In this document: one piece after another, positions 1 through 64,000 of the stretch
Layout of the letters: the number at the start of each line of letters is the position of its first letter
Numbering within the stretch: the first letter of the stretch is position 1
DNA from: Ornithinibacillus sp. 4-3
GTDB lineage: Bacteria > Bacillota > Bacilli > Bacillales > Amphibacillaceae
NCBI RefSeq assembly: GCF_040958695.1
Contig: NZ_CP162599.1
Location: forward strand, 2,080,001-2,144,000
Direction: 5' to 3'
Length of the DNA stretch: 64,000 nt
Notes under the pieces: generated by a model
Seen by the model: only the letters and a program-made list of their open reading frames with translations
Told to the model about the DNA's origin: nothing
Databases searched by the model: none
Position numbers and translations under genes: made by a program

Positions 1-536
1 TTTAACTGGAGCTCTGTAATAAAAATCTCATATGCCTCTGGCGCAATACGAATTCCTAGACTATCGGCTAAATTTTTAATCCATTTATCTAGCTCATACT
101 CTTTTACCTCTTGACACTGCGCTATGAGTCCATTCTTTTTCATCAATTTAAAAGTTTTTTTCCGACTATCCACTTTTTCATATGGTGCGATAAATACAAT
201 AATTGAATAATCTACAGGATTTTCAATATACGCTTCTAAAGATTCCATATGATGTTCAAAAGGTAATTTAGGCTGCTTCGTCTTTAGAAAAACAGGATTA
301 GATGCTATAATCAATTTCTTTTCTGCAAAAAATGGATATGTTTCTGCATCTGCAACTACCTCTTCAATCGGATTTTCTTCTAAATCGTAATTTGAGATAT
401 TTTCTTCATCTATTTTTAACTTTTTCATAATCTCTTCTTTTAATTGCTGTATAAAAAAAGCTTCCGTCCCATATAGTAAGATAACTGACGGGATTTGATT
501 CGCTTTAATTTTCTTTAACGCTTCAAAATATGACAT
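1..536 (-). CDS. holA: DNA polymerase III subunit delta (partial, 3' end outside window)
   Basis: This is the N-terminal 178 or so residues of HolA (YqeN), the clamp-loader subunit that opens the beta sliding clamp during replication. The protein begins MSYFEALKKIKANQIPSVIL and contains the LLYGTEAFF segment typical of the delta AAA-like domain, in which no working Walker A is expected. The ATG at 534-536 is preceded by GGGGAGTG, a good ribosome binding site. The gene runs off the left edge of the window, so the C-terminal collar domain is not seen. It lies head to head with yqzM, the same arrangement as in B. subtilis. Identification rests on sequence feel plus synteny with yqzM-comEC. Confidence 0.9.
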   Translation of the reverse strand, partial: MSYFEALKKIKANQIPSVILLYGTEAFFIQQLKEEIMKKLKIDEENISNYDLEENPIEEVVADAETYPFFAEKKLIIASNPVFLKTKQPKLPFEHHMESLEAYIENPVDYSIIVFIAPYEKVDSRKKTFKLMKKNGLIAQCQEVKEYELDKWIKNLADSLGIRIAPEAYEIFITELQL

Positions 537-806
537 TTTTTCACTCCCCATTTTCACCCTATATGTAATGTTAATTTGTCTAAGTGGGAATAGCAACTAA
601 TAATATTTATGAGAGAGTGTATAAAATAATTTTCTTAAAAAATTCACTAAATCTATTTTTATTTTGGAACACTTCACCGAAGTACGTTTCTTTTTTAGGA
701 ATTCATGTTATTATAGAACAAGAAGAAATTCGATATGTCCATTTAAATTAAAGTAGATTTTTTTTCATTATTATCATATAATTATGTTGATATGGGAGGG
801 ATAACG

Positions 807-941
807 ATGAACAAATTTGAACAAGATACTCAATCAAAAAACAATGATGTTGTAGACTCGATTAAAGGATTTACTTTTTCTTTTCTTTTCTTTTTTATCA
901 TTTTCGTAATTGGTGCAGCAATTAGTGTGTTCCATTCCTAA
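807..941 (+). CDS. yqzM: YqzM family small membrane protein
   Basis: This is a 44-residue protein starting MNKFEQDTQSKNNDVVDSIK, followed by one hydrophobic segment (residues about 21-41) rich in Phe and Ile. Length, the charged N-terminus with a single C-terminal membrane helix, and position between holA and comEC all match YqzM of B. subtilis. Its function is unknown. GGGAGGG lies 7 bases before the ATG. It is the only plus-strand gene in the first 10 kb and faces comEC, with a shared terminator between them. Confidence 0.85.
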   Translation: MNKFEQDTQSKNNDVVDSIKGFTFSFLFFFIIFVIGAAISVFHS

Positions 942-969
942 GCGTTTTCTAATGAATCAAGTACATATA

Positions 970-1016
970 TAATAATGAGCTAAGTAAACTTTTATTTTTT
1001 TCTTAGCTCATTATTA
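970..1016. terminator. Bidirectional terminator between yqzM and comEC
   Basis: A 15-bp perfect inverted repeat (arms 970-984 and 1002-1016, TAATAATGAGCTAAG and its complement) surrounds a T-rich loop. It sits between two convergent genes and can end transcription of both. Confidence 0.7.
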
Positions 1017-1045
1017 TTTAAGCAAAGACTGCAAATATGTGGTCT

Positions 1046-3346
1046 TTATTTGTTTTGATCCAAAAAGGTTTGAAATACACCCTCTTCTCCTTTATAAAGA
1101 AACTGCACTGCCCCATTTTCATCTGTCCTTAATATTTTAATTGCTCTCTCCTCCAACGTTCGAATTACGTCATCTGTGGGATGACCATAACGATTATTCC
1201 GCCCTGCAGAAATAAGTGCATACATTGGTTTCAGTTGATCAATAAATCTCTCTGAACTCGAAGTATTACTGCCATGATGAGCTACTTTTAAAACATCCCC
1301 TTTTATATTGGTATGATTTTTTAAAATTTCTTCCTCTGTTTCTTTGCCAATATCGCCGAGAAAAAGCCAAGATTCCCCTCCTATTGTTGTTTGTAAAACA
1401 AGAGAATTTTCATTGTCATCATGTTTATCCTTTGCTGGAGACAGCACATGAAATTGTAATCCATTTCTTTCTATCTTTTCATTCCACGCCACTCTTCTGA
1501 TATTAATATTATGACTTGTCCAATCCCGCATCTCCTCTATAGAAATTGGATAATATTCACTAATGATAATTTCCTTCACTTTTATTTCGCTTATTAGATA
1601 AGGGACACTTCCAATATGATCAAGGTCTGAATGAGAGAGAAAAATAGTATCTATCTCTTGTATCCCTCGGGAAAGTAAATAAGGTTTAATAACGCTTTTA
1701 AACACCTTACTTGATGGTTGCATATCAGAAAATGAAAAACTAGCACCTGCATCAATTAGAAATACACCTTTCCGGTAAGGAAGTTCTATAATAAATGCAT
1801 CCCCTTGACCAATATCTAACATTGTCACATAGCCAATTGGTGAAAAATATGGTTTAGCTGCTCCATAAATAATGAACATTGCTAACATAAAACCTATGAT
1901 AAAAGTCCGGATTTTTTTCGTTTGATAGAGATGAATCATAAAAATAACAAATATAATATAGTAAATTATCGTATAACCAATACTAATCTCACCGATAACA
2001 AAAGGATAATGAAAGAAATGATCGATTATTTCTAAAATAAGCATTATCTTTCCATGAATGAAAATAAACAGTTGATCTAATAAACGGATAAGAGGCATTG
2101 GGAATGGAGAAAAGATAAGAAGGAATAACATAAATGGGATTACAAATAAAGAAAAATACGGAACAACAATAACATTTAGGAAAATAGATAAGGGTTGAAA
2201 GTGATGAAAATAGTGAAGCTGCAGTGGAAGGATCATCATTTGAGAGACGAAGCTAATTTGTAAAAGGTTATACATAGAGGAATGTGAAGAAGTAAACCAC
2301 GTTTTAGATAAAATTAAACCAAACGTAACGAGGAAAGAGAATTGAAATCCAACATGGTAAATAAAATACTTATTGAAGAGGATTAATACGAGAAATATAA
2401 TACTTAACGTATCTAATGGATTTATTTTCAGTTTGAGCTTTTGTAAAATCAACAAGAGAAAGACCATTAAGCTTGCACGCCAGACGGATGGTTCACCTCC
2501 GGCTAATAATGCATAAATAGGAAGGATAAAAATCAATACCCATTGTAATTTTTCTTTCGTTATTATATTCAATCGGAGGAAAAGGAAATAAAGCATACCA
2601 ATCATTAAACCAACATGCAAACCAGAAATAGCAAGGATATGTGATAGTCCCCACCTTTGAAATAATTGAATAGTGTCTTCTTCTAATAACGAATCATCAC
2701 CTAACACCAGTGCATTTACCCAAGGCGCAGTATACTCACTTAATCTCTCGTTCATTCGTTCAATCAGATTCATTCTTAGTAAATAAATGAACTGTAGAGA
2801 ATTAAGTCCTTCACATTGTAGCATTTCCAAATTAGATACAATTACTTGTGAAGTAATTCCTTGATTACGATAATAGGTTTGAAAATCAAATTCTCCAGGA
2901 TTTGTGGGAGGGGTCGGATGATTTATTTCTCCCTCAATCTTACAGGTTGCACCTGTTTTTAAAGTAAGGAGAACCTCTTCTTCATAGACAGCATCCTCAT
3001 TTGGAAAATGAACAATCGAATACTTCTCTTTCGTATTCTCCTCCTGTAAGGTAAAAGTTAAGCTTGTGGCAGTGATATGGACAGAGCTAGTAATTTTACC
3101 ATGTAATGTAACATCTTGGTATTGCCGATGATCATCACTAGCTTTTGCATTATCCTCCTGAAAGTAAAAGTTAAAAAAAGCGAGGGAAATTAGAATCATT
3201 AACAATAGAATTCTCTCTAATTTCCCTTGAAAATATAAAATAAAAATCCAAATCAGAAAAACAAAATAAAATAATATCGACTCATAGACGAGCGCTAATA
3301 AGCTGATGACTGCACTTATCGCAATAAAATGCCAGTTTCCAACCAC
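1046..3346 (-). CDS. comEC: ComEC DNA uptake channel protein
   Basis: ComEC forms the membrane channel through which single-stranded transforming DNA enters the cytoplasm during competence. The 766-residue product has N-terminal membrane segments, a DUF4131-type extracellular domain (about 50-200), a Competence domain with many helices (about 215-480, starting near the motif GLSHILAISGLHVGLMIG), and a C-terminal metallo-beta-lactamase-like domain with the motif SHSDLDHIG and a later HHGS. The start is GTG at 3344-3346, just after the comEB stop, with a weak GGTGATG site. Length is close to the B. subtilis protein. It is the last gene of the comEA-comEB-comEC operon and appears intact, suggesting that DNA uptake machinery is kept. 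Confidence 0.96.
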   Translation of the reverse strand: MVGNWHFIAISAVISLLALVYESILFYFVFLIWIFILYFQGKLERILLLMILISLAFFNFYFQEDNAKASDDHRQYQDVTLHGKITSSVHITATSLTFTLQEENTKEKYSIVHFPNEDAVYEEEVLLTLKTGATCKIEGEINHPTPPTNPGEFDFQTYYRNQGITSQVIVSNLEMLQCEGLNSLQFIYLLRMNLIERMNERLSEYTAPWVNALVLGDDSLLEEDTIQLFQRWGLSHILAISGLHVGLMIGMLYFLFLRLNIITKEKLQWVLIFILPIYALLAGGEPSVWRASLMVFLLLILQKLKLKINPLDTLSIIFLVLILFNKYFIYHVGFQFSFLVTFGLILSKTWFTSSHSSMYNLLQISFVSQMMILPLQLHYFHHFQPLSIFLNVIVVPYFSLFVIPFMLFLLIFSPFPMPLIRLLDQLFIFIHGKIMLILEIIDHFFHYPFVIGEISIGYTIIYYIIFVIFMIHLYQTKKIRTFIIGFMLAMFIIYGAAKPYFSPIGYVTMLDIGQGDAFIIELPYRKGVFLIDAGASFSFSDMQPSSKVFKSVIKPYLLSRGIQEIDTIFLSHSDLDHIGSVPYLISEIKVKEIIISEYYPISIEEMRDWTSHNINIRRVAWNEKIERNGLQFHVLSPAKDKHDDNENSLVLQTTIGGESWLFLGDIGKETEEEILKNHTNIKGDVLKVAHHGSNTSSSERFIDQLKPMYALISAGRNNRYGHPTDDVIRTLEERAIKILRTDENGAVQFLYKGEEGVFQTFLDQNK

Positions 3347-3352
3347 TGCTCA

Positions 3353-3919
3353 TCACCGTAAAGGGAATAATTCTTTTCCTTTTTCTTTTAGTAAATCGAT
3401 TTCTTCCTTACTAGCACCTTTTTCTTCAAGTGATTGTATTAATGATTGGACATAGGCTAACTTTTCTTCTGCATTTGTATCAACCACCATCGTAGTTAGC
3501 TCTACTTTAGTCATCTTAACATTTGCTTCCTTAAATAGTTGAATCGCATATTCATTATTTCGATAATCATTTGCATAATACACTGCTTTAATACCACTTT
3601 GAATAATCTGTTTTGCGCATTGTAGACACGGAAAATGTGTGACATATATTTCTGCATTATCTGTTGGTACACCAAATTTTGCACATTGTAATAATGCATT
3701 TGCTTCTGCGTGAACAGTACGAACACAATGTCCATCGACAATATAGCAACCATCCTCAATACAATGGACACTTCCTGAAACACTGCCATTATATCCCCCT
3801 GCTATAATTCGCTTATCTCTTACAATAGTTGCACCTACCATTAATCTTGTACATGTACTTCTTAGAGCTAGTAATGTACTCTGTGCCATAAAATATTGAT
3901 CCCAAGCTATTCTATCCAT
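3353..3919 (-). CDS. comEB: ComEB, dCMP deaminase-family protein
   Basis: This is a zinc-dependent cytidine/deoxycytidylate deaminase-family protein of 188 residues. The zinc and catalytic motifs are visible as HAEAN (His-Ala-Glu) and PCLQC. Family members deaminate dCMP to dUMP; in B. subtilis ComEB is co-transcribed with comEA and comEC but is not strictly needed for DNA uptake, and has been linked to polar localisation of competence proteins. The extra Cys/His-containing segment between about residues 40 and 68 (SVHCIEDGCYIVDGHCVRTVH) fits the second zinc site of this family. It sits 25 bp after comEA and 6 bp before comEC. Confidence 0.94.
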   Translation of the reverse strand: MDRIAWDQYFMAQSTLLALRSTCTRLMVGATIVRDKRIIAGGYNGSVSGSVHCIEDGCYIVDGHCVRTVHAEANALLQCAKFGVPTDNAEIYVTHFPCLQCAKQIIQSGIKAVYYANDYRNNEYAIQLFKEANVKMTKVELTTMVVDTNAEEKLAYVQSLIQSLEEKGASKEEIDLLKEKGKELFPLR

Positions 3920-3944
3920 TTCTTAATCTCCTTTTATCTATGTA

Positions 3945-4526
3945 CTAAGGGACTTGAATTTGATCACGAATGTTTTCTAATGTTTTCTCTCCAATCCCAG
4001 ATATTTCTAGTAAATCTTCTATTTTTGTAAAGAAGCCATGTTCCTCTCGATATTTCAAAATTGCTTTTGCTTTAGAAGGGCCTATCCCATTTAATGTTTC
4101 AATTTCTGATTCTGTCGCATAATTAAGCCGAACCTTCCCACTATCAGATGCGTTATGGCTGGCAGCAGCTTCATGCCCATTTACACTAGGTACAATAATT
4201 GTCATCTCATCTTGAACCTTTTGAGCCAAATTAATAAACAGCTGATCTGCTTCCTTTGTAAAACCACCTGCAAGTTCAATTACATCATGTACTCTAGCAT
4301 GTTCCTCTACTTCATATACACCAGGCTTGTGAACAGCACCTTTCACATCTACTATAACATATAAATTTGTAAAATTTTCATCAGGGTTTTCTTCTATTGT
4401 GGGAATATCTATTTCAGAAGCTGAGGGTAGTAATAAGGAGGAGATTTGATTCGTAAAGAAGATAAAAATCAATAGGATTAGCCCTAAGGTAATAATAAGC
4501 CAGTGACGTTTAAGCCACTCTATCAT
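3945..4526 (-). CDS. comEA: ComEA, membrane-anchored DNA receptor
   Basis: ComEA binds double-stranded DNA outside the membrane and hands it to ComEC. The 193-residue protein has one N-terminal membrane anchor (about residues 9-26), a SLBB-like domain (about 53-115, VDVKGAVHKPGVYEV) and a C-terminal helix-hairpin-helix pair (about 133-193) with the motifs LNGIGPSKA and ISGIGEKTL, which contact the DNA backbone. First gene of the comE operon; a terminator overlapping the end of yqeM lies just upstream, so the operon should have its own promoter. The divergent comER gene found here in B. subtilis is not present in the roughly 90-bp gap. Confidence 0.95.
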   Translation of the reverse strand: MIEWLKRHWLIITLGLILLIFIFFTNQISSLLLPSASEIDIPTIEENPDENFTNLYVIVDVKGAVHKPGVYEVEEHARVHDVIELAGGFTKEADQLFINLAQKVQDEMTIIVPSVNGHEAAASHNASDSGKVRLNYATESEIETLNGIGPSKAKAILKYREEHGFFTKIEDLLEISGIGEKTLENIRDQIQVP

Positions 4527-4596
4527 TTGTAATCACTTCCTTTTTATTAAGGGAAAAATTATTGTATTGCCTAGTATAACAATTTTTTCAATAACA

Positions 4597-4634
4597 AAAA
4601 AGGACATGCACAATCACTTATGCACGCCCTTTTT
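4597..4634 (-). terminator. Terminator overlapping the end of yqeM
   Basis: On the minus strand a hairpin with arms AAAAAGGGCGTGCA and TGCATGTCCTTTTT starts inside the last codons of yqeM and includes its stop codon in the stem-loop. It ends in a T-run and separates the yqeG-yqeM cluster from the comE operon. Confidence 0.75.
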
Positions 4635-5376
4635 CTGCAATAATAAAAATTCTCTCTGTTTGCTGATCGATATTTTGATTTTTCAAATCAAAATCACTAC
4701 ATAAAATGATATTTTCAAAGCCTATTTCCTCTAATAATTTTTTGTAAAAAGAAGTAGGATACGTACGTTGATGATGCGTTTCATCAAATCGAGCATATTG
4801 ATTTTCACCAGTTTTAGTGAAAAAGGTTAATTCGTGGAACATCTCTCCATCTTCGTCGCCTGCAAAACAATCCCAGATATAGGCAACCTCATCACTAACA
4901 TCTGTAAAAGAATGCCCTACTAATAAATTTTCGACATAATCCATCGCATGGATATCAAAAATAAATACTCCGTCAGCTTTTAAAGTTTGATAAACACGTG
5001 AGAATACTTCCTTTATATCCTCTTCTAAGACGATATAATTTATCACATCGCAATAACTAATCACAGCATCTAACTTCCCTATTCCCGTTAATTCACGAAC
5101 ATCCTGATGCATCCACTGAATAGGAAGTTTGTTTTGGCTACTTTTTTGTTCTGCCCAAGTTAACATATCGCTAGAATAATCAACACCGAGCATTTGATAG
5201 CCTTCATTCGCTAAACGAATTGTCACTTCTCCTGTGCCACAGCCTAAATCTGCAATCGTATTTACTTCTTTATTTAGCTTTTTAAAGACTTGCTTCGTAA
5301 AAAGTACCCATTGTTCATATGGCGCATCCTTCATTAAGCGATCGTACAAGGAAGCCATATTCTCATATGCTCTCAT
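4618..5376 (-). CDS. yqeM: YqeM, class I SAM-dependent methyltransferase
   Basis: This 252-residue protein carries the SAM-binding glycine motif IADLGCGTGEVTIRLA (about 42-57), followed by an acidic residue in LGVDYS, and a later DAVISYCDVINYI strand. This is a Rossmann-fold methyltransferase of the YqeM family; the substrate is not known. It overlaps rsfS by 4 bp (ATGA), showing translational coupling with ribosome-maturation genes, and is the last gene of the cluster. A function in translation or RNA/protein modification would be inference from context only. Confidence 0.85.
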   Translation of the reverse strand: MRAYENMASLYDRLMKDAPYEQWVLFTKQVFKKLNKEVNTIADLGCGTGEVTIRLANEGYQMLGVDYSSDMLTWAEQKSSQNKLPIQWMHQDVRELTGIGKLDAVISYCDVINYIVLEEDIKEVFSRVYQTLKADGVFIFDIHAMDYVENLLVGHSFTDVSDEVAYIWDCFAGDEDGEMFHELTFFTKTGENQYARFDETHHQRTYPTSFYKKLLEEIGFENIILCSDFDLKNQNIDQQTERIFIIAEKGRA

Positions 5377-5720
5377 TGTTTATCTATTCCTTGCTCTACA
5401 CTTACTCGTGTTGCGTCTCCCCATAATCTTTCTAAATTATAATACATACGCTCTTCTTTATGGAATACATGAACAAGCACACCATCTGCATCAATTACAA
5501 CCCAGCGTGAATCCTCGAAGCCTTCCATTTTATTAATATCTATCGTATCTTTTATCTCTCTTGCAATTGCTTGTACTTGTCTTTCATTATTCGCATGGCA
5601 AATCACAAAATAATCTGCAACCAACGAAATCTCACTCATATCTAATACAACAATATCTTGGGCATGCTTTTCATCACATGCTTGAATAATTGTTTCTAAT
5701 AATGTTTTGCTATTATTCAA
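5373..5720 (-). CDS. rsfS: Ribosome silencing factor RsfS
   Basis: RsfS (YqeL) binds ribosomal protein L14 on the 50S subunit and blocks joining with 30S when nutrients are short. The 115-residue product has the family core IVVLDMSEISLVADYFVI and the C-terminal GDATRVSVE. I chose the TTG at 5718-5720 (protein MNNSKTLLETII) because GGAGGT lies 10 bases before it and the N-terminus then matches the usual length; an ATG six codons upstream (5736-5738) with AGGAAAG before it is the alternative and would give 121 residues. It lies between yqeK and yqeM in the order seen in B. subtilis. Confidence 0.9.
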   Translation of the reverse strand: MNNSKTLLETIIQACDEKHAQDIVVLDMSEISLVADYFVICHANNERQVQAIAREIKDTIDINKMEGFEDSRWVVIDADGVLVHVFHKEERMYYNLERLWGDATRVSVEQGIDKQ

Positions 5721-5751
5721 TGCTAAAAATACCTCCATTTTTTCTTTCCTG

Positions 5752-6324
5752 TTATTTTTCTTCCATCATTTGTTTCGTAAAATCATTATATGCATAAAAA
5801 GAGTCCGGGTGGATAGTCACTTTTTGATTCATTAAAAATTGAATCGTATTTTTGGACACAAGCCAGCATGCTTTTACTAAGTCAACTTCTGCTGTTTCCC
5901 GCACCTCAGCTAAACCCGGAAAGCTTCTTCCTGGCTCCATATAATCTGCTAAATAAATGATTCGTTCTAAATCGCTCATATTCGCTCTCCCTGTTGTATG
6001 ATAGCGAATTGCAGCTTGAATATCCTCATCAATTATATCAAACTCTTGAGCTAATAATATCGAAGCAACAGGCCCATGCCAAAGCTCTTCATTATATTGT
6101 AATAAATCTTGTGGCAATGCACTATTTTCAATATATTTTTTTAATTTTGCTGATGGAAAGTTTTTTGCATAGTCATGTAAAATGGCAGCAACCTCAGCTT
6201 TATCCTCTGGTACATTATATCGCTTTGCTAAAATAACTGCTTCCTTAGCAACTCTCAATGTATGTTCAAATCGTTTGGGTTGTAAAACCATTTTTACCTG
6301 TTCAATCATCTCAGTTGTTCCCAT
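5752..6324 (-). CDS. yqeK: YqeK, HD-domain Ap4A hydrolase
   Basis: This 190-residue HD-superfamily phosphohydrolase has the metal ligands His21, His50 and Asp51 (motif AAILHDYAKN) and a later HGPVAS and YHTTG. YqeK homologues hydrolyse diadenosine tetraphosphate symmetrically to ADP, limiting this alarmone. It overlaps nadD by 14 bp and lies just upstream of rsfS. In B. subtilis the three genes are in the same order. The ATG has AAGGAG ten bases upstream. Confidence 0.93.
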   Translation of the reverse strand: MGTTEMIEQVKMVLQPKRFEHTLRVAKEAVILAKRYNVPEDKAEVAAILHDYAKNFPSAKLKKYIENSALPQDLLQYNEELWHGPVASILLAQEFDIIDEDIQAAIRYHTTGRANMSDLERIIYLADYMEPGRSFPGLAEVRETAEVDLVKACWLVSKNTIQFLMNQKVTIHPDSFYAYNDFTKQMMEEK

Positions 6325-6880
6325 ACAAATTTTTCTCCTTCATATATGCATAGACTTTTTCCGGAATTAAATATTTAACAGATTGTTGCCGCTTAATTTG
6401 GTTGCGAATATGGCTTGATGAAATATCAATACTCGGAATCTCTACATGTACAACAGGATAATTCGTTTCAACCTTATAACCTGGTCTTTTTACACTAACA
6501 AAAGTTACTAGCTCCATTAAGGTTTCAATTTGATGCCATTTTGGTAAGTATTCAACCATATCCGCTCCAATAATGAAGTAGAAATCAACAGTTGGATTTT
6601 GCTTGCGTAAAGCTTTCACCGTATCAATCGAGTAAGATTTTCCTGAACGATTAATTTCGATTGCATCTACTTTAAAAAAGGGATTATCTTCAGTTGCCAA
6701 TTCTACCATACGTAGCCTATCTCTAGCTGTAACCATCGCTCCTTGCTTATGCGGTGGGGTATGGGTTGGAATAAACCATATTTCATCTAATGCTAAAGCA
6801 AGCCGAACTTGCTCACCAATAATTAGATGTCCAAGATGTGGTGGATCAAATGTTCCACCTAATATTCCTATTTTTTTCAT
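6311..6880 (-). CDS. nadD: Nicotinate-nucleotide adenylyltransferase
   Basis: NadD adenylates nicotinate mononucleotide to deamido-NAD+, the step before NadE, which is also in this window. The 189-residue protein begins MKKIGILGGTFDPPHLGHL with the nucleotidyltransferase HxGH motif (His15-His18) and has the second signature ISSSHIRNQIK near residue 155. It overlaps yqeI by 4 bp (ATGA) and yqeK by 14 bp, so the cluster is translationally coupled. Confidence 0.96.
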   Translation of the reverse strand: MKKIGILGGTFDPPHLGHLIIGEQVRLALALDEIWFIPTHTPPHKQGAMVTARDRLRMVELATEDNPFFKVDAIEINRSGKSYSIDTVKALRKQNPTVDFYFIIGADMVEYLPKWHQIETLMELVTFVSVKRPGYKVETNYPVVHVEIPSIDISSSHIRNQIKRQQSVKYLIPEKVYAYMKEKNLYGNN

Positions 6881-7167
6881 GGTAATTCTATCTGCTTATC
6901 TTCTTTTGATTCCTTATAAAGGACAATATTGTTACCAATGATTTGAACAAGCTCTGCATTTGTTCCAGTAACTAGTTGTTCTGCAACTACGTCTTTATCC
7001 TCTGTACAATTTTGTAAGATACTTACTTTAATTAATTCCCTTTTTTCAAGTGCATCAATAATTTGTTCAATCATATTTTCATTCACACCAATTTTCCCTA
7101 CTTGAAAAATTGGTTTAATTTTATTTGCCTTTGCACGCAAAAATCGTTTTTGTTTTCCTGTTAACAT
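6877..7167 (-). CDS. yqeI: YhbY/CRM-domain RNA-binding protein
   Basis: This 96-residue protein is a single CRS1-YhbY (CRM) RNA-binding domain: LTGKQKRFLRAKANKIKP, the GKIG loop, and the C-terminal QIIGNNIVLYKES strand. Homologues associate with pre-50S ribosomal particles. It lies one base after aroE and overlaps nadD, between the GTPase YqeH and RsfS, all consistent with a ribosome assembly role. Confidence 0.93.
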   Translation of the reverse strand: MLTGKQKRFLRAKANKIKPIFQVGKIGVNENMIEQIIDALEKRELIKVSILQNCTEDKDVVAEQLVTGTNAELVQIIGNNIVLYKESKEDKQIELP

Positions 7168-7168
7168 G

Positions 7169-8017
7169 CTATCTTCCTTCCAAAATCTTTTTTAATTCTT
7201 CATCCATTTGATCTGTTGATACATTTTCTTTTGTCCAAATTTCAAAAGCAAATTGTGCTTGATACAATAACATCGTGTGACCAAAATGAATGCTAGCACC
7301 TCTTTGCTCTGCTTCCTGCAAAAAACTCGTTTTAATTGGTTGGTAAACAATATCGCTAACAACGGCTGCAGGGTTCACATTTTCCAATGAAATAATGGTC
7401 TGATCTGTATTCGGCTTCATACCAACTGATGTCGTTTGGATGATTAAATCATAATTGGCTAACCTTTGCTCAGCTTCTACTAAAGTAAGTATAGAAGTTT
7501 TAGCTTTATTTTTATTTAATAAAGCTATCTTCTCTGCACTTTCTTTTGTTCTATTAGCAATATCTATTTGCATATATCCAGATGTCAGCACCGCATGATA
7601 AATACCTCTTGCTGCTCCACCAGCTCCTAAAATCAATACTTTCTTCTTTGATTTATTTTGAAAAAGCTCTGGATACGCATGTTCTAATGCTCGTACATAA
7701 CCAATTCCATCTGTGTTGTACCCTATCCATTTTCCCTCTTGATGTACGACTGTATTCACAGCGCCAATTTGTTTTGCTGTATCATCTAGCTCATCTAGAA
7801 ACGGAATGATTGTTTGTTTATATGGAACAGTGACATTAAAGCCCATAATCCCCTCATTTTTAATTTGTTCAATCTTTTCTGCAAAGGAATCATTTATATC
7901 GATTTCCATGATTTTATAGTTTCCCTGTAAGTTCGCCTTATCTAGAAACTCTCCATGGATCCATGGAGATAATGAATGTTGAATTGGATAACCGATTAAA
8001 CCTAATTGATATGTCAT
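7169..8017 (-). CDS. aroE: Shikimate dehydrogenase
   Basis: AroE reduces 3-dehydroshikimate to shikimate with NADPH in aromatic amino acid synthesis. The 282-residue protein shows the substrate-binding SLSPWIH and NVTVPYKQ (catalytic Lys) motifs, NTDGIGY, and the NADP-binding GAGGAARG. The ATG at 8015-8017 is chosen over an in-frame TTG two codons earlier because AGGGGAG is correctly spaced only for the ATG. It is embedded among ribosome-assembly genes as in B. subtilis, two bases after yqeH. Confidence 0.96.
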   Translation of the reverse strand: MTYQLGLIGYPIQHSLSPWIHGEFLDKANLQGNYKIMEIDINDSFAEKIEQIKNEGIMGFNVTVPYKQTIIPFLDELDDTAKQIGAVNTVVHQEGKWIGYNTDGIGYVRALEHAYPELFQNKSKKKVLILGAGGAARGIYHAVLTSGYMQIDIANRTKESAEKIALLNKNKAKTSILTLVEAEQRLANYDLIIQTTSVGMKPNTDQTIISLENVNPAAVVSDIVYQPIKTSFLQEAEQRGASIHFGHTMLLYQAQFAFEIWTKENVSTDQMDEELKKILEGR

Positions 8018-8019
8018 GA

Positions 8020-9129
8020 TCAATTCTCCCCTATTAAAGATTTTCGAATCGATACAGAAACTCCCTTAGGACTATGTGCAGTTATCGTTGTATCAATACC
8101 ATCAACAGATATCCAACCTAATCCTGGAAAAACAATATCTGTTCTTCCATCTGTTATTTTAAAAGTACTTTCTGTAAACGATGGTAAAATTTCTAATGTT
8201 TCTGCGTCAGGAGGCGATAATAACGAGCCTAAATGATTCTCATATAATGCATCTGCATTAGACAGCTTTGTTCGATGGATGGATATTTGATTAGAAAAAT
8301 AACACACAAAAGACTGCTTTTCCCCTTTAATAAAATCCAATCTTGCTAAACCACCGATAAATAATGTCTGTCCACTATTTAACTGATACACTCTGGATTT
8401 AATTTCCTTGCTTGGTGTAATCTGCTTTAAATCATTTCTAGAAACATAATGTGCCATCTGTTGTTTATTTACAATTCCCGGTGTGTCGATTAAATACGCA
8501 TCATCATCTAACGGAACTTCAATGAAACCTAATGTAGTTCCTGGAAAATAAGAAGTAGTAATTACATCCTGTTCACCAATTGATTGTTTGATAATCCGAT
8601 TAATAAAAGTAGATTTTCCAACATTAGTCGTTCCAACAATATAAACATCTCCGTTTTCACGATATGCTTCTATTTGTTGTGTGAGTTCTTCTACTCCATG
8701 ACCCTTTACTGAGGAAATTAGAAAAACATCCTTTACTTTCAATCCACTTTCCTTCGCAGAGGATCTTAACCAGCGAATCAGTTTATTTTGATTGGTTGAC
8801 TTTGGTAATAAATCCATTTTATTTCCTACCAATATGATTGGATTGTCTCCAACAATACGAGACAAACCAGAAATCAAACTGCCATTTACATCGAAAATAT
8901 CAATTAAATGAACAATTAAACCCTTTGCATTACTGATTTCACTAACCATTTTTAAAAAGTCTTCATCTGTGATAGAAATATCTTGTGTTTCATTATAATG
9001 CTTTAAGCGAAAACATCTTTGACATAATACAACTTCTCTTTGTAAAGAGGATTTAGGTGTATATCCTAATTTATTAGGATCTTCTGTCTGAATGGAGACA
9101 CCGCAGCCTTGACAATAGATTGCTTCCAT
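8020..9129 (-). CDS. yqeH: YqeH, circularly permuted GTPase for 30S assembly
   Basis: YqeH is a GTPase needed for 30S ribosomal subunit biogenesis. The 369-residue protein has an N-terminal zinc finger (Cys6/Cys9 and Cys36/Cys39 in CQGCG and CQRC), then the permuted G domain: NKMD (G4) precedes SSVKGHG (G5), and both come before the Walker A loop GTTNVGKST and the G3 motif DTPGIV. This order is diagnostic of the permuted YqeH/RsgA-like group. The start ATG overlaps the yqeG stop (TAATG), giving tight coupling. Confidence 0.96.
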   Translation of the reverse strand: MEAIYCQGCGVSIQTEDPNKLGYTPKSSLQREVVLCQRCFRLKHYNETQDISITDEDFLKMVSEISNAKGLIVHLIDIFDVNGSLISGLSRIVGDNPIILVGNKMDLLPKSTNQNKLIRWLRSSAKESGLKVKDVFLISSVKGHGVEELTQQIEAYRENGDVYIVGTTNVGKSTFINRIIKQSIGEQDVITTSYFPGTTLGFIEVPLDDDAYLIDTPGIVNKQQMAHYVSRNDLKQITPSKEIKSRVYQLNSGQTLFIGGLARLDFIKGEKQSFVCYFSNQISIHRTKLSNADALYENHLGSLLSPPDAETLEILPSFTESTFKITDGRTDIVFPGLGWISVDGIDTTITAHSPKGVSVSIRKSLIGEN

Positions 9130-9650
9130 TATTGCTCATCCTTCCTAATAAATATCCCTTTCTTTCTAAAACGTTCCATAATTCTTCTTTCTATTGTTCG
9201 ATTTATTTGCGTTATTTTAGCATCTGTTTGTACAATCGGCGCAACTAATATGGTATAAAAACCAGCTGAATTTCCGCCTAATATATCTGTTAACAACTGG
9301 TCTCCTATTACTGCTACTTGTCCCGGACAAAGCCCCATTAATTTTGCTGCTTGCTTAAATGATCTCTTTAATGGTTTACGAGCATTTGCTATGTATGGAA
9401 CCTTCAATGGATCTGAAAATACTTTCACTCGATTTTCATTATTATTTGAAATAACCGTGACTTTAATATTATTTGCTTCTAACTGCTTAAACCATTTGAT
9501 AATTTCCGCAGATGCATCTTGTACATTCCAAGGAATCAATGTATTATCAAGGTCTGTTATTATTCCTCTAATCCCATTTTCTTTTAAGAATACTGGGTCA
9601 ATATCAAAAATACTTTTTACGTATGTATTTGGTAAAAATCTGCTATACAA
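9129..9650 (-). CDS. yqeG: YqeG, HAD phosphatase (subfamily IIIA)
   Basis: This 173-residue haloacid dehalogenase-type phosphatase has the catalytic motif ITDLDNTLIPW (two Asp), SNNNENR (motif II), a Lys-containing motif III (ARKPLK) and GDQLLTDILG (motif IV). Homologues are predicted phosphatases; plant and yeast relatives are phosphatidylglycerophosphate phosphatases, but the bacterial substrate is not established. It is the first gene of the yqeG-yqeM cluster, coupled to yqeH by a TAATG overlap. Confidence 0.92.
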   Translation of the reverse strand: MYSRFLPNTYVKSIFDIDPVFLKENGIRGIITDLDNTLIPWNVQDASAEIIKWFKQLEANNIKVTVISNNNENRVKVFSDPLKVPYIANARKPLKRSFKQAAKLMGLCPGQVAVIGDQLLTDILGGNSAGFYTILVAPIVQTDAKITQINRTIERRIMERFRKKGIFIRKDEQ

Positions 9651-9858
9651 TTAATTTGCCACCCCATTAAATATGTTTCTATCTTATTCATTTATTAGTC
9701 CATTCATATTATACATATCATATCATAGGAAAGCTTCTTTTTTATATAGCAATCCTATAGAATTGTTTATCTTTATCAAGCAATATACTTCCACTTCTAT
9801 CGATAATAAGATAACTTATGTTTAGTATAGATTAAATTCTATCTAATCAAAGATAACA

Positions 9859-9949
9859 CCTCAGGTAGATGCACGGATTTTGAAAAGACGGATTACATGA
9901 AGTAAATCTTCCTCTCCAATGAACAAAATCCGAACAACTTCCACTGAGG
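9859..9949. repeat. Nested inverted repeat between yqeG and sda, unknown
   Basis: Three nested complementary pairs lie here: CCTCAG (9859-9864) with CTGAGG (9944-9949), CGGATTTTG (9874-9882) with CAAAATCCG (9924-9932), and GATTAC (9891-9896) with GTAAATC (9902-9908, one bulge). Together they form one long interrupted hairpin. There is no T-run after it. It could be a structured RNA or a protein-binding site. I do not recognise a family. The rest of 9651-10209 holds only A+T-rich DNA and the DnaA boxes listed next. Confidence 0.5.
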
Positions 9950-10040
9950 CGCTATTGATTTATGTCAAACTTTTATTTATATGCTTTTTTTATGGAAAAT
10001 CGGCAAGAAATCGTTCGACAAATTCTCGCATAATTCATCA

Positions 10041-10060
10041 TGTGCATAACTTTATGCACA
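10041..10060. promoter_or_regulatory. Inverted pair of DnaA boxes (upstream pair)
   Basis: TGTGCATAA (10041-10049) and TTATGCACA (10052-10060) are perfect 9-base matches to the DnaA box TTATNCACA in opposite orientation, two bases apart. They lie about 110 bp upstream of the sda promoter. In B. subtilis DnaA boxes in front of sda let DnaA activate it when replication is disturbed, so the same control is likely here. Confidence 0.75.
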
Positions 10061-10114
10061 ATCACTTTCCCTTTCTTATCGTGTTTTTATGTTTTTTTAT
10101 TTTTTTGTACACAG

Positions 10115-10140
10115 CTTATCTACATGCGCATGTAGATAAG
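10115..10140. promoter_or_regulatory. 26-bp perfect palindrome with two DnaA-like boxes
   Basis: The sequence from 10115 to 10140 is a perfect palindrome whose arms each contain TTATCTACA (10116-10124 and, inverted, 10131-10139), one base off the DnaA box consensus TTATNCACA. It ends 8 bp upstream of the probable -35 of sda, a position suited to an activator. Confidence 0.65.
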
Positions 10141-10147
10141 TATATTC

Positions 10148-10176
10148 TTGTACAAGAACATGTTACGTGATAAATT
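10148..10176 (+). promoter_or_regulatory. Probable sigma-A promoter of sda
   Basis: TTGTAC (10148-10153), a 17-base spacer and TAAATT (10171-10176) with an upstream TG (extended -10) precede sda. Transcription would start about 30 bases before the sda start codon. Confidence 0.5.
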
Positions 10177-10209
10177 AAGGATAACATTTTAATAGGAGTG
10201 TCTTATTCT

Positions 10210-10356
10210 ATGGATTACTTATCTGATGAATTACTTTTAGAATCCTATCAAAAAGCATTAGAATTAAATTTAAATTCAGATTTCCTATCACTTATAGAGG
10301 AAGAAATTGATCGCAGAAATCTTACATCCCAGATTAAGTGTAGTCATCATGTCTAA
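10210..10356 (+). CDS. sda: Sda, sporulation checkpoint inhibitor of KinA
   Basis: Sda is a small helical-hairpin protein that binds the sporulation histidine kinase KinA and blocks its autophosphorylation, holding sporulation back when DNA replication is impaired. The 48-residue product begins [20 protein letters not shown] and continues [16 protein letters not shown]; the LSDELLxESYxKAxExNLxxDF pattern is that of B. subtilis Sda. AGGAGTG lies nine bases before the ATG. It follows DnaA boxes and lies next to yqeG, as in B. subtilis. A hairpin-like repeat at 10383-10417 may end its transcript. Confidence 0.93.
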
Positions 10357-10422
10357 ATATTTCATCTCCTACCTTTATGGTTAAGGGGATTTTTGTTTTA
10401 TTTCCAAGAATCCCCTTTGGAC

Positions 10423-10449
10423 ATACACAGTTACAAGAAATCATACATA
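10423..10449 (+). promoter_or_regulatory. Candidate sigma-E-type promoter of sigK
   Basis: ATA (10423-10425), a 16-base spacer and CATACATA (10442-10449) resemble the mother-cell sigma-E consensus (ATA, 16-18 bases, CATACANT). sigK is transcribed by sigma-E with SpoIIID in B. subtilis. No SpoIIID site was identified with confidence. Confidence 0.4.
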
Positions 10450-10499
10450 TGAATGGATTATAGGCTTTTGCCTAAAAGAAACAAGGAGGTGTTATTTTT

Positions 10500-10949
10500 T
10501 TGTCTGGAATTCTTAGTGCACTTGCATTACTCATAAAAGAAACACTATTTTTCGTTTCCTACATTAAAAATCAAGCCTTTCCTCAGCCACTTTCTCCAGA
10601 ACAAGAAATCACTTATATTACGCAGATGAAAGAGGGCGATGAGGTCGCGCGAAATAAATTGATCGAACATAATTTACGACTAGTCGCACATATCGTAAAA
10701 AAATTTGATAACACTGGTGAAGAAACAGAGGATTTAATTTCCATTGGTACAATTGGGCTGATTAAAGGTGTAGAAAGTTTCAAATTAGGCAAAGGAACAA
10801 AATTAGCTACTTATGCAGCACGATGTATTGAAAATGAAAGTGTAATTACAAATAGGCAGTGCGGTTTATTAGAATATCCTCATAATAGACCATTAGTTAA
10901 AAAGTTAAAATACGAAGCCTATCTGCGTCAACCACTTGCACTTCCTTAA
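10500..10949 (+). CDS. sigK: Pro-sigma-K, N-terminal part (interrupted sigK)
   Basis: This is the first part of the late mother-cell sigma factor. The TTG start has AAGGAGGT before it. Residues 1-20 form the membrane-associated pro-sequence ending FFVS before [12 protein letters not shown]; Ser20/Tyr21 is the position of SpoIVFB cleavage in B. subtilis. The region 2.1-2.2 signature [12 protein letters not shown] and [17 protein letters not shown] follow. True sigma-K sequence ends at codon 113 (ENE, 10836-10838); the remaining 36 codons come from the inserted element and have no sigma-factor match. The reading frame stops inside the element and overlaps the 3' end of the recombinase gene by 53 bp on the other strand. 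After excision the frame continues at 14081. Confidence 0.95.
10835..10839. repeat. attL core of the sigK element
   Basis: TGAAA here is the only sequence shared, in register, with the right junction at 14077-14081. The outside flank is sigK codon sequence; the inside flank carries ATTACAAA at 10845-10852, the right arm of the reconstructed attP. Confidence 0.75.
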
Positions 10950-12390
10950 TTAAGACTCGTAATATTTCTTGTTTTTCTTTTGTTGTAAGGATTTTATTTT
11001 TTGTACGGAAATAACTATCTATTGCTTTTTTCAAGACACTTCTATTCGGGTTTCGTTCTTTTACTAACTGTTGTTCCTTCTCCTTTAATTGGATGCTTAA
11101 ATCTCTTTCCTCTACGTGTATTGCATGAATCTTTTCCTTTATCTCTTGTAAATCGATATCATCATCTTCTAATATCGTTAATAATTCCAGTAATCGTTTC
11201 CTACCACTTTCACAGTTTTTAATTTGTTTTTGGATTTCTTCGATTTCTAATAATACATATGATTTCGGCATCCATTCCCCCGTCTCTTGCACTTCCTTTA
11301 CTTTGCTAATCCATTCTTCTATCTCTAACCAAACATTTTCATTTAACTTCTTTTCACTGATCATCCTGCCACATCCAGTTGAGCTAAGAGCTGTGTTATT
11401 TTTACGACAATGGTATACATAATACTTTTTCCCATGCGAATTCGTTTTCCTGCCGGTCATCTTTCCGCCACAGCGAGCGCAACGAACTAAACCAGATAAT
11501 AAATAATCATGATAACTATATCCAGCATATCTTCTTCTAATCACTTTTAACCGTTCTTGCGCATCATTAAATTGATCCTTGGAAATAATTGCTGGAATCG
11601 TTATTTGAATCCATTCCTTTCGTGGCCGCAATCTACCTGATGCATATTTTTCCCCTGCTTGCTTCTTCACATAATTCCCTTCCGTATCATATCTATTTTG
11701 ATAATAGACTCCTGTATAAGCTTCATTCATTAAAATTTGCCGAACAACCTGGCGATGCCATACTTTCGCTCCACGGGCTGTCTGTATTCCTGTTTTCGTC
11801 AAATGCAGCGCAATCCCTTTCACCCCTTGAAACGAATATGCGGGATTCGTAAAATAATCAAAAATCATTTGTACAATGTTTGCCTCACGTTTATTAATCA
11901 CATATGTTTTCTGTTCTGTACAATAATCATAACCATAAAGTCCGCTATCTTTTACTACATAACCTTGTTTTGCCTTTCGATATTTTCCTGTCATTGTATT
12001 ATGTTTAATTTTTGCTTTGTCAAATTCAGAAAATGCACCACGGACCTGAAAATAAAGTTGCCCTTCTGCATCATTTTTATATTCACTTTTTACAAAATTT
12101 AATTGCACCTGAAATTTTGTTAGCTTTTCCGTAATTAGTAATTGATTTAATAATTTTCTAGATAATCGATCTGGATCATAACAGATAATTTGACGGATAA
12201 ATCCAGCTTCCACATCTGCTAATAATTTAGATAAACTAGGTCGATTAAGTATTTCCCCTGTATACCCATCGTCCACATACAGTTTTGCATTTCTTGTACC
12301 AGCAAAAGCCAAGCAATCTTCAATCTGCCCCTCGATGCTGTATCCCTTCAATTGCTCTTCCGTCGACACTCTCGCATAAATCGCAATCAT
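10897..12390 (-). CDS. spoIVCA: SpoIVCA-type large serine recombinase
   Basis: This recombinase would excise the element in the mother cell to restore sigK. The 497-residue protein begins [20 protein letters not shown] with the catalytic Ser9 in YARVS and has the resolvase core [12 protein letters not shown] and [10 protein letters not shown] (domain about 1-150), a recombinase DNA-binding domain (about 160-265, including [15 protein letters not shown], near identical to B. subtilis SpoIVCA), a zinc ribbon (CARCG and later Cys residues, about 305-350) and a coiled coil (about 365-440). The ATG at 12388-12390 is chosen because GAGGAG precedes it; the longer frame has a 34-residue extension foreign to the family. 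B. subtilis SpoIVCA is 500 residues. Confidence 0.95.
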
Positions 12391-12599
12391 GCTCCAACTC
12401 CTCTTCACACATGTCTTTCTGATATAGAGTGAGTAAATACTGATAACAATATTGTAAGCTTCGGTTAAAATAAGGACCTTTATCAAATTCAATCTTCAAG
12501 CCTCATCCCTCCTATCACTCATACTTATGCAAACGCCACTTGTCCCTATGTTGGGGTTTTATTATGATGAAAAAATTCCACGCCTTAGACTTATTTCTA

Positions 12600-12643
12600 T
12601 TGCTAAAATTTCTTTATTTGCATAAAATAAGAACAAATGTTCC
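12600..12643 (+). promoter_or_regulatory. Promoter with overlapping LexA (SOS) box
   Basis: TTGCTA (12600-12605), a 17-base spacer and TAAAAT (12623-12628) form a sigma-A-type promoter. AGAACAAATGTTCC at 12630-12643 matches the Bacillus LexA/DinR box CGAACRNRYGTTYC at all but the first base and covers the expected transcription start. LexA binding there would repress the gene that follows. Confidence 0.65.
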
Positions 12644-12660
12644 CTAAGGAGTGAGAATTT

Positions 12661-13026
12661 GTGGATAATCAAGCTATAGCAGTACGGTTTTTATTTTTAG
12701 GTTTAGCGATTAAAAATTTAGAGCTAGATATAGAGCATGTAAAAAAAGCTCCCTTTAAAATTAAAGAACCTTATTTGACAGGACTTGAAAGAGCACATGC
12801 TAAAGCAACAGAAGAGATAAAGCACTTGAAAAAAATCATGTATAATAAACAAATAAAGATTATGGCAACTACACGAAATAAAAATTTTTCACACTATATC
12901 TTCCACAACGGTAATCAGAAAGAAGAATTAAGTTACTATAACTACATGATTCGTAAAAATGTGAAGGAAATTATGGAGGAACTAATTTATCATACTCCCA
13001 CGAAGGAATATTCCGAGCGGTTATAA
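12661..13026 (+). CDS. Hypothetical element-encoded protein, probably SOS-controlled
   Basis: The product has 121 residues, starting at GTG with AAGGAGTG eight bases upstream (MDNQAIAVRFLFLGLAIKNL). It is basic and predicted mostly helical, with many Lys, no signal peptide and no membrane segment. I recognise no domain; it has the look of small phage-encoded proteins. It lies directly behind a promoter whose start is covered by an SOS box, the only such site seen in the window. Its role could be linked to element maintenance after DNA damage, but nothing in the sequence proves it. Confidence 0.7.
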   Translation: MDNQAIAVRFLFLGLAIKNLELDIEHVKKAPFKIKEPYLTGLERAHAKATEEIKHLKKIMYNKQIKIMATTRNKNFSHYIFHNGNQKEELSYYNYMIRKNVKEIMEELIYHTPTKEYSERL

Positions 13027-13037
13027 GGAGTTTTTTT

Positions 13038-13142
13038 ATGGAACGAAAAAGAGTATATATAGTAGCTGGACCAGCTGGAGTTGGTAAGTCAACCACCGCG
13101 AAACAAGTGAAAAAACATCAATCATCTCCCAAGAATCCTTAA
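13038..13142 (+). pseudogene. Truncated P-loop NTPase/kinase fragment
   Basis: This is a 34-codon open frame, MERKRVYIVAGPAGVGKSTT followed by AKQVKKHQ and a stop. It contains a complete Walker A loop (GPAGVGKST) and the first beta strand and helix of a P-loop fold but no more. AAGGAG lies 7 bases before the ATG and 12 bp separate it from the preceding gene. It looks like the 5' remnant of a nucleotide-kinase-like gene; the B. subtilis skin element also has a putative nucleotide kinase (YqaC), which could be the full-length relative. Confidence 0.7.
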
Positions 13143-13174
13143 AGAAATTATTTATCAGCCCAAATATAAATTTT

Positions 13175-13220
13175 AACCTATAAGAAGAAATTCTGATCTC
13201 TTTTTCTTCTTATAGGTTTT
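13175..13220 (+). terminator. Terminator after the P-loop fragment
   Basis: A 16-bp inverted repeat (AACCTATAAGAAGAAA at 13175-13190 and its complement ending 13218) is followed by TTTT. It closes the two-gene transcript begun at the SOS-box promoter. Confidence 0.75.
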
Positions 13221-13370
13221 TTCTCGTTTTGATAAGTTACTTATAGGAACCTATGTAAAAAGAAGTTCTTTTTAGTGACCTCAGACCACTCCAATCTTCT
13301 CGTTTCCCTGGTGTAGTTCCTCTAAGAAACATGTATAATAGATAAATAAGAAGAGTTAGGAGTGAGATAA

Positions 13371-13730
13371 ATGGAGCATTTCTCTAGAATTTTAAGGTCC
13401 TATCGGGAAGAATTGAAAAAAGAAGATAGTAAATGGACACAAAGATATGTAGCAGAAAAAATTGGAGTTGCTCGAGTAACTTACACCGCTTATGAGAATG
13501 GCACAAAAACTCCTCCGCTTGATGTTGTTCTACAAATCGCTTCTGTCTTTAATGTTTCTGTTGACTATTTGATCGGAAGAACTCGTTATACAGAGCTACT
13601 GGAAAATATCATTGCTGCCTTTAACAATGACCCTACCTTAGAAAAGTGGTATCTAGATTTGCCTTATAACGATATAAATAGCCTAAGAAAATTAAAACGC
13701 ATTTATGATATTCTTCAGGAAGAGGAGTAA
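13371..13730 (+). CDS. Xre-family transcriptional regulator of the sigK element
   Basis: The product has 119 residues. The N-terminal half (about 8-68) is a Cro/CI-type helix-turn-helix: YVAEKIGVARVTYTAYENGT followed by PPLDVVLQIASVFNVSVDYLIGRTR. The C-terminal part is helical and of unknown function. GGAGTG precedes the ATG and TATAAT lies at 13334-13339. Similar small Xre regulators occur in the B. subtilis skin and ICEBs1, where they control element genes. Here it could repress the recombinase or the SOS-box gene; which one is unknown. Confidence 0.9.
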   Translation: MEHFSRILRSYREELKKEDSKWTQRYVAEKIGVARVTYTAYENGTKTPPLDVVLQIASVFNVSVDYLIGRTRYTELLENIIAAFNNDPTLEKWYLDLPYNDINSLRKLKRIYDILQEEE

Positions 13731-13792
13731 ACAAGAGTTCTTAAATAATCCCTTTTTTATACAAATCATCTAAATATCCTAGTTTACATAAT

Positions 13793-13831
13793 AAAAAGAA
13801 TGTCAACTAAATATTTGTTGACATTCTTTTT
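13793..13831 (+). terminator. Terminator after the element Xre gene
   Basis: A perfect 15-bp inverted repeat (AAAAAGAATGTCAAC and complement) with a 9-base loop ends in TTTTT. The rest of 13832-14050, up to the right att site, holds no gene that I can support. Confidence 0.75.
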
Positions 13832-14050
13832 ATAGAAAATCATTTTGATTTGAAGGTTTAAAACTCCTCCTTCATCGGATGAAGCTACCGACACATTGAC
13901 TTTATTCTTCACGGAGAAAGGTGTTTATGTATTAGTGTTTACATTGTTCTGTATATTTTCTAAGTTTTGAGGAGTTTCTTGAAATCCAAAAGCAGATAAT
14001 ACTGATCTAAATACTCGTCCTTCTTCCTATCTAAAAAAAGTCCCTCTCCT

Positions 14051-14440
14051 TTGCAATATCCTTTTGTAATAAATATTGAAATATTAATGCACTTGCGGTC
14101 ATTGAAAAAAGTAAGCAAAGACATCTCCTTACATGATCCTATTGGTCAAGATAAAGAAGGAAATGAAATAAGCCTTATCGATATTCTTGAAGCTGATACT
14201 GATAATATGATTGAATATATTCAAATGAATATGGAAATTGAAAAAATGCAGCAATACATTAATGTATTAGATGATCGTGAAAGAGAAGTGATTGTCTTTC
14301 GTTATGGCTTGAATGGTCTAAATGAAATGACACAACGGGAGATTGCTGATCGTTTGAGTATTTCCAGAAGCTATGTATCTCGAATTGAAAAACGAGCTTT
14401 GATGAAAATGTTTAGAGAATATTATCGTAATGAAACTTAA
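14051..14440 (+). CDS. sigK: Sigma-K, C-terminal part (interrupted sigK)
   Basis: This is the second part of sigma-K. Real sigma-factor sequence begins at [10 protein letters not shown] (14081); the nine codons before it belong to the element. It contains [20 protein letters not shown] (regions 2.4 to 3), and region 4 with [16 protein letters not shown] and the helix-turn-helix [20 protein letters not shown]. The true gene has no start codon of its own, so this part is translated only after excision. Together with the upstream part it makes 232 residues, close to 241 in B. subtilis. A strong terminator follows at 14457. Confidence 0.93.
14077..14081. repeat. attR core of the sigK element
   Basis: TGAAA here matches the left junction core. 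TTTGTAAT at 14063-14070, inside the element, is the left arm of the reconstructed attP; the outer flank is sigK sequence. Confidence 0.75.
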
Positions 14441-14456
14441 GTTATGCCTTTTTAAC

Positions 14457-14494
14457 GATACAAAAATGGGTCAAATTCAACCCATTTTTGTATC
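14457..14494. terminator. Bidirectional terminator between sigK and the peptide-binding lipoprotein gene
   Basis: A perfect 15-bp stem (GATACAAAAATGGGT at 14457-14471 and its complement ending 14494) lies between the convergent genes. Confidence 0.7.
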
Positions 14495-14503
14495 AAAATT
14501 ATT

Positions 14504-16096
14504 TTACTTATTATTTGATGTGTTCCATAATAATGGACCACCTAAATAGCCAAAGCCTTCTACATTCTTAGAAGTTACAGAAACGTCCATTGTGTCACCA
14601 AGTTTAATAGCTGTTAAATACTCCCATAAATAGCCTTGGAGCTCATCCCATATTGCTTTAGCTTCTTCTAATGTTTTAGCATTAGACATATCATCAATCA
14701 ATTCATTTGTTTTTTCATCTTCTGGTCCATTCACATACTCCTGATTTAAATAGATGTGTTCAATTGGAGTTGCTTTGGTTGTTGCACCTGTTAATGACAT
14801 ATCCCAAATTGATGGGTCATTTAATTTTTCATTTCGAGTAGGCCAATCATACACTTCAATTTCCATATTAATTCCGACCTTCTCTAATTGCTCTTGAATA
14901 ACAATTGCCTGATTATAATGCTCCTCATAGTCTCGTGTAGTTACAAATACAATTGGCTCTCCATTATATCCAGCCTCTTCTAGTAATCGTTTTGCTTTGT
15001 CTAAATCTTTTTCATTATAAAACTCACTGCCCTCTTCACTTTCCCAAATCCCATGTTCATAGCTTGAATTTATTTCATAAAGCTCTTCATTTCCGAAGCC
15101 GCCTAATAAAATAGCTTCAACATCTATAGCTGCATTAACTGCTTGTCGCATACGCTCATCTTCAAACCAGCCTTCATTTTTGTTGAAGAAAACAACAGAA
15201 TGTCCACTTACTTTAACATGCGTGTCAACATCTGGGTTATTAACCAACTGATCATAATAACTTCCTGGAATCCCTAAAACAATATCATATTCACCAGATA
15301 ATATTCCAGCAACTTGTGTAGATGAATCAGGTACAAAGTTAAAGTAAATATCATCCACTAACGCTTCTTTTTTACCAGACATTCCATCAGCTGGTGCATC
15401 TACAGGCTGATAATCTTCAAATTTTGTTTGGTGAATATACTGATCTTGTTTCCATTCTACAAATTGGAATGGGCCTGTCCCAATATGTTCCGTAATCCCA
15501 GTTTCATCTGCCCCTTCAACTACTTCTTTTGGAATAATCGCACCGTAGTATCTGTCTTTAGACAACACCGGTAAAGTTAAAGCAGAAGGATTAGGTAATT
15601 GTAATTCAACAACGTATTCATCAACTTCAACAAATTCTCCCGCTTTTAAGAAATTTGGTACTGAAATAGATTCTTTTGTCCAACGATTCATTGAAGCAAC
15701 AACATCTTCTGCTTTCATTTCTTTTCCATTATGGAATAAAACACCTTGTCTTAATTGAAAAGTATATGTTTTTCCATCCTCACTTACATCAAATGATTCG
15801 GCAAGCTGTGGAACAATCTCTCCTTCGCTATTTAATGTCAGTAATGTTTCGTACATTGATTTAGTTACATCTGACATTGCTGTAGCAGATGAAATATGTG
15901 GATCTAATGTCGGTGGCTGAGCAGAAATACCAATGTTTAATTGACCTCCTGTTGCTTGATCCTCATTATCATTTGACGTATTTTCTTCATTTGTATTATC
16001 TGATTCACTCTCTTTATTCTCATTATCCTCACTACAACCAATCACTAATACCATCAACATTACCAAAAATATCGATACGAATATTCTTTTGTTCAT
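14504..16096 (-). CDS. Peptide/nickel-type ABC transporter substrate-binding lipoprotein
   Basis: This is a family 5 extracellular solute-binding protein (OppA/DppA type) of 530 residues. The ATG at 16094-16096 gives a lipoprotein signal MNKRIFVSIFLVMLMVLVIG followed by Cys22 (lipobox VIGC), then an acidic Ser/Asn/Glu linker, and the family motifs LNIGISAQPPTLDPH, YETLLTL and FHNGKEMKAEDV. It probably binds peptides or a related amide. No permease or ATPase gene is beside it, so it must use a transporter encoded elsewhere. It is read with the amidohydrolase upstream (75-bp gap), which suggests that the two act on one substrate. This pair is not at this position in B. subtilis. Confidence 0.88.
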   Translation of the reverse strand: MNKRIFVSIFLVMLMVLVIGCSEDNENKESESDNTNEENTSNDNEDQATGGQLNIGISAQPPTLDPHISSATAMSDVTKSMYETLLTLNSEGEIVPQLAESFDVSEDGKTYTFQLRQGVLFHNGKEMKAEDVVASMNRWTKESISVPNFLKAGEFVEVDEYVVELQLPNPSALTLPVLSKDRYYGAIIPKEVVEGADETGITEHIGTGPFQFVEWKQDQYIHQTKFEDYQPVDAPADGMSGKKEALVDDIYFNFVPDSSTQVAGILSGEYDIVLGIPGSYYDQLVNNPDVDTHVKVSGHSVVFFNKNEGWFEDERMRQAVNAAIDVEAILLGGFGNEELYEINSSYEHGIWESEEGSEFYNEKDLDKAKRLLEEAGYNGEPIVFVTTRDYEEHYNQAIVIQEQLEKVGINMEIEVYDWPTRNEKLNDPSIWDMSLTGATTKATPIEHIYLNQEYVNGPEDEKTNELIDDMSNAKTLEEAKAIWDELQGYLWEYLTAIKLGDTMDVSVTSKNVEGFGYLGGPLLWNTSNNK

Positions 16097-16171
16097 CCTC
16101 TTTCTCACCCTTCTTCGTAGATTGAATTTCATGTCATGGGTATATCTTAAAGCTAGGAAAAACATTTACTT

Positions 16172-17794
16172 CTACCGTTTATCGTAAAGCACCTCACCGT
16201 TAACCATCGTTAATTCTACCTCTAAATCTTTTAAGTGATCTGGATCTACTGTTAATGGATTTTCGGATACAACGATTAAATCGGCTAATTTATTTTCTGA
16301 AATAGAACCTAATTTATCTTCCTCACATGCTGCATAAGCTGCATCTATCGTGTATGCTTTTATTGCATCTAACGTAGAAATTGCTTCATGTTCAGCAAAT
16401 AATGTACCAGTTTCTGTTTTACGAGTTACCAATCCATAGATTCCAGTAAAAGGGTTAGCATCAGTTACTGGTAAATCAGAGTTTCCTGGAGCTACAATGC
16501 CATATTTTTGATAAGTACGATGTGGAAACATTAAATTTGCTCGTTCGGTTCCAAAATATTTACAATAATTATCTCCAATTTGTGAGATAAAACCTGTAGA
16601 TGAACTAGCTATTAAATTTAATTGTTTCATTCGTTCTAAATGATCACCAACTGGAAGCACACAATGTTCAATCCGATTACGCATTTCTCGAATCTCTTCT
16701 GTGCTTTTCACATTTAAAGCGTTTTCAAAACTCTTAATTGCAATCTCCATTGCATGGTCGCCAATTGCGTGTACAGCAACTCTTAAGCCATGCTCAATGG
16801 AACGTGTAATTTCACTAATCATTTTATCTTCTTCATAAAGTAATAATCCATAATTATTAGGGTCATCAACATATGGTTCATATACTGCCGCAGTTTTTCC
16901 ACTACCAGCTCCATCAATCATAAATTTGGAGCCTTGAATATTTAACATATCATTTCCAAATCCACTTTCTAAGCCCATACCAATCATACTATCTAAAAAT
17001 CCATAGCGTTCTTCATTTTTAATTGCCCAAAACCATAATCGAAAACGAACATCTAATTCATTGTTTCTCTGCGCATGCTGATATACTTGATAGTCAAAAG
17101 GTTTACCAATTAAAGCTTCATGAATCGTTGTAATACCATGCCTTAAACAGTAATCTTGTACATGTCGAAGGCCTTCTGCTGCATCTGCTAAAGAATATTT
17201 TGGCTTTGGTAATAATAGATTCGCGCTTTCTTCTAAGACACCTGTTGGCTCATTTGTAGTAGAATCTCTTACAATTCTTCCTCCTGGTGGGTCAGGAGTA
17301 TCTTGATTAATCCCAGCAAGCTCTAGCGCTTTACTATTGGCAACATAAATATGTCCACAAGTTCTTCTTAGAACAACTGGACGATCAGGTACAGCATCAT
17401 CTAGATCCCATTTTGTTGGTACCTGCTTCTCCGTTAATTTATTTTCATTCCATCCGTATCCATAAATCCATTCGTGATCTTGATGTTGATTTGCATGTTC
17501 TTGTAATTTACTTTTCATTTCCTCAATGGAACCAACGGCACTAGCTCGACAATCAAGCTCAAATACACTACCAATACCAAATGACAGTGGATGTGTATGA
17601 CTTTCAATAAATCCAGGAAGCACTGTTTTGCCTTGTAAATCAATTACTTCCGTATCATTTGTGATATAGGAATCAATATCTTGTTGATCTCCTACCTTCA
17701 CAATTTTACCATCTTGAATATACACAGCTTCTGCTTCTGGCACTTGTTCATCGAGCGTGATGATGTTTCCATTAATTAATGCAATTTCTTTCAT
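16172..17794 (-). CDS. Amidohydrolase family protein (YtcJ-like)
   Basis: This metal-dependent hydrolase of 540 residues is of the amidohydrolase-3 type (relatives: YtcJ, formamide/imidazolonepropionase-like). An N-terminal composite beta domain (ALINGNIITLDEQVPEAEAV) leads to LPGFIESHTHPLSFG, with the metal-binding HTH, and later VHAIGDHAMEIA (metal ligands) and a C-terminal KLADLIVVSENPL. The ATG at 17792-17794 has AAGGAGG upstream; the longer frame has no site. The substrate is unknown. It shares direction and neighbourhood with the peptide-binding lipoprotein, so hydrolysis of an imported amide is a reasonable guess. Confidence 0.88.
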   Translation of the reverse strand: MKEIALINGNIITLDEQVPEAEAVYIQDGKIVKVGDQQDIDSYITNDTEVIDLQGKTVLPGFIESHTHPLSFGIGSVFELDCRASAVGSIEEMKSKLQEHANQHQDHEWIYGYGWNENKLTEKQVPTKWDLDDAVPDRPVVLRRTCGHIYVANSKALELAGINQDTPDPPGGRIVRDSTTNEPTGVLEESANLLLPKPKYSLADAAEGLRHVQDYCLRHGITTIHEALIGKPFDYQVYQHAQRNNELDVRFRLWFWAIKNEERYGFLDSMIGMGLESGFGNDMLNIQGSKFMIDGAGSGKTAAVYEPYVDDPNNYGLLLYEEDKMISEITRSIEHGLRVAVHAIGDHAMEIAIKSFENALNVKSTEEIREMRNRIEHCVLPVGDHLERMKQLNLIASSSTGFISQIGDNYCKYFGTERANLMFPHRTYQKYGIVAPGNSDLPVTDANPFTGIYGLVTRKTETGTLFAEHEAISTLDAIKAYTIDAAYAACEEDKLGSISENKLADLIVVSENPLTVDPDHLKDLEVELTMVNGEVLYDKR

Positions 17795-17936
17795 GCATCT
17801 TCCCTCCTTGATATGGTGGACATTATTTTCTATCAAATACGCATCATTACTAATTATATTAATTTTCTGATTAAAAAGAAAGCAAGAATTACAATTTTTG
17901 CAAAAACTAATTGTAGTATAGAAACACAAAAAAACG

Positions 17937-17967
17937 ACCTAAGTCCAAAATTTCACTAGACTTAAGC
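17937..17967 (-). terminator. Terminator after mtnN
   Basis: On the minus strand CTTAAGTC and GGACTTAG flank a 12-base loop, followed by a run of T. Confidence 0.55.
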
Positions 17968-17975
17968 CGCTTCTA

Positions 17976-18659
17976 TTATTTTACCATTTCAATAATAAAT
18001 TGAGTTGTATTTTTTGCTGCTTGCTGTAAGAATTGATCAAAAGATATGGAAGACTCTTTTCCTGCGATATCAGATAATGCTCGAATAATCACAAAAGGTA
18101 TTTGATATTGATAACACACTTGTGCAACCGCGGCTGCTTCCATTTCCACAGCAATAATATCTGTAATGTTCTCATGAATGAGAGCTACTCGATTTGGATC
18201 AGAAATAAATGCATCTCCTGAAGCAATTTTCCCGACTTTAGATTGTATATCCATTCTAGCAACTACTTGCTCTGCACGATCAATTAGTTGTTGATCTGCT
18301 TCGAAAGCTACTGGCATTCCAGGTACTTGTCCATATTCATAATTAAATGCTGTTACATCTACATCATGATGAACAACCTCATCAGAAATAACGATATCTC
18401 CAATATTTAGCTCCTCAGCAAAACCACCTGCTGATCCAGTATTGATTACAAAAGCTGGCTTAAATCTCTCACACATAATAGTTGTTGCCATGGCAGCATT
18501 AACTTTGCCAATACCCGACTTCAATAAAACAACATTTTGCTGTGCTAATGTTCCTTGGACAAATAAACAATTTGCTATTGTTATCTCTTGCTTATCTTCT
18601 ATATTATCTAATAGGAAAGTAATTTCTTCATCCATTGCTCCAATTATTCCAATTAACAA
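17976..18659 (-). CDS. mtnN: 5'-methylthioadenosine/S-adenosylhomocysteine nucleosidase
   Basis: MtnN cleaves methylthioadenosine and S-adenosylhomocysteine, removing inhibitory by-products of SAM use and feeding methionine salvage. The 227-residue protein begins [19 protein letters not shown] (catalytic Glu), with [23 protein letters not shown] and the nucleoside-binding [12 protein letters not shown] and ALSDIAG motifs, all typical of the Pfs family. It lies downstream of yrrS and greA; in B. subtilis pbpI and yrrT lie between, and they are not present here. Confidence 0.96.
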
Positions 18660-18689
18660 ACTTGTACCCTCACTTCTCTTATGCTAGTT

Positions 18690-19379
18690 TTATCGAAAAC
18701 GCCATTTTTGATCATTTTCTTTTAATACTTCAACTTTAATTGGTTGCCAGCCTTCTGCATCTACCCAGCGAAGGTGAACACGATTTATTACTGTCTCTTG
18801 CGAATCCGAAACAGTTGCTCTAATCTGCTGGTCACCAGCATTTTCAAGCCACCATACAACCATATCATCGCCATTAAGATCTGTTACGAAAGTAATTGCT
18901 TCTTCAATTTCATTTCTGTCTTGTGATTCTTTATCAAAATTAATAGAATGTGGTTCTTCCTGTTCTGTCGGTAGTGGATCCCATTCTTCTGCATAGGTTT
19001 CTACTACATTTTCATCATCTGGATCATTTTCAATCAAGTTTCTACCATCATCATTTGTCTCATCTTGTGGTTCTTCTTGATTATCTTCATCTTCAGCTCC
19101 AGGCTCGTTTTCATCATCTGCATCTGCTTCATTATCTTGATTCGCTTCTTCCTCATTATCTTCCGCATCCGCATTTGCCTCTGATTCATCATCTTCCAGC
19201 GCGGCTATTTCATTTTCATCATTTTCTTGCGCATCATCTTTATCACTAGTAGCTAACATCCATACCCAAACTGCTAATAATGCGATGAAAATAAATAGTA
19301 AAATATAAATAGCCCTTGCATTTTTTCTACGTTTATACATCTTATCTGTTCTACTACCCCTAATTTCTTGGGAATCCAT
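18690..19379 (-). CDS. yrrS: YrrS-like membrane protein with acidic linker
   Basis: The product has 229 residues. A short basic N-terminus (residues 1-19), one membrane helix (about 20-42), a highly acidic Asp/Glu/Asn linker (about 45-125) and a C-terminal globular domain ending VRATVSD- and WQPIKVEVLKEN-like strands (DUF1510). The ATG at 19377-19379 with AAAGGAGAG is preferred over an upstream in-frame start. YrrS is the gene after greA in B. subtilis, where it precedes the penicillin-binding protein gene pbpI; here pbpI is missing and mtnN follows. Function unknown, probably envelope-related. Confidence 0.85.
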   Translation of the reverse strand: MDSQEIRGSRTDKMYKRRKNARAIYILLFIFIALLAVWVWMLATSDKDDAQENDENEIAALEDDESEANADAEDNEEEANQDNEADADDENEPGAEDEDNQEEPQDETNDDGRNLIENDPDDENVVETYAEEWDPLPTEQEEPHSINFDKESQDRNEIEEAITFVTDLNGDDMVVWWLENAGDQQIRATVSDSQETVINRVHLRWVDAEGWQPIKVEVLKENDQKWRFR

Positions 19380-19492
19380 ATTATCTCTCCTTTCAATAAC
19401 ATGATTCATTATTAAAACGAAACTGGAGGAAACTGAAGCTTCATACTAGACTAAGATTAATATTTTTTTATTTCATTAGTCAATGATGAAAT

Positions 19493-19520
19493 AAAAAAGC
19501 GGAAATAATCCGCTTTTTTT
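19493..19520 (-). terminator. Terminator after greA
   Basis: An 11-bp perfect stem (AAAAAAGCGGA and complement) with a five-base loop lies between greA and yrrS. Confidence 0.75.
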
Positions 19521-19527
19521 GCTTTGC

Positions 19528-19998
19528 TTAATGTACGTCAACAATTCGAACTTGGATATCTCCACCTGGTGTAGATACAGAAACTTCTGCACCTTTTGTT
19601 TTTCCTAATAAGCTTTTAGCCATTGGAGAGTCATTGGAAATTTTTCCTTCAAATGGGTCTGCTTCTGCACTTCCAACGATTGTATATGTTTCTTCTTCCC
19701 CTTGTGGCAATTCCATAAAAGTAACTGTTTTCCCTAATGCAACCTCACCAGATGCCGAATCATCATTTTCAATAATAACTGCATTGCGAATCATCTTTTC
19801 TACTTGAGCAATTCTTGTTTCTACAAATGCTTGCTCTTCTTTTGCTGAATCATATTCAGAGTTCTCGGATAAGTCACCAAAATCTCGAGCCACTTTTATA
19901 CGTTCAACTACCTCTTGTCTTTTAGTTGTTTTTAAAAAATGTAATTCATTTTCTAACTTATCTTTACCCTCTTGTGTCATATAATAACTTTTATCCAT
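19528..19998 (-). CDS. greA: Transcription elongation factor GreA
   Basis: GreA rescues backtracked RNA polymerase by stimulating cleavage of the transcript 3' end. The 156-residue product has the N-terminal coiled coil ([20 protein letters not shown] through [18 protein letters not shown], with the tip acidic residues) and the C-terminal FKBP-like domain ending in [16 protein letters not shown]. The ATG at 19996-19998 has AAAGGAGTG upstream. The gene order greA-yrrS is that of B. subtilis; the udk and yrrN/yrrO genes usually before greA are missing. Confidence 0.97.
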
Positions 19999-20212
19999 TA
20001 AAAAAACACTCCTTTTCTCTTCCCCAAACATTACATCTATTTGGCAATCATTTACTGTTTATTACTTATCGTAATTTATTTATTCACTAACTATAGTATA
20101 TCTATACATTTGACAGATATTAACCATTACTATGACAGATTTTATTTATTAATTCAATATATTTTCTGAATAATAATTATCAATTCCCTGACAGTTATTC
20201 ACATGCTTCAAA

Positions 20213-20854
20213 TTATCTTTTTATGCTAATGGCTACCCCATCACCGATTGGTGTGATGGAAGTAGTAAAATCAGGATGCTGACAAATCCATTGATTATAA
20301 GCTTTAATTTTTTCAGCCATCTTTATATACCGTTTATTTGGAGTACCTATCCCAGCAGCAAAACCTTTTAAAAGCACATTATCTGAAATAATCATACCTT
20401 TTTCTGAAAGAAGTGGAATAGCTAGTTCAAAAAACTTAGTATATTGACCTTTTGCGGCATCAATAAAAATAACATCGAATTTTCTTGTTTCTTGCTGCAG
20501 ATCTTTCATTACTTCTAATGCATCCCCATGAACAACCGATATTTGCGATTCTTTTTCTAATTTTGATATATTTTTTATCGCTTGCTCAAAACGAATATCA
20601 TCTCTTTCAATAGTAATAATATTAGTGTTAGGTACTGCTTGTAGCATCCGTAATGCGGAATAGCCAATTGCTGTACCTACTTCTAAAATTTGTGCTGGTT
20701 GTTGAATTCGAATAAGCTGCATCACAAATTGTATTCCTAAAGGATCCATGATAGGAACACGATCTTCTTTCCCTTGTCTTTCCAGTTCATTCACCCAATC
20801 TGGATTTTCTGGTAATGTTTCTAATAAATAATTAGTTAATTGTTCATTAATCAT
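20213..20854 (-). CDS. trmR: YrrM-like O-methyltransferase (TrmR family)
   Basis: This 213-residue class I methyltransferase of the catechol-O-methyltransferase-like type has EVGTAIGYSALRML (SAM motif I), ITIERDD, and FDVIFIDAAKGQY with metal-binding Asp residues and SDNVLLKG. The B. subtilis homologue YrrM (TrmR) methylates 5-hydroxyuridine in tRNA wobble positions to mo5U, so the same job is likely. It lies 17 bp after mltG. Confidence 0.9.
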   Translation of the reverse strand: MINEQLTNYLLETLPENPDWVNELERQGKEDRVPIMDPLGIQFVMQLIRIQQPAQILEVGTAIGYSALRMLQAVPNTNIITIERDDIRFEQAIKNISKLEKESQISVVHGDALEVMKDLQQETRKFDVIFIDAAKGQYTKFFELAIPLLSEKGMIISDNVLLKGFAAGIGTPNKRYIKMAEKIKAYNQWICQHPDFTTSITPIGDGVAISIKR

Positions 20855-20871
20855 GCTCTAAGCCCTCATTC

Positions 20872-22005
20872 TTAGCTATTATCATCTGAACGATATTCAT
20901 TTCTTAAGCGAATATGTTCATCATGTGTTTCTGCATAATGAATATTACCATCAAAGTCATGTAGAAAATAGAAATAGTTTGTTTCTGCAGGTTCTAAGGT
21001 TGCCTCTAATGAATTCTCTCCAAAATTAGAAATAGGACCTACTGGTAATCCTTCAATATAATAAGTATTATAAGGAGATTCTATTTCTAAATCACTGTAT
21101 AATACTCGATCTTTATGCTCACCTAAAGCATAAAGTACGGTTGGATCTGTTTGTAATTTCATACCGTCATCTAAACGATTATAAAAAACACTAGCAATAT
21201 TTTTTCTTTCATCCTCAGAGCGTGCTTCTTTCTCTAATAATGAAGCAAAAGTAAGTGCCTCATGAACTGTCCATTCTCTTTCTTCAATTACACTCAGATA
21301 TTTACTGACGACTTCCTCCGTCTTATCTAACATCATTTCTACAATAGCTTCTACCTCTGGTTCTTCCTCATAGATTTGATAGGTAGCAGCAAATAAATAT
21401 CCTTCCAGAGGTGTACGAATATCATCTTCTAATATAGCATCTGTTAATATGGTTGGATATTGAGCCATTAATTCTTTCACATACTCTTCATTCTCCACTA
21501 CTTCAAGAAATTCTTCTTGTGTAAAAGGAAGCTTATTTGCATAGATTTCAGCAATTTCTTCCATATTTTTCCCCTCTGGAATTGCAACTGTATAGTAAAC
21601 AGTATCTTCCACCTTACCACTCTTCAATGCTTCAATGATTTCATCAAAAGAATCTGCCTTAGTTAATTCATAATCACCTGCTTGGAAATCACCTTCATTT
21701 CTAAACTTAACATAGAAACGAAATACTCTTGCATCTTTAATAAGATCATGTTCTTTTAATATATTCGCAATAGTTGATGATGAGGAGCCCATCGGAATGT
21801 TTACGTTGATTACCTCTGTATCGGATGGATCGACTGGCTCTAAAGCTGATTTGATGTAATTATAGCCAGCATATCCTCCAGCTCCTATTATAATAATGAG
21901 TAATAGAATAATAATAGCTACAACACGACGAACAATACTTGCTTCTTCCCCTCGTTTTCTCGCATTATCCTTATAACTCATTTTCTTTTTCTCTTTTGAC
22001 ATCAT
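20872..22005 (-). CDS. mltG: Endolytic transglycosylase MltG (YrrL)
   Basis: MltG cuts nascent peptidoglycan strands in the membrane and ends their growth. The 377-residue protein has a basic cytoplasmic N-terminus, one membrane helix (about 30-52) and a YceG/LysM-like plus catalytic domain with SLLEKEARSEDERKNIASVF (catalytic Glu), FYNRLDDGMKLQTDPTVLYALG and SPYNTYYIEGLPVGPISN. Two ATG codons are adjacent; AAAGGA fits either. It is followed by trmR as in B. subtilis. Confidence 0.94.
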   Translation of the reverse strand: MMSKEKKKMSYKDNARKRGEEASIVRRVVAIIILLLIIIIGAGGYAGYNYIKSALEPVDPSDTEVINVNIPMGSSSSTIANILKEHDLIKDARVFRFYVKFRNEGDFQAGDYELTKADSFDEIIEALKSGKVEDTVYYTVAIPEGKNMEEIAEIYANKLPFTQEEFLEVVENEEYVKELMAQYPTILTDAILEDDIRTPLEGYLFAATYQIYEEEPEVEAIVEMMLDKTEEVVSKYLSVIEEREWTVHEALTFASLLEKEARSEDERKNIASVFYNRLDDGMKLQTDPTVLYALGEHKDRVLYSDLEIESPYNTYYIEGLPVGPISNFGENSLEATLEPAETNYFYFLHDFDGNIHYAETHDEHIRLRNEYRSDDNS

Positions 22006-22173
22006 GCACCCGTCCTTTCGTCCGATATATTATACTAAAAATATCGAGGATAATCTATGTTTAGCAAAGAAAACTTGATAAACCAAGCGCAGGATTGCCT
22101 TATTAACGCCTCTTATGTAAGAAATCATAAACTTGTCGAATAGCTATTTTCTAATTTTCTAAAATAAAAAATA

Positions 22174-22207
22174 AGCCTATCGAATAATCAAATTTTCCGA
22201 TAGGCTC
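22174..22207 (-). terminator. Terminator after yrzB
   Basis: GAGCCTATCG and CGATAGGCTT flank an A/T loop on the minus strand, followed by a T-rich tail. Confidence 0.7.
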
Positions 22208-22224
22208 AGATATTGTATTGATAT

Positions 22225-22512
22225 TTAGTTTAATTCCTCTTCATCAACGAGTGTATTTAACATTTCTTCCACTAAATCCCATTCTTCATCTGATTCAATC
22301 GGAAATAATGCAAGGTCGTTATCATCTTCGTTTTTCAATTCATAACGAAAAGCAAACACTTCTACTTCTTCATCTTCGCCTTGCTCCACTGGTGTAACTG
22401 CAATGTATGTTTTTTGTGTTGCATCTACGTCGAATGAAAATAGAACTTCAAATAGATGTTCTTCTCCATTTTCATCTGGAATTATAATTCTTTCTTTTGC
22501 TTCTAATGACAT
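22225..22512 (-). CDS. yrzB: DUF1292 family protein YrzB
   Basis: This 95-residue very acidic protein starts MSLEAKERIIIPDENGEEHLF and contains the DUF1292 core ILFSFDVD-like strand and YVAVTPVEQ-type motif (here YIAVTPVEQGEDEEVEVFAFRY). Function unknown. It is the last gene of the alaS-yrzL-yrrK-yrzB cluster conserved in Firmicutes. Confidence 0.92.
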   Translation of the reverse strand: MSLEAKERIIIPDENGEEHLFEVLFSFDVDATQKTYIAVTPVEQGEDEEVEVFAFRYELKNEDDNDLALFPIESDEEWDLVEEMLNTLVDEEELN

Positions 22513-22517
22513 GAAGC

Positions 22518-22943
22518 CTACACTCCTCTGCTATTTTGATCGAGAAAGCCTTGTAAAATCATGACTGCTGCTAGCTTATCGATCACTTTTTTTCGTTTTT
22601 TTCTGCTCATATCAGCCTCTAATAATACGCGTTCAGCTGCTGTAGTTGTTAATCTTTCGTCCCATAATACGACAGGTAGCTGGTATGTTTCTTCAATATG
22701 CTCTGCGTAAGTCATTGAAGCAAGTCCTCTTTCACCAATAGAACCATTCATATGTTTCGGAAGTCCAACAACAACTTTCTCAACTTCATGCATTTGGATT
22801 ATTTCTGCTAATTCTTTATCAGCAGAAGTAAAATTAGATTCATCCCAATGAATAGTAGTTAACCCTTGGGCTGTCCAACCAAATGCATCACTGATTGCTA
22901 CACCAATCGTTTTTGACCCTACATCTAACCCCAATATTTTCAT
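22518..22943 (-). CDS. yrrK: Holliday junction resolvase-like RNase YqgF/RuvX
   Basis: This 141-residue RNase H-fold nuclease begins [20 protein letters not shown] with the first catalytic Asp, then [11 protein letters not shown] and [17 protein letters not shown] with the other acidic residues. YqgF proteins act in 16S rRNA 3'-end processing and may also resolve Holliday junctions. It directly follows yrzL with no intergenic base, in the conserved order. Confidence 0.94.
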
Positions 22944-23210
22944 TTATCTATCCTTTTGATTTTTCAAATAAAATCTTACAAGCTCCTCTATTACTTCGTC
23001 TCGTTCAATTTTACGAATTAAATTTCTCGCATCTTTATATCTTGGTATATATGCGGGGTCACCTGACAGTAAATACCCAACAATTTGGTTATGTGGATTA
23101 TAGCCTTTTTCTTTTAATGCATCATGAACAGTAAATAATATATCCTTAATATCCTGGTCAAAAGGTTCATCCGGAAAATTAAACTTCATTGTTTTATCGA
23201 TCGAGCTCAT
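22944..23210 (-). CDS. yrzL: IreB/DUF965 family regulatory protein YrzL
   Basis: The product has 88 residues, starting [20 protein letters not shown], with [38 protein letters not shown], the DUF965 signature. The Enterococcus homologue IreB is a substrate of the PASTA kinase IreK and affects cephalosporin tolerance. It sits between alaS and yrrK as in other Firmicutes. Confidence 0.94.
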
Positions 23211-23297
23211 AGTGACACCTCACTCCATAGTCTACCTAGTATTTCTATTCTATCATGAATAGATAAATAATCATATGATATACATTTATTCTAACAA

Positions 23298-25937
23298 TTA
23301 TTTCTTATTTTCCTTAATATAATGCTCGGCGAATTGGATTGCCTGCTCTATTCCGCTAGGATTTTTCCCTCCTGCTTGAGCCATGTCTGGGCGACCACCG
23401 CCGCCTCCTCCACAAAGTTTTGCAGCTTCTTTGATTAAATTCCCTGCATGCAATCCTTTTTCGATATTATCTTTAGAAACTCCTGCTAATAATTGAACCT
23501 TACCGTCATTTTCTGCTGCAAGTAAAATTACATATGTGTCCATCTTTTCTTTCAGATCATCGAACATGTTTCGAAGTTGATTCATATCCTTCGCATTTAC
23601 TTTTGTAGCTAGCAAATTAACTCCCTCTACTTCTATCTGCTTATCTAGTACAGATGCTGACTCTAGATGAGCTAATTTAGCACTTAAAGATTCATTTGTT
23701 TTCGATAAAGCTTTCATTTCATCATTTAATTGCTCGATACGATTTGGCACATAATCAATTGTCACTTTTAATTTTTGACTTACTTGATTTAAAATATCTA
23801 CTTGTTTATTGATAAACTCATATGCACCTTGACTTGTTACAGCTTCAATACGTCTTGTACCTGCACCAATTCCGCCTTCAGAAATAATCTTAAATAAACC
23901 AATCTCTGCTGTGTTGACTACATGGCAACCTCCACATAATTCAATACTATAATCTCCTACACGAACTACACGTACGATATCTCCATATTTTTCACCAAAT
24001 AATGCCATTGCTCCTATTTCTTTTGCCTCTGCAATTTTCATATTGCGAATATCAAGAGGAATCGACTGCCAAATTTTTTCATTAACAATTTGCTCTACTT
24101 GCTTTAATTCCTCTTCAGATACTTGGCTAAAATGCGAGAAGTCAAAACGTAGTCGTTCAGAAGTCACTAATGAACCTGCCTGATTAACATGTTCCCCTAA
24201 TACATCCTTCAATGCTTGGTGTAATAAATGAGTTGCTGTATGGTTTTTCACTGTTGCTAAACGAGAATCTTTTTTAATAGATGCTGTTACTTTTTCTCCA
24301 ACAACAAGCTCTCCAGCTTCAATTGTCACATGATGAATGTGCTGCCCCTTAGGCGCTTTCTTAACATCCTCTACAACAGCCTTAAGTCCATCTGCTGAAA
24401 TTATCCCTTTATCAGCAATTTGTCCCCCGCTCTCAGCATAGAATGGTGTTTCAGCAAGTACTACTAAAACTTTTTCCCCTGCTTTTGCGGTTTTGACAAA
24501 TGCTTTATCCTTTAAGATGGAAACAACAGTCGTTTCTTTTTCTAATATATCGTAACCAATAAATTCACTTGTAGCATCCAACTTACCGAATACTTCATCC
24601 TGTACTTGCATTGATTCTACTTGCTTACGTGCATTACGAGCGCGCTCACGTTGCTTATCCATTTCTACCTGGAAGCCAGTTTCATCTAATGTAAATCCAT
24701 GCTCAGCAATATATTCTTCTGTTAATTCTTTCGGAAAACCATACGTATCATATAACTTAAACGCAATATCACCTGGAAATACTGTGCTATTATTTTCCTT
24801 CTCTTTATCAATAATATCCGCTAAAATATTTAAACCATCATTTAATGTCTCATAGAAACGCTCTTCTTCTATTTTAATGATTTTAGCGATATATTCTTCT
24901 TGCTTGGCAACTTCAGGATAGTAATCCTTCATAATACCACCAACAGTAGGTACCAATTCATACATAAATGGTTTTTCAATACCAATTTGCTTCGCATATC
25001 TAACTGCTCGACGTAGCAATCTTCTTAATACATATCCACGTCCTTCGTTGGAAGGAAGTGCTCCATCACCAATTGCAAAAGCTAAGGTACGAATATGGTC
25101 AGCAATTACTTTATATGCTGTATCTATATCCTTTGATGTTCCATAAGACTGATTTGCTAATTTTCCAATCATCGAAAGGATTGGCTGAAATAAATCTGTT
25201 TCAAAATTTGTTGGTGTGTCTTGAATAATGGACATCATACGTTCAAGCCCCATACCTGTATCAATGTTCTTATTTGGGAGTGGCGTATATGAATCATCTG
25301 GATTATGGTTAAATTGTGAGAATACTAAATTCCATACTTCTAAATATCGTTCATTTTCTCCACCAGGATATAGCTCTGGATCATTTGAATCATTTCCATA
25401 TTTCTCTCCACGATCATAGAAAATTTCAGTATTTGGTCCACTTGGTCCTTCACCAATATCCCAGAAATTCTCTTCAATGCGGATAATATGCTCAACTGGC
25501 AACTTGATTTCTGTTAACCAAATATCATATGCTTCATCGTCCTCTGGATGCACGGTAACATATAATAACTTTTCATCAAAACCTAACCATTTTTCGCTTG
25601 TTAAAAATTCCCAAGCCCAAAGAATAGCTTCTTTTTTAAAATAATCCCCAATCGAAAAATTCCCAAGCATTTCAAAGAAAGTATGATGTCTCGCAGTGTA
25701 GCCAACATTTTCAATGTCATTCGTACGGATTGATTTCTGTGCATTAACAATCCTTGGATTTTCTGGAGTTACTGTTCCATCAAAATATTTCTTTAATGTT
25801 GCTACTCCACTATTAATCCAAAGCAGGGTTGGATCATCATTCGGTACAAGTGATGCACTTGGTTCAACACGATGTCCCTTCTCCGCAAAAAAATCTAAAA
25901 ACATTTGCCGAACTTCAGCTGAATTTAATTTTTTCAT
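23298..25937 (-). CDS. alaS: Alanyl-tRNA synthetase
   Basis: AlaS charges tRNA-Ala. The 879-residue protein has the class II catalytic domain ([19 protein letters not shown], about 65-85, and GLERM), the editing domain with [11 protein letters not shown] and CGGCHV (zinc ligands), and the C-terminal C-Ala domain with [16 protein letters not shown]. The ATG at 25935-25937 is used because AAAGGTGG lies just upstream; an upstream in-frame GTG overlaps that site. Expression is controlled by the T-box leader listed next. Confidence 0.98.
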
Positions 25938-25972
25938 TATAAAATCCACCTTTCTACTTATTAATTGTTTTC

Positions 25973-26236
25973 AAAAAAAAGAAAACCCATCACTGCATAT
26001 TGCAGGGACGAGTTTTGTCGCGGTACCACCCTAAATTATAACTAATCATTAGTTATCACTTCATCATGTTAACGGTTTGAAACCGGCGAGTATTAATCGC
26101 ACTCCAGTTTAGCTTTCCATGTACTTTGATTTAGGATTTTTTTCAGCCTAGGAAAATCCCTCTCTATAAACAATAGGAACATGTACTTTTCACCATCATA
26201 GCTTTCTGTATAGTCATATCTACAAAATTTGTATCT
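25973..26236 (-). promoter_or_regulatory. T-box riboswitch leader of alaS
   Basis: The T-box motif AGGGTGGTACCGCG is at 26019-26032 (minus strand), followed by a terminator hairpin (25973-26016, stem with AAAAC and GTTTT ends and a long T-run). The stretch before it can fold as stem I. The leader reads uncharged tRNA-Ala to let transcription pass the terminator. A GCG codon at 26098-26100 is one candidate specifier, but I could not fix the specifier loop. Confidence 0.93.
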
Positions 26237-26242
26237 TCTTAG

Positions 26243-26271
26243 ATTTTAAGAAATTCTTCCACTAAAGTCAA
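26243..26271 (-). promoter_or_regulatory. Promoter of the alaS leader
   Basis: On the minus strand TTGACT (26266-26271), a 17-base spacer and TAAAAT (26243-26248). The -35 overlaps the last codons of the permease gene. Confidence 0.65.
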
Positions 26272-27335
26272 ACACTCTGTCTTAGTCGGGGTAGATTTTT
26301 AATAATTGCATAGCCAATAGTTACAATAGGTACGATAAGAACCATTCCAATAATACCACCAATTTGTCCTCCAATTAATAAAGCCAAAATAATAGTAATG
26401 GGATGGATTTTCGTCATCTTCCCAATAACATATGGTGAAATAAAGCTATTTTCTATTAATTGTGTTCCTAAAATAGTGACAATCACAACAATAATCATCG
26501 TTTTTGACATTGTCATCGCCACAATAATAGCTGGAATAGCACCAATTAACGGACCAAAATAAGGAATAAGATTGGTAACTCCTAAGATAATCGCCAATAA
26601 TAAAGCATATTTTAATTGAAATAAATCAAAGATAATATAGGTAGAAAAGATGATAAAGGCACTCACTAATAACTGTCCACGCAGATAATTGCCAAAATGC
26701 ACATCAATAATATGACAAATTTCTTTCACTTGCACATGGTACTTAGATGAAATAAATTTCTTCATAAATCGTGTTACGTCCTCAAAATCCTTCAATAAAT
26801 AAAAGACAAGTACTGGAACAATTAAAACAATAAGCAGCCAATCAAATAACTTTGTAGTTTTTTCCATAAACATCGTCAGCTTATCACTTATCGTATGTTC
26901 TAATCCATGAATAAATTGAGTTATTCTCTCCTGCATTGCTTCTGGCAAAAAAGAAGCGGATGCATAAATATTTTCAACAACATGATCATATTCTTGAATA
27001 AATTTGGGGAGACGCTCACTTAATTCTTCCATTTCCACCAAGAATATTGGATAAAAATAATAGATCGCCAAAGCTCCTCCTCCAAAGAATAATAAGTATA
27101 TCAATAAAATTGAAAAGCTTTTTGGAAGTTTCCATGTATTTAATTTGTTTATCAATGGATGAAGTATGTAAGCAATCAATCCAGCTATCAAAAAAGGTAA
27201 CAGAATGTTCCATATAATACGAAGAATTGTTGTGTATACAGGAAATAATTTTTGAAGAACAAAAAGAACCAATAAAGCCAATAAACACACAAATAAAAAC
27301 AGCATAATGGATAATAATTTTCTTAAATGCAACAA
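26268..27335 (-). CDS. yrrI: AI-2E/TqsA-family permease (YrrI)
   Basis: This 355-residue membrane protein has about eight hydrophobic segments: two at the N-terminus, a soluble stretch (about 65-155, rich in Glu), then a membrane block with LVVLFYLLKDFEDVTRF-like and GVTNLIPYFGPLIGAIPA, the signature of the family once named UPF0118. Members are putative permeases or Na+/H+ antiporters. The start is TTG at 27333-27335 with AGGGGA nine bases before it. The position upstream of alaS matches B. subtilis yrrI. Confidence 0.88.
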   Translation of the reverse strand: MLHLRKLLSIMLFLFVCLLALLVLFVLQKLFPVYTTILRIIWNILLPFLIAGLIAYILHPLINKLNTWKLPKSFSILLIYLLFFGGGALAIYYFYPIFLVEMEELSERLPKFIQEYDHVVENIYASASFLPEAMQERITQFIHGLEHTISDKLTMFMEKTTKLFDWLLIVLIVPVLVFYLLKDFEDVTRFMKKFISSKYHVQVKEICHIIDVHFGNYLRGQLLVSAFIIFSTYIIFDLFQLKYALLLAIILGVTNLIPYFGPLIGAIPAIIVAMTMSKTMIIVVIVTILGTQLIENSFISPYVIGKMTKIHPITIILALLIGGQIGGIIGMVLIVPIVTIGYAIIKNLPRLRQSV

Positions 27336-27410
27336 ATGACATGTCCCCTAATATGATGTTGAGTTTAGTTTGCCTAATTTCATGAAAATCTATACCAACA
27401 CTACTTGCAG

Positions 27411-27760
27411 AACGAAAAGCGAAAGTCGTGCCCTTACAGGTTAAAAGCGTGATGTCACGAGCACAACTCGTGGAGGATACGGATTAAGTACGCCACTACA
27501 CGCGAGCAACATCCGCACTAGTACATCCTGTACGTCAAAAAACGTAGAGATTGCGCCCGTTTGGGGTGGTTCGACATTAGTCGAACTTCCTTTACCCTTG
27601 AGATAAAGGGAACATGCCCCTTTAGGGGTATCCGACGTTAGGCTTTAGCCTAGTTGTAGTCGGGCTTCCTTATAAAACTTGACTTATTGTAGGATGGCTC
27701 ACGTTAGCTCCTAGTTTTTGGAGCTCGGAGCTAGACAAGCCTATCTCTGAATAAAAATAA
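27411..27760. repeat. Array of short hairpins in a noncoding stretch
   Basis: No gene is supported from 27336 to 27943. Within it, 27411-27760 is richer in G+C than its surroundings and is a chain of small inverted repeats: CACGAG/CTCGTG (about 27457-27473), GTAC/GTAC, TACGT/ACGTA, GTTCGAC/GTCGAAC (about 27569-27586), CCCTT/AAGGG, CCCCTTTAGGGG (about 27617-27628), an outer CCGAC/GTCGG around AGGCTTTAGCCT (about 27632-27663), and AGCTCC/GGAGCT (about 27705-27725). Bases 27428-27456 recur at 51574-51602 with 25 of 29 identical. It has no open frame with a ribosome binding site. It may be a mobile noncoding repeat. Confidence 0.6.
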
Positions 27761-27884
27761 ATTCGTGCAAAACTTTTATACTTGCTTATCTCATGAAAAA
27801 CTCCTTATAATCAGACCTTTTCTAAATCCATAACATAAACATTTATGAACATTATTTGTATGAATGATTTTGAATACATTTTTT

Positions 27885-27951
27885 TGCAAAGCTAACTTGA
27901 CATTATTTGCAAAGTAAACTATACTAAAAATGCAAAGCAAGCATTGCAAAG
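27885..27951 (+). promoter_or_regulatory. Promoter with four TGCAAAG iterons
   Basis: A consensus promoter, TTGACA (27897-27902), 17 bases, TATACT (27920-27925), is interleaved with four direct copies of TGCAAAG starting at 27885, 27908, 27931 and 27945 (steps of 23, 23 and 14). One is upstream of the -35, one in the spacer, one just after the start site and one overlaps the ribosome binding site. This is what an autorepressor operator would look like. Confidence 0.7.
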
Positions 27952-27961
27952 GAGGGATTGT

Positions 27962-28168
27962 TTGAAAAATAAAATACGTGAGCTTCGTAAGCGGCACAAA
28001 CTATCTCAAGAAGAATTAGGATTGGCAGTTGGCGTCACTCGTCAAACCATTACCTCGCTCGAAGTAGGAAAATATACGGCATCTCTAGTTTTAGCTTATA
28101 AAATCTCTAAATACTTTGGATTAACAATCGAAGAGGTTTTTGATTTCAGTGAAGTGGAGGAATTTTAA
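27962..28168 (+). CDS. Small Xre-family regulator
   Basis: The product has 68 residues, almost entirely a Cro/CI helix-turn-helix: IRELRKRHKLSQEELGLAVG then VTRQTITSLEVGKYTASLVLAYKI, ending GLTIEEVFDF. The start is the TTG at 27962-27964 with AAGGAGGG seven bases upstream; an earlier in-frame TTG overlaps that site. It directly abuts the membrane-protein gene that follows (TAA then ATG). Such pairs of a tiny Xre protein and a small membrane protein are common in Firmicutes. It probably represses its own promoter through the TGCAAAG copies. Confidence 0.88.
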   Translation: MKNKIRELRKRHKLSQEELGLAVGVTRQTITSLEVGKYTASLVLAYKISKYFGLTIEEVFDFSEVEEF

Positions 28169-28609
28169 ATGGAAACGTATAAAAAGAAAATGATCTTTCG
28201 CATAAACATGCTTATTATAATTGCGATTATTACAGCAGCACTCTATCTTGGTCTCTTATTTTTCCATGGACAGTTACCAACCTTACCTAGTATGTTTAAA
28301 GGAATGCATTTTGGAGCTTTTATAGGAATTGAATTATTTCTAATTATCTCCATCGTGAATGGTTTGAGAATCACTCGAAATAAAACTGTTCTAAAACAAA
28401 GTTATGTGAAGGAGAATGATGAACGAACTGCTCTTATCATCCAGAAAACGGCGACACTGAGTGTAACTATTATCATGATTGGAATTCTGATTGCCGCAAT
28501 CACTGCAGGTTTTTTTAGTTCTTCAATCTTCTATACTTTAATGGGAACATTATTTTTTGTTTTAATTGTTTTCTATTCTCTCTGGATATATTATGCCAAA
28601 AAACATTAA
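28169..28609 (+). CDS. Four-helix membrane protein paired with Xre regulator
   Basis: The product has 146 residues with four hydrophobic segments (about 9-29, 45-66, 92-115, 118-140). The loop between the second and third contains YVKENDERTALIIQKTA; an NDER motif before the third helix is typical of small DUF2178-like proteins that occur beside Xre regulators. Function unknown. The gene follows the regulator with no gap and ends at a strong terminator, so the two form a self-contained cassette between the permease and recD2, not seen at this place in B. subtilis. Confidence 0.8.
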   Translation: METYKKKMIFRINMLIIIAIITAALYLGLLFFHGQLPTLPSMFKGMHFGAFIGIELFLIISIVNGLRITRNKTVLKQSYVKENDERTALIIQKTATLSVTIIMIGILIAAITAGFFSSSIFYTLMGTLFFVLIVFYSLWIYYAKKH

Positions 28610-28611
28610 TA

Positions 28612-28653
28612 GGGAAAAACCAAGTCAGCTAATCAGCTGACTTGGTTTTTCCC
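28612..28653. terminator. Strong bidirectional terminator after the Xre/membrane cassette
   Basis: A perfect 19-bp stem (28612-28630 and 28635-28653, GGGAAAAACCAAGTCAGCT and complement) with a four-base loop lies between the convergent cassette and recD2. Confidence 0.85.
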
Positions 28654-28665
28654 TATTATATACTT

Positions 28666-30984
28666 TTACATAAAATCATATGGAGATAGTGAGTTGTCCT
28701 CTTCTATTTCTAATAAATCAAGGTCAGACTCTATCTCGCCATTTAATAAAGGAATTAATGAGGTATAACGTTGATTTGTATCTAATGTTTCAACACCACG
28801 GATAAAGACATGTGGATCTCCACAGAGGATTAAGGTTTGCTTGCTTCTTGTAATTCCCGTATATAATAAATTCTTTTTTAACATCCGATGATAAGCAGAG
28901 AACACTGGCATTAATACAATCGGAAATTCACTACCCTGTGACTTATGAATGGAGATACAGTATGCATGCATAAAGTTAATATAATCTTTTCGTTCATAAA
29001 CAACTTCACGATCATCAAATGCAATTACAATTTGTTCTACATTCTCCTTGTTCTCATTCTCCTCAAAAATAGCTACAATTTCTCCAATATCCCCGTTAGA
29101 CACACCATCTTCTGGTTGGTTAACTAATTGAATCACTTTATCACCAACCCGAAAAACAACATCCTTTACTTTCTTTTGCCTTTTTGTTTGCGAATAAGGA
29201 TTTACAATTTCTTGTAGGTGTTTGTTGATTTCGTTAATACCAACTCGTGACCGATAAATCGGTGCTAATACTTGAATATCTCTTACATCAATTCCTTTAT
29301 CTTGTGCACGTTCAAATATCGTAGTAATTGCTGGAATAAGTTGGCTTTCATGACAAGGGATGAAACTAAAATCACGATCATTTTGTAACTCAGCTACTGT
29401 ACATGTATTATTTTTAATATGATGTGCTAGCTGAATAATTTTCGATCCTTCTTTTTGACGATATACTTCCTCTAAAGTAATAGAGGGAATGACTCCGCTA
29501 GCTAGTAAATCTGATAGTACTTGCCCCGGCCCTACAGATGGGAGCTGCTCTTCATCCCCCACAATTAGTACTTGCATATCTGAAGGAATTGCTTTAAATA
29601 AACTATTAGCAAGCCAGATATCTACCATAGAAAACTCATCGATAATTAATACTTTCCCGGACAATCTTTCATCTTCATTTTTATCAAAGGAATCTTTACC
29701 ATTCCAGCCTAATAAACGATGAATAGTTCGGGCAGGAATATTTGTAGATTCCTGCAGTCTCTTTGCAGCTCTTCCCGTTGGAGCAGCTAAAATAAATGGG
29801 AATTCACTTTTCTCCTCATAATCATCCCATTGATAAGAAAGATCGTGGATTGCAGCATAGCTCTGAATAATACCTTTAATTACTGTAGTTTTCCCAGTAC
29901 CTGGTCCACCAGTTAATATCATAACTTTAGATTCTAAAGCCATTTGAATTGCATTAAACTGTTCTTCTCCATAACTGAGCGCTTCTGCTTCTTCAATATC
30001 TCCTATATACTTCATCAACTCAGCTAAAGTTGTTTCTTCTGTCACTTCTTCTGCAATAATTCGTTTTAAATGTCCAGCAAATCCCGCTTCCGCAAAATAT
30101 AATTGAGGTAAATAGACTTTATTATCATTTAAGACAATTGCCTGATCTTCATTAAGGCCAATCAATCTTCCCATAATATCATCAACACTTAACTCAGAAG
30201 TAGCCAATAATTTCAAAGCCTGCGCGATACATTCATCCACTGGTAAATAAACATGGCCTTCTTGAATAGATGTTTGTAATACATAAACACATCCAGCTCC
30301 TACGCGATTTGGATGTGTTAACGGTAATCCCTGCTGCTTTGCAATTTCATCAGCTGATTGAAAACCAAAACCTTCTATATCAAAGACATATTGGTATGGA
30401 TCCTCTTCTAGAATTTCTATCGATTGTTCTTTGTAATTTGCGAAGATTTTTTGGCTCATCTTTAAACCAATTCCATATTTCGCTAAAGCAACGACTACTT
30501 GTTCAAAGCCCTGATTTTCCTTTAATGTTTTATATAAAGATTCTGCTGTAGTTTTTTGAAGACCAGGAACATCCAATAATATATCTGGATCGTCCATAAT
30601 CTTAGAAATAGCATTTTCTCCTAAATGATCAACAATTTTTTTTGCTATTCGTTTACCTACACCATAAAACAAGTCACTAGATAGATAAGCAATTAATCCT
30701 TCCTTAGTTTCTGGAATATACGTTTGAAAGGATTCTACATCATATTGAAGACCAAATTTTGCATGATGAACAAGCTGCCCATAAAATACATAAGCAGCTC
30801 CTTTTTGCAAATGAGAAAAGTGTCCTTTAATCACAACTTCTTTCTCTATTTTCTCTTCATTTGAATCAAGCACTTTAATTTTAGCAATACGAAAATGCTC
30901 CACTTCATTTTCATAAATGATATGAAGTAATTCACCTCGTATGAAGCTAGTCATTTGAGCTTCTAATTGTTCAGACTCCATCAT
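28666..30984 (-). CDS. recD2: ATP-dependent DNA helicase RecD2
   Basis: RecD2 is a 5'-3' superfamily 1 helicase that acts in repair and replication-fork maintenance without RecBC. The 772-residue protein has an N-terminal OB-like domain and helix-hairpin-helix region (GVGKRIAKKIVDHLG, about 103-117), then the helicase core with GGPGTGKTT (Walker A, about 359-367), LIIDEFSMVD (Walker B), GDEEQLPSVGPG, and the C-terminal HKSQGSEFP and YTGITRSK motifs. It is followed closely upstream by the TPR gene yrrB as in B. subtilis (yrrB-yrrC). Confidence 0.96.
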   Translation of the reverse strand: MMESEQLEAQMTSFIRGELLHIIYENEVEHFRIAKIKVLDSNEEKIEKEVVIKGHFSHLQKGAAYVFYGQLVHHAKFGLQYDVESFQTYIPETKEGLIAYLSSDLFYGVGKRIAKKIVDHLGENAISKIMDDPDILLDVPGLQKTTAESLYKTLKENQGFEQVVVALAKYGIGLKMSQKIFANYKEQSIEILEEDPYQYVFDIEGFGFQSADEIAKQQGLPLTHPNRVGAGCVYVLQTSIQEGHVYLPVDECIAQALKLLATSELSVDDIMGRLIGLNEDQAIVLNDNKVYLPQLYFAEAGFAGHLKRIIAEEVTEETTLAELMKYIGDIEEAEALSYGEEQFNAIQMALESKVMILTGGPGTGKTTVIKGIIQSYAAIHDLSYQWDDYEEKSEFPFILAAPTGRAAKRLQESTNIPARTIHRLLGWNGKDSFDKNEDERLSGKVLIIDEFSMVDIWLANSLFKAIPSDMQVLIVGDEEQLPSVGPGQVLSDLLASGVIPSITLEEVYRQKEGSKIIQLAHHIKNNTCTVAELQNDRDFSFIPCHESQLIPAITTIFERAQDKGIDVRDIQVLAPIYRSRVGINEINKHLQEIVNPYSQTKRQKKVKDVVFRVGDKVIQLVNQPEDGVSNGDIGEIVAIFEENENKENVEQIVIAFDDREVVYERKDYINFMHAYCISIHKSQGSEFPIVLMPVFSAYHRMLKKNLLYTGITRSKQTLILCGDPHVFIRGVETLDTNQRYTSLIPLLNGEIESDLDLLEIEEDNSLSPYDFM

Positions 30985-31008
30985 GCGAAAAACCTCTCTA
31001 TCTTACAC

Positions 31009-31674
31009 TTATGATTGATTTAGCTTTTTCTTCATATTCTCTACACCATTTGCTGCCAAAACATGATCTGGTTGAATACGAACAGCAGTTTCAAAATGCT
31101 CTAATGCTTGATGAAGTTGGTCATAATAAGCTGCAATAATTCCTTGATTATAATGCGCATCACTATGATTAGGATTTAATTGCAATAACTGATCAAATAC
31201 TTTTTGGCTTTCATCAATAAAATTACATTTAGCTAGCGTTAAACCATACTGAAACAAAATATCCTCATCCGTTGGTGCAAGCTCAGAAGCACGCATTAAA
31301 TATGGAATTGCAAGTCTACCAAGCTCTTGATTTAACAAGGATAATGCAAGCATATAATATACATCACTTTCCTCCATACCTAGCGAAATCGCTTGTTGGA
31401 AGGATTCCTGTGCTTTGGCAAATTCCTCTTGCTTAAAATAAAAATTCCCTAAACCATAAATTGCAGCTACAGCTTGTTCATCAAGTTCTAACGCTTTCCT
31501 CAAAAAACGTTCCGCACTCGCATCATTCATTTGAATTAATAAATTCCCAAAATTAATGTAACCGACAGGGTCTTCGGGATGTGTTTCGATAATTTCATTA
31601 TATATTTTTGCTGCTTCTTCATATTTTTGTTCTTTCATATATAATAATGCTTGATTATTCTTCTCTTTCAACAA
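31009..31674 (-). CDS. yrrB: TPR repeat protein YrrB
   Basis: The product has 221 residues, nearly all tetratricopeptide repeats of 34 residues (for example AAKIYNEIIETHPEDPVGYI, ALELDEQAVAAIYGLGNFYF, VFDQLLQLNPNHSDAHYNQG, HFETAVRIQPDHVLAANGVE). Probably about six repeats form a protein-binding superhelix. B. subtilis YrrB has a similar make-up and no known partner. It lies between mnmA and recD2. Confidence 0.9.
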   Translation of the reverse strand: MLKEKNNQALLYMKEQKYEEAAKIYNEIIETHPEDPVGYINFGNLLIQMNDASAERFLRKALELDEQAVAAIYGLGNFYFKQEEFAKAQESFQQAISLGMEESDVYYMLALSLLNQELGRLAIPYLMRASELAPTDEDILFQYGLTLAKCNFIDESQKVFDQLLQLNPNHSDAHYNQGIIAAYYDQLHQALEHFETAVRIQPDHVLAANGVENMKKKLNQS

Positions 31675-31689
31675 TCCAGTAACCCCCTA

Positions 31690-32814
<1,125 letters not shown>

Positions 32815-33957
32815 CTATTTAGTCAATCGTTTGACAACCTTACTTATCTTATTTGCTGCCTGCACTATATTTTCTTCTGTATTATTTAAACCAAAACTAA
32901 ATCGAATGGAATTTACTGTTCTATCATCTTCCGCTCCAAACATTGCTGTTAAAACATGCGAAGGCTCCACCGATCCTGCCGTACATGCACTACCACTTGA
33001 GGCAGCGATGCCTTCCAAATCTAAATTAGTTAACATCGATTCTACATTCGTCTTTGGAAAACTAATATTTATAATACTATCTATTTGATTAGAAGAATCT
33101 GCATTTATTTCAAAATCAATCGCACTCTCCTCTAAAGTATAAACAAAAGTTTTTTTCAACTGCCTATATTTACTTCGATTATTCTCTTGTTCCTTCTGTA
33201 AAACTTCCACTGCTTTTTGAAAACCAATAATATTAATAACATTTTCTGTACCTGGTCTTCTTTTCCGTTCTTGTTCTCCACCAAATTGTAGTGGCTGGAT
33301 AACCAAATGTTCCCTAGCAAATAGAAAACCGACACCTTTTGGGCCGTTTATTTTATGTGCTGATACACTTAATAAATCAACATTTAACTTTTTTACATCT
33401 ATCTCAAGTAATCCATATGCTTGTACAGCATCTGTATGAAAATATGCATAATGATCTTTAAGCACTTCCCCAATCTCCTCAATTGGTTGAATGACACCTG
33501 TTTCATTATTAACAAACATAATAGATACAAGGATGGTTTCTTCTGTCAAAGCATTTTTTACATCTTCTACAGTAACTTGACCACTTTCATTTATTGGTAA
33601 GTATGTGATATGAAAACCTAATGTTTCCAAATAATTAGCAGCATGAAGAACAGCATGATGTTCCTGATTTGTTGTAATGATATGCTTCCCTTTATGCTGG
33701 TTAGCTAATGCAGTTCCAATCAAGGCTAAATTATCTGCCTCTGTACCACCACTTGTAAACGTAATTTCTTTTTCCTTTGCATGGATACTGTTAGCTAGGG
33801 CAGATCTTGCTTCATCTATTAAATGTCTAGCTTTCCTACCAAAAGCATGAACACTTGATGGATTACCATATACATTTGTCATTGCTTTAAACATGACTTC
33901 AGCCACCTCAGGATGAACTGGTGTTGTAGCTGCATGGTCTAAATAAATTTCATTCAT
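32815..33957 (-). CDS. yrvO: Cysteine desulfurase (YrvO-like)
   Basis: This 380-residue pyridoxal-phosphate enzyme of the NifS/IscS family begins IYLDHAATTPVHPEV, with FTSGGTEADNLAL, NQEHHAVL, HTDAVQAYG, the PLP lysine in SAHKINGPKGVGFL and the active-site Cys loop SSGSACTAGSVEPSHVL. In B. subtilis YrvO passes sulfur to MnmA for tRNA thiolation; the adjacency to mnmA here supports the same pairing. The ATG at 33955-33957 gives the standard N-terminus. The repressor gene cymR lies directly upstream. Confidence 0.94.
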   Translation of the reverse strand: MNEIYLDHAATTPVHPEVAEVMFKAMTNVYGNPSSVHAFGRKARHLIDEARSALANSIHAKEKEITFTSGGTEADNLALIGTALANQHKGKHIITTNQEHHAVLHAANYLETLGFHITYLPINESGQVTVEDVKNALTEETILVSIMFVNNETGVIQPIEEIGEVLKDHYAYFHTDAVQAYGLLEIDVKKLNVDLLSVSAHKINGPKGVGFLFAREHLVIQPLQFGGEQERKRRPGTENVINIIGFQKAVEVLQKEQENNRSKYRQLKKTFVYTLEESAIDFEINADSSNQIDSIINISFPKTNVESMLTNLDLEGIAASSGSACTAGSVEPSHVLTAMFGAEDDRTVNSIRFSFGLNNTEENIVQAANKISKVVKRLTK

Positions 33958-33980
33958 GATGGTGTATCCTTTCATTCCGA

Positions 33981-34409
33981 TTAAATATAAAACATATATT
34001 GTTCATTATTATCCTTCTTCTGATCCTCTGTTAAATCAGCCAATGTAGTAGTATTCAAAACTTCCTTCACTGCTTCAGTCATCTTTAACCATAAAGCTTG
34101 TTTAGCAGGCTCTTCCTTCTCAATTCCTTCTACAAGAATAAGTGGACCTTCTAGTACACGAATAATATCCCCTGCTTTAATCTTAGCTGGTTCCTCTACT
34201 AAAACGTATCCACCATACGCTCCTCTAATGCTTTTAATTAACCCTGCATTTCGAAGAGGTGCTGCTAACTGCTCCAGATAATGAACAGATAAATCATTTT
34301 GTTCTGCAATTACTTTTAAGGAAACAGGGCCAGATCCATAATGTCTTGCTAATTCAATCATAATAGTTAATCCATAGCGCCCTTTTGTAGAAATTTTCAA
34401 TTTTGACAC
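33981..34409 (-). CDS. cymR: Rrf2-family cysteine metabolism repressor CymR
   Basis: This 142-residue Rrf2 regulator has an N-terminal winged helix (KISTKGRYGLTIMIELARHY, VSLKVIAEQNDLSVHYLEQL, LIKSIRGAYGGYVL) and a C-terminal dimer helix. It lacks the Cys cluster of the iron-sulfur IscR type, which fits CymR, the repressor of sulfur-uptake and cysteine genes in B. subtilis and Staphylococcus. It is divergent from rarA and next to yrvO, as in B. subtilis. Confidence 0.93.
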   Translation of the reverse strand: MSKLKISTKGRYGLTIMIELARHYGSGPVSLKVIAEQNDLSVHYLEQLAAPLRNAGLIKSIRGAYGGYVLVEEPAKIKAGDIIRVLEGPLILVEGIEKEEPAKQALWLKMTEAVKEVLNTTTLADLTEDQKKDNNEQYMFYI

Positions 34410-34654
34410 CTCTTATATACATTATATCCATTACGCCCAAGCGCAATTTTTGTTAAGATTTTCAATCGCGTTCAAATTTTCTTTACCCAAATAGTGATTG
34501 TAGCATAATCTCATTATTTATTAAAAAATAAGATACTCAACAATCTAGTTAACATTTATTATAACATGAATAATCCAGCACTTGCATTTTCTGAATAACA
34601 AACGTACGCTATGTTAAAAGTATCTATTTTATTTTTGCAAAAAGGAAGATATAT

Positions 34655-35932
34655 ATGAGACACGAACCATTAGCTTCACGGATGAGACCAAATCACATAG
34701 AAGACATTATTGGACAAGAGCATCTTGTTGGCGAAGGAAAAATTATTAATCGTATGATTCAAGCAGAACGTCTAGCTTCGATGATTTTATTTGGTCCACC
34801 TGGTACAGGTAAAACTTCCATGGCTGTTGCGATGGCTAAAAGCTTAAATATGTCTATGCGCATATTAAATGCCGTATCAGATAAGAAAAAAGACATGGAA
34901 ATTGTTGTAGAAGAAGCAAAATTATCTGGACAGATGATTTTAATATTAGATGAGGTTCATCGACTTGATAAGGCAAAGCAAGACTTTCTTCTTCCTCATT
35001 TAGAAAGTAATTTAATTACATTGATAGGCTGCACTACTAGTAATCCGTACCACTCTATCAATCCAGCGATCCGCAGTCGCTGTCATTTATTTGAGCTTCA
35101 TGCACTAAAACCTGAACATGTACAATTAGCATTAAAGCGAGCTATTGAAGATGAAGTGCATGGATACGGTAAAGAAAAAATTACATTAAGTAAAGAAGCA
35201 TTAGAGCACTTTTCTTATAGTGCAAACGGTGATTTACGAGCTGCTTTAAACGGTCTCGAATTAGCGATCGCATCTACTCCGTCAAATGCAGAAGGTGAAA
35301 TCATCATTAGCTTAGACATTGCTGAAGAATGTATGCAGAAAAAAAGCTTTTCACATGACAAAGGTGGAGATGCACATTATGATGTACTGTCTGCGTTTCA
35401 AAAATCAATACGAGGTAGTGATGTAAATGCCTCCTTACATTATCTTGGAAGATTGATAGAAGCTGGAGACCTTGACAGTATTGCCAGACGTATGGTGGTT
35501 ATTGCTTATGAAGATATCGGCCTAGCTAATCCTCAAGCAGGTCCTCGTGCATTAGCTGCAGTACAAGCTGCGGAAAGAATAGGCTTTCCTGAGGCGCGTA
35601 TTCCTTTAGCTGCTGCAGTCGTGGAATTAGCTTTATCACCAAAATCAAATTCGGCATATAAGGCTCTTGATGCTGCACTTGCTGATATTCGTTCCGGAAA
35701 ATCTGGAGATATTCCAGCTCATTTAAAAGACGCTCATTATTCTGGCGCTAAAAAGCTTGGCCGTGGGATTGACTATAAATATCCTCATAATTATGAAGGC
35801 TCATGGGTGGAGCAACAATATTTACCTGATACATTGAAGCATAGAAAATATTATCAACCAAATCAAACTGGTAAATTTGAACAAGCTTTAAAACAAGTTT
35901 ATGAAAAAATTAATCAACATACTAAATCCTAA
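34655..35932 (+). CDS. rarA: Replication-associated recombination protein RarA
   Basis: RarA (MgsA/YrvN) is a clamp-loader-like AAA+ ATPase at stalled replication forks. The 425-residue protein starts with PLASRMRPNHIEDIIGQEHL, then LFGPPGTGKTS (Walker A, about 46-56), LILDEVHRLDKAKQD (Walker B), SRCHLFELH (arginine finger region) and the C-terminal tetramer domain with YEDIGLANPQAGPRALAAVQA and YPHNYEGSWVEQQYLP. One of the few plus-strand genes; divergent from cymR. Confidence 0.97.
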   Translation: MRHEPLASRMRPNHIEDIIGQEHLVGEGKIINRMIQAERLASMILFGPPGTGKTSMAVAMAKSLNMSMRILNAVSDKKKDMEIVVEEAKLSGQMILILDEVHRLDKAKQDFLLPHLESNLITLIGCTTSNPYHSINPAIRSRCHLFELHALKPEHVQLALKRAIEDEVHGYGKEKITLSKEALEHFSYSANGDLRAALNGLELAIASTPSNAEGEIIISLDIAEECMQKKSFSHDKGGDAHYDVLSAFQKSIRGSDVNASLHYLGRLIEAGDLDSIARRMVVIAYEDIGLANPQAGPRALAAVQAAERIGFPEARIPLAAAVVELALSPKSNSAYKALDAALADIRSGKSGDIPAHLKDAHYSGAKKLGRGIDYKYPHNYEGSWVEQQYLPDTLKHRKYYQPNQTGKFEQALKQVYEKINQHTKS

Positions 35933-36107
35933 AAATTTTTCTAAAAGTACAACCTCTAAAACCATTAGATGAAATGATTATTTTATTAACTCTTAAATAT
36001 ATGAAAGTTTCTTTATTCTGTGGTATAAAACAGCTTCTTTACGTTCATACTAACGATATAGCAATATCAAACACTATGAATAGAACGTTTTGAGGAGTTG
36101 ATAATGA

Positions 36108-36755
36108 ATGGCGAAAGTAAGACAGGATGCTTGGTCTCATGAAGATGATTTATTACTTGCAGAAACAGTACTACGACATGTTCGTGATGGCAGCACACAA
36201 TTAAATGCGTTTGATGAAGTAGGTGATGTGTTAAATCGTACATCTGCTGCATGTGGATTTCGTTGGAATGCTGAGGTACGTAAAAAATATGAACACGCAA
36301 TGGACCTAGCCAAACGCCAACGAAAAGAAAAGAAACGCTCGCTTGCTAAAGTAAAACGACAACGGATAGTAGAATCACCAACTATAGTTGACAGTCAAAC
36401 AGAGCATCCAAAAATTAAAGTAAATGAAGCACCTATTTCATTAGAAGCAATTATTCATTTCTTGCAAAATATGAAAAAAGAGACCCTTCATAAAATAAAA
36501 TCGCAAGATCATATGGATAAACTGCAAAGTGAAAATGAAAGATTACATGAAGAAATCACCCAACTAAAACGAAAATTAACAGAAACAGAAAAACAATTAA
36601 ACACAATCCAAAATGACTATCAAACATTTGTTGAAATCATGGAACGAGCAAGAAAAATGACTGTACTAGATGGTTTAAACCCAATGAAATCTCCAATGTT
36701 TAAAATGGATAAAAACGGAAACTTAGAACAAGTTGTACCTAATGCCCAATCTTAA
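36108..36755 (+). CDS. RsfA-like prespore transcription regulator
   Basis: The product has 215 residues. The N-terminal 75 residues ([20 protein letters not shown], then [20 protein letters not shown]) form the Myb/SANT-like DNA-binding domain of the RsfA family. A Lys/Arg-rich linker and a long coiled coil (about 125-185, [20 protein letters not shown]) follow. B. subtilis RsfA tunes genes of the sigma-F regulon in the forespore; this protein may be that or one of its paralogues. It occupies the space between rarA and the 6S RNA, where B. subtilis has yrvM (tcdA), which is absent here. Confidence 0.87.
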
Positions 36756-36850
36756 TTAAAGTAGAAAAAGAGATTTTCATTTTTTCTAAGTATTAGCTGT
36801 TTACTAAACTATTTTCTTAGAAATAAGAATCACATATTCCGTTTAAAAAT

Positions 36851-36895
36851 AAAAAATGCTTCCTTCAGCTGTTTAAGCCAAAGGAAGCATTTTAT
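36851..36895. terminator. Terminator between RsfA-like gene and 6S RNA
   Basis: A stem of AAAATGCTTCCTT with AAGGAAGCATTTT, with extra pairs CAGCT/AGCC-like inside, flanked by A- and T-runs. It lies 3' of both the plus-strand gene and the minus-strand 6S RNA. Confidence 0.65.
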
Positions 36896-36902
36896 AATTT
36901 TA

Positions 36903-37112
36903 CTTTTCAAAAGGAAAATCCCGATTGTGCCGTCAAAATACAAGCTTTGATCCCGCTACGTGCAGGTGGGTGCCAAGTTCTATAGCTCATAAGTCCTCTC
37001 CTTGATACGAGGCATGTATTTACCATAGAAACAGTTTGAGCTCCCGTTTAAAAAGTGTTCGGTCAAAACGATTTTCATTTAACGCACACATCAGGATTTT
37101 CCTTCTGTGACT
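36903..37112 (-). ncRNA. ssrS: 6S RNA
   Basis: 6S RNA imitates an open promoter and holds sigma-A RNA polymerase. On the minus strand the ends pair as AAGGAAAATCC (37094-37104) with GGATTTTCCTT (36911-36921), enclosing about 190 bases with internal conserved stretches GGTAAATACA, TATGAGCTATAGAACTTGG and CACCCACCTGCACG that I associate with Bacillus 6S RNA. It lies upstream of aspS, the site of bsrA in B. subtilis. Ends are approximate; a sigma-A promoter ends 7 bases before the 5' end. Confidence 0.9.
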
Positions 37113-37118
37113 ATTTAA

Positions 37119-37147
37119 ATCATAGCATAGTTTTTTTTGTTAATCAA
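37119..37147 (-). promoter_or_regulatory. Promoter of 6S RNA
   Basis: On the minus strand TTGATT (37142-37147), a 17-base spacer and TATGAT (37119-37124), giving a start near 37112. Confidence 0.75.
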
Positions 37148-37221
37148 TCTAAATATTTAAATAATTCGATTACCTTTACGAATCATTTATAACTTATTTG
37201 TATTTATTTTACTTATAGTTA

Positions 37222-37351
37222 GTGTTCGAAAAAAATGTAAAACGACCGCCATCGGATAAGTTCATCATGTCACGAACTTGGGTATCAATACTAGCACATC
37301 ATACTTCCTTATTCAATATGTTTGCCATTTTCACTGAACTTTTTTGAACAT
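37222..37351. repeat. Inverted-repeat element with GTTC-A-run ends (long copy)
   Basis: Terminal arms GTTCGAAAAAAA (37224-37235) and CTTTTTTGAAC (37339-37349) enclose about 100 bases, including an inner AAGTTC/GAACTT pair. The same kind of ends occur at 51091-51141. It lies directly after aspS and may act as its terminator. I do not recognise a named element. Confidence 0.5.
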
Positions 37352-37355
37352 CCTC

Positions 37356-39116
37356 TTACAGGTCAAGTTGGATGGATAATTCCCCCAATTGCTCCTCGCT
37401 TACTTCATTTGGTGCATCTGTTAATAAATCAGATGCTGAAGCTGTTTTCGGGAATAGAATCGTATCACGAATATTTGTTTTACCAGCTAATAGCATAACA
37501 ATTCGATCTAGTCCTAAAGCAATTCCACCATGCGGAGGTGTACCATATTCTAAAGCATCAAGAAGGAAACCGAATTGTTCTTCTGCTTGTTCTTGCGAGA
37601 AGCCTAATGCTTTAAACATTTTATCTTGTACTTCACGATTATAAATTCGGAGTGAACCTCCACCTAATTCAAAACCATTTAATACGAGATCGTATGCATT
37701 TGCACGTACTTCTGCTGGATTTGATTCTAGTTTATCCAAATCCTCAGCGACTGGCATTGTAAATGGATGATGTGCCGCAAAGTATCGATTTGCATCCTCG
37801 TCATATTCTAATAAAGGCCAATCTACTACCCATAAGAAATTAAATTTTGATTCATCAATAAGCTCTAAATCTTTTCCTAGTTTTAAACGTAAAGCACCTA
37901 AGCTATCGTATACAACACTTGCTTTATCAGCACCGAAGAATAATAAATCTCCATCTTCGGCTCCTGCACGACTTAGCATTGCTTGCTTTTCTTCATCAGA
38001 TAAGAACTTAGCAATTGGTCCATTCATTTCTCCATTTTCAATCTTCACCCATGCTAAACCTTTAGCACCATAGATTTTAACATATTCGGTTAAAGCATCG
38101 ATTTCTTTACGTGAAATATGATTTGCCTGTTGTTTTACATTAATTAGGCATACTTTCCCACCTGCATCTACTGCACCTTTGAAGACTTTGAATGATGAAG
38201 TTTCCACGATATCAGATATATTTACTAGCTCTAAACCGAAACGCGTATCTGGTTTATCTGAGCCGAAGCGATCCATTGCCTCTTGATAAGAAATACGTGG
38301 AAGTGGCAATTCAATATCCATTCCTTTTACTTCTTTCATCACATGCTGCATCATTTTTTCAGTCATTTCCATGATTTCATCTGCAGATAAGAAGGATGTT
38401 TCAATATCAATTTGAGTAAACTCAGGCTGACGATCTGCTCTTAAATCTTCATCTCTAAAACAGCGAGCAATTTGATAATATTTCTCAAAGCCACTCATCA
38501 TAATTAATTGCTTAAATAATTGTGGTGATTGTGGTAATGCATAAAATTCACCTGGATGTACTCGACTAGGTACTAAATAATCTCTCGCACCCTCTGGAGT
38601 ACTTTTTGTTAAAATAGGTGTTTCCATTTCAAGAAATTCATTATCATTTAAGAAGTTACGCACTGCTTGGGTTGTTTTATGACGTAAAATAAATGTCTCT
38701 TGTAATGGTTTTCTACGCAGATCAAGATAACGATATTTTAAGCGTAAATCCTCAGATACATCTGTATTATCTTCAATTAAAAATGGTGGGTTTTTAGCTT
38801 TATTAATTACATTAATCCCACTAACAATTACTTCAATAGTACCAGTTGAAATTGCTGGATTTACTGTGCTTGGATCTCTTTTTACAACTGTTCCTTTTAC
38901 TTCAATAACATACTCACTTCTTACTCTTTCTGCGATTTCAAGAGCTTCTTCTGAATGATCTGGGTTAAAAACAATTTGTACGATACCAGAGCGATCTCTT
39001 AAATCAATAAATATTAATCCACCTAAATCACGGCGGCGATCTACCCAACCTTTTAATACTACTGATTGATCAATATGTTGTTCTCCTAATGTACCTGCTG
39101 AAATTCGTTCGCTCAT
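37356..39116 (-). CDS. aspS: Aspartyl-tRNA synthetase
   Basis: AspS charges tRNA-Asp (possibly also tRNA-Asn). The 586-residue class IIb enzyme has the N-terminal OB fold ([24 protein letters not shown]), the catalytic signature [21 protein letters not shown], the bacterial insertion domain (about 280-420), and the C-terminal [23 protein letters not shown]. It is 11 bp after hisS, so the pair is one operon controlled by the hisS T-box leader, as in B. subtilis. Confidence 0.98.
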
Positions 39117-39127
39117 TTCTTTTCCTC

Positions 39128-40396
39128 CTATAATCTTTCCTGTAAAAATGTTACCACTTCTGTAATAGCTACTTCAACCTGTTCTCCAGTATCCATTGTT
39201 TTTACTAAGATACTGCCTTTTTCTAATTCTGCTTCTCCTAAAATCAATACATATTTACTATGTAGTCTATCTGCTGCTTTAAATTGAGCTTTTATTTTTC
39301 TATTTAAATAATCTTTCTCTGCAGAAATACCCTGTGTGCGCAATTCATGGACAATTCGTACTGCCTCAGCTTCTGCTTCCTCCCCAATAGCCACAATAAA
39401 GCTATCAATGGATTGATCAATTGGAAGCGTGATGTTTTCTGCTTTTAATGCCATCAATAAACGTTCCATTCCCATTCCAAAGCCAACACCTGGTGTATCT
39501 GGGCCACCTAATTCAGCTGCTAATCCATTATATCTTCCACCACCAAGTAATGTGGTAATCGCACCGAAACCGTCAGCCTCACTCATGATTTCAAAAGCAG
39601 TATGATTGTAATAATCTAATCCACGTACTAAATTTTCATCTACGATATATGGAATGTTCATCAGGTCTAAATAATGTTTTACCTTCTCAAAGTAAGCTTG
39701 CGATTCTTCATTTAGATATTCTAAAATAGAAGGAGCGGTTTTCATCGCTGGATGGTTCATATCTTTTTTACAATCTAAAATCCTTAATGGATTTTGCGCT
39801 AAACGATTATTACAGTCCTCACACAACTCATGCATATGAGGTGTAAAATGTTTAATTAATGCTTCTCGGTGATTTTTACGACTTTCTAAATCCCCTAAGC
39901 TATTAATAACTAATTTAATCGATTTTAATCCTAACTCTTGATAAACCATCATCGCTAGGCTGATTACTTCAGCATCAATTGCCGGATCAGCACTTCCTAA
40001 TGCTTCAATACCAAATTGGTGTAGCTGACGCATTCTTCCTTGCTGAGGGCGTTCATAGCGAAATAGCTCGGATAAATAATACAATTTAACCGGTTGTTCA
40101 GGAATACCAAATAATTTATTTTCAACAAATGCACGAACTACACCAGCTGTTCCTTCTGGACGTAATGTGATGCTTCTTCCACCGCGGTCTTCAAAGGTAT
40201 ACATTTCCTTTTGAACAATATCTGTTGTATCTCCTACGCCACGCTGAAACACTTCTGTATGCTCAAACATTGGTGTTCTAATTTCATTGAAATTAAATCG
40301 AGTGCAAATCTTTTTAATTACTTCTTCTACATACTGCCATTTTTTCGTATCTTCTGGTAGTAAATCCACTGTACCTCTTGGCGCTTTTAAGCTCAT
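39128..40396 (-). CDS. hisS: Histidyl-tRNA synthetase
   Basis: HisS charges tRNA-His. The 422-residue protein has class II motif 1 ([20 protein letters not shown]), motif 2 ([26 protein letters not shown]), the histidine-specific [15 protein letters not shown] and GGGRYNGL, motif 3 ([13 protein letters not shown]) and a C-terminal anticodon-binding domain. First gene of the hisS-aspS operon. Confidence 0.98.
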
Positions 40397-40433
40397 GTTT
40401 ATACCCCCTCAATATTATAAATAAGTACAAAAA

Positions 40434-40700
40434 AAACTCTAATCCCTTAAATAAATAAGGGACGAGAGTTTATACCCGTGTTGCCACCCTAGTTGGTACG
40501 ATTTATCATTGTACCCACTTTCACAGTTAACGCCTGTCATTCGTCCATACTTACTTTTGTTTCAGTATGAATCCTCCAGAATGTCTTTCATTAGTCCTTT
40601 TTTGTAAAAATGCTCTCAGCCTAGGCATTTTCTTTCTGTTCAAATGGTGCTAACTACTTTTTCCTTCATCAGAAAATGGTGTCATTTTATTATTTATATG
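40434..40700 (-). promoter_or_regulatory. T-box riboswitch leader of hisS-aspS
   Basis: The T-box AGGGTGGCAACACGGG is at 40475-40490 on the minus strand, followed by a terminator hairpin (40434-40471, AAACTCTCGTCCCTTA and complement) with a T-run. Uncharged tRNA would favour the antiterminator. I could not place the specifier codon with certainty. Confidence 0.92.
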
Positions 40701-40706
40701 AATATT

Positions 40707-40735
40707 ATCTTAATCAGTTGAGCCTTGATTGTCAA
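40707..40735 (-). promoter_or_regulatory. Promoter of the hisS leader
   Basis: On the minus strand TTGACA (40730-40735), a 17-base spacer and TAAGAT (40707-40712). Confidence 0.75.
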
Positions 40736-40809
40736 GCGCTTCTCTACCCTTAACATTATTTTTACCATGATCAAAGGTAGTTATACTAGTTCATAGAAAA
40801 ACAGATTAT

Positions 40810-41253
40810 TTATTCCTTACTATCTAAGATAAATGTCACTGGTCCATGATTTGTTAATTGTACATCCATCATCGCTCCAAAAACACCTGTTTCTACAGAG
40901 ATTCCATTGTCTGAGAGTATCTGATTAAATTGCTCGTATAATGCTTTTGCCTGATCAGGCTTAGCCGCTTGTAAGAAGTTAGGTCTTCTTCCTTTACTTG
41001 TATCACCATATAAAGTGAATTGAGAAATAGAAAGAATCTCCCCGCCAACATCTTTTAAGGATAAATTCATCTTTCCTTCTTCATCTTCAAATATACGTAA
41101 ATTTATTATTTTTTTTACTAAAAAATTTATATCATCTATTGTATCATCATGTGTTACTCCTAATAAAATGACTAATCCGTTGTCAATTTGCCCAACAACG
41201 GAATTGTCCACAGTAACACTTGCATGCTTTGCTCGTTGAAGTACTGCTTTCAT
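40810..41253 (-). CDS. dtd: D-aminoacyl-tRNA deacylase
   Basis: Dtd removes D-amino acids (and glycine from mischarged tRNA-Ala). The 147-residue protein has [16 protein letters not shown], the first active-site motif [20 protein letters not shown] and the second [11 protein letters not shown] (Gly-cisPro). It follows rel by 27 bp, as in B. subtilis (relA-dtd). Confidence 0.97.
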
Positions 41254-41280
41254 GAATATGCTCCTTCTTAACTGAAAATA

Positions 41281-43488
41281 TTAATGTAGGATACGTGTTA
41301 CAGTATATACATCCTTGACTTGTTTAATCCGATCAATGATTCTTTGAAGATGACTGATGTTTGAAATGAGAATCGTAATTTGCAAAATCCCCATTTTATT
41401 TTGATCAGAGCGACCGTTTACTTGAGTGATGTTTGTCTTCGTTTCTGAAATAGCTTGGATAACCTCGTTTAATAAACCTGGACGATCATCACCTGTAATT
41501 TCTAAATCTAAACGGAATTGCTTACTAATTAACTGCTCCGCCTTCCAATCCACCTCAAGAAAACGTTCTTCCCCATCTTTTCCTTGTACATTCGGACAAT
41601 CAGCACGGTGAACAGAAACACCTCTACCCTTTGTGATATATCCTACAATTTTATCACCTGGAACAGGATTACAGCATTTAGATAAACGAATTAATACATT
41701 ATCAATTCCTTTTACCTCAACTCCTGCGTCCATCTTATTCGTTTTTCGTCCAATTTCTTTAGATTCTGCATTGATTTTTTCTAATGTTGCTTGAAGCTGC
41801 TCTTCTTTTAACTTCGTACGACGTATTTTCTCGGTTAACCTTGTTGCAATAGATGCTGCAGTAATTCCTTGATAACCTACTGCTGCATACATATCCTCTT
41901 CATTTGTAAAATTAAATTTTTCCAATACTGGCTTCAGATTCTCTTCTATCAACACATCTTTAGGTTCTAATTCTAACGCACGAATTTCTTTCTCAACTAA
42001 TTCTTTTCCTTTTGTAACATTTTCTTCTCTACGCTGCTTCTTGAAAAACTGTTTGATTTTATTTTTCGCTTGAGATGTTTGCGTTATTTTCAACCAATCT
42101 TGAGAGGGTCCATAGGAATGCTTAGAGGTCATTACTTCAATGATATCGCCATTCTCTAATTTATAATCAAGCGGCTCCATTTTTCCATTTATTTTTGCAC
42201 CAATGGTTTGATTCCCTATTTCTGTATGAATGCGATATGCAAAATCAATAGGTACTGATCCGTACGGAAGCTCAATCACATCACCTTTTGGAGTAAATAC
42301 ATAAACCATGTCTGAGAATAGATCTACTTTTAATGATTCCATAAACTCTTCAGCATCATTTGTTTCATTCTGCCATTCTAAAATTTCTCTAAACCAAGAA
42401 AGCTTCTCAGCAAATGATTTATCTGTTTTATTAACTTGTTTTCCTTCTTTGTATGCCCAATGTGCAGCAATCCCGAATTCTGCAATATCATGCATCTCTT
42501 TTGTACGAATTTGCACTTCTAGAGGATCACCATTTGGCCCAATTACTGTCGTATGCAAAGATTGATAGAGGTTTGGCTTCGGCATAGCAATATAGTCTTT
42601 AAATCTACCTGGCATCGGCTTCCAGCAGGTATGAATAATACCAAGTACCGCATAACAATCCTTAATACTGTTAACGATAATACGTACAGCTAATAAATCA
42701 TATATCTCATTAAATTGTTTATCTTGTAAAATCATTTTTCGATAAATACTATATAAATGTTTCGGCCGTCCAGAAATCTCCGCCTCAATACTTACAGCTT
42801 CTACCTGCTTTTTGACCTCATCTATTACATTAGCAATATCTGCTTCACGTTGTTCACGCTTCTGCTTCATCAATTCAACAATACGATAATATTGCTGTGG
42901 ATTTAAATAACGTAAAGCAGTATCTTCTAGTTCCCACTTAATTGCGGATATCCCCAGTCGATGGGCCAATGGAGCAAAAATTTCTAATGTTTCATTAGAG
43001 ATTCTGCGGCGCTTCTCAGGAGATAAAAATTTTAGTGTGCGCATATTATGCAATCTATCTGCAAGTTTAATTAAAATAACACGAATATCTTTAGCCATGG
43101 CAACAAACATTTTTCGATGATTTTCAGCTTGCTGTGCTTCGCGTGATTTATATTTAATTTTCCCTAGCTTGGTTACTCCATCCACAAGCATTGCAACCTC
43201 GTGATTAAAGGTTTCCTCAATTTCGTCCAATGAAATATCAGTGTCCTCAACCACATCATGAAGAAGACCACTAGCAATTGTTTCTGGATCCATTTCAAGC
43301 TCTGTCAGAATACCTGCAACTTGAACAGGATGGACAATATATGCTTCACCAGATTTTCTAAATTGGTCTTTATGTGCTTCCGCCGCAAATTCATAAGATT
43401 TACGAATAAAAGCTACATCTTCTTCATTTAAATATTTACTAGCCATTTCTAGTATGTCTTCAATTGTTAAAATAGCATCTTTTGCCAT
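41281..43488 (-). CDS. relA: Bifunctional (p)ppGpp synthetase/hydrolase Rel
   Basis: Rel makes and breaks the stringent-response alarmone. The 735-residue protein has the HD hydrolase domain (YIVHPVQVAGILTELEMDPE, LLHDVVEDT, KLADRLHNMRTL), the synthetase domain (GRFKDYIAMPKPNLYQSLHT), a TGS domain (DMVYVFTPKGDVIELPYGSV), a zinc-finger/helical part with SKCCNPVPGD and a C-terminal ACT domain. The ATG at 43486-43488 follows AAAGGTGAT; the longer frame lacks a site. Hydrolase residues are intact, so it is the bifunctional type. B. subtilis calls it RelA (Rel). Confidence 0.97.
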   Translation of the reverse strand: MAKDAILTIEDILEMASKYLNEEDVAFIRKSYEFAAEAHKDQFRKSGEAYIVHPVQVAGILTELEMDPETIASGLLHDVVEDTDISLDEIEETFNHEVAMLVDGVTKLGKIKYKSREAQQAENHRKMFVAMAKDIRVILIKLADRLHNMRTLKFLSPEKRRRISNETLEIFAPLAHRLGISAIKWELEDTALRYLNPQQYYRIVELMKQKREQREADIANVIDEVKKQVEAVSIEAEISGRPKHLYSIYRKMILQDKQFNEIYDLLAVRIIVNSIKDCYAVLGIIHTCWKPMPGRFKDYIAMPKPNLYQSLHTTVIGPNGDPLEVQIRTKEMHDIAEFGIAAHWAYKEGKQVNKTDKSFAEKLSWFREILEWQNETNDAEEFMESLKVDLFSDMVYVFTPKGDVIELPYGSVPIDFAYRIHTEIGNQTIGAKINGKMEPLDYKLENGDIIEVMTSKHSYGPSQDWLKITQTSQAKNKIKQFFKKQRREENVTKGKELVEKEIRALELEPKDVLIEENLKPVLEKFNFTNEEDMYAAVGYQGITAASIATRLTEKIRRTKLKEEQLQATLEKINAESKEIGRKTNKMDAGVEVKGIDNVLIRLSKCCNPVPGDKIVGYITKGRGVSVHRADCPNVQGKDGEERFLEVDWKAEQLISKQFRLDLEITGDDRPGLLNEVIQAISETKTNITQVNGRSDQNKMGILQITILISNISHLQRIIDRIKQVKDVYTVTRILH

Positions 43489-43613
43489 AAAATCACCTTT
43501 TAAAATGTATAAATTCGCCTTATTCCTATTGCGAGACATTCATCCTGAAATAAAAAAGATTCAAAATCGTCTAACAATAAAAAGTTAGTTATCTACACTT
43601 GATATAAAGAATA

Positions 43614-43642
43614 GGCCTGACACTTTTCCTGCCTGTCAGACC
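43614..43642 (-). terminator. Terminator after apt
   Basis: GGTCTGACA and TGTCAGGCC pair on the minus strand around an 11-base loop, followed by TATTCTTT. Confidence 0.65.
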
Positions 43643-43668
43643 CTTTTCTACATTATATCTTATTTTCT

Positions 43669-44181
43669 TTAATAACGCATTAATGACATCACATCATATT
43701 TCTGTAATTTTTCTATTCCATTTAAATATGTTAATTCAATTAAGAAAGCACAGCCAACTACGATACCACCTAATTTTTCTACTAGTTTAATTGTAGCTTC
43801 AATTGTTCCACCTGTTGCTAATAAATCATCTGTAATTAAAACACGTTGACCAGGTTGGATAGCGTCCTTATGAATTGTTAAAACATTCTTTCCATACTCT
43901 AAGCCATAATCTACTTGAATGACCTCACGGGGAAGCTTGCCTGCTTTTCTTACAGGAACAAATCCTGTTCCTAACTTATAAGCGACAGGGCAGCCAATAA
44001 TAAAGCCCCTTGCTTCTGGCCCAACAATTACATCTACTTCTTTCTCTGCTGCATAAGAAGCAACCTCATCAACAGCTGCTTTAAAAGCTTCACCATGATT
44101 CATTAATGGAGTAATATCTTTAAAAATAACTCCTTCTACAGGCCAATCATAGACAAGTTTAATATGTTGTTTGTAATCCAT
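43669..44181 (-). CDS. apt: Adenine phosphoribosyltransferase
   Basis: Apt salvages adenine to AMP using PRPP. The 170-residue protein ([20 protein letters not shown]) has GPEARGFI and the PRPP loop [13 protein letters not shown]. The ATG at 44179-44181 gives the usual length and has GGAGAGG upstream; it lies inside the last codons of recJ, so the two genes overlap by 23 bp and are probably translationally coupled. In B. subtilis the order is recJ-apt-relA, the same. Confidence 0.97.
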
Positions 44182-46498
44182 TGTTCGTTTCCTCTCCATC
44201 TTTAGTTGTATCTACTAATAATCGACCAAACCATTGTTTTAACATTTCATATGTAGAATAATATAAGATCTTTTCAATTTCTATTTTTGTTTTTCGTTCT
44301 TGTAATACTGTCGAATCCTGTAAATCTTTTTTATCTGGATTGGGGACAGCGTAGAGTACACCATCATTTGCCGTTAAGAATTTTAAATCAATAAATACTT
44401 CTGACATGAAAATAATTAAGTCTTTTGACCATCCATAAGTACTCATCAATGGCTTTAATTGTTGTTTCACATTTAAGGATTGTTGCTTTTTTACTAGACT
44501 ATAATACTTAATAAAAGTATCTCGTGTTGGAAATGGCTTTAAATAGACACTATCTTCCACATAATAGCATACATGAATATTTTGCGGCTGTATCTGCTGG
44601 ATAATTTGTTCAACATGCTTCAACTCTAGTGGTAAATCTAAAAAGTAAACATGCTCATGCTGAGTTAGCTCACTCATATCTGTATCATAATTAATTACTG
44701 TGACATTTCTTTGTTGAAATGCATCTGTAGATCGGGATTCATCACAAACCACTAAATGAGAAGCCTCTTCTATTAAATATGACGTGATGTCGATTTCTTT
44801 TTTACCACGATGATCAAATAATTGCCAATCCTTTATTTGTAAATCAGTCATTATCATTTGTACTTTTCGATTTCCATTCCATTCGTTAACACTTAATTCC
44901 CCTGCTATCTCTATGGACGTTTCCTTCGTAATATACGAAAATAATGCCCCTTTTTGAAATCCTATTGCTTCCATCGTTGTACCATCTTCTGTGAATTTTA
45001 ATTTCAAGTGATTTTGATTTGCTCCTAATTGACGCACATCATTTGGAATAGCATCTACAACAAATAATGGTTTAGGATTACCTATCCCAAATGGGGCAAG
45101 TTGATTTATTTCTTCAATTAAAGAAAGGTCTAATTTATTTATTTCCAGTTTCTGATTAATTTCTAAAACTGGCTTGAAATCCTCTGGTGTTAATTGTTGC
45201 TCAGCTGCTTCACTTAATAAAGCTTGTACTTCTTCAATATTTTCATAAGGAATTGTCATTCCTGCAGCCTGAGAATGTCCACCAAATTGTTCAAATAAAT
45301 CTTTTATTTCCATACAGTTCTTAAACATATTAAAGGCAGGAATACTACGTGCAGATCCCTTTGCAACCATTTTTTCTGGATTGATTGCTAGTACAATTGC
45401 TGGTCGTTGGTATTTTTGAACAAGACGGGATGCAACGATTCCAAGAACTCCTTCATTCCATCCTTCTTTTGCTACAACAATAACATTTGGAAGCTGCTTT
45501 TCGGCAACGATTTCTTCCGCTTCTTTTACAATTTGAACTACTATTTTTTTACGTTCTTCATTTAAAGCATGTACTTCAGATGCTAAATGCTCTGCATCTT
45601 CATTGTCCTCTGAAAGAAATAATTCAACCGCCAATTCTGCATCCTGCAAGCGACCTACTGCATTAATTCTTGGTCCTAATTGAAATCCTACATCTTCTTC
45701 TGTAACAACTCCATTAATTTGGCATAATTTTAATAATGCCTTGATTCCTGCATTCTTAGTTTCTGATAATTTACGTAATCCATAGTAAGCAAGAATTCGA
45801 TTCTCATCTACCAATGGTACAAGGTCTGCAATAGTACCAATTGCCACAAATTCTAATAAATGCTCTGGAAAATATCCTAATAATGCTTGAGCAAATTTAA
45901 ACGTAACTCCAACACCTGCTAACTCATGAAAAGGATAATCAGGTGAACATTTTGGATTAATAATTGCATATGCTTCAGGTAACTCCTCTTGTAGCTCATG
46001 GTGATCTGTAATAATTAAATCAAGCCCTAATTCCTTCGCAAATAAAGCTTCTTCGATAGCAGCAATCCCTGTATCTACCGTAAGAATTAATGAAATACCA
46101 CGATTATATGCTAATTGAAAAGCTTCTTTATTTGGACCATATCCCTCTGTGAAACGGTTTGGAATATAAAAATCACAATCAGCTCCAAGCTCCTGCAATG
46201 CTTTCATTAATAATGCTGTTGAAGTAACTCCATCTGCATCATAATCTCCAAAAACCAAAATTTGTTCCTTGTTTTCTATCGCCTGATGTACTCGTTGTAC
46301 AGCTTTCTCTATCATAGAAAGCCCTTCTGGTTGATGTAAGTTATTTAAATCGATCTCAAGAAAGCTTTTAGCTTCCTGATCTGTATATATACCACGCTGC
46401 ATAAATAGCTTTTGTATGATAGGTGAAAATTCTGAATCACCGACCCAGGTATTTCCTTCTACTTGATGGAAATTCCACTTTGCTTTACTCGTTAACAT
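44159..46498 (-). CDS. recJ: Single-stranded-DNA-specific exonuclease RecJ
   Basis: RecJ is a 5'-3' ssDNA exonuclease in recombination and repair. The 779-residue protein has the DHH motifs [12 protein letters not shown] (about 79-90), LTVDTGIAA and [12 protein letters not shown], the DHHA1 domain with [11 protein letters not shown], an OB domain, and a Firmicute-type C-terminal extension (about 570-779). The reading frame is intact. Confidence 0.96.
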
Positions 46499-46707
46499 AA
46501 ATTCACCCCTGACTTACTCATTATACAAAAGTAAAGTCAGGGGCGCAATGAAACGAATAGAATGCTTTCCTCTAAACTGTTCCAATTAAATTCCATACTT
46601 ATTTCCTTCTATCACTTTTATTAACAGCTTCATTCAACCTGGCACCCGTCCCATTTCCTCTACTTAGGTAGAAAGACTGCCTTAGACTAGCCAACAATTG
46701 AAAAAAA

Positions 46708-46760
46708 GCCTCTATTCTTTGAATAATTCCTAAATGGATGTTCTTCAAAGAATAGAGACT
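46708..46760 (-). terminator. Terminator after secDF
   Basis: A 14-bp perfect inverted repeat (CTCTATTCTTTGAA at 46710-46723 and complement at 46744-46757) is followed by CTTTTTTT on the minus strand. Confidence 0.75.
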
Positions 46761-46773
46761 TTTACTTTATCAT

Positions 46774-49035
46774 TTAAACTTGTGGTCCTTCTACTCGCTT
46801 CTTCTTCGTGAAATCTACTGGATTGTCTTTTAAATTTCTTCCACGCCATGATAGCCATAACTGTGGTGCAAGGAATAAAGAAGAGTAAATACCAGCAATT
46901 AATCCTACAACTAAGGCAATTGCAAAGCCAGAGATTGATTCTGCACCTAAGAATAAGAAACATAATACAGCTACTAATGTAGTGAATGTCGTATTAATAC
47001 TACGAGTTAATGATTGTACAACACTCTTATTTACAATATTTGAAAGCTTTTCAAAGGATGTAATTCTCTTTCCTTCTTTCGTAATGTTTTCACGAATACG
47101 GTCAAATACAACAATCGTATTATTAATTGCATAACCGACAATGGTCAGTATGGCAGCGATAATCGTAACATCAAATTCAAGCTGCAGTATACTGAAGGCA
47201 ACTAACATGAAAAACACATCATGAAATAGCGTCAAAATAGCTGTTAAACCGAAGAAAAATTCGAAACGGAATGAAACATAGATAATCATTCCAATTCCAG
47301 CAATGGCCAATGCATAAATTGCATTTTTCACTAATTCTTCTCCTACTATTGGTGATACGACACTAACTCCTGGTTCTGATCCATACTTTTCTATATAGTA
47401 TTGATTAACCTCTGTAATCTTATCATTATCTAGTACAGTATCATACCGTGTTACAGCAAGATCACTATTATCACCTGAAATAACGATCGACTTCGCTGTC
47501 AAGCCTAATTCTTCCAAATCCTGTTCAACTTCTTCTGTTGTAATTGGACCATCAGCTAGAATTTCAATTCTCGATCCACTAGTAAAGTCTACACCTGGAT
47601 TTATTTTAAATATTCCTAGTATAATTGCCCCTGCAATAGTAACAATTAAGGTTGCAAAGATAATTTTTTTACGATGTGTTACAACATCAATATTTTTATT
47701 AAAAAATGTTGGTACGAGCTCATGTGCTTCTTCAATATCTTGGATTTGATCTTTTTTAATACCAAACCAGCCTAGACGCTTATTAAGGAACTTACTATTT
47801 ATCCAAAGACCAAGTAAGATACGTGTTCCATAAACAGCTGTCAAAAAGCTAACAAGGATACTTATAATCAACATTGTTGCAAATCCCTTAATAGAGCTTG
47901 TTCCAAATATAAACAATACGACAGCTGCTAAAATAGTTGTTATATTCGCATCAATAATTGTTCGAAGTGAGTTTTTCGAACCTGCCTTGAAAGCAGCTTT
48001 GACAGATTTTCCAATCCTTAATTCTTCTTTTATTCGCTCAAAGGTAATGATATTCGCATCAACGGCCATTGCAATCCCTAGAATGAGCGCGGCAATACCT
48101 GGTAATGTCAATACTCCATTCATTAATTGGAAGACCAATAGGATCAAGAAAATATAGATCCCTAAGTTAACAGATGCTACAAATCCTGGTAAACGATATA
48201 CAATAATCATAAATAAGAAAATTAACCCAACTGCTAGATATCCAGCATACATCGTTTTATTTAATGCTTGTTCCCCAAATTGTGCTCCAACAGAAGTTGA
48301 AAATAGTTCATTCATATGAACTGGTAAAGAGCCAGCATTGATAATATCTGCTAAATACTTCGCCTCTTCCACCGTGAAACTTCCAGTAATCATAACATCT
48401 GTTGTTTGTAATTTCTCTGATACTGCTGGTGAAGAGATAAATTTAGGATCTTCCTTTGCAGCTTCGGCCTCAAAAGAATCTCCTTCCTGAAAGTCCATCC
48501 AAATAACGAGTAAATTTTCCCCTTGTGCTTGCATCGCAGCAATTTCTTCTGTTGCCTCTCCAAATTTATTCGCATCTTTTAATTTTAGTGTAACTATTGG
48601 TGCATTTGTATCTGGATGAAAGTCCTGACTTGCGCTACCTTCTCTGACATCATTTCCATCAAGTAGCTCTCGGTCATTCACATCACGAAAAGAAAGTCTT
48701 GCTGAAGTAGCTAGCATATCACGTGCTTGTTCATGATCTTCAACACCTGCTAGCTGGACACGAACACGGTCTTCTCCTTCTATATCAATTACTGCTTCAC
48801 TAATTCCTAATCGATTTACTCTGTCATTTAATGTTTGTACCGTAGCTTCTAATAATTTCCGATCCGTCTCTTGTGATTCATCGACTGGTTCGACTTCATA
48901 TAAGATTTCAAAGCCACCTTGTAAATCCAACCCTAAATTAATTTTTTTACCGATATCTGTAACCGTTGTTCCGATCGTTCCTGCAAATATTAAAACGATT
49001 AGAAAAAAGGCAACAAGTTTACCTCTTTTAACCAT
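46774..49035 (-). CDS. secDF: SecDF protein-export membrane protein (fused)
   Basis: SecDF uses the proton-motive force to help SecYEG-driven export. SecD and SecF are joined in one 753-residue protein, as in B. subtilis. The SecD half has INLGLDLQGGFEILYEV, a large extracellular loop, and GIAALILGIAMAVDANIITFERI; the SecF half (from about 445) has NPGVDFTSGSRIEI and VGYAINNTIVVFDRIREN. Twelve membrane segments are expected. It lies between recJ and comN; the B. subtilis genes yrvC and yrvD that normally separate recJ and secDF are missing, leaving a 275-bp gap. Confidence 0.97.
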   Translation of the reverse strand: MVKRGKLVAFFLIVLIFAGTIGTTVTDIGKKINLGLDLQGGFEILYEVEPVDESQETDRKLLEATVQTLNDRVNRLGISEAVIDIEGEDRVRVQLAGVEDHEQARDMLATSARLSFRDVNDRELLDGNDVREGSASQDFHPDTNAPIVTLKLKDANKFGEATEEIAAMQAQGENLLVIWMDFQEGDSFEAEAAKEDPKFISSPAVSEKLQTTDVMITGSFTVEEAKYLADIINAGSLPVHMNELFSTSVGAQFGEQALNKTMYAGYLAVGLIFLFMIIVYRLPGFVASVNLGIYIFLILLVFQLMNGVLTLPGIAALILGIAMAVDANIITFERIKEELRIGKSVKAAFKAGSKNSLRTIIDANITTILAAVVLFIFGTSSIKGFATMLIISILVSFLTAVYGTRILLGLWINSKFLNKRLGWFGIKKDQIQDIEEAHELVPTFFNKNIDVVTHRKKIIFATLIVTIAGAIILGIFKINPGVDFTSGSRIEILADGPITTEEVEQDLEELGLTAKSIVISGDNSDLAVTRYDTVLDNDKITEVNQYYIEKYGSEPGVSVVSPIVGEELVKNAIYALAIAGIGMIIYVSFRFEFFFGLTAILTLFHDVFFMLVAFSILQLEFDVTIIAAILTIVGYAINNTIVVFDRIRENITKEGKRITSFEKLSNIVNKSVVQSLTRSINTTFTTLVAVLCFLFLGAESISGFAIALVVGLIAGIYSSLFLAPQLWLSWRGRNLKDNPVDFTKKKRVEGPQV

Positions 49036-49102
49036 TGACTATAAATCCTCCTTTGTCTCTGGAGTAATATCAGAATCAGACTTGCCTTCTTCTAATGAGC
49101 TA

Positions 49103-49399
49103 TTACTCTGCTCTTTCTCCTGTTAATGCTGCGATGGATGCCATTAAATCTGTGTCTTCTTGAAATGCACTGATTGTTAAAAAGCTAATATATGTACTTG
49201 TACTTAAATGAAACACATCTTGAATAACCTCATGTAATCGTTTCGTTGGATTTCCCTTCCATACCCTTGCTTGTAAGCATTCCCAAATTTCTTGGTTGGT
49301 TGCTTTAGGATATCCTAACATAATGAATTCTTGCTTTTTACTATCTAATACTGGAGCGATTTTTTTCTTCCACTCATTTACAGTTAATTGCTCACCCAA
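49103..49399 (-). CDS. comN: ComN-like post-transcriptional regulator
   Basis: The product has 98 residues, starting at TTG (49397-49399) with GGAGGAGG seven bases upstream; B. subtilis ComN (YrzD) is the same length. The core WKKKIAPVLDSKKQEFIMLG and IWECLQARVWKG belongs to the post-transcriptional regulator family that in B. subtilis acts on comE mRNA accumulation and binds DivIVA-linked polar sites. The comE operon is in this window, 45 kb away. It is divergent from spoVB, upstream of secDF. Confidence 0.9.
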   Translation of the reverse strand: MGEQLTVNEWKKKIAPVLDSKKQEFIMLGYPKATNQEIWECLQARVWKGNPTKRLHEVIQDVFHLSTSTYISFLTISAFQEDTDLMASIAALTGERAE

Positions 49400-49518
49400 A
49401 ATAATGCCTCCTCCATTACAAAATCGTAATGTATATATCACTTGTCATGCTTGACCACTTAAGTTGCATATATATCATTGTATACGAATTTTTATTTTTT
49501 GAGAAGGTGGTTTTCATT

Positions 49519-51072
49519 ATGTCCAAACAATCCTTTCTATATGGAACAATTATACTCATTATTGCTGGATTATTCACACGTTTTCTCGGTTTTGTTAATC
49601 GGATTGTTGTGGCACGATTAATTGGTGAAGAAGGCGTTGGGATATATATGATGACTATCCCTACTTTAATGTTACTCATCACACTAACACAGATTGGACT
49701 ACCAGTTGCTATTGCAAAATTTGTAGCCGAAGCTGAGGCAAATAATGATTCTTTAAAAATCCGTAATATCTTAACTATTTCTTTATTTCTCACTGGTATT
49801 TTAAGTATTATCTTTTCCATTGGACTCTTTTTTATTTCACCATGGCTAGCAAATCTACTAAATGAAGAACGTACCATGCTCACTCTAATGTTTATCAGTC
49901 CTATTATTCCAATTATTGCTGTCTCATCTATTCTAAAGGGGTACTTTCAAGGAAAGCAAAACATGAAGCCACAAAGTATTTCAGTTGTTGTCGAACAAAT
50001 TATTCGTATTTCATGCGTTGCCTTATTTATTAAATTACTTTTACCTTACGGAATTGAATATGCAGCAGCAGGAGCAATGGTTAGTGTTCTATTAGGTGAG
50101 TTAGGTTCATTACTTTACCTTGTTTATTGTTATAAAAAAGAAAAGTTCCCTTTATTCACTGCTTCACATAGACAAGAGAAAAATTCAAAACGGACTGTAA
50201 TGAATGAATTATTCTCCATTGCTATCCCTACAACAGGAAGCCGCTTAATTGGGTCCTTCTCTGCCTTTCTAGAACCAATCTTAATTGCGCAATGTATGGC
50301 CATCGCTGGTTACTCAGCAATGGTAACTACCAAATTATATGGAGAATTAACAGGATTTGTTATGCCATTATTATTATTGCCAACTTTTATTACTTTTTCA
50401 CTATCTATTGCATTAGTTCCTTCCATAGCTGAGGCTGAAGCAAAACAAAATCATTCATTAATCCACTACCGCATTCATCAATCTATTCGTATTTCTTTCG
50501 CTTCTGGTGCATTGGCAACTATCGTATTCACTTTATTTCCAGCTAATTTACTACATTTTATGTACGGGAAAACCGAGGCTAGCTATTTACTTTTGTTTTT
50601 AAGTCCATTCTTTCTCTTTCTGTATATTCAAGCACCATTACAAGCAGCATTACAAGCTTTAAATATAGCCAAGCAGGCAATGTGGAATTCCATTATTGGA
50701 GTTATCATCAAGCTGGCTCTCTTAATTCTTCTTACTTCACAAGAAAGGTTTGGCATGATGGGAGTAGCTATTTCCATTGCTACAAGCGTTATTCTAGTAA
50801 CCTTACTCCATTTATTCACATTGTATAAGGAAATCAACTTTAAAATTGCCAAAGTAGATATCGTTAAAATGTTAACTTTACTTATCATCACTTACTACGT
50901 AGGTGTATTTTTAAAATCTTTGTATAGTATGGATCAGCTTCCTTTAATTGCTTTTATTATTCTGCTATCCATTCTTTCATTACTCTATTTTCTATTACTA
51001 TTTCTTCTACGATTTATCACAATGGAGGAGCTTCGCCAAATCCCTTGGATAAACAAATGGTTACCCTCTTAA
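49519..51072 (+). CDS. spoVB: Stage V sporulation protein B (MATE/MVF-type flippase)
   Basis: SpoVB is a polytopic membrane protein of the MurJ/MVF-like polysaccharide-transport fold needed for spore cortex synthesis, probably as a lipid-linked precursor flippase. The 517-residue protein begins MSKQSFLYGTIILIIAGLFT and has about 14 hydrophobic segments; RFLGFVNRIVVARLIGEEGVGIY is the family start. The ATG at 49519 has AAGGTGG upstream, and B. subtilis SpoVB is 518 residues. It is on the plus strand, divergent from comN. Confidence 0.94.
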   Translation: MSKQSFLYGTIILIIAGLFTRFLGFVNRIVVARLIGEEGVGIYMMTIPTLMLLITLTQIGLPVAIAKFVAEAEANNDSLKIRNILTISLFLTGILSIIFSIGLFFISPWLANLLNEERTMLTLMFISPIIPIIAVSSILKGYFQGKQNMKPQSISVVVEQIIRISCVALFIKLLLPYGIEYAAAGAMVSVLLGELGSLLYLVYCYKKEKFPLFTASHRQEKNSKRTVMNELFSIAIPTTGSRLIGSFSAFLEPILIAQCMAIAGYSAMVTTKLYGELTGFVMPLLLLPTFITFSLSIALVPSIAEAEAKQNHSLIHYRIHQSIRISFASGALATIVFTLFPANLLHFMYGKTEASYLLLFLSPFFLFLYIQAPLQAALQALNIAKQAMWNSIIGVIIKLALLILLTSQERFGMMGVAISIATSVILVTLLHLFTLYKEINFKIAKVDIVKMLTLLIITYYVGVFLKSLYSMDQLPLIAFIILLSILSLLYFLLLFLLRFITMEELRQIPWINKWLPS

Positions 51073-51088
51073 TATTCACTGTTAAAAG

Positions 51089-51143
51089 TTGTTCAAAAAG
51101 TCTACTAAAAATGACGTTCCTTTTTATCGACCTTTTTGAACAC
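51089..51143. repeat. Inverted-repeat element with GTTC-A-run ends (short copy)
   Basis: GTTCAAAAAGTC (51091-51102) pairs with GACCTTTTTGAAC (51129-51141, one bulge) around a 26-base centre. The ends are like those at 37224-37349. It lies just after the spoVB stop. Confidence 0.55.
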
Positions 51144-51183
51144 GTATTTTTATCTATAAATAATAAGAAGGAGTGTAAAATGT

Positions 51184-51555
51184 ATGAAAAAAGATCAATT
51201 ATTAGCAGTCTGTTATGGATGGGTTGTAATGATGGGATTGATGATTAGTTTTAGTATTATCTTAGCTTTATTTTTAATGTATACCTCATTAAATGAATCC
51301 ATGCTCTCCTGGTTAACTCTTAGTTTAGGAATTATCACTTTATTTATTGGAGGCCTTATTGCTGGAGTAAAAAGTAAGGAAAAAGGATGGTTGATTGGCT
51401 TAATGGTTGGATGTGGGTTTACACTTATTATTTTTATCATTCAATTTATTGGTTGGAAGGAAGCCTTCTCTATCCAACAAGCCTCACATCATCTTGGATA
51501 TATCCTTTCCGCAATCATCGGCAGTATTATTGGAGTAAATACAATTAAACAATAA
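51184..51555 (+). CDS. TIGR04086/YrzE-like membrane protein
   Basis: This 123-residue protein with four hydrophobic segments (about 8-33, 40-62, 69-91, 100-119) is of the TIGR04086 type found between spoVB and yajC in Bacillaceae; B. subtilis has yrzE here. AAGGAGTG precedes the ATG. Function unknown. The yrbG (DUF421) gene next to it in B. subtilis is not present. Confidence 0.82.
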   Translation: MKKDQLLAVCYGWVVMMGLMISFSIILALFLMYTSLNESMLSWLTLSLGIITLFIGGLIAGVKSKEKGWLIGLMVGCGFTLIIFIIQFIGWKEAFSIQQASHHLGYILSAIIGSIIGVNTIKQ

Positions 51556-51573
51556 ATATAAGAAAAATGGAGA

Positions 51574-51602
51574 GTGCCCTTACAAGCTAAAAGCGTGACT
51601 TC
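51574..51602. repeat. Second copy of a 29-bp interspersed repeat
   Basis: GTGCCCTTACAAGCTAAAAG and the nine bases after it match 27428-27456 at 25 of 29 positions. Small inverted repeats follow (AAGCG/CGCTT; GGGGCAT with ATGC near 51637-51662). It lies in the noncoding gap between the yrzE-like gene and yajC. Confidence 0.55.
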
Positions 51603-51690
51603 GCCTAACCGCTTGCCAATCAAAGTTTTCTTTGTGGGGCATGCTATCTCCTGCATAGGAATGCACCCATATAAATTTTAAAACATAAGA

Positions 51691-51730
51691 AAAGCTTGAA
51701 AAGGATTGAGATATTCCTTTTCAAGCTTTT
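51691..51730. terminator. Bidirectional terminator between yrzE-like gene and yajC
   Basis: AAAGCTTGAAAAGGA and TCCTTTTCAAGCTTT form a stem around a 10-base loop, with A- and T-runs outside. It serves both convergent genes. Confidence 0.75.
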
Positions 51731-51743
51731 TATCTACTAAAAT

Positions 51744-52001
51744 TTATTGGACTACTTCTCTAATCGCAGCGCGATCATATGTAAGCTTGTTACCATCGTT
51801 TACGAGAATAACTATTGTTCCCTCATCGATTGCGTGGATTTCACCGTGTAATCCTCCGATAGTTACAACCTTATCTCCCTTTTGTAGTTCATTTTGCATT
51901 TGTTGGACTTGTTTTTGACGCTTCTGTTGAGGACGAATTAATAAAAAGTAAAAAACAACGAACATCAACAGTATTGGTAATAGTGTTCCTAACATTTCCA
52001 T
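51744..52001 (-). CDS. yajC: YajC preprotein translocase accessory protein
   Basis: The product has 85 residues: one N-terminal membrane helix (about 5-22, LLPILLMFVVFYFLLIRPQQ) and a small soluble domain with GDKVVTIGGLHGEI. YajC associates with SecDF in the Sec holotranslocon. It follows tgt by 18 bp, the common bacterial order queA-tgt-yajC. Confidence 0.95.
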   Translation of the reverse strand: MEMLGTLLPILLMFVVFYFLLIRPQQKRQKQVQQMQNELQKGDKVVTIGGLHGEIHAIDEGTIVILVNDGNKLTYDRAAIREVVQ

Positions 52002-52019
52002 CTATTTTTTCCCCCTTTC

Positions 52020-53162
<1,143 letters not shown>

Positions 53163-53171
53163 TTAATTCTC

Positions 53172-54203
53172 CTATGTTATTATTAACATCGCATCACCAA
53201 AGCTAAAGAATCGATACTGTTCTTTAACCGCCTCTTGATACGCTTGTAGTACGGTTTCTTTATCTACCAATGCACTGACCAACATAATCAGTGTTGATTT
53301 AGGTAAATGGAAATTTGTTATCATTCCATCAATTGCTTTGAATTGATATGGTGGATAAATGAAAATATCTGTCCAACCACTTGCTTCAACAAACTTTCCA
53401 TGATGATCCCTAGCAATTGTTTCTAATGTACGCACAGATGTTGTACCTACAGCTATGATTTTTCCGTTATTTACTCTTGTTTCATTCAAAATCGAAGCAG
53501 TTTCTGCTGATATTTGATAAAACTCAGCATGCATCTTATGTTCTTCAATATTTTCAACACTAACTGGGCGGAATGTACCTAAACCCACATGTAAAGTAAT
53601 TGTCGTAATTTGAACACCTTTAGCCTTTAACTTCTCTAATAATTCTTCAGTGAAATGTAACCCAGCAGTTGGCGCAGCAGCAGAGCCTTCATGTTTTGCA
53701 TATACTGTTTGATAACGATCTTTCTCTTCTAGCTGTGCTTTTATATATGGAGGTAGAGGCATTTCCCCTAATTTATCTAGAATTTGATAAAAAATTCCTT
53801 CATAATGGAATTGAAAAACTCTCCCACCATGCTCCTTTTCTTTTACACAAGTTGCTGTAAGTTTTCCATCACCGAAAACAAGTGTGGTCCCAACCGGAAC
53901 CTTACGAGCAGGCTTTACTAGCACTTCCCAATGATCTTGTTCCTGTTCTGTTAATAATAATACTTCAATTTTTGCCCCTGTATCTTTTTTTATACCAAAT
54001 AAACGAGCAGGAATTACTCTTGTATCATTAATAACCAGACAATCACCAGGCTGAATATAATCAATGATATCTCTAAATTGTTGATGAGAAACTTCCTTTG
54101 TCTCTCGATTTAATACAAGCATACGAGATGATGTTCGATCTAATAATGGGGTTTGAGCAATTAAATGCTCTGGCAAATCAAAGTCAAAATCATTTATATT
54201 CAT
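53172..54203 (-). CDS. queA: S-adenosylmethionine:tRNA ribosyltransferase-isomerase
   Basis: QueA transfers the ribosyl part of SAM to preQ1-tRNA to make epoxyqueuosine. The 343-residue protein begins [20 protein letters not shown] and has [26 protein letters not shown] and TTSVRTLET. It is upstream of tgt, completing the queuosine insertion pair. Confidence 0.98.
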
Positions 54204-54261
54204 GTGATTACTCCTATTTTAAACTTAAATATCTATTTACAAACCACTTCATAACTAACCC

Positions 54262-55266
54262 TTATTTTCGCTCTGGAATTTCTATTCCAAAATGCTCATA
54301 AGCTTTGTATGTAGCTACTCTTCCTCTTGGTGTACGTTGAATAAAGCCGATTTGTAATAAATAAGGCTCATATACATCCTCAATTGTTTGTGATTCCTCA
54401 CCAACCGTTGCTGCAATTGTATCTAAGCCAACTGGTCCACCTTGGAAGCCATCGATAATACCTTTTAATAATTTATGGTCGACATCATCTAAGCCAATAT
54501 CATCTACTTGTAGCATGGATAGTGCAACCTGTGTTGTAGAAAAACTAATTTCTGTTTCTCCTTGGACTTGAGAAATATCACGGATTCTTTTTAGTAATCG
54601 GTTAGCAATCCTTGGTGTTCCTCTTGAACGTCGAGCAATTTCTAATGAAGCTTCTTTCGTAATGGACGTATCAAAGATCTCAGCTGTCCGTTCAACAATT
54701 GCACACAGATCCTCTACTTCATAATATTCTAGTCGACTCAATACACCAAAGCGATCACGCAAAGGTGCCGTTAATAGACCAGCTCGAGTTGTTGCTCCTA
54801 CTAATGTAAATGGTGGTAGATCAATTCGTACAGACCTAGCGCTCGGTCCTGTACCAATCACAATATCTAAAAAGAAATCTTCCATTGCTGGGTAAAGAAC
54901 TTCTTCAACAGAATGAGGTAGACGATGAATTTCATCAATAAATAGGACATCACCTGCTTCTAAAGAAGACAGTATTGCTGCTAAATCTCCTGAACGCTCA
55001 ATCGCGGGTCCAGAAGTAGAACGAAATTGCACGCCCATTTCATTCGCAATAATAGATGCCATCGTTGTTTTCCCTAACCCTGGTGGACCATATAATAGTA
55101 CATGATCAAGCGGTTCATTACGCATTTTCGCTGCTTGAATAAAAATACTAAGATTATCCTTTACTTTATGTTGTCCGATATATTGTTTCAATGTAGTGGG
55201 GCGCAGACTAAGCTCAACGGTAGCATCTTCTGGTTGTAATTCACCTGTTACTATGCGGTCTTCCAT
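54262..55266 (-). CDS. ruvB: Holliday junction branch migration helicase RuvB
   Basis: RuvB is the AAA+ motor of Holliday junction migration. The 334-residue protein has [20 protein letters not shown] (Walker A, about 58-66), LFIDEIHRL (Walker B), [18 protein letters not shown] (sensor and arginine finger) and a winged-helix C-terminus. It is 14 bp after ruvA. Confidence 0.98.
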
Positions 55267-55280
55267 TGTTTCTCACCTCA

Positions 55281-55895
55281 CTAATTTTTAATAAACATAG
55301 CTAAAGCCTTACGAATCATTTCATCAATACTAGCATCTATATCCTTTAATAATTCTGGCTTAACATGGTTAATCTCTCGATCTGTATATCCTAAAGCTTT
55401 CAATGCTTCTTCAACTTCTTGGACCTTTTGCATTGATTGCTCTTGTTCTGGTGTATCTGTTGTAGGGATTATAGTTTCATCCTCAATATTTGCAATCTCA
55501 AGTAATTTTCCTTTTAAATCCAAAATAATTTGACGAGCAGTTTTTTTACCGATACCAGGAAACTTTGTAAGATACTTTTCATCCTCACGCTCCACAGCAT
55601 GAACAAAATCTCTTACATTAACACTTCCTTGGATAGCCAGTCCACTCTTAGGGCCAATTCCGGCCACAGAAATTAATTTGGTAAATAAATATTTTTCTTT
55701 TTCATTTTTAAATCCAAATAAAATATGGGCATCTTCTCTGACATGATGAAAGGTATGAATAAATACTTCTTCATTTACTAAATGTTGAAAGGCAAATGGG
55801 TTTGCACAAACAATTTCATATCCTACCCCATGCACATCAACAACAACCGAATCATCATTTATAAGCTTTAGCTGCCCTTTTATATATGCAATCAT
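55281..55895 (-). CDS. ruvA: Holliday junction DNA helicase subunit RuvA
   Basis: RuvA tetramers hold the junction while RuvB pulls DNA. The 204-residue protein (MIAYIKGQLKLINDDSVVVD) has the OB domain, the helix-hairpin-helix motifs SVAGIGPKSGLAI and KFPGIGKKTARQII, and the C-terminal RuvB-binding domain. The ATG at 55893-55895 has AAAGGAG upstream; the longer frame lacks a site. The bofC gene often upstream in B. subtilis is absent. Confidence 0.97.
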   Translation of the reverse strand: MIAYIKGQLKLINDDSVVVDVHGVGYEIVCANPFAFQHLVNEEVFIHTFHHVREDAHILFGFKNEKEKYLFTKLISVAGIGPKSGLAIQGSVNVRDFVHAVEREDEKYLTKFPGIGKKTARQIILDLKGKLLEIANIEDETIIPTTDTPEQEQSMQKVQEVEEALKALGYTDREINHVKPELLKDIDASIDEMIRKALAMFIKN

Positions 55896-55960
55896 GCTAT
55901 TTCTCCTTTTATCACAGTGTAACTGAACGCATGACTCCGACTTCAAGGGTCATTTCTTAA

Positions 55961-56055
55961 GTGGGAGAGTAAAAACGTCATACAAAGCACCAAAATAAAA
56001 TTACGGATAAAATCGACCGATGCTCTAACATGACTTGTACGTTGGAATCTCCCAC
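55961..56055. repeat. Nested inverted repeat between yebC and ruvA
   Basis: GTGGGAGA (55961-55968) pairs with TCTCCCAC (56048-56055), and inside it AACGT (about 55974-55978) with ACGTT (about 56039-56043). The enclosed 60 bases have no gene. It may be a structured leader of ruvA or a repeat of unknown type. Confidence 0.45.
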
Positions 56056-56147
56056 CGCATGAAGTTTCACTTTATTATCTTCCTACATCTTACCATAATT
56101 CATAAGAAAAAATCGCATCATTTGAAATAGAAGTATAGAAGAAAAAA

Positions 56148-56177
56148 ACTTCCAGCTTCACATATGGAAGAGGAAGT
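56148..56177 (-). terminator. Terminator after yebC
   Basis: ACTTCC and GGAAGT with inner TTC/GAA pairs form a stem on the minus strand, followed by a run of T. Confidence 0.7.
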
Positions 56178-56186
56178 CTTGATGTT

Positions 56187-56921
56187 CTATTCAATTGACA
56201 TTTCTAAATTATGATAAACATCTTGAACATCTTCATCTGATTCGAGCATATCCAACATATTTATCATTTTCTTCTCTTCTTCTTCGCCTAAAGTAGAATA
56301 ATTTTGAGGAATTAATGTTATTTCAGACTCCTCTATATCATATCCTTGTCCGATTAAATGATTACTTACATCAGCAAAAGTTTCTGGACTTGTGTAGATT
56401 TCAATAATATTATCTTCAAATTCGATATCATCTGCTCCTGCTTCAATTGCTTCTAATGTTATTTCATCTTCATCTATTTTTCCATCTTCGTTTACAATAC
56501 TAATGTAACCTTTACGATCGAACATGAAAGAAACACAGCCTGTTGCTCCTAGGTTTCCACCATTTTTATTGAAAGCATGTCTCACTTCAGCAGCAGTACG
56601 ATTACGATTATCCGTGATAACTTGAACAATAACCGCTACTCCTCCAGGGCCATAACCTTCATATGTTACTTCTTCAAATTTTGATCCATCTAACATTCCA
56701 GTTGCTTTTTTAATTGCTCTATCAATATTATCATTTGGCATATTATCAGCTCTTGCTTTATCAATTGCTGATCGCAAAGTAGCATTCATTTCTGGATCTC
56801 CGCCACCTTGTTTAGCTGCCATGTAAATGAGTTTTGCATGACGCATAAAAATCTTCCCTTTTTTTGCGTCCTGTGCACCTTTTCTTCGTTTTATATTATT
56901 CCATTTAGAATGACCAGCCAC
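56187..56921 (-). CDS. yebC: YebC/PmpR family protein
   Basis: This 244-residue protein begins [20 protein letters not shown], the hallmark of the family, with [20 protein letters not shown] and [20 protein letters not shown]. Members bind DNA as transcription regulators or help ribosomes through polyproline stretches; which applies here is not shown. B. subtilis YrbC is in the same place. Confidence 0.96.
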
Positions 56922-57009
56922 CTGTCCATTCTCCTCTCTCCTTGATTAACTCAAATATTATATCAAATTTATGGAAGAAAGGAAACTTGTCTATTCATAT
57001 TGCAATAAA

Positions 57010-57498
57010 TTATCTGCGCTGTGGTTCCTTTGCTTTTTCCTCTTCTTTACGACTCCAGGTTTGTTCATCTGTATAGAGAACAACTTCTTTATCAGGAGCA
57101 AAAGCCACAATCTCATTTCCTATTTTATCAATCTCTTCCTGTGATAAATCATGTCTCAGTTGTAAATAGACAACGAGCATGTTTTCGTATGAATCTACTT
57201 GAACATCTTTTACTTCTTTTTTCTGCGCCAAGAATTGTGTTATCAGTAGTGAATCCTTCTCAGCAAAAAAGTTGCGTTCATTTCCATCCTTGCCAATCCC
57301 TTCCTCATCACTTTGATAATAATCTTTTGTTGGATTTTCATCCACTTCTCTTTTTTCTCTCTCTGTTCTTTGATAATGTGGAGATGAATCATCGGATTCC
57401 AACTGACCTATATTCATTTCTTCAGATTTTCGAGCATTCAAACTTGTACATCCTGTAATAAGAAAAAGAACGCAAAGAAACATTATTATATAACGCAT
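57010..57498 (-). CDS. YhcN/YlaJ-type sporulation lipoprotein
   Basis: The product has 162 residues. The signal MRYIIMFLCVLFLITGCTSL has the lipobox LITGC with lipidated Cys17. The C-terminal part (LLITQFLAQKKEVKDVQVDS to LRHDLSQEEIDKIGNEI) is the YhcN/YlaJ domain found in spore-associated lipoproteins such as B. subtilis CoxA, which is encoded in the same neighbourhood near safA and yrbC. It probably sits in the forespore or cortex-facing membrane. Its ribosome binding site is part of a hairpin that also looks like the nadE terminator, so its translation or transcription may depend on that structure. Confidence 0.8.
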   Translation of the reverse strand: MRYIIMFLCVLFLITGCTSLNARKSEEMNIGQLESDDSSPHYQRTEREKREVDENPTKDYYQSDEEGIGKDGNERNFFAEKDSLLITQFLAQKKEVKDVQVDSYENMLVVYLQLRHDLSQEEIDKIGNEIVAFAPDKEVVLYTDEQTWSRKEEEKAKEPQRR

Positions 57499-57500
57499 GT

Positions 57501-57544
57501 AAAAACCTCCTTTATTCTTTAGTTTTCAATAAAAGAGGTTTTTT
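57501..57544 (-). promoter_or_regulatory. Hairpin joining nadE terminator and the next gene's ribosome binding site
   Basis: On the minus strand CCTCTTTTATT (57528-57538) pairs with AATAAAGGAGG (57506-57516; one G-U pair), extended by A/T pairs outside. AAGGAGG in the second arm is the Shine-Dalgarno sequence of the lipoprotein gene, and TTTTT follows directly, as in an intrinsic terminator. The hairpin can end the nadE transcript or mask the lipoprotein's start. Confidence 0.65.
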
Positions 57545-57556
57545 ACACTGTTAATT

Positions 57557-58318
57557 TCAGGAATTTTTTTTAAACTGTTTCGCCATTTGCCGTTTATGTT
57601 CTGTACGTTGATGCATTTTCTCAATTAAAATGCGATCAGATTCTGAAACTTCTTCACCTTTAATAAATGCATCAATTTTATCATACGTAGTTCCCATTTC
57701 CTCTTCATCCGTTTGCCCTTCCCATAAATCAGCACTTGGCTGCTTCTCAAGAATAGGACGCGGAATGTTCAAAGCCTCAGCCATTTGATATATTTCTTTT
57801 TTTGTGAAATCGACAATTGGTAATAAATCGACGCCACCATCGCCATACTTTGTAAAATATCCTGTGTACCATTCAGATAAATTATCTGTACCTACAACTA
57901 AATAATTATAATTTGTCGCAACAGTATATAATGTACTCATGCGCAGTCTAGCTCGTAAATTCGCATCAGCTAAGCGTTCAGCCATTTCATTATATTCATT
58001 CTTTTTTTGTATTGCTTCACGAATAGTCCCATACATTGTTTGATGTGAAGATGTTAAATCAATAGTCATTCCACTTATACCACAATCTTCAATCACCATT
58101 TTAGCATGCTCCATATCTGTTGGATTGCTTTTAATTGGCATAATTACTCCTAATGATTGCTCTGGGAAAGCTCGCTTAATTAAATAAGCAACTACTGCCG
58201 AATCAATTCCCCCACTAATTCCGACAACTAAGCCTTTTACATGTGCTTCTTCTACCGTTTTTCTGAGCCATTTGACAATATCTTGGATGGTTTGTTCCAC
58301 TATTATTCGCTCCTTCAT
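57557..58318 (-). CDS. nadE: NAD synthetase (ammonia-dependent)
   Basis: NadE amidates deamido-NAD+, the product of NadD, to NAD+. The 253-residue protein has the PP-loop VVGISGGIDSAVVAYL (about 31-46), NLRARLRMSTLYTVA, VVGTDNLSEWYTGYFTKYGDGGVD and QPSADLWEGQTDEEEMG. It lacks a glutaminase domain, so it uses ammonia. It is placed between safA and the YhcN/YlaJ lipoprotein gene. Confidence 0.96.
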   Translation of the reverse strand: MKERIIVEQTIQDIVKWLRKTVEEAHVKGLVVGISGGIDSAVVAYLIKRAFPEQSLGVIMPIKSNPTDMEHAKMVIEDCGISGMTIDLTSSHQTMYGTIREAIQKKNEYNEMAERLADANLRARLRMSTLYTVATNYNYLVVGTDNLSEWYTGYFTKYGDGGVDLLPIVDFTKKEIYQMAEALNIPRPILEKQPSADLWEGQTDEEEMGTTYDKIDAFIKGEEVSESDRILIEKMHQRTEHKRQMAKQFKKNS

Positions 58319-58424
58319 GCACTATACTATTTATTTTATTGTACCACGATTCAAGCTGAAATGATTTCATTATGGAATGAGTACGACCCGAAAAATAATG
58401 AAACATTTTTTCAATCATTTTCTA

Positions 58425-59213
58425 TTATTTATTATTATCTACTGGATATTCTTGCGGAATAAAATGATTTACTTCTGGCAGTACTAGATGATGTGGAGGC
58501 ATTGGGATTGCAGAAATGTTTTGTAAAGAATTGTCAACTCTTTCTGTTTGCTCAACTTCTGTTTGTTTTTGTTTTGGAGTAGTTTCATTTTGTTCAACAG
58601 CTCTTTGTGGAATAGGTTCCTGTGGCATCATCTGCCAGTAGTCAAAGCAAGGATTATACCAATCATGTACTGGAGCAGTATTACAAGCAGCACAATGGCA
58701 GCCATGCATTTGTTGATGTTGATAAGGAACTGGCCAGCAATATGGATAGTAATTTGGCATAAACACAGGAATCATTGCTATTGGAACAGCAGCACCCATT
58801 TCCTGCATCGGTTGTATCTGTTCGGGTTGCTTGATGTTACTTTCTAATTTTTTCTTTTCAACCGGATGCTTCTTCTTCTCTTTTTTCTCTTCCACTATAT
58901 CCTCAATAACTGGCATTGGCTTAGGAATTGTTAATTTTGGTTTCTCTACTTTGAACTCAGTCGCCTTATGCTTATCATCTTCCTTTAATTCATTTAACGG
59001 TTTTAAGGGCATGCTTTTTACCGATTTTTCTTTCGTTTTCTTCTCATGTGCAACAATCTTAGAAGTTGCTGGGATTTTTATCTTCATTCCTGGCATAATC
59101 ATATCTGGGGATGCTAATTGGGAATTTAATCGTTTTACTTCTTCAAAATCAACCCCATATTTTTTAGATATGCTCCATAAAGTATCCCCTTTTTGGACAA
59201 TATGAATATTCAA
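58425..59213 (-). CDS. safA: SafA-like spore coat morphogenetic protein (LysM)
   Basis: SafA directs inner spore coat assembly at the cortex-coat boundary. The 262-residue protein starts MNIHIVQKGDTLWSISKKYG (LysM domain, about 1-48, ending DMIMPGMKIKIP), then a Lys-rich linker, and a C-terminal part rich in Tyr, His, Cys, Pro and Gln (about 150-195, with NYYPYCWPVPYQHQQMHGCH and CAACN). The TTG at 59211-59213 is used: it is ten bases after AAAGGAG and gives the SafA-like N-terminus; two other TTG codons upstream are too close. B. subtilis SafA is longer (387 residues), so this is a short version. Confidence 0.88.
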   Translation of the reverse strand: MNIHIVQKGDTLWSISKKYGVDFEEVKRLNSQLASPDMIMPGMKIKIPATSKIVAHEKKTKEKSVKSMPLKPLNELKEDDKHKATEFKVEKPKLTIPKPMPVIEDIVEEKKEKKKHPVEKKKLESNIKQPEQIQPMQEMGAAVPIAMIPVFMPNYYPYCWPVPYQHQQMHGCHCAACNTAPVHDWYNPCFDYWQMMPQEPIPQRAVEQNETTPKQKQTEVEQTERVDNSLQNISAIPMPPHHLVLPEVNHFIPQEYPVDNNK

Positions 59214-59382
59214 ATGCAACAAACTCCTTTCTCAAAGCTTAAATTAAGCTAGGCGTTTACCTCTATATCAACATATGCAAATGCCTATTAATTGTTGAAT
59301 AACAATTTTATATAAGATATTTATAGTAATTACAAGACATTCAGTTAAATCACATCATCATTTATAAAATTTGAAATAAAAA

Positions 59383-59475
59383 AGCATTCACATGGTCAGT
59401 CTAGCCGCTTCCATCACCTAGTAAAAGTATTTCTTTACTAGGTGATGAAAGCAGTCCGATCTTCCTGTGAATGCT
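59383..59475 (-). terminator. Long two-part hairpin after pheA
   Basis: Outer arms AGCATTCACA (59383-59392) and TGTGAATGCT (59466-59475) and an inner perfect 14-bp stem CATCACCTAGTAAA (59412-59425) with its complement (59434-59447) form one 93-base structure starting four bases after the pheA stop. On the minus strand it ends in TTTTTTATTTC, so it can act as a terminator, though it is much longer than usual. Confidence 0.7.
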
Positions 59476-59478
59476 TCT

Positions 59479-60336
59479 TTATAATTTAATTTGATGAACT
59501 GGATAACTACCTAGGATAGTTACCTCACAGCCTAATGCTTCAAGTTCTCCTTGTACTCCTGGAAAAAGCACATCATCTAATGCTTGATTTACATCAATAA
59601 TGAAGAAATAATTTCCTAAACCAGTTTTCATAGGGCGTGACTCGATTTTGGATAAGTTCATTCTTCTCCAAGCAAATGCTGATAACACTTGATGTAACGC
59701 TCCTGGACGATCACTTGGTAATGTGATTAATAATGTTGTTTTCTCAGATGTTGCTGGTAGTTTTATATCCACTAACTCTTTTTGTTTAGCTAACACTGCA
59801 AAACGCGTATGGTTGTTTGGATAATCATGAATATTGTCTTTGAATATTTCCAATCCGTATTCCTCTGCAGCTAGACTATTTCCAATTGCTACGGTGTTTT
59901 CACTTTTTGTCTCGCTAATTAATTCTGCTGCACCTGCCGTTGAAGATGTAAAATGTATTTCTGCTTTTGGCATGTTCTGATAAATAAATTGATGGCATTG
60001 TGCAATTGCCTGTCGATGCGAATACACTGCTTCTACCTCTGCTAAATCACCATTAAAATTAGGATGAACTAGTAGATGTTGTTGAATTGGCACTACTAGT
60101 TCTGCTAACAGTGGCAATCTCACCTGATGAATTAAATAATCCACTGTTAAATGAACAGTACCTTCAATCGCATTTTCCAATGGTACTACTCCAATATCAA
60201 TCTTTCCTTGATCTACTGCATCAATACATTCTGGAATTGTTTTAAATGCTACTGCTTCTTCCTCTTTGAATGCAGAATCAACTGCTAATTTGGTAAATGT
60301 TCCTTTAGGTCCTAAATAACCTACTGTTTTCGTCAA
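59479..60336 (-). CDS. pheA: Prephenate dehydratase
   Basis: PheA converts prephenate to phenylpyruvate for phenylalanine synthesis. The 285-residue protein has GYLGPKGTFTKLAV, VPLENAIEGTVHLTVD, YSHRQAIAQCHQFI and the catalytic Thr region HFTSSTAGAAELI, then a regulatory ACT domain with GALHQVLSAFAWRRMNLSKIESRP that binds phenylalanine. There is no chorismate mutase domain. It follows pheB by 13 bp. Confidence 0.97.
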   Translation of the reverse strand: MTKTVGYLGPKGTFTKLAVDSAFKEEEAVAFKTIPECIDAVDQGKIDIGVVPLENAIEGTVHLTVDYLIHQVRLPLLAELVVPIQQHLLVHPNFNGDLAEVEAVYSHRQAIAQCHQFIYQNMPKAEIHFTSSTAGAAELISETKSENTVAIGNSLAAEEYGLEIFKDNIHDYPNNHTRFAVLAKQKELVDIKLPATSEKTTLLITLPSDRPGALHQVLSAFAWRRMNLSKIESRPMKTGLGNYFFIIDVNQALDDVLFPGVQGELEALGCEVTILGSYPVHQIKL

Positions 60337-60349
60337 AACTATATCCCCC

Positions 60350-60799
60350 TTAAGTCCCCGAACTCAGCAAATCAACTCTATCCACAAAATCTAAATTCTT
60401 CAATGTATGCATTAAATCCCATACGCCTTGTTCATCTGACGAAATATCTAAGGATAATGTAACATTAGCTTTTCCTTGAATAGGAATGGTCTGATGTATC
60501 GTTAATACATTATATCCCTTTTCAGCTACTGCTTTTAGCAGCTTAGACAATGTCCCTTTTCTATCTTCAATATGAAAAAATAACGTAATGATTTTTTCAC
60601 GAACAATTGCTCGAAAAGGAAATACTGTGTCCTTATACTTATAATAAGCGCTTCGTGAGAGATCTACTTGCTTTACAGCATCAAAAATTGTTCTGACCTT
60701 TCCATATTGCAGAAGCTCTTTTGCTTCAATTGTTTTTCTCATTGCTTCAGGAAGTACATCACTTCGTACTAAAAAGAATTTCTCGTTCTTCTCTTTCAT
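60350..60799 (-). CDS. pheB: ACT-domain protein PheB
   Basis: The product has 149 residues. The N-terminal half (FFLVRSDVLPEAMRKTIEAK, VDLSRSAYYKYKD) is a small helical part and the C-terminal half an ACT domain (LFFHIEDRKGTLSKLLKAVA to LSLDISSD). It is named for its place beside pheA and may sense an amino acid; its exact function is unclear. The order obg-pheB-pheA is that of B. subtilis. Confidence 0.93.
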   Translation of the reverse strand: MKEKNEKFFLVRSDVLPEAMRKTIEAKELLQYGKVRTIFDAVKQVDLSRSAYYKYKDTVFPFRAIVREKIITLFFHIEDRKGTLSKLLKAVAEKGYNVLTIHQTIPIQGKANVTLSLDISSDEQGVWDLMHTLKNLDFVDRVDLLSSGT

Positions 60800-60827
60800 A
60801 GTTATCCCTCATCCAAATGCGACATAA

Positions 60828-62108
60828 TCAATCGATAAATTCGAATTCATAATCTACCAAACGAACAGTATCGCCATCTTGCACTCCGCGTTTTCTTAGC
60901 TCTTCATCAATTCCCATGGATCTTAATTGACGTGAAAATCGCTGAGCAGCTTCGTACTGCGTAAAATCTGTCATCTTAAATAATTTTTCAATTTCTTTAC
61001 CCGAAATGACATATACACCGTCTGAATCTCTTGTAATCGTAAAAGGTTTTTCTTTTGGTTCAAATCGGTAGACTACTGTTTCTTTCGTTTCTTCTACTGG
61101 TGTTGCCATTTTTGGAATCTTATCTAGCAGATCCGCAATGGCAAAAAGGACTTGCTTTAAACCTTCCCTTGTAAAAGCAGAAATCTCATATACCATTGCG
61201 TCTTCAGGTAATTTCTTTTTAAAGCTTTCCGCATTTTCTTTCGCTGTTGGTAAATCAATTTTATTTAAGACAATAATTTGCGGACGTTCTAACATCTTCT
61301 CATCATATAATTTTAGTTCTTCATTAATACTGAGATAATCCTCATAGGGATCCCGACCTTCTAGGCCCGAAATATCAATGACATGAACGATAACTCTCGT
61401 TCTTTCTACATGACGTAAAAACTGATGGCCTAATCCAACCCCTTCATGTGCGCCCTCAATAAGACCAGGTAAATCTGCCATTACAAAGCTACGTTGGTCT
61501 TCTGTTTCTACCACACCAAGATTAGGTGCCAATGTTGTAAAATGATAATCTGCGATTTTGGGTCTTGCAGCACTAACTACAGATAATAAAGTCGATTTCC
61601 CAACACTAGGAAAACCAACTAGTCCAACATCAGCCAAGATTTTTAGCTCTAATTTTAAATTTTTTTCTTGCCCAGGCTCGCCATTTTCTGAAAGATTAGG
61701 TGCTGGATTACGAGCTGAAGCAAATCTTGTATTTCCACGGCCCCCTCGGCCGCCTTTTGCGATGACAGCTTGTTGCCCATGATTTGTTAAATCAGCAATT
61801 ACTGTATCTGTATCCTCATCAATAATCGTTGTTCCAGGTGGGACAGGTACAATTAAAGGATCAGCATTTTTACCATGCATTCCTTTGCTTTGTCCATTTT
61901 CTCCACGCTTTGCTTTATAATGACGATTATAACGGAACTTCATTAATGTATTAAGGCCTTCATCGACCTCAAAAATAACGTCACCACCGTTACCACCATC
62001 GCCGCCAGCAGGACCACCCATTGCGACAAACTTCTCACGACGAAATGCTACCATTCCGTCTCCGCCATCTCCTGCTTTAGCGTATATTTTAACCTCATCT
62101 AAAAACAT
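60828..62108 (-). CDS. obg: GTPase Obg
   Basis: Obg is an essential GTPase in 50S assembly, the stringent response and, in B. subtilis, entry into sporulation and sigma-B activation. The 426-residue protein has the glycine-rich Obg fold ([20 protein letters not shown], about 5-158), the G domain with [18 protein letters not shown] and NKIDLP, and a C-terminal OCT domain (about 350-426). It starts after its own promoter and is not preceded by spo0B, unlike B. subtilis. Confidence 0.98.
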
Positions 62109-62169
62109 ATTTATTTCACCCTATCTTCATTTAGGCAGATTTTGCATTCCGTCGATACATATGTTGAAA

Positions 62170-62199
62170 ATTATAGCAGATAAATTTGATAATTTCATG
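62170..62199 (-). promoter_or_regulatory. Probable promoter of obg
   Basis: TGCTATAAT (extended -10, TATAAT at 62170-62175 on the minus strand) lies about 60 bases before obg; a weak ATGAAA is at -35 distance (62193-62198). A terminator separates it from rpmA. Confidence 0.5.
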
Positions 62200-62318
62200 T
62201 GTTCTACGAATAATTCTAACTTTACAGTAGCTATATGGAGTTCTGTTTACTATATTTACCTTCCACCAACAGAAAGCTTCTTCCTTTATACAGTAACTTA
62301 TATCATTACTGCACGCAA

Positions 62319-62355
62319 AAAAAACTCCAACCGAGTTATCCTCAGTCGGAGTTTT
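62319..62355 (-). terminator. Terminator after rpmA
   Basis: On the minus strand AAAACTCCGACTGAG and CTCGGTTGGAGTTTT pair with two G-U wobbles around a five-base loop, followed by TTTT. It ends the rplU-prp-rpmA operon before obg. Confidence 0.85.
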
Positions 62356-62364
62356 CTATTCGAA

Positions 62365-62655
62365 TTAAGCTTCTTGAGCTACTGGGTATACACTAACTTT
62401 TTTACGGCTACGGCCATAACGTTCGAATTTTACAATACCGTCTGCCTTAGCATATAATGTATGGTCTTTACCTAATCCAACGTTCTCACCTGGATAGATT
62501 GCTGTACCGCGTTGACGATAAAGAATAGATCCACCAGTTACGAATTGTCCGTCAGTTCTCTTTTGACCAAGACGTTTGGATTCAGAATCACGACCGTTTT
62601 TCGTGCTACCTGCACCCTTCTTTTGAGCGAAAAATTGTAAGTCTAAACGAAGCAT
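62365..62655 (-). CDS. rpmA: 50S ribosomal protein L27 (with cleaved leader)
   Basis: L27 lies near the peptidyl transferase centre. The 96-residue product begins [20 protein letters not shown]. The first nine residues are the Firmicute extension ending FF before AQKKG, which must be cut off by the protease Prp, encoded 11 bp upstream. Typical L27 core: [20 protein letters not shown] and [15 protein letters not shown]. Confidence 0.98.
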
Positions 62656-62666
62656 GTTTACACCTC

Positions 62667-62996
62667 CTAATTTTCTTTAATTTGTATAAATTGCTTGTAT
62701 TCACGTTCTATTGTCTCTAAAGAAATTATCATTGTGCGGAGTATAAGCTGAGTATTTACATGCTCTTCTTTTTCCAACTGTATCGGGAGAGTAACATGTA
62801 GATATCCACCTTCTCTTCCTTGCTCAATAATAGGTTCAATTTGACACAACTCGATTATCGCATTTACTGCCCCAAAAGAAACAGCTGAAACACCTGCACA
62901 AACTAAATCATATCCATATGGACCACTATTAGCGTGTCCAGAAATTTCAAATGCAGTAATATCGTTATTATTCTTAAATAATTTTACAGTAATCAT
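62667..62996 (-). CDS. prp: Prp, ribosomal protein L27 processing protease
   Basis: This 109-residue cysteine protease of the YsxB family has the catalytic dyad His21 (ISGHANSG) and Cys33 ([13 protein letters not shown]). It removes the N-terminal extension of L27; the extension is present in the adjacent rpmA product, so enzyme and substrate are encoded side by side. It lies between rplU and rpmA as in other Firmicutes. Confidence 0.96.
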
Positions 62997-63007
62997 CGAG
63001 TTATACC

Positions 63008-63316
63008 TTATGCGTTGATTTTTTCAACAACTAATTTAGTATAAGGCTGACGATGACCTTGTTTACGACTGTAATTTTTCTTAGGCTTGAACTTTATAAT
63101 TGTTACTTTTTTCTGACGGCCTTGTTTTTCAACTTTAGCTGTTACAGTTGCGCCTTCAACGTAAGGAACACCAACTTTAACATCATCTCCGCCAACTAGA
63201 AGAACTTTATCAAAAGTTACAGTTTCATCAGTATTTGCATCGATTTTCTCAACATAAATTTCTTGTCCTTCAACAACTTTAACTTGTTTTCCACCAGTTT
63301 CAATAATTGCGTACAT
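63008..63316 (-). CDS. rplU: 50S ribosomal protein L21
   Basis: The product has 102 residues: [20 protein letters not shown] at the start and [20 protein letters not shown] near the end, the L21 signature. The ATG at 63314-63316 follows GGAGG. First gene of the rplU-prp-rpmA operon, behind a strong promoter and a structured leader. Confidence 0.98.
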
Positions 63317-63430
63317 GTCTTGCACCTCCATTTACTATAGACTCGCCATGCAGGTACTCTACTATGTATGTAAAGATTTTTTCACCTGATCTGTGCGGTT
63401 GTAGCGACATGGTGCTACGATTAAACAACA
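63317..63430 (-). promoter_or_regulatory. Probable L21 leader RNA
   Basis: A 114-base untranslated leader starts after the promoter below and contains inverted repeats such as TCGTAGCA with TGTCGCTACA-type complement (about 63395-63425). B. subtilis has an autoregulatory L21 leader in the same place. I call it by position and structure; I did not match the full consensus. Confidence 0.55.
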
Positions 63431-63435
63431 TGAAA

Positions 63436-63464
63436 ATTCTATCACACGCCCTTTATACTGTCAA
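63436..63464 (-). promoter_or_regulatory. Promoter of rplU-prp-rpmA
   Basis: On the minus strand TTGACA (63459-63464), a 17-base spacer and TAGAAT (63436-63441), close to the sigma-A consensus. Confidence 0.8.
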
Positions 63465-63491
63465 GCTAATTCGCCGATATTATATTGATCG

Positions 63492-64000
63492 CTAAGGTTT
63501 TAGTTGTTTTAAATAATCTCCAATTCTTACATTAAAATTTTTATTTTCAAAGTAGGCTTTAAGATAATCCTTTTCCTCCATTGTCACTGTAGTATCTCTA
63601 CTATATACTACAGTAATCTTATGAAGTTTTTCCCGATAAAAACAGCTTGCAACTTTATGAAAAGCTGTATCTGCTGGTACTAATAAGTTATAAGTGCTTG
63701 CCGGCTTCCAACTTCGACGATATAACTGTAATAAAAATTGAATATTTTTTATAAATCTTCTTTTCCATTCTAAAACATTATCTAAAAATAAGAATAAACA
63801 TAATAAGAGAATACTAAGCGCAAACGTATATAGCCATGTATATATGAGAAAAAATAAAATAATACTACACATGGATATCAAAAGAATCATTTGCACTGCC
63901 TTTTGAAAAGGAAATATAGATGTTAGAAAGAAAAACAAAATCCTTCCACCATCTAATGGCCAAATTGGTAATAAATTAAATACGAAAATAAGTAAATTAT
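63492..64000 (-). CDS. spoIVFB: SpoIVFB, pro-sigma-K processing protease (partial, 5' end outside window)
   Basis: This is the C-terminal 168 or so residues of a site-2-type membrane metalloprotease. The frame enters from the right edge with the motif NLLPIWPLDGGRIL (the Asp is a metal ligand), followed by two or three membrane helices and a soluble CBS-like tail (about the last 90 residues). SpoIVFB sits in the forespore outer membrane and cuts the pro-sequence from sigma-K. The location upstream of rplU matches B. subtilis. The HExxH zinc site lies beyond the window. Its substrate gene, the split sigK, is at 10500-14440. Confidence 0.92.
   Translation of the reverse strand, partial: NLLIFVFNLLPIWPLDGGRILFFFLTSIFPFQKAVQMILLISMCSIILFFLIYTWLYTFALSILLLCLFLFLDNVLEWKRRFIKNIQFLLQLYRRSWKPASTYNLLVPADTAFHKVASCFYREKLHKITVVYSRDTTVTMEEKDYLKAYFENKNFNVRIGDYLKQLKP

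Follow-up and report, generated by a model that had tools for sequence, protein, structure and literature searches.

Interruption of sigK by a short skin-type element

In the window, the whole 64,000-nucleotide stretch of Ornithinibacillus sp. 4-3 DNA analyzed here, sigK is interrupted by a 3,242-bp skin-type element that encodes its own SpoIVCA-type recombinase (Table 1). The preliminary description had placed the break after codon 113, and both halves were recovered there, each matching the SigK model TIGR02846. It had also reported TGAAA at both breaks; this short core is indeed repeated, with 10835–10839 aligning with 14077–14081 under a shift of 3,242, and deleting 3,242 bp joins the flanks into an in-frame sigma-K of 232 residues plus stop. 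In the search of the family genomes, both halves were stop-free in their matched parts. The N-half is 82–86% identical to its nearest homologs, and the halves are as conserved as intact ones. Given that the genome yielded a single N-half match (E ≤ 1e-38) and a single C-half match (E ≤ 1e-30), no second sigK copy was found at those limits. The putative promoter of sigK was called by comparison with the sigma-E consensus. Genes for SpoIIID and CotE were both found in the source genome.

The recombinase inside the element is 48% identical to Bacillus subtilis SpoIVCA over 100% of its length. It retains an intact YARVSTEEQ motif, with Ser9 unchanged across six aligned sequences, including that of the window; together with the domain matches, this bears out the earlier claim of a SpoIVCA-type serine recombinase with an intact catalytic Ser.

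Table 1. Features of the interrupted sigK locus, in window positions
Feature	Position	Strand	Basis
Putative sigma-E-like promoter of sigK (ATA, 16 nt, CATACATA)	10423..10449	+	Read by eye
sigK 5' half (codons 1-113) with TTG start and pro-sequence	10500..10838	+	TIGR02846, 183 bits, model positions 3-118; Sigma70_r2
attL: core TGAAA 10835-10839, inner arm ATTACAAA 10845-10852	10835..10852	+	Shift alignment, att-symmetry script
SpoIVCA-type large serine recombinase, 497 aa	10897..12390	-	Resolvase, Recombinase and zinc-ribbon domains (Pfam)
skr-like ORF, 59 aa, TTG start after AGGAGGG	12320..12499	-	Overlaps recombinase 5' end by 71 nt, other frame
Putative SpoIIID-like site (GGACAAGT) and sigma-E-like -10 (CATAAGTA) upstream of skr	12522..12549	-	ACA-N10-12-CATA
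Sigma-A-like promoter upstream of ORF121, TTGCTA-17-TAAAAT	12600..12628	+	Weak
LexA-like palindrome GAACAAATGTTC between skr and ORF121	12631..12642		Sole match in window; 0.60 expected by chance
ORF121, 121-aa orphan protein	12661..13026	+	One protein-database cluster; weak phrog_34234
34-aa P-loop ORF, stops shortly after Walker A	13038..13142	+	Weak matches, all below cut-offs
XRE-type phage-repressor-like regulator, 119 aa	13371..13730	+	HTH_3; phrog_8
attR: inner arm TTTGTAAT 14063-14070, core TGAAA 14077-14081	14063..14081	+	Shift alignment, att-symmetry script
sigK 3' half, codons 114-232 and stop	14081..14440	+	TIGR02846, 177 bits, model positions 109-227; Sigma70_r4

Attachment sites and crossover register

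The inner ends of the element had been proposed to join into an attP with perfect 8-bp arms and a 16-base centre holding the core. They read TTTGTAAT-N16-ATTACAAA, as proposed, and the inverted repeats around the core pair at 14 of 20 positions about a GA centre within it. This right-arm symmetry is lower than that of the elements in G071 or G008 (18/20). The script placed the best attP centre at GA in nine of ten related elements; in the tenth, that of G328, GA was recognized by eye only. An alternative in-frame register exists at a shift of 3,248, at the 8-base TATTGAAA. Crossover there would lose the residues NE, which relatives keep, and would widen the spacing of the attP arms from 16 to 22 bases, away from the GA centre; the 3,242 register is therefore preferred. 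The recurrence of the GA centre, together with the occurrence of the recombinase and a short sigK frame in exactly the same six family genomes, argues that the anatomy of the element is beyond chance.

The partial attP symmetry and the truncated P-loop ORF could be taken as marks of a dead remnant that no longer excises, leaving sigK permanently broken in a strain without complete sporulation. We regard this as highly improbable, given the stop-free, in-frame and well-conserved sigK halves, a full-length recombinase with invariant motifs, and the presence of SpoIIID and CotE in the genome. What loss might look like is offered by G790, which has an intact sigK and a recombinase gene with a stop beside a stray C-half.

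A small reading frame overlapping the recombinase gene

The skr-like ORF, absent from the preliminary description, is an addition to the element and a likely candidate for its recombination directionality, or excision, factor. In B. subtilis, Skr is required for excision, and skr overlaps spoIVCA by 101 nt (PMC6957869). The window ORF has the same position and frame, the link to B. subtilis Skr being one of position and length; apart from its own entry, the window protein had no database relative. ORF121 had been the first candidate for this role and was abandoned once the overlapping ORF was found.

The overlap between skr and the recombinase gene was present in all 26 surveyed genome loci. 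With an N-terminal Skr profile, it was also present in 27/27 further class loci, which came from 44 new class genomes, the other 17 returning no locus. Among the best 80 of 353 viral-contig relatives, the same profile found it in 28 of the 30 classed as close and in none of the 50 classed as distant, a division drawn after the first profile results were known. Among the close ones, the profile missed L087 and also L079, whose stretch begins 12 nt ahead of the recombinase. Matches of a full-length Skr profile to distant viral recombinases (e.g., L098 and L113) were rejected: the C-terminal part of the profile overlies the conserved recombinase start, and the matches vanish when only the N-terminal part is used. 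Third-codon-position bias supports the Skr ORF (23/41, p 0.002). Because the overlap recurs, coupling of the directionality factor to its enzyme appears to be a rule of the clade rather than an oddity of B. subtilis, and annotation seems to overlook this ORF. With a net charge of -7, the predicted window Skr is the most acidic among the 26.

Promoter and operator patterns

In B. subtilis, expression of spoIVCA relies on both sigma-E and SpoIIID (PMC517825). Among the 26 loci, the 60 nt preceding skr contain the pattern ACA-N10-12-CATA in 20 cases, compared with a mean of 0.37 and a maximum of 3 in shuffles that ignore the relatedness of the loci. It is absent or altered in the other 6/26, and it was not found in 9 of the 27 class loci, a set counted without a control. 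The sigma-A-like promoter upstream of ORF121 is weak, since 14 such matches were found versus 17.5 expected in shuffles.

The LexA-like palindrome raises the question of a reversible or damage-triggered switch, in which SOS stress would also release the element in growing cells and sporulation would be only one trigger. Of the 26 loci, 8 have such a box in the 600 nt preceding skr, as against a mean of 0.15 and a maximum of 2 in shuffles (relatedness of the loci ignored), and SPbeta sprB has both a stress promoter and a sigma-E/K promoter (PMC6957869). Nevertheless, one match per 64 kb is expected 0.60 times, the distance from box to skr varies from 94 to 597 nt among the eight loci, two pairs of which are near relatives, and in the window the box may govern ORF121 alone because it lies 18 nt before that gene. 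A damage-triggered switch therefore seems improbable to us.

Passenger genes and phage ancestry

Apart from the recombinase, the candidate phage-like remnants are the XRE repressor, 66% identical over 57% to a regulator of Caldibacillus phage CBP1, the truncated P-loop ORF, and ORF121 through a distant relative in the 36.6-kb sigK element of G071. Direct comparison gave 23% identity between ORF121 and the 116-aa ORF of that element, a weak relation; ORF121 was not found in the other five family elements (tblastn, E 1e-3). The 34-aa P-loop ORF is probably what is left of a gene otherwise deleted.

No phage structural genes were found among the element ORFs scanned, and ORF121 had no match in the phage-protein search. 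These absences would suit a small non-phage cassette that held recombination genes and passengers only and was never a large prophage, for which gin in gerE (PMC5595907) and a 22-kb sigK island (PMC10745906) are non-phage precedents. We nonetheless consider that origin unlikely: the XRE repressor has phage relatives, the ORF resembling ORF121 in G071 adjoins tail genes, and the recombinase clade takes in the infectious Alicyclobacillus phage MMB025 (42% identity over 80%) and many viral contigs. We think it likely that the element descends from a larger prophage.

Distribution and size among relatives

The recombinase was present in 6 of the 159 genomes of the GTDB family, and the same six have a short sigK N-half frame among the matches listed (153 genomes with a match; G021, G036 and G111 have an N-half match outside those listed). 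The comparison of related sigK loci that had been suggested as a check found the split and the recombinase together, with a recurring att GA centre. Frame length is an imperfect sign of an intact sigK, because G218 has a 272-aa N-half frame despite halves 13.1 kb apart.

Elements were measured where both halves lay on the same contig and strand with the recombinase between them and the C-half match began at the first residue. The 34 measured elements range from 2.05 to 105 kb, and that of the window is the second smallest, so the earlier phrase "one of the smallest" stands; it is not the smallest, a place taken by the 2,051-bp element of G328. Three fall below 4 kb: those of G328 (2.05 kb), the window (3.24 kb) and G716 (3.49 kb). 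Five of the six family genomes were measured (G142, with halves on opposite strands, was left out), as were 15 of 20 from the order, leaving out G528 (opposite strands), G211, G267 and G424 (different contigs) and G275 (sigK intact). From the class, 14 of 44 were measured; one of them is G818 (105 kb), with a C-half of just 54% identity. Four class genomes (G607, G641, G671 and G806; ~9 to 20 kb) were excluded as their C-half match begins at residue 19–27. The remaining 26 were left out because the halves lay on different contigs, there was no match at the limit or sigK was intact. For G459, a value of 2,872 bp was discarded, two separate loci having been merged in one record; the true span is 58.2 kb. 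A miniature skin element was not found in the literature searched, whose coverage excluded most subscription papers. A 2013 survey reportedly treats B. weihenstephanensis elements.

Comparison with known systems

The B. subtilis skin occupies the same gene, likewise with a short core repeat, a recombinase akin to that of the window over its full length and a small ORF overlapping before it (PMC6957869). Its size, about 48 kb (PMC10745906), agrees with the figure in the preliminary description and contrasts with the 3.24-kb element of the window, which is without structural phage genes and has different passengers. In Clostridioides difficile, the serine recombinase CD1231 and the small factor CD1234, the latter under sigma-E and SpoIIID, restore sigK (PMC5025042), as proposed here. 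That skin is 14.6 kb, at another sigK position and in opposite orientation (PMC10745906); in its description, the recombinase is constitutive and the factor gene is not stated to overlap it. The element of G328, from the same order, has the arrangement att-skr-recombinase-att at the same sigK codon, although it is smaller, its recombinase is co-directional with sigK, and it is without XRE and ORF121. Phage MMB025 also integrates in sigK, but is a 105-kb infectious phage with a reported core of TCTC (PMC13141910). In gin of Bacillus cereus, a sporulation gene is similarly restored by a serine recombinase and a factor (GirC, GirX), whereas that element is 28.6 kb, interrupts gerE, has three recombinases and is non-phage (PMC5595907).

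Proposed mechanism and implications

We consider it very probable that the locus holds a worn-down SpoIVCA-type skin element that is excised in the mother cell by Skr and the recombinase, restoring sigK. There, a single transcript covering the overlapping skr and recombinase genes would be turned on by sigma-E together with SpoIIID, and Skr would shift the serine recombinase from integration to excision. The enzyme would then pair attL with attR and exchange strands at the GA in TGAAA, freeing the element as a circle and rejoining the pro-sigma-K reading frame. This would take place in the terminal mother cell only, and therefore the spore would keep the element. The preliminary description had called the element a working version; we likewise infer that it works, on improved grounds now that the element proves to have an Skr-like ORF, preceded by a promoter pattern of mother-cell type that recurs among the loci.

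The element belongs to a known kind, of which it is an extreme miniature; it seems to carry just the tools for its own removal when the cell makes a spore, and it illustrates how little DNA a developmental switch may need. With three measured elements below 4 kb, the old question of why sigK stays interrupted in spore formers is more accessible to experiment: an entire element could be deleted, or reconstructed in a laboratory strain to serve as a reporter, in a single step.

More tentatively, sigK elements of the SpoIVCA clade may shrink repeatedly to a bare switch of att, skr, recombinase and att, kept by the host as a self-removing DNA intron; we offer this as a conjecture with somewhat less than even prospects. 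On the same reading, inversion may replace deletion as the means of restoring sigK in two relatives, V. proomii G142 and G528, because their sigK halves lie on opposite strands and their recombinase genes are intact.

Sequence evidence for a sigK-splitting element

The 3,242-bp skin-like element that splits sigK, the gene of the late-sporulation sigma factor, is a real feature of the Ornithinibacillus sp. 4-3 genome (a single contig of 3.69 Mb), and its excision is predicted. The sigK frame breaks off after codon 113, the core TGAAA is present at each of the two breaks, and taking out 3,242 bp leaves a 232-codon gene followed by a stop. The two halves score 183 bits (positions 3-118) and 177 bits (109-227) against the SigK model. 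The split, the cores and the restored 232-residue frame of the preliminary description are thus borne out. An alternative in-frame register of 3,248 bp, which would lose two residues, was rejected. At the E limits used for the N-half and C-half searches, no further sigK copy was seen in the genome. The gene immediately upstream encodes the sporulation inhibitor Sda, homologues of which also lie upstream of sigK in two surveyed genomes, G071 and G008.

Features of the sigK locus (window coordinates)
Feature	Start	End	Strand	Remark
Sda gene	10198	10356
sigK, first part	10500			TTG start
Recombinase	10897	12390	-	497 aa
skr-like ORF	12320	12499	-	59 aa; TTG start at 12499, preceded by AGGAGGG
ORF121	12661	13026	+	121 aa
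sigK, second part	14081	14440

The inner ends join to an attP, TTTGTAAT-N16-ATTACAAA, with the 8-bp arms and core-holding 16-base centre originally reported. When attP was built for ten elements and the best inverted-repeat centre computed for each, the centre was the GA of the core in nine; for G328 the script picked a different centre, and TGACATT/AATGTCA around a GA centre is visible by eye. Pairing at the outer positions reaches 14/20 in the window versus 18/20 in G071 and G008.

The recombinase comprises Resolvase, Recombinase and zinc-ribbon domains, contains YARVSTEEQ with a serine invariant among six sequences, and is 48% identical to B. subtilis SpoIVCA over its full length, confirming the internal SpoIVCA-type enzyme with an intact catalytic serine described earlier. 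The genome holds eight matches to the serine recombinase family PF07508 (L001-L008), five of which are grouped at two places, around 3.06 Mb and around 3.12 Mb.

Distribution and size of sigK elements

The family set includes one further genome of the genus (G018); Virgibacillus proomii and Oceanobacillus indicireducens belong to the same GTDB family. The comparison of related sigK loci proposed in the preliminary description gave a consistent result: the recombinase is present in 6 of 159 family genomes (E 1e-60 or better), and the sigK N-half frame spans 130-157 aa in exactly these six and 234-314 aa in the other 144 of the 150 genomes with an entry (three genomes with an N-half match have none and hence fall outside the 150). 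Frame length by itself can mislead, because in G218, a genome of the order survey, the frame is 272 aa long although the halves lie 13.1 kb apart.

Each species was represented by a single genome in the surveys (397 genomes for the order, 398 for the class), and size was counted when both sigK halves shared contig and strand with the recombinase between them. Sizes were 3.24 (window), 7.8, 9.2, 13.4 and 36.6 kb in the family (5/6 measurable), 2.05 to 58.2 kb in the order (15/20) and 3.49 to 105 kb in the class (14/44), where the largest, G818, is the least certain. The window element is second smallest among the 34 measured, in keeping with its description as one of the smallest versions. In the smallest (G328, L051; 2,051 bp), the att sites enclose an ORF of 70 aa, skr and the recombinase, the last having the same orientation as sigK. 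The published sizes compared here are larger than that of the window element: sigK elements of about 48 kb, 14.6 kb and 22 kb (PMC10745906), a 28.6-kb gin element (PMC5595907), a degenerate 11-kb kamA insertion (PMC6957869) and MMB025 at 105 kb (PMC13141910). No published miniature skin element was found in a partial coverage of the literature. The extent of the reduction is new; the kind of element is already known.

A candidate directionality factor overlapping the recombinase gene

In B. subtilis, the skin element is not excised without skr, which encodes 64 aa and has a 101-nt overlap with spoIVCA (excerpts of PMC6957869). The window's 59-aa ORF likewise overlaps the recombinase start, sharing 71 nt in a different frame; the two are likened by position and length. 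Each of the 26 loci examined from the family and order surveys has an ORF that runs across the start of the recombinase gene in this relative frame. A profile of the N-terminal part of these 26 ORFs matches 27/27 class-level loci (available from 27 of the 44 new genomes), none of which was used to build it. Among the best 80 of 353 recombinase relatives on viral contigs, it matches 28 of the 30 closest loci and none of the 50 more distant. Across four disjoint genome pairs, the part of skr outside the overlap shows 41 differences, 23 of them at third codon positions (p 0.002), compared with 57, 57 and 52 differences by position in the 90 nt upstream. A protein-database search with the window's Skr-like protein matched only itself. 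The overlapping factor ORF across the clade is new.

Putative control of skr

In 20/26 loci the 60 nt upstream of skr contain the pattern ACA-N10-12-CATA, against a mean of 0.37 (maximum 3) in mononucleotide shuffles, a contrast that carries no probability because the loci are related. A variant form occurs in G320 and G528; the pattern is absent from these 60 nt in G533, G275, G400 and G218, all four of which have a longer Skr. A looser pattern, tested without a shuffle control, was found in 18/27 class loci. We take the pattern to be a SpoIIID-like site followed by a sigma-E-like -10 (GGACAAGT and CATAAGTA in the window). Genes for SpoIIID and CotE are both found in the genome, and spoIVCA of B. 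subtilis depends on sigma-E and SpoIIID according to passages of PMC517825 and PMC5025042.

Between skr and ORF121 lies a LexA-like box, GAACAAATGTTC, the sole match in 64 kb (0.60 expected by chance). In 8/26 loci such a box lies in the 600 nt preceding skr (shuffle mean 0.15, maximum 2), at differing distances, and these eight include two closely related pairs. PMC2248561 contains the string CGAACRNRYGTTYC in its listed text. Promoter pattern and box are together suggestive of control; the recurring pattern upstream of skr is new.

Other genes and probable origin

The element also encodes a 34-aa P-loop stub and an XRE regulator whose top phage match is Caldibacillus CBP1 (66% over 57%). ORF121, an orphan protein, has one protein-database cluster (98% identical) and no phage matches were found; it is similar to an ORF of 116 aa in the G071 element of 36.6 kb (23%; E 6e-6 in a single comparison), and both weakly match phrog_34234. 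Descent from a prophage is the likelier account, because the infectious phage MMB025 falls within the recombinase clade (42% over 80%), alongside the XRE and ORF121 matches. The earlier picture of a prophage reduced almost to its switch is likely in the same measure.

Possibly inverted, displaced or lost elements

In V. proomii G142 (L028, L060), the N-half and the C-half of sigK are on different strands, separated by about 9.3 kb, and their att cores match. This could be an assembly error; gene order compared with the intact relative G141 suggests that the C-half was flipped. With a flipped C-half, recombining the two sites would give sigK back through inversion. A second opposite-strand case, G528 (L053, L063, L064), has halves about 11 kb apart; we interpret ORFs between them, next to the recombinase, as a cluster for sugar-acid catabolism and a TRAP transporter. 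G275 (L054) has an intact sigK (256-aa frame) and carries elsewhere a skr-recombinase element closely resembling the sigK element of G400. In G790 (C1:2004535-2026493), sigK is intact and the recombinase is interrupted by a stop, while an isolated C-half of sigK lies about 21 kb away, possibly a scar left by a lost element.
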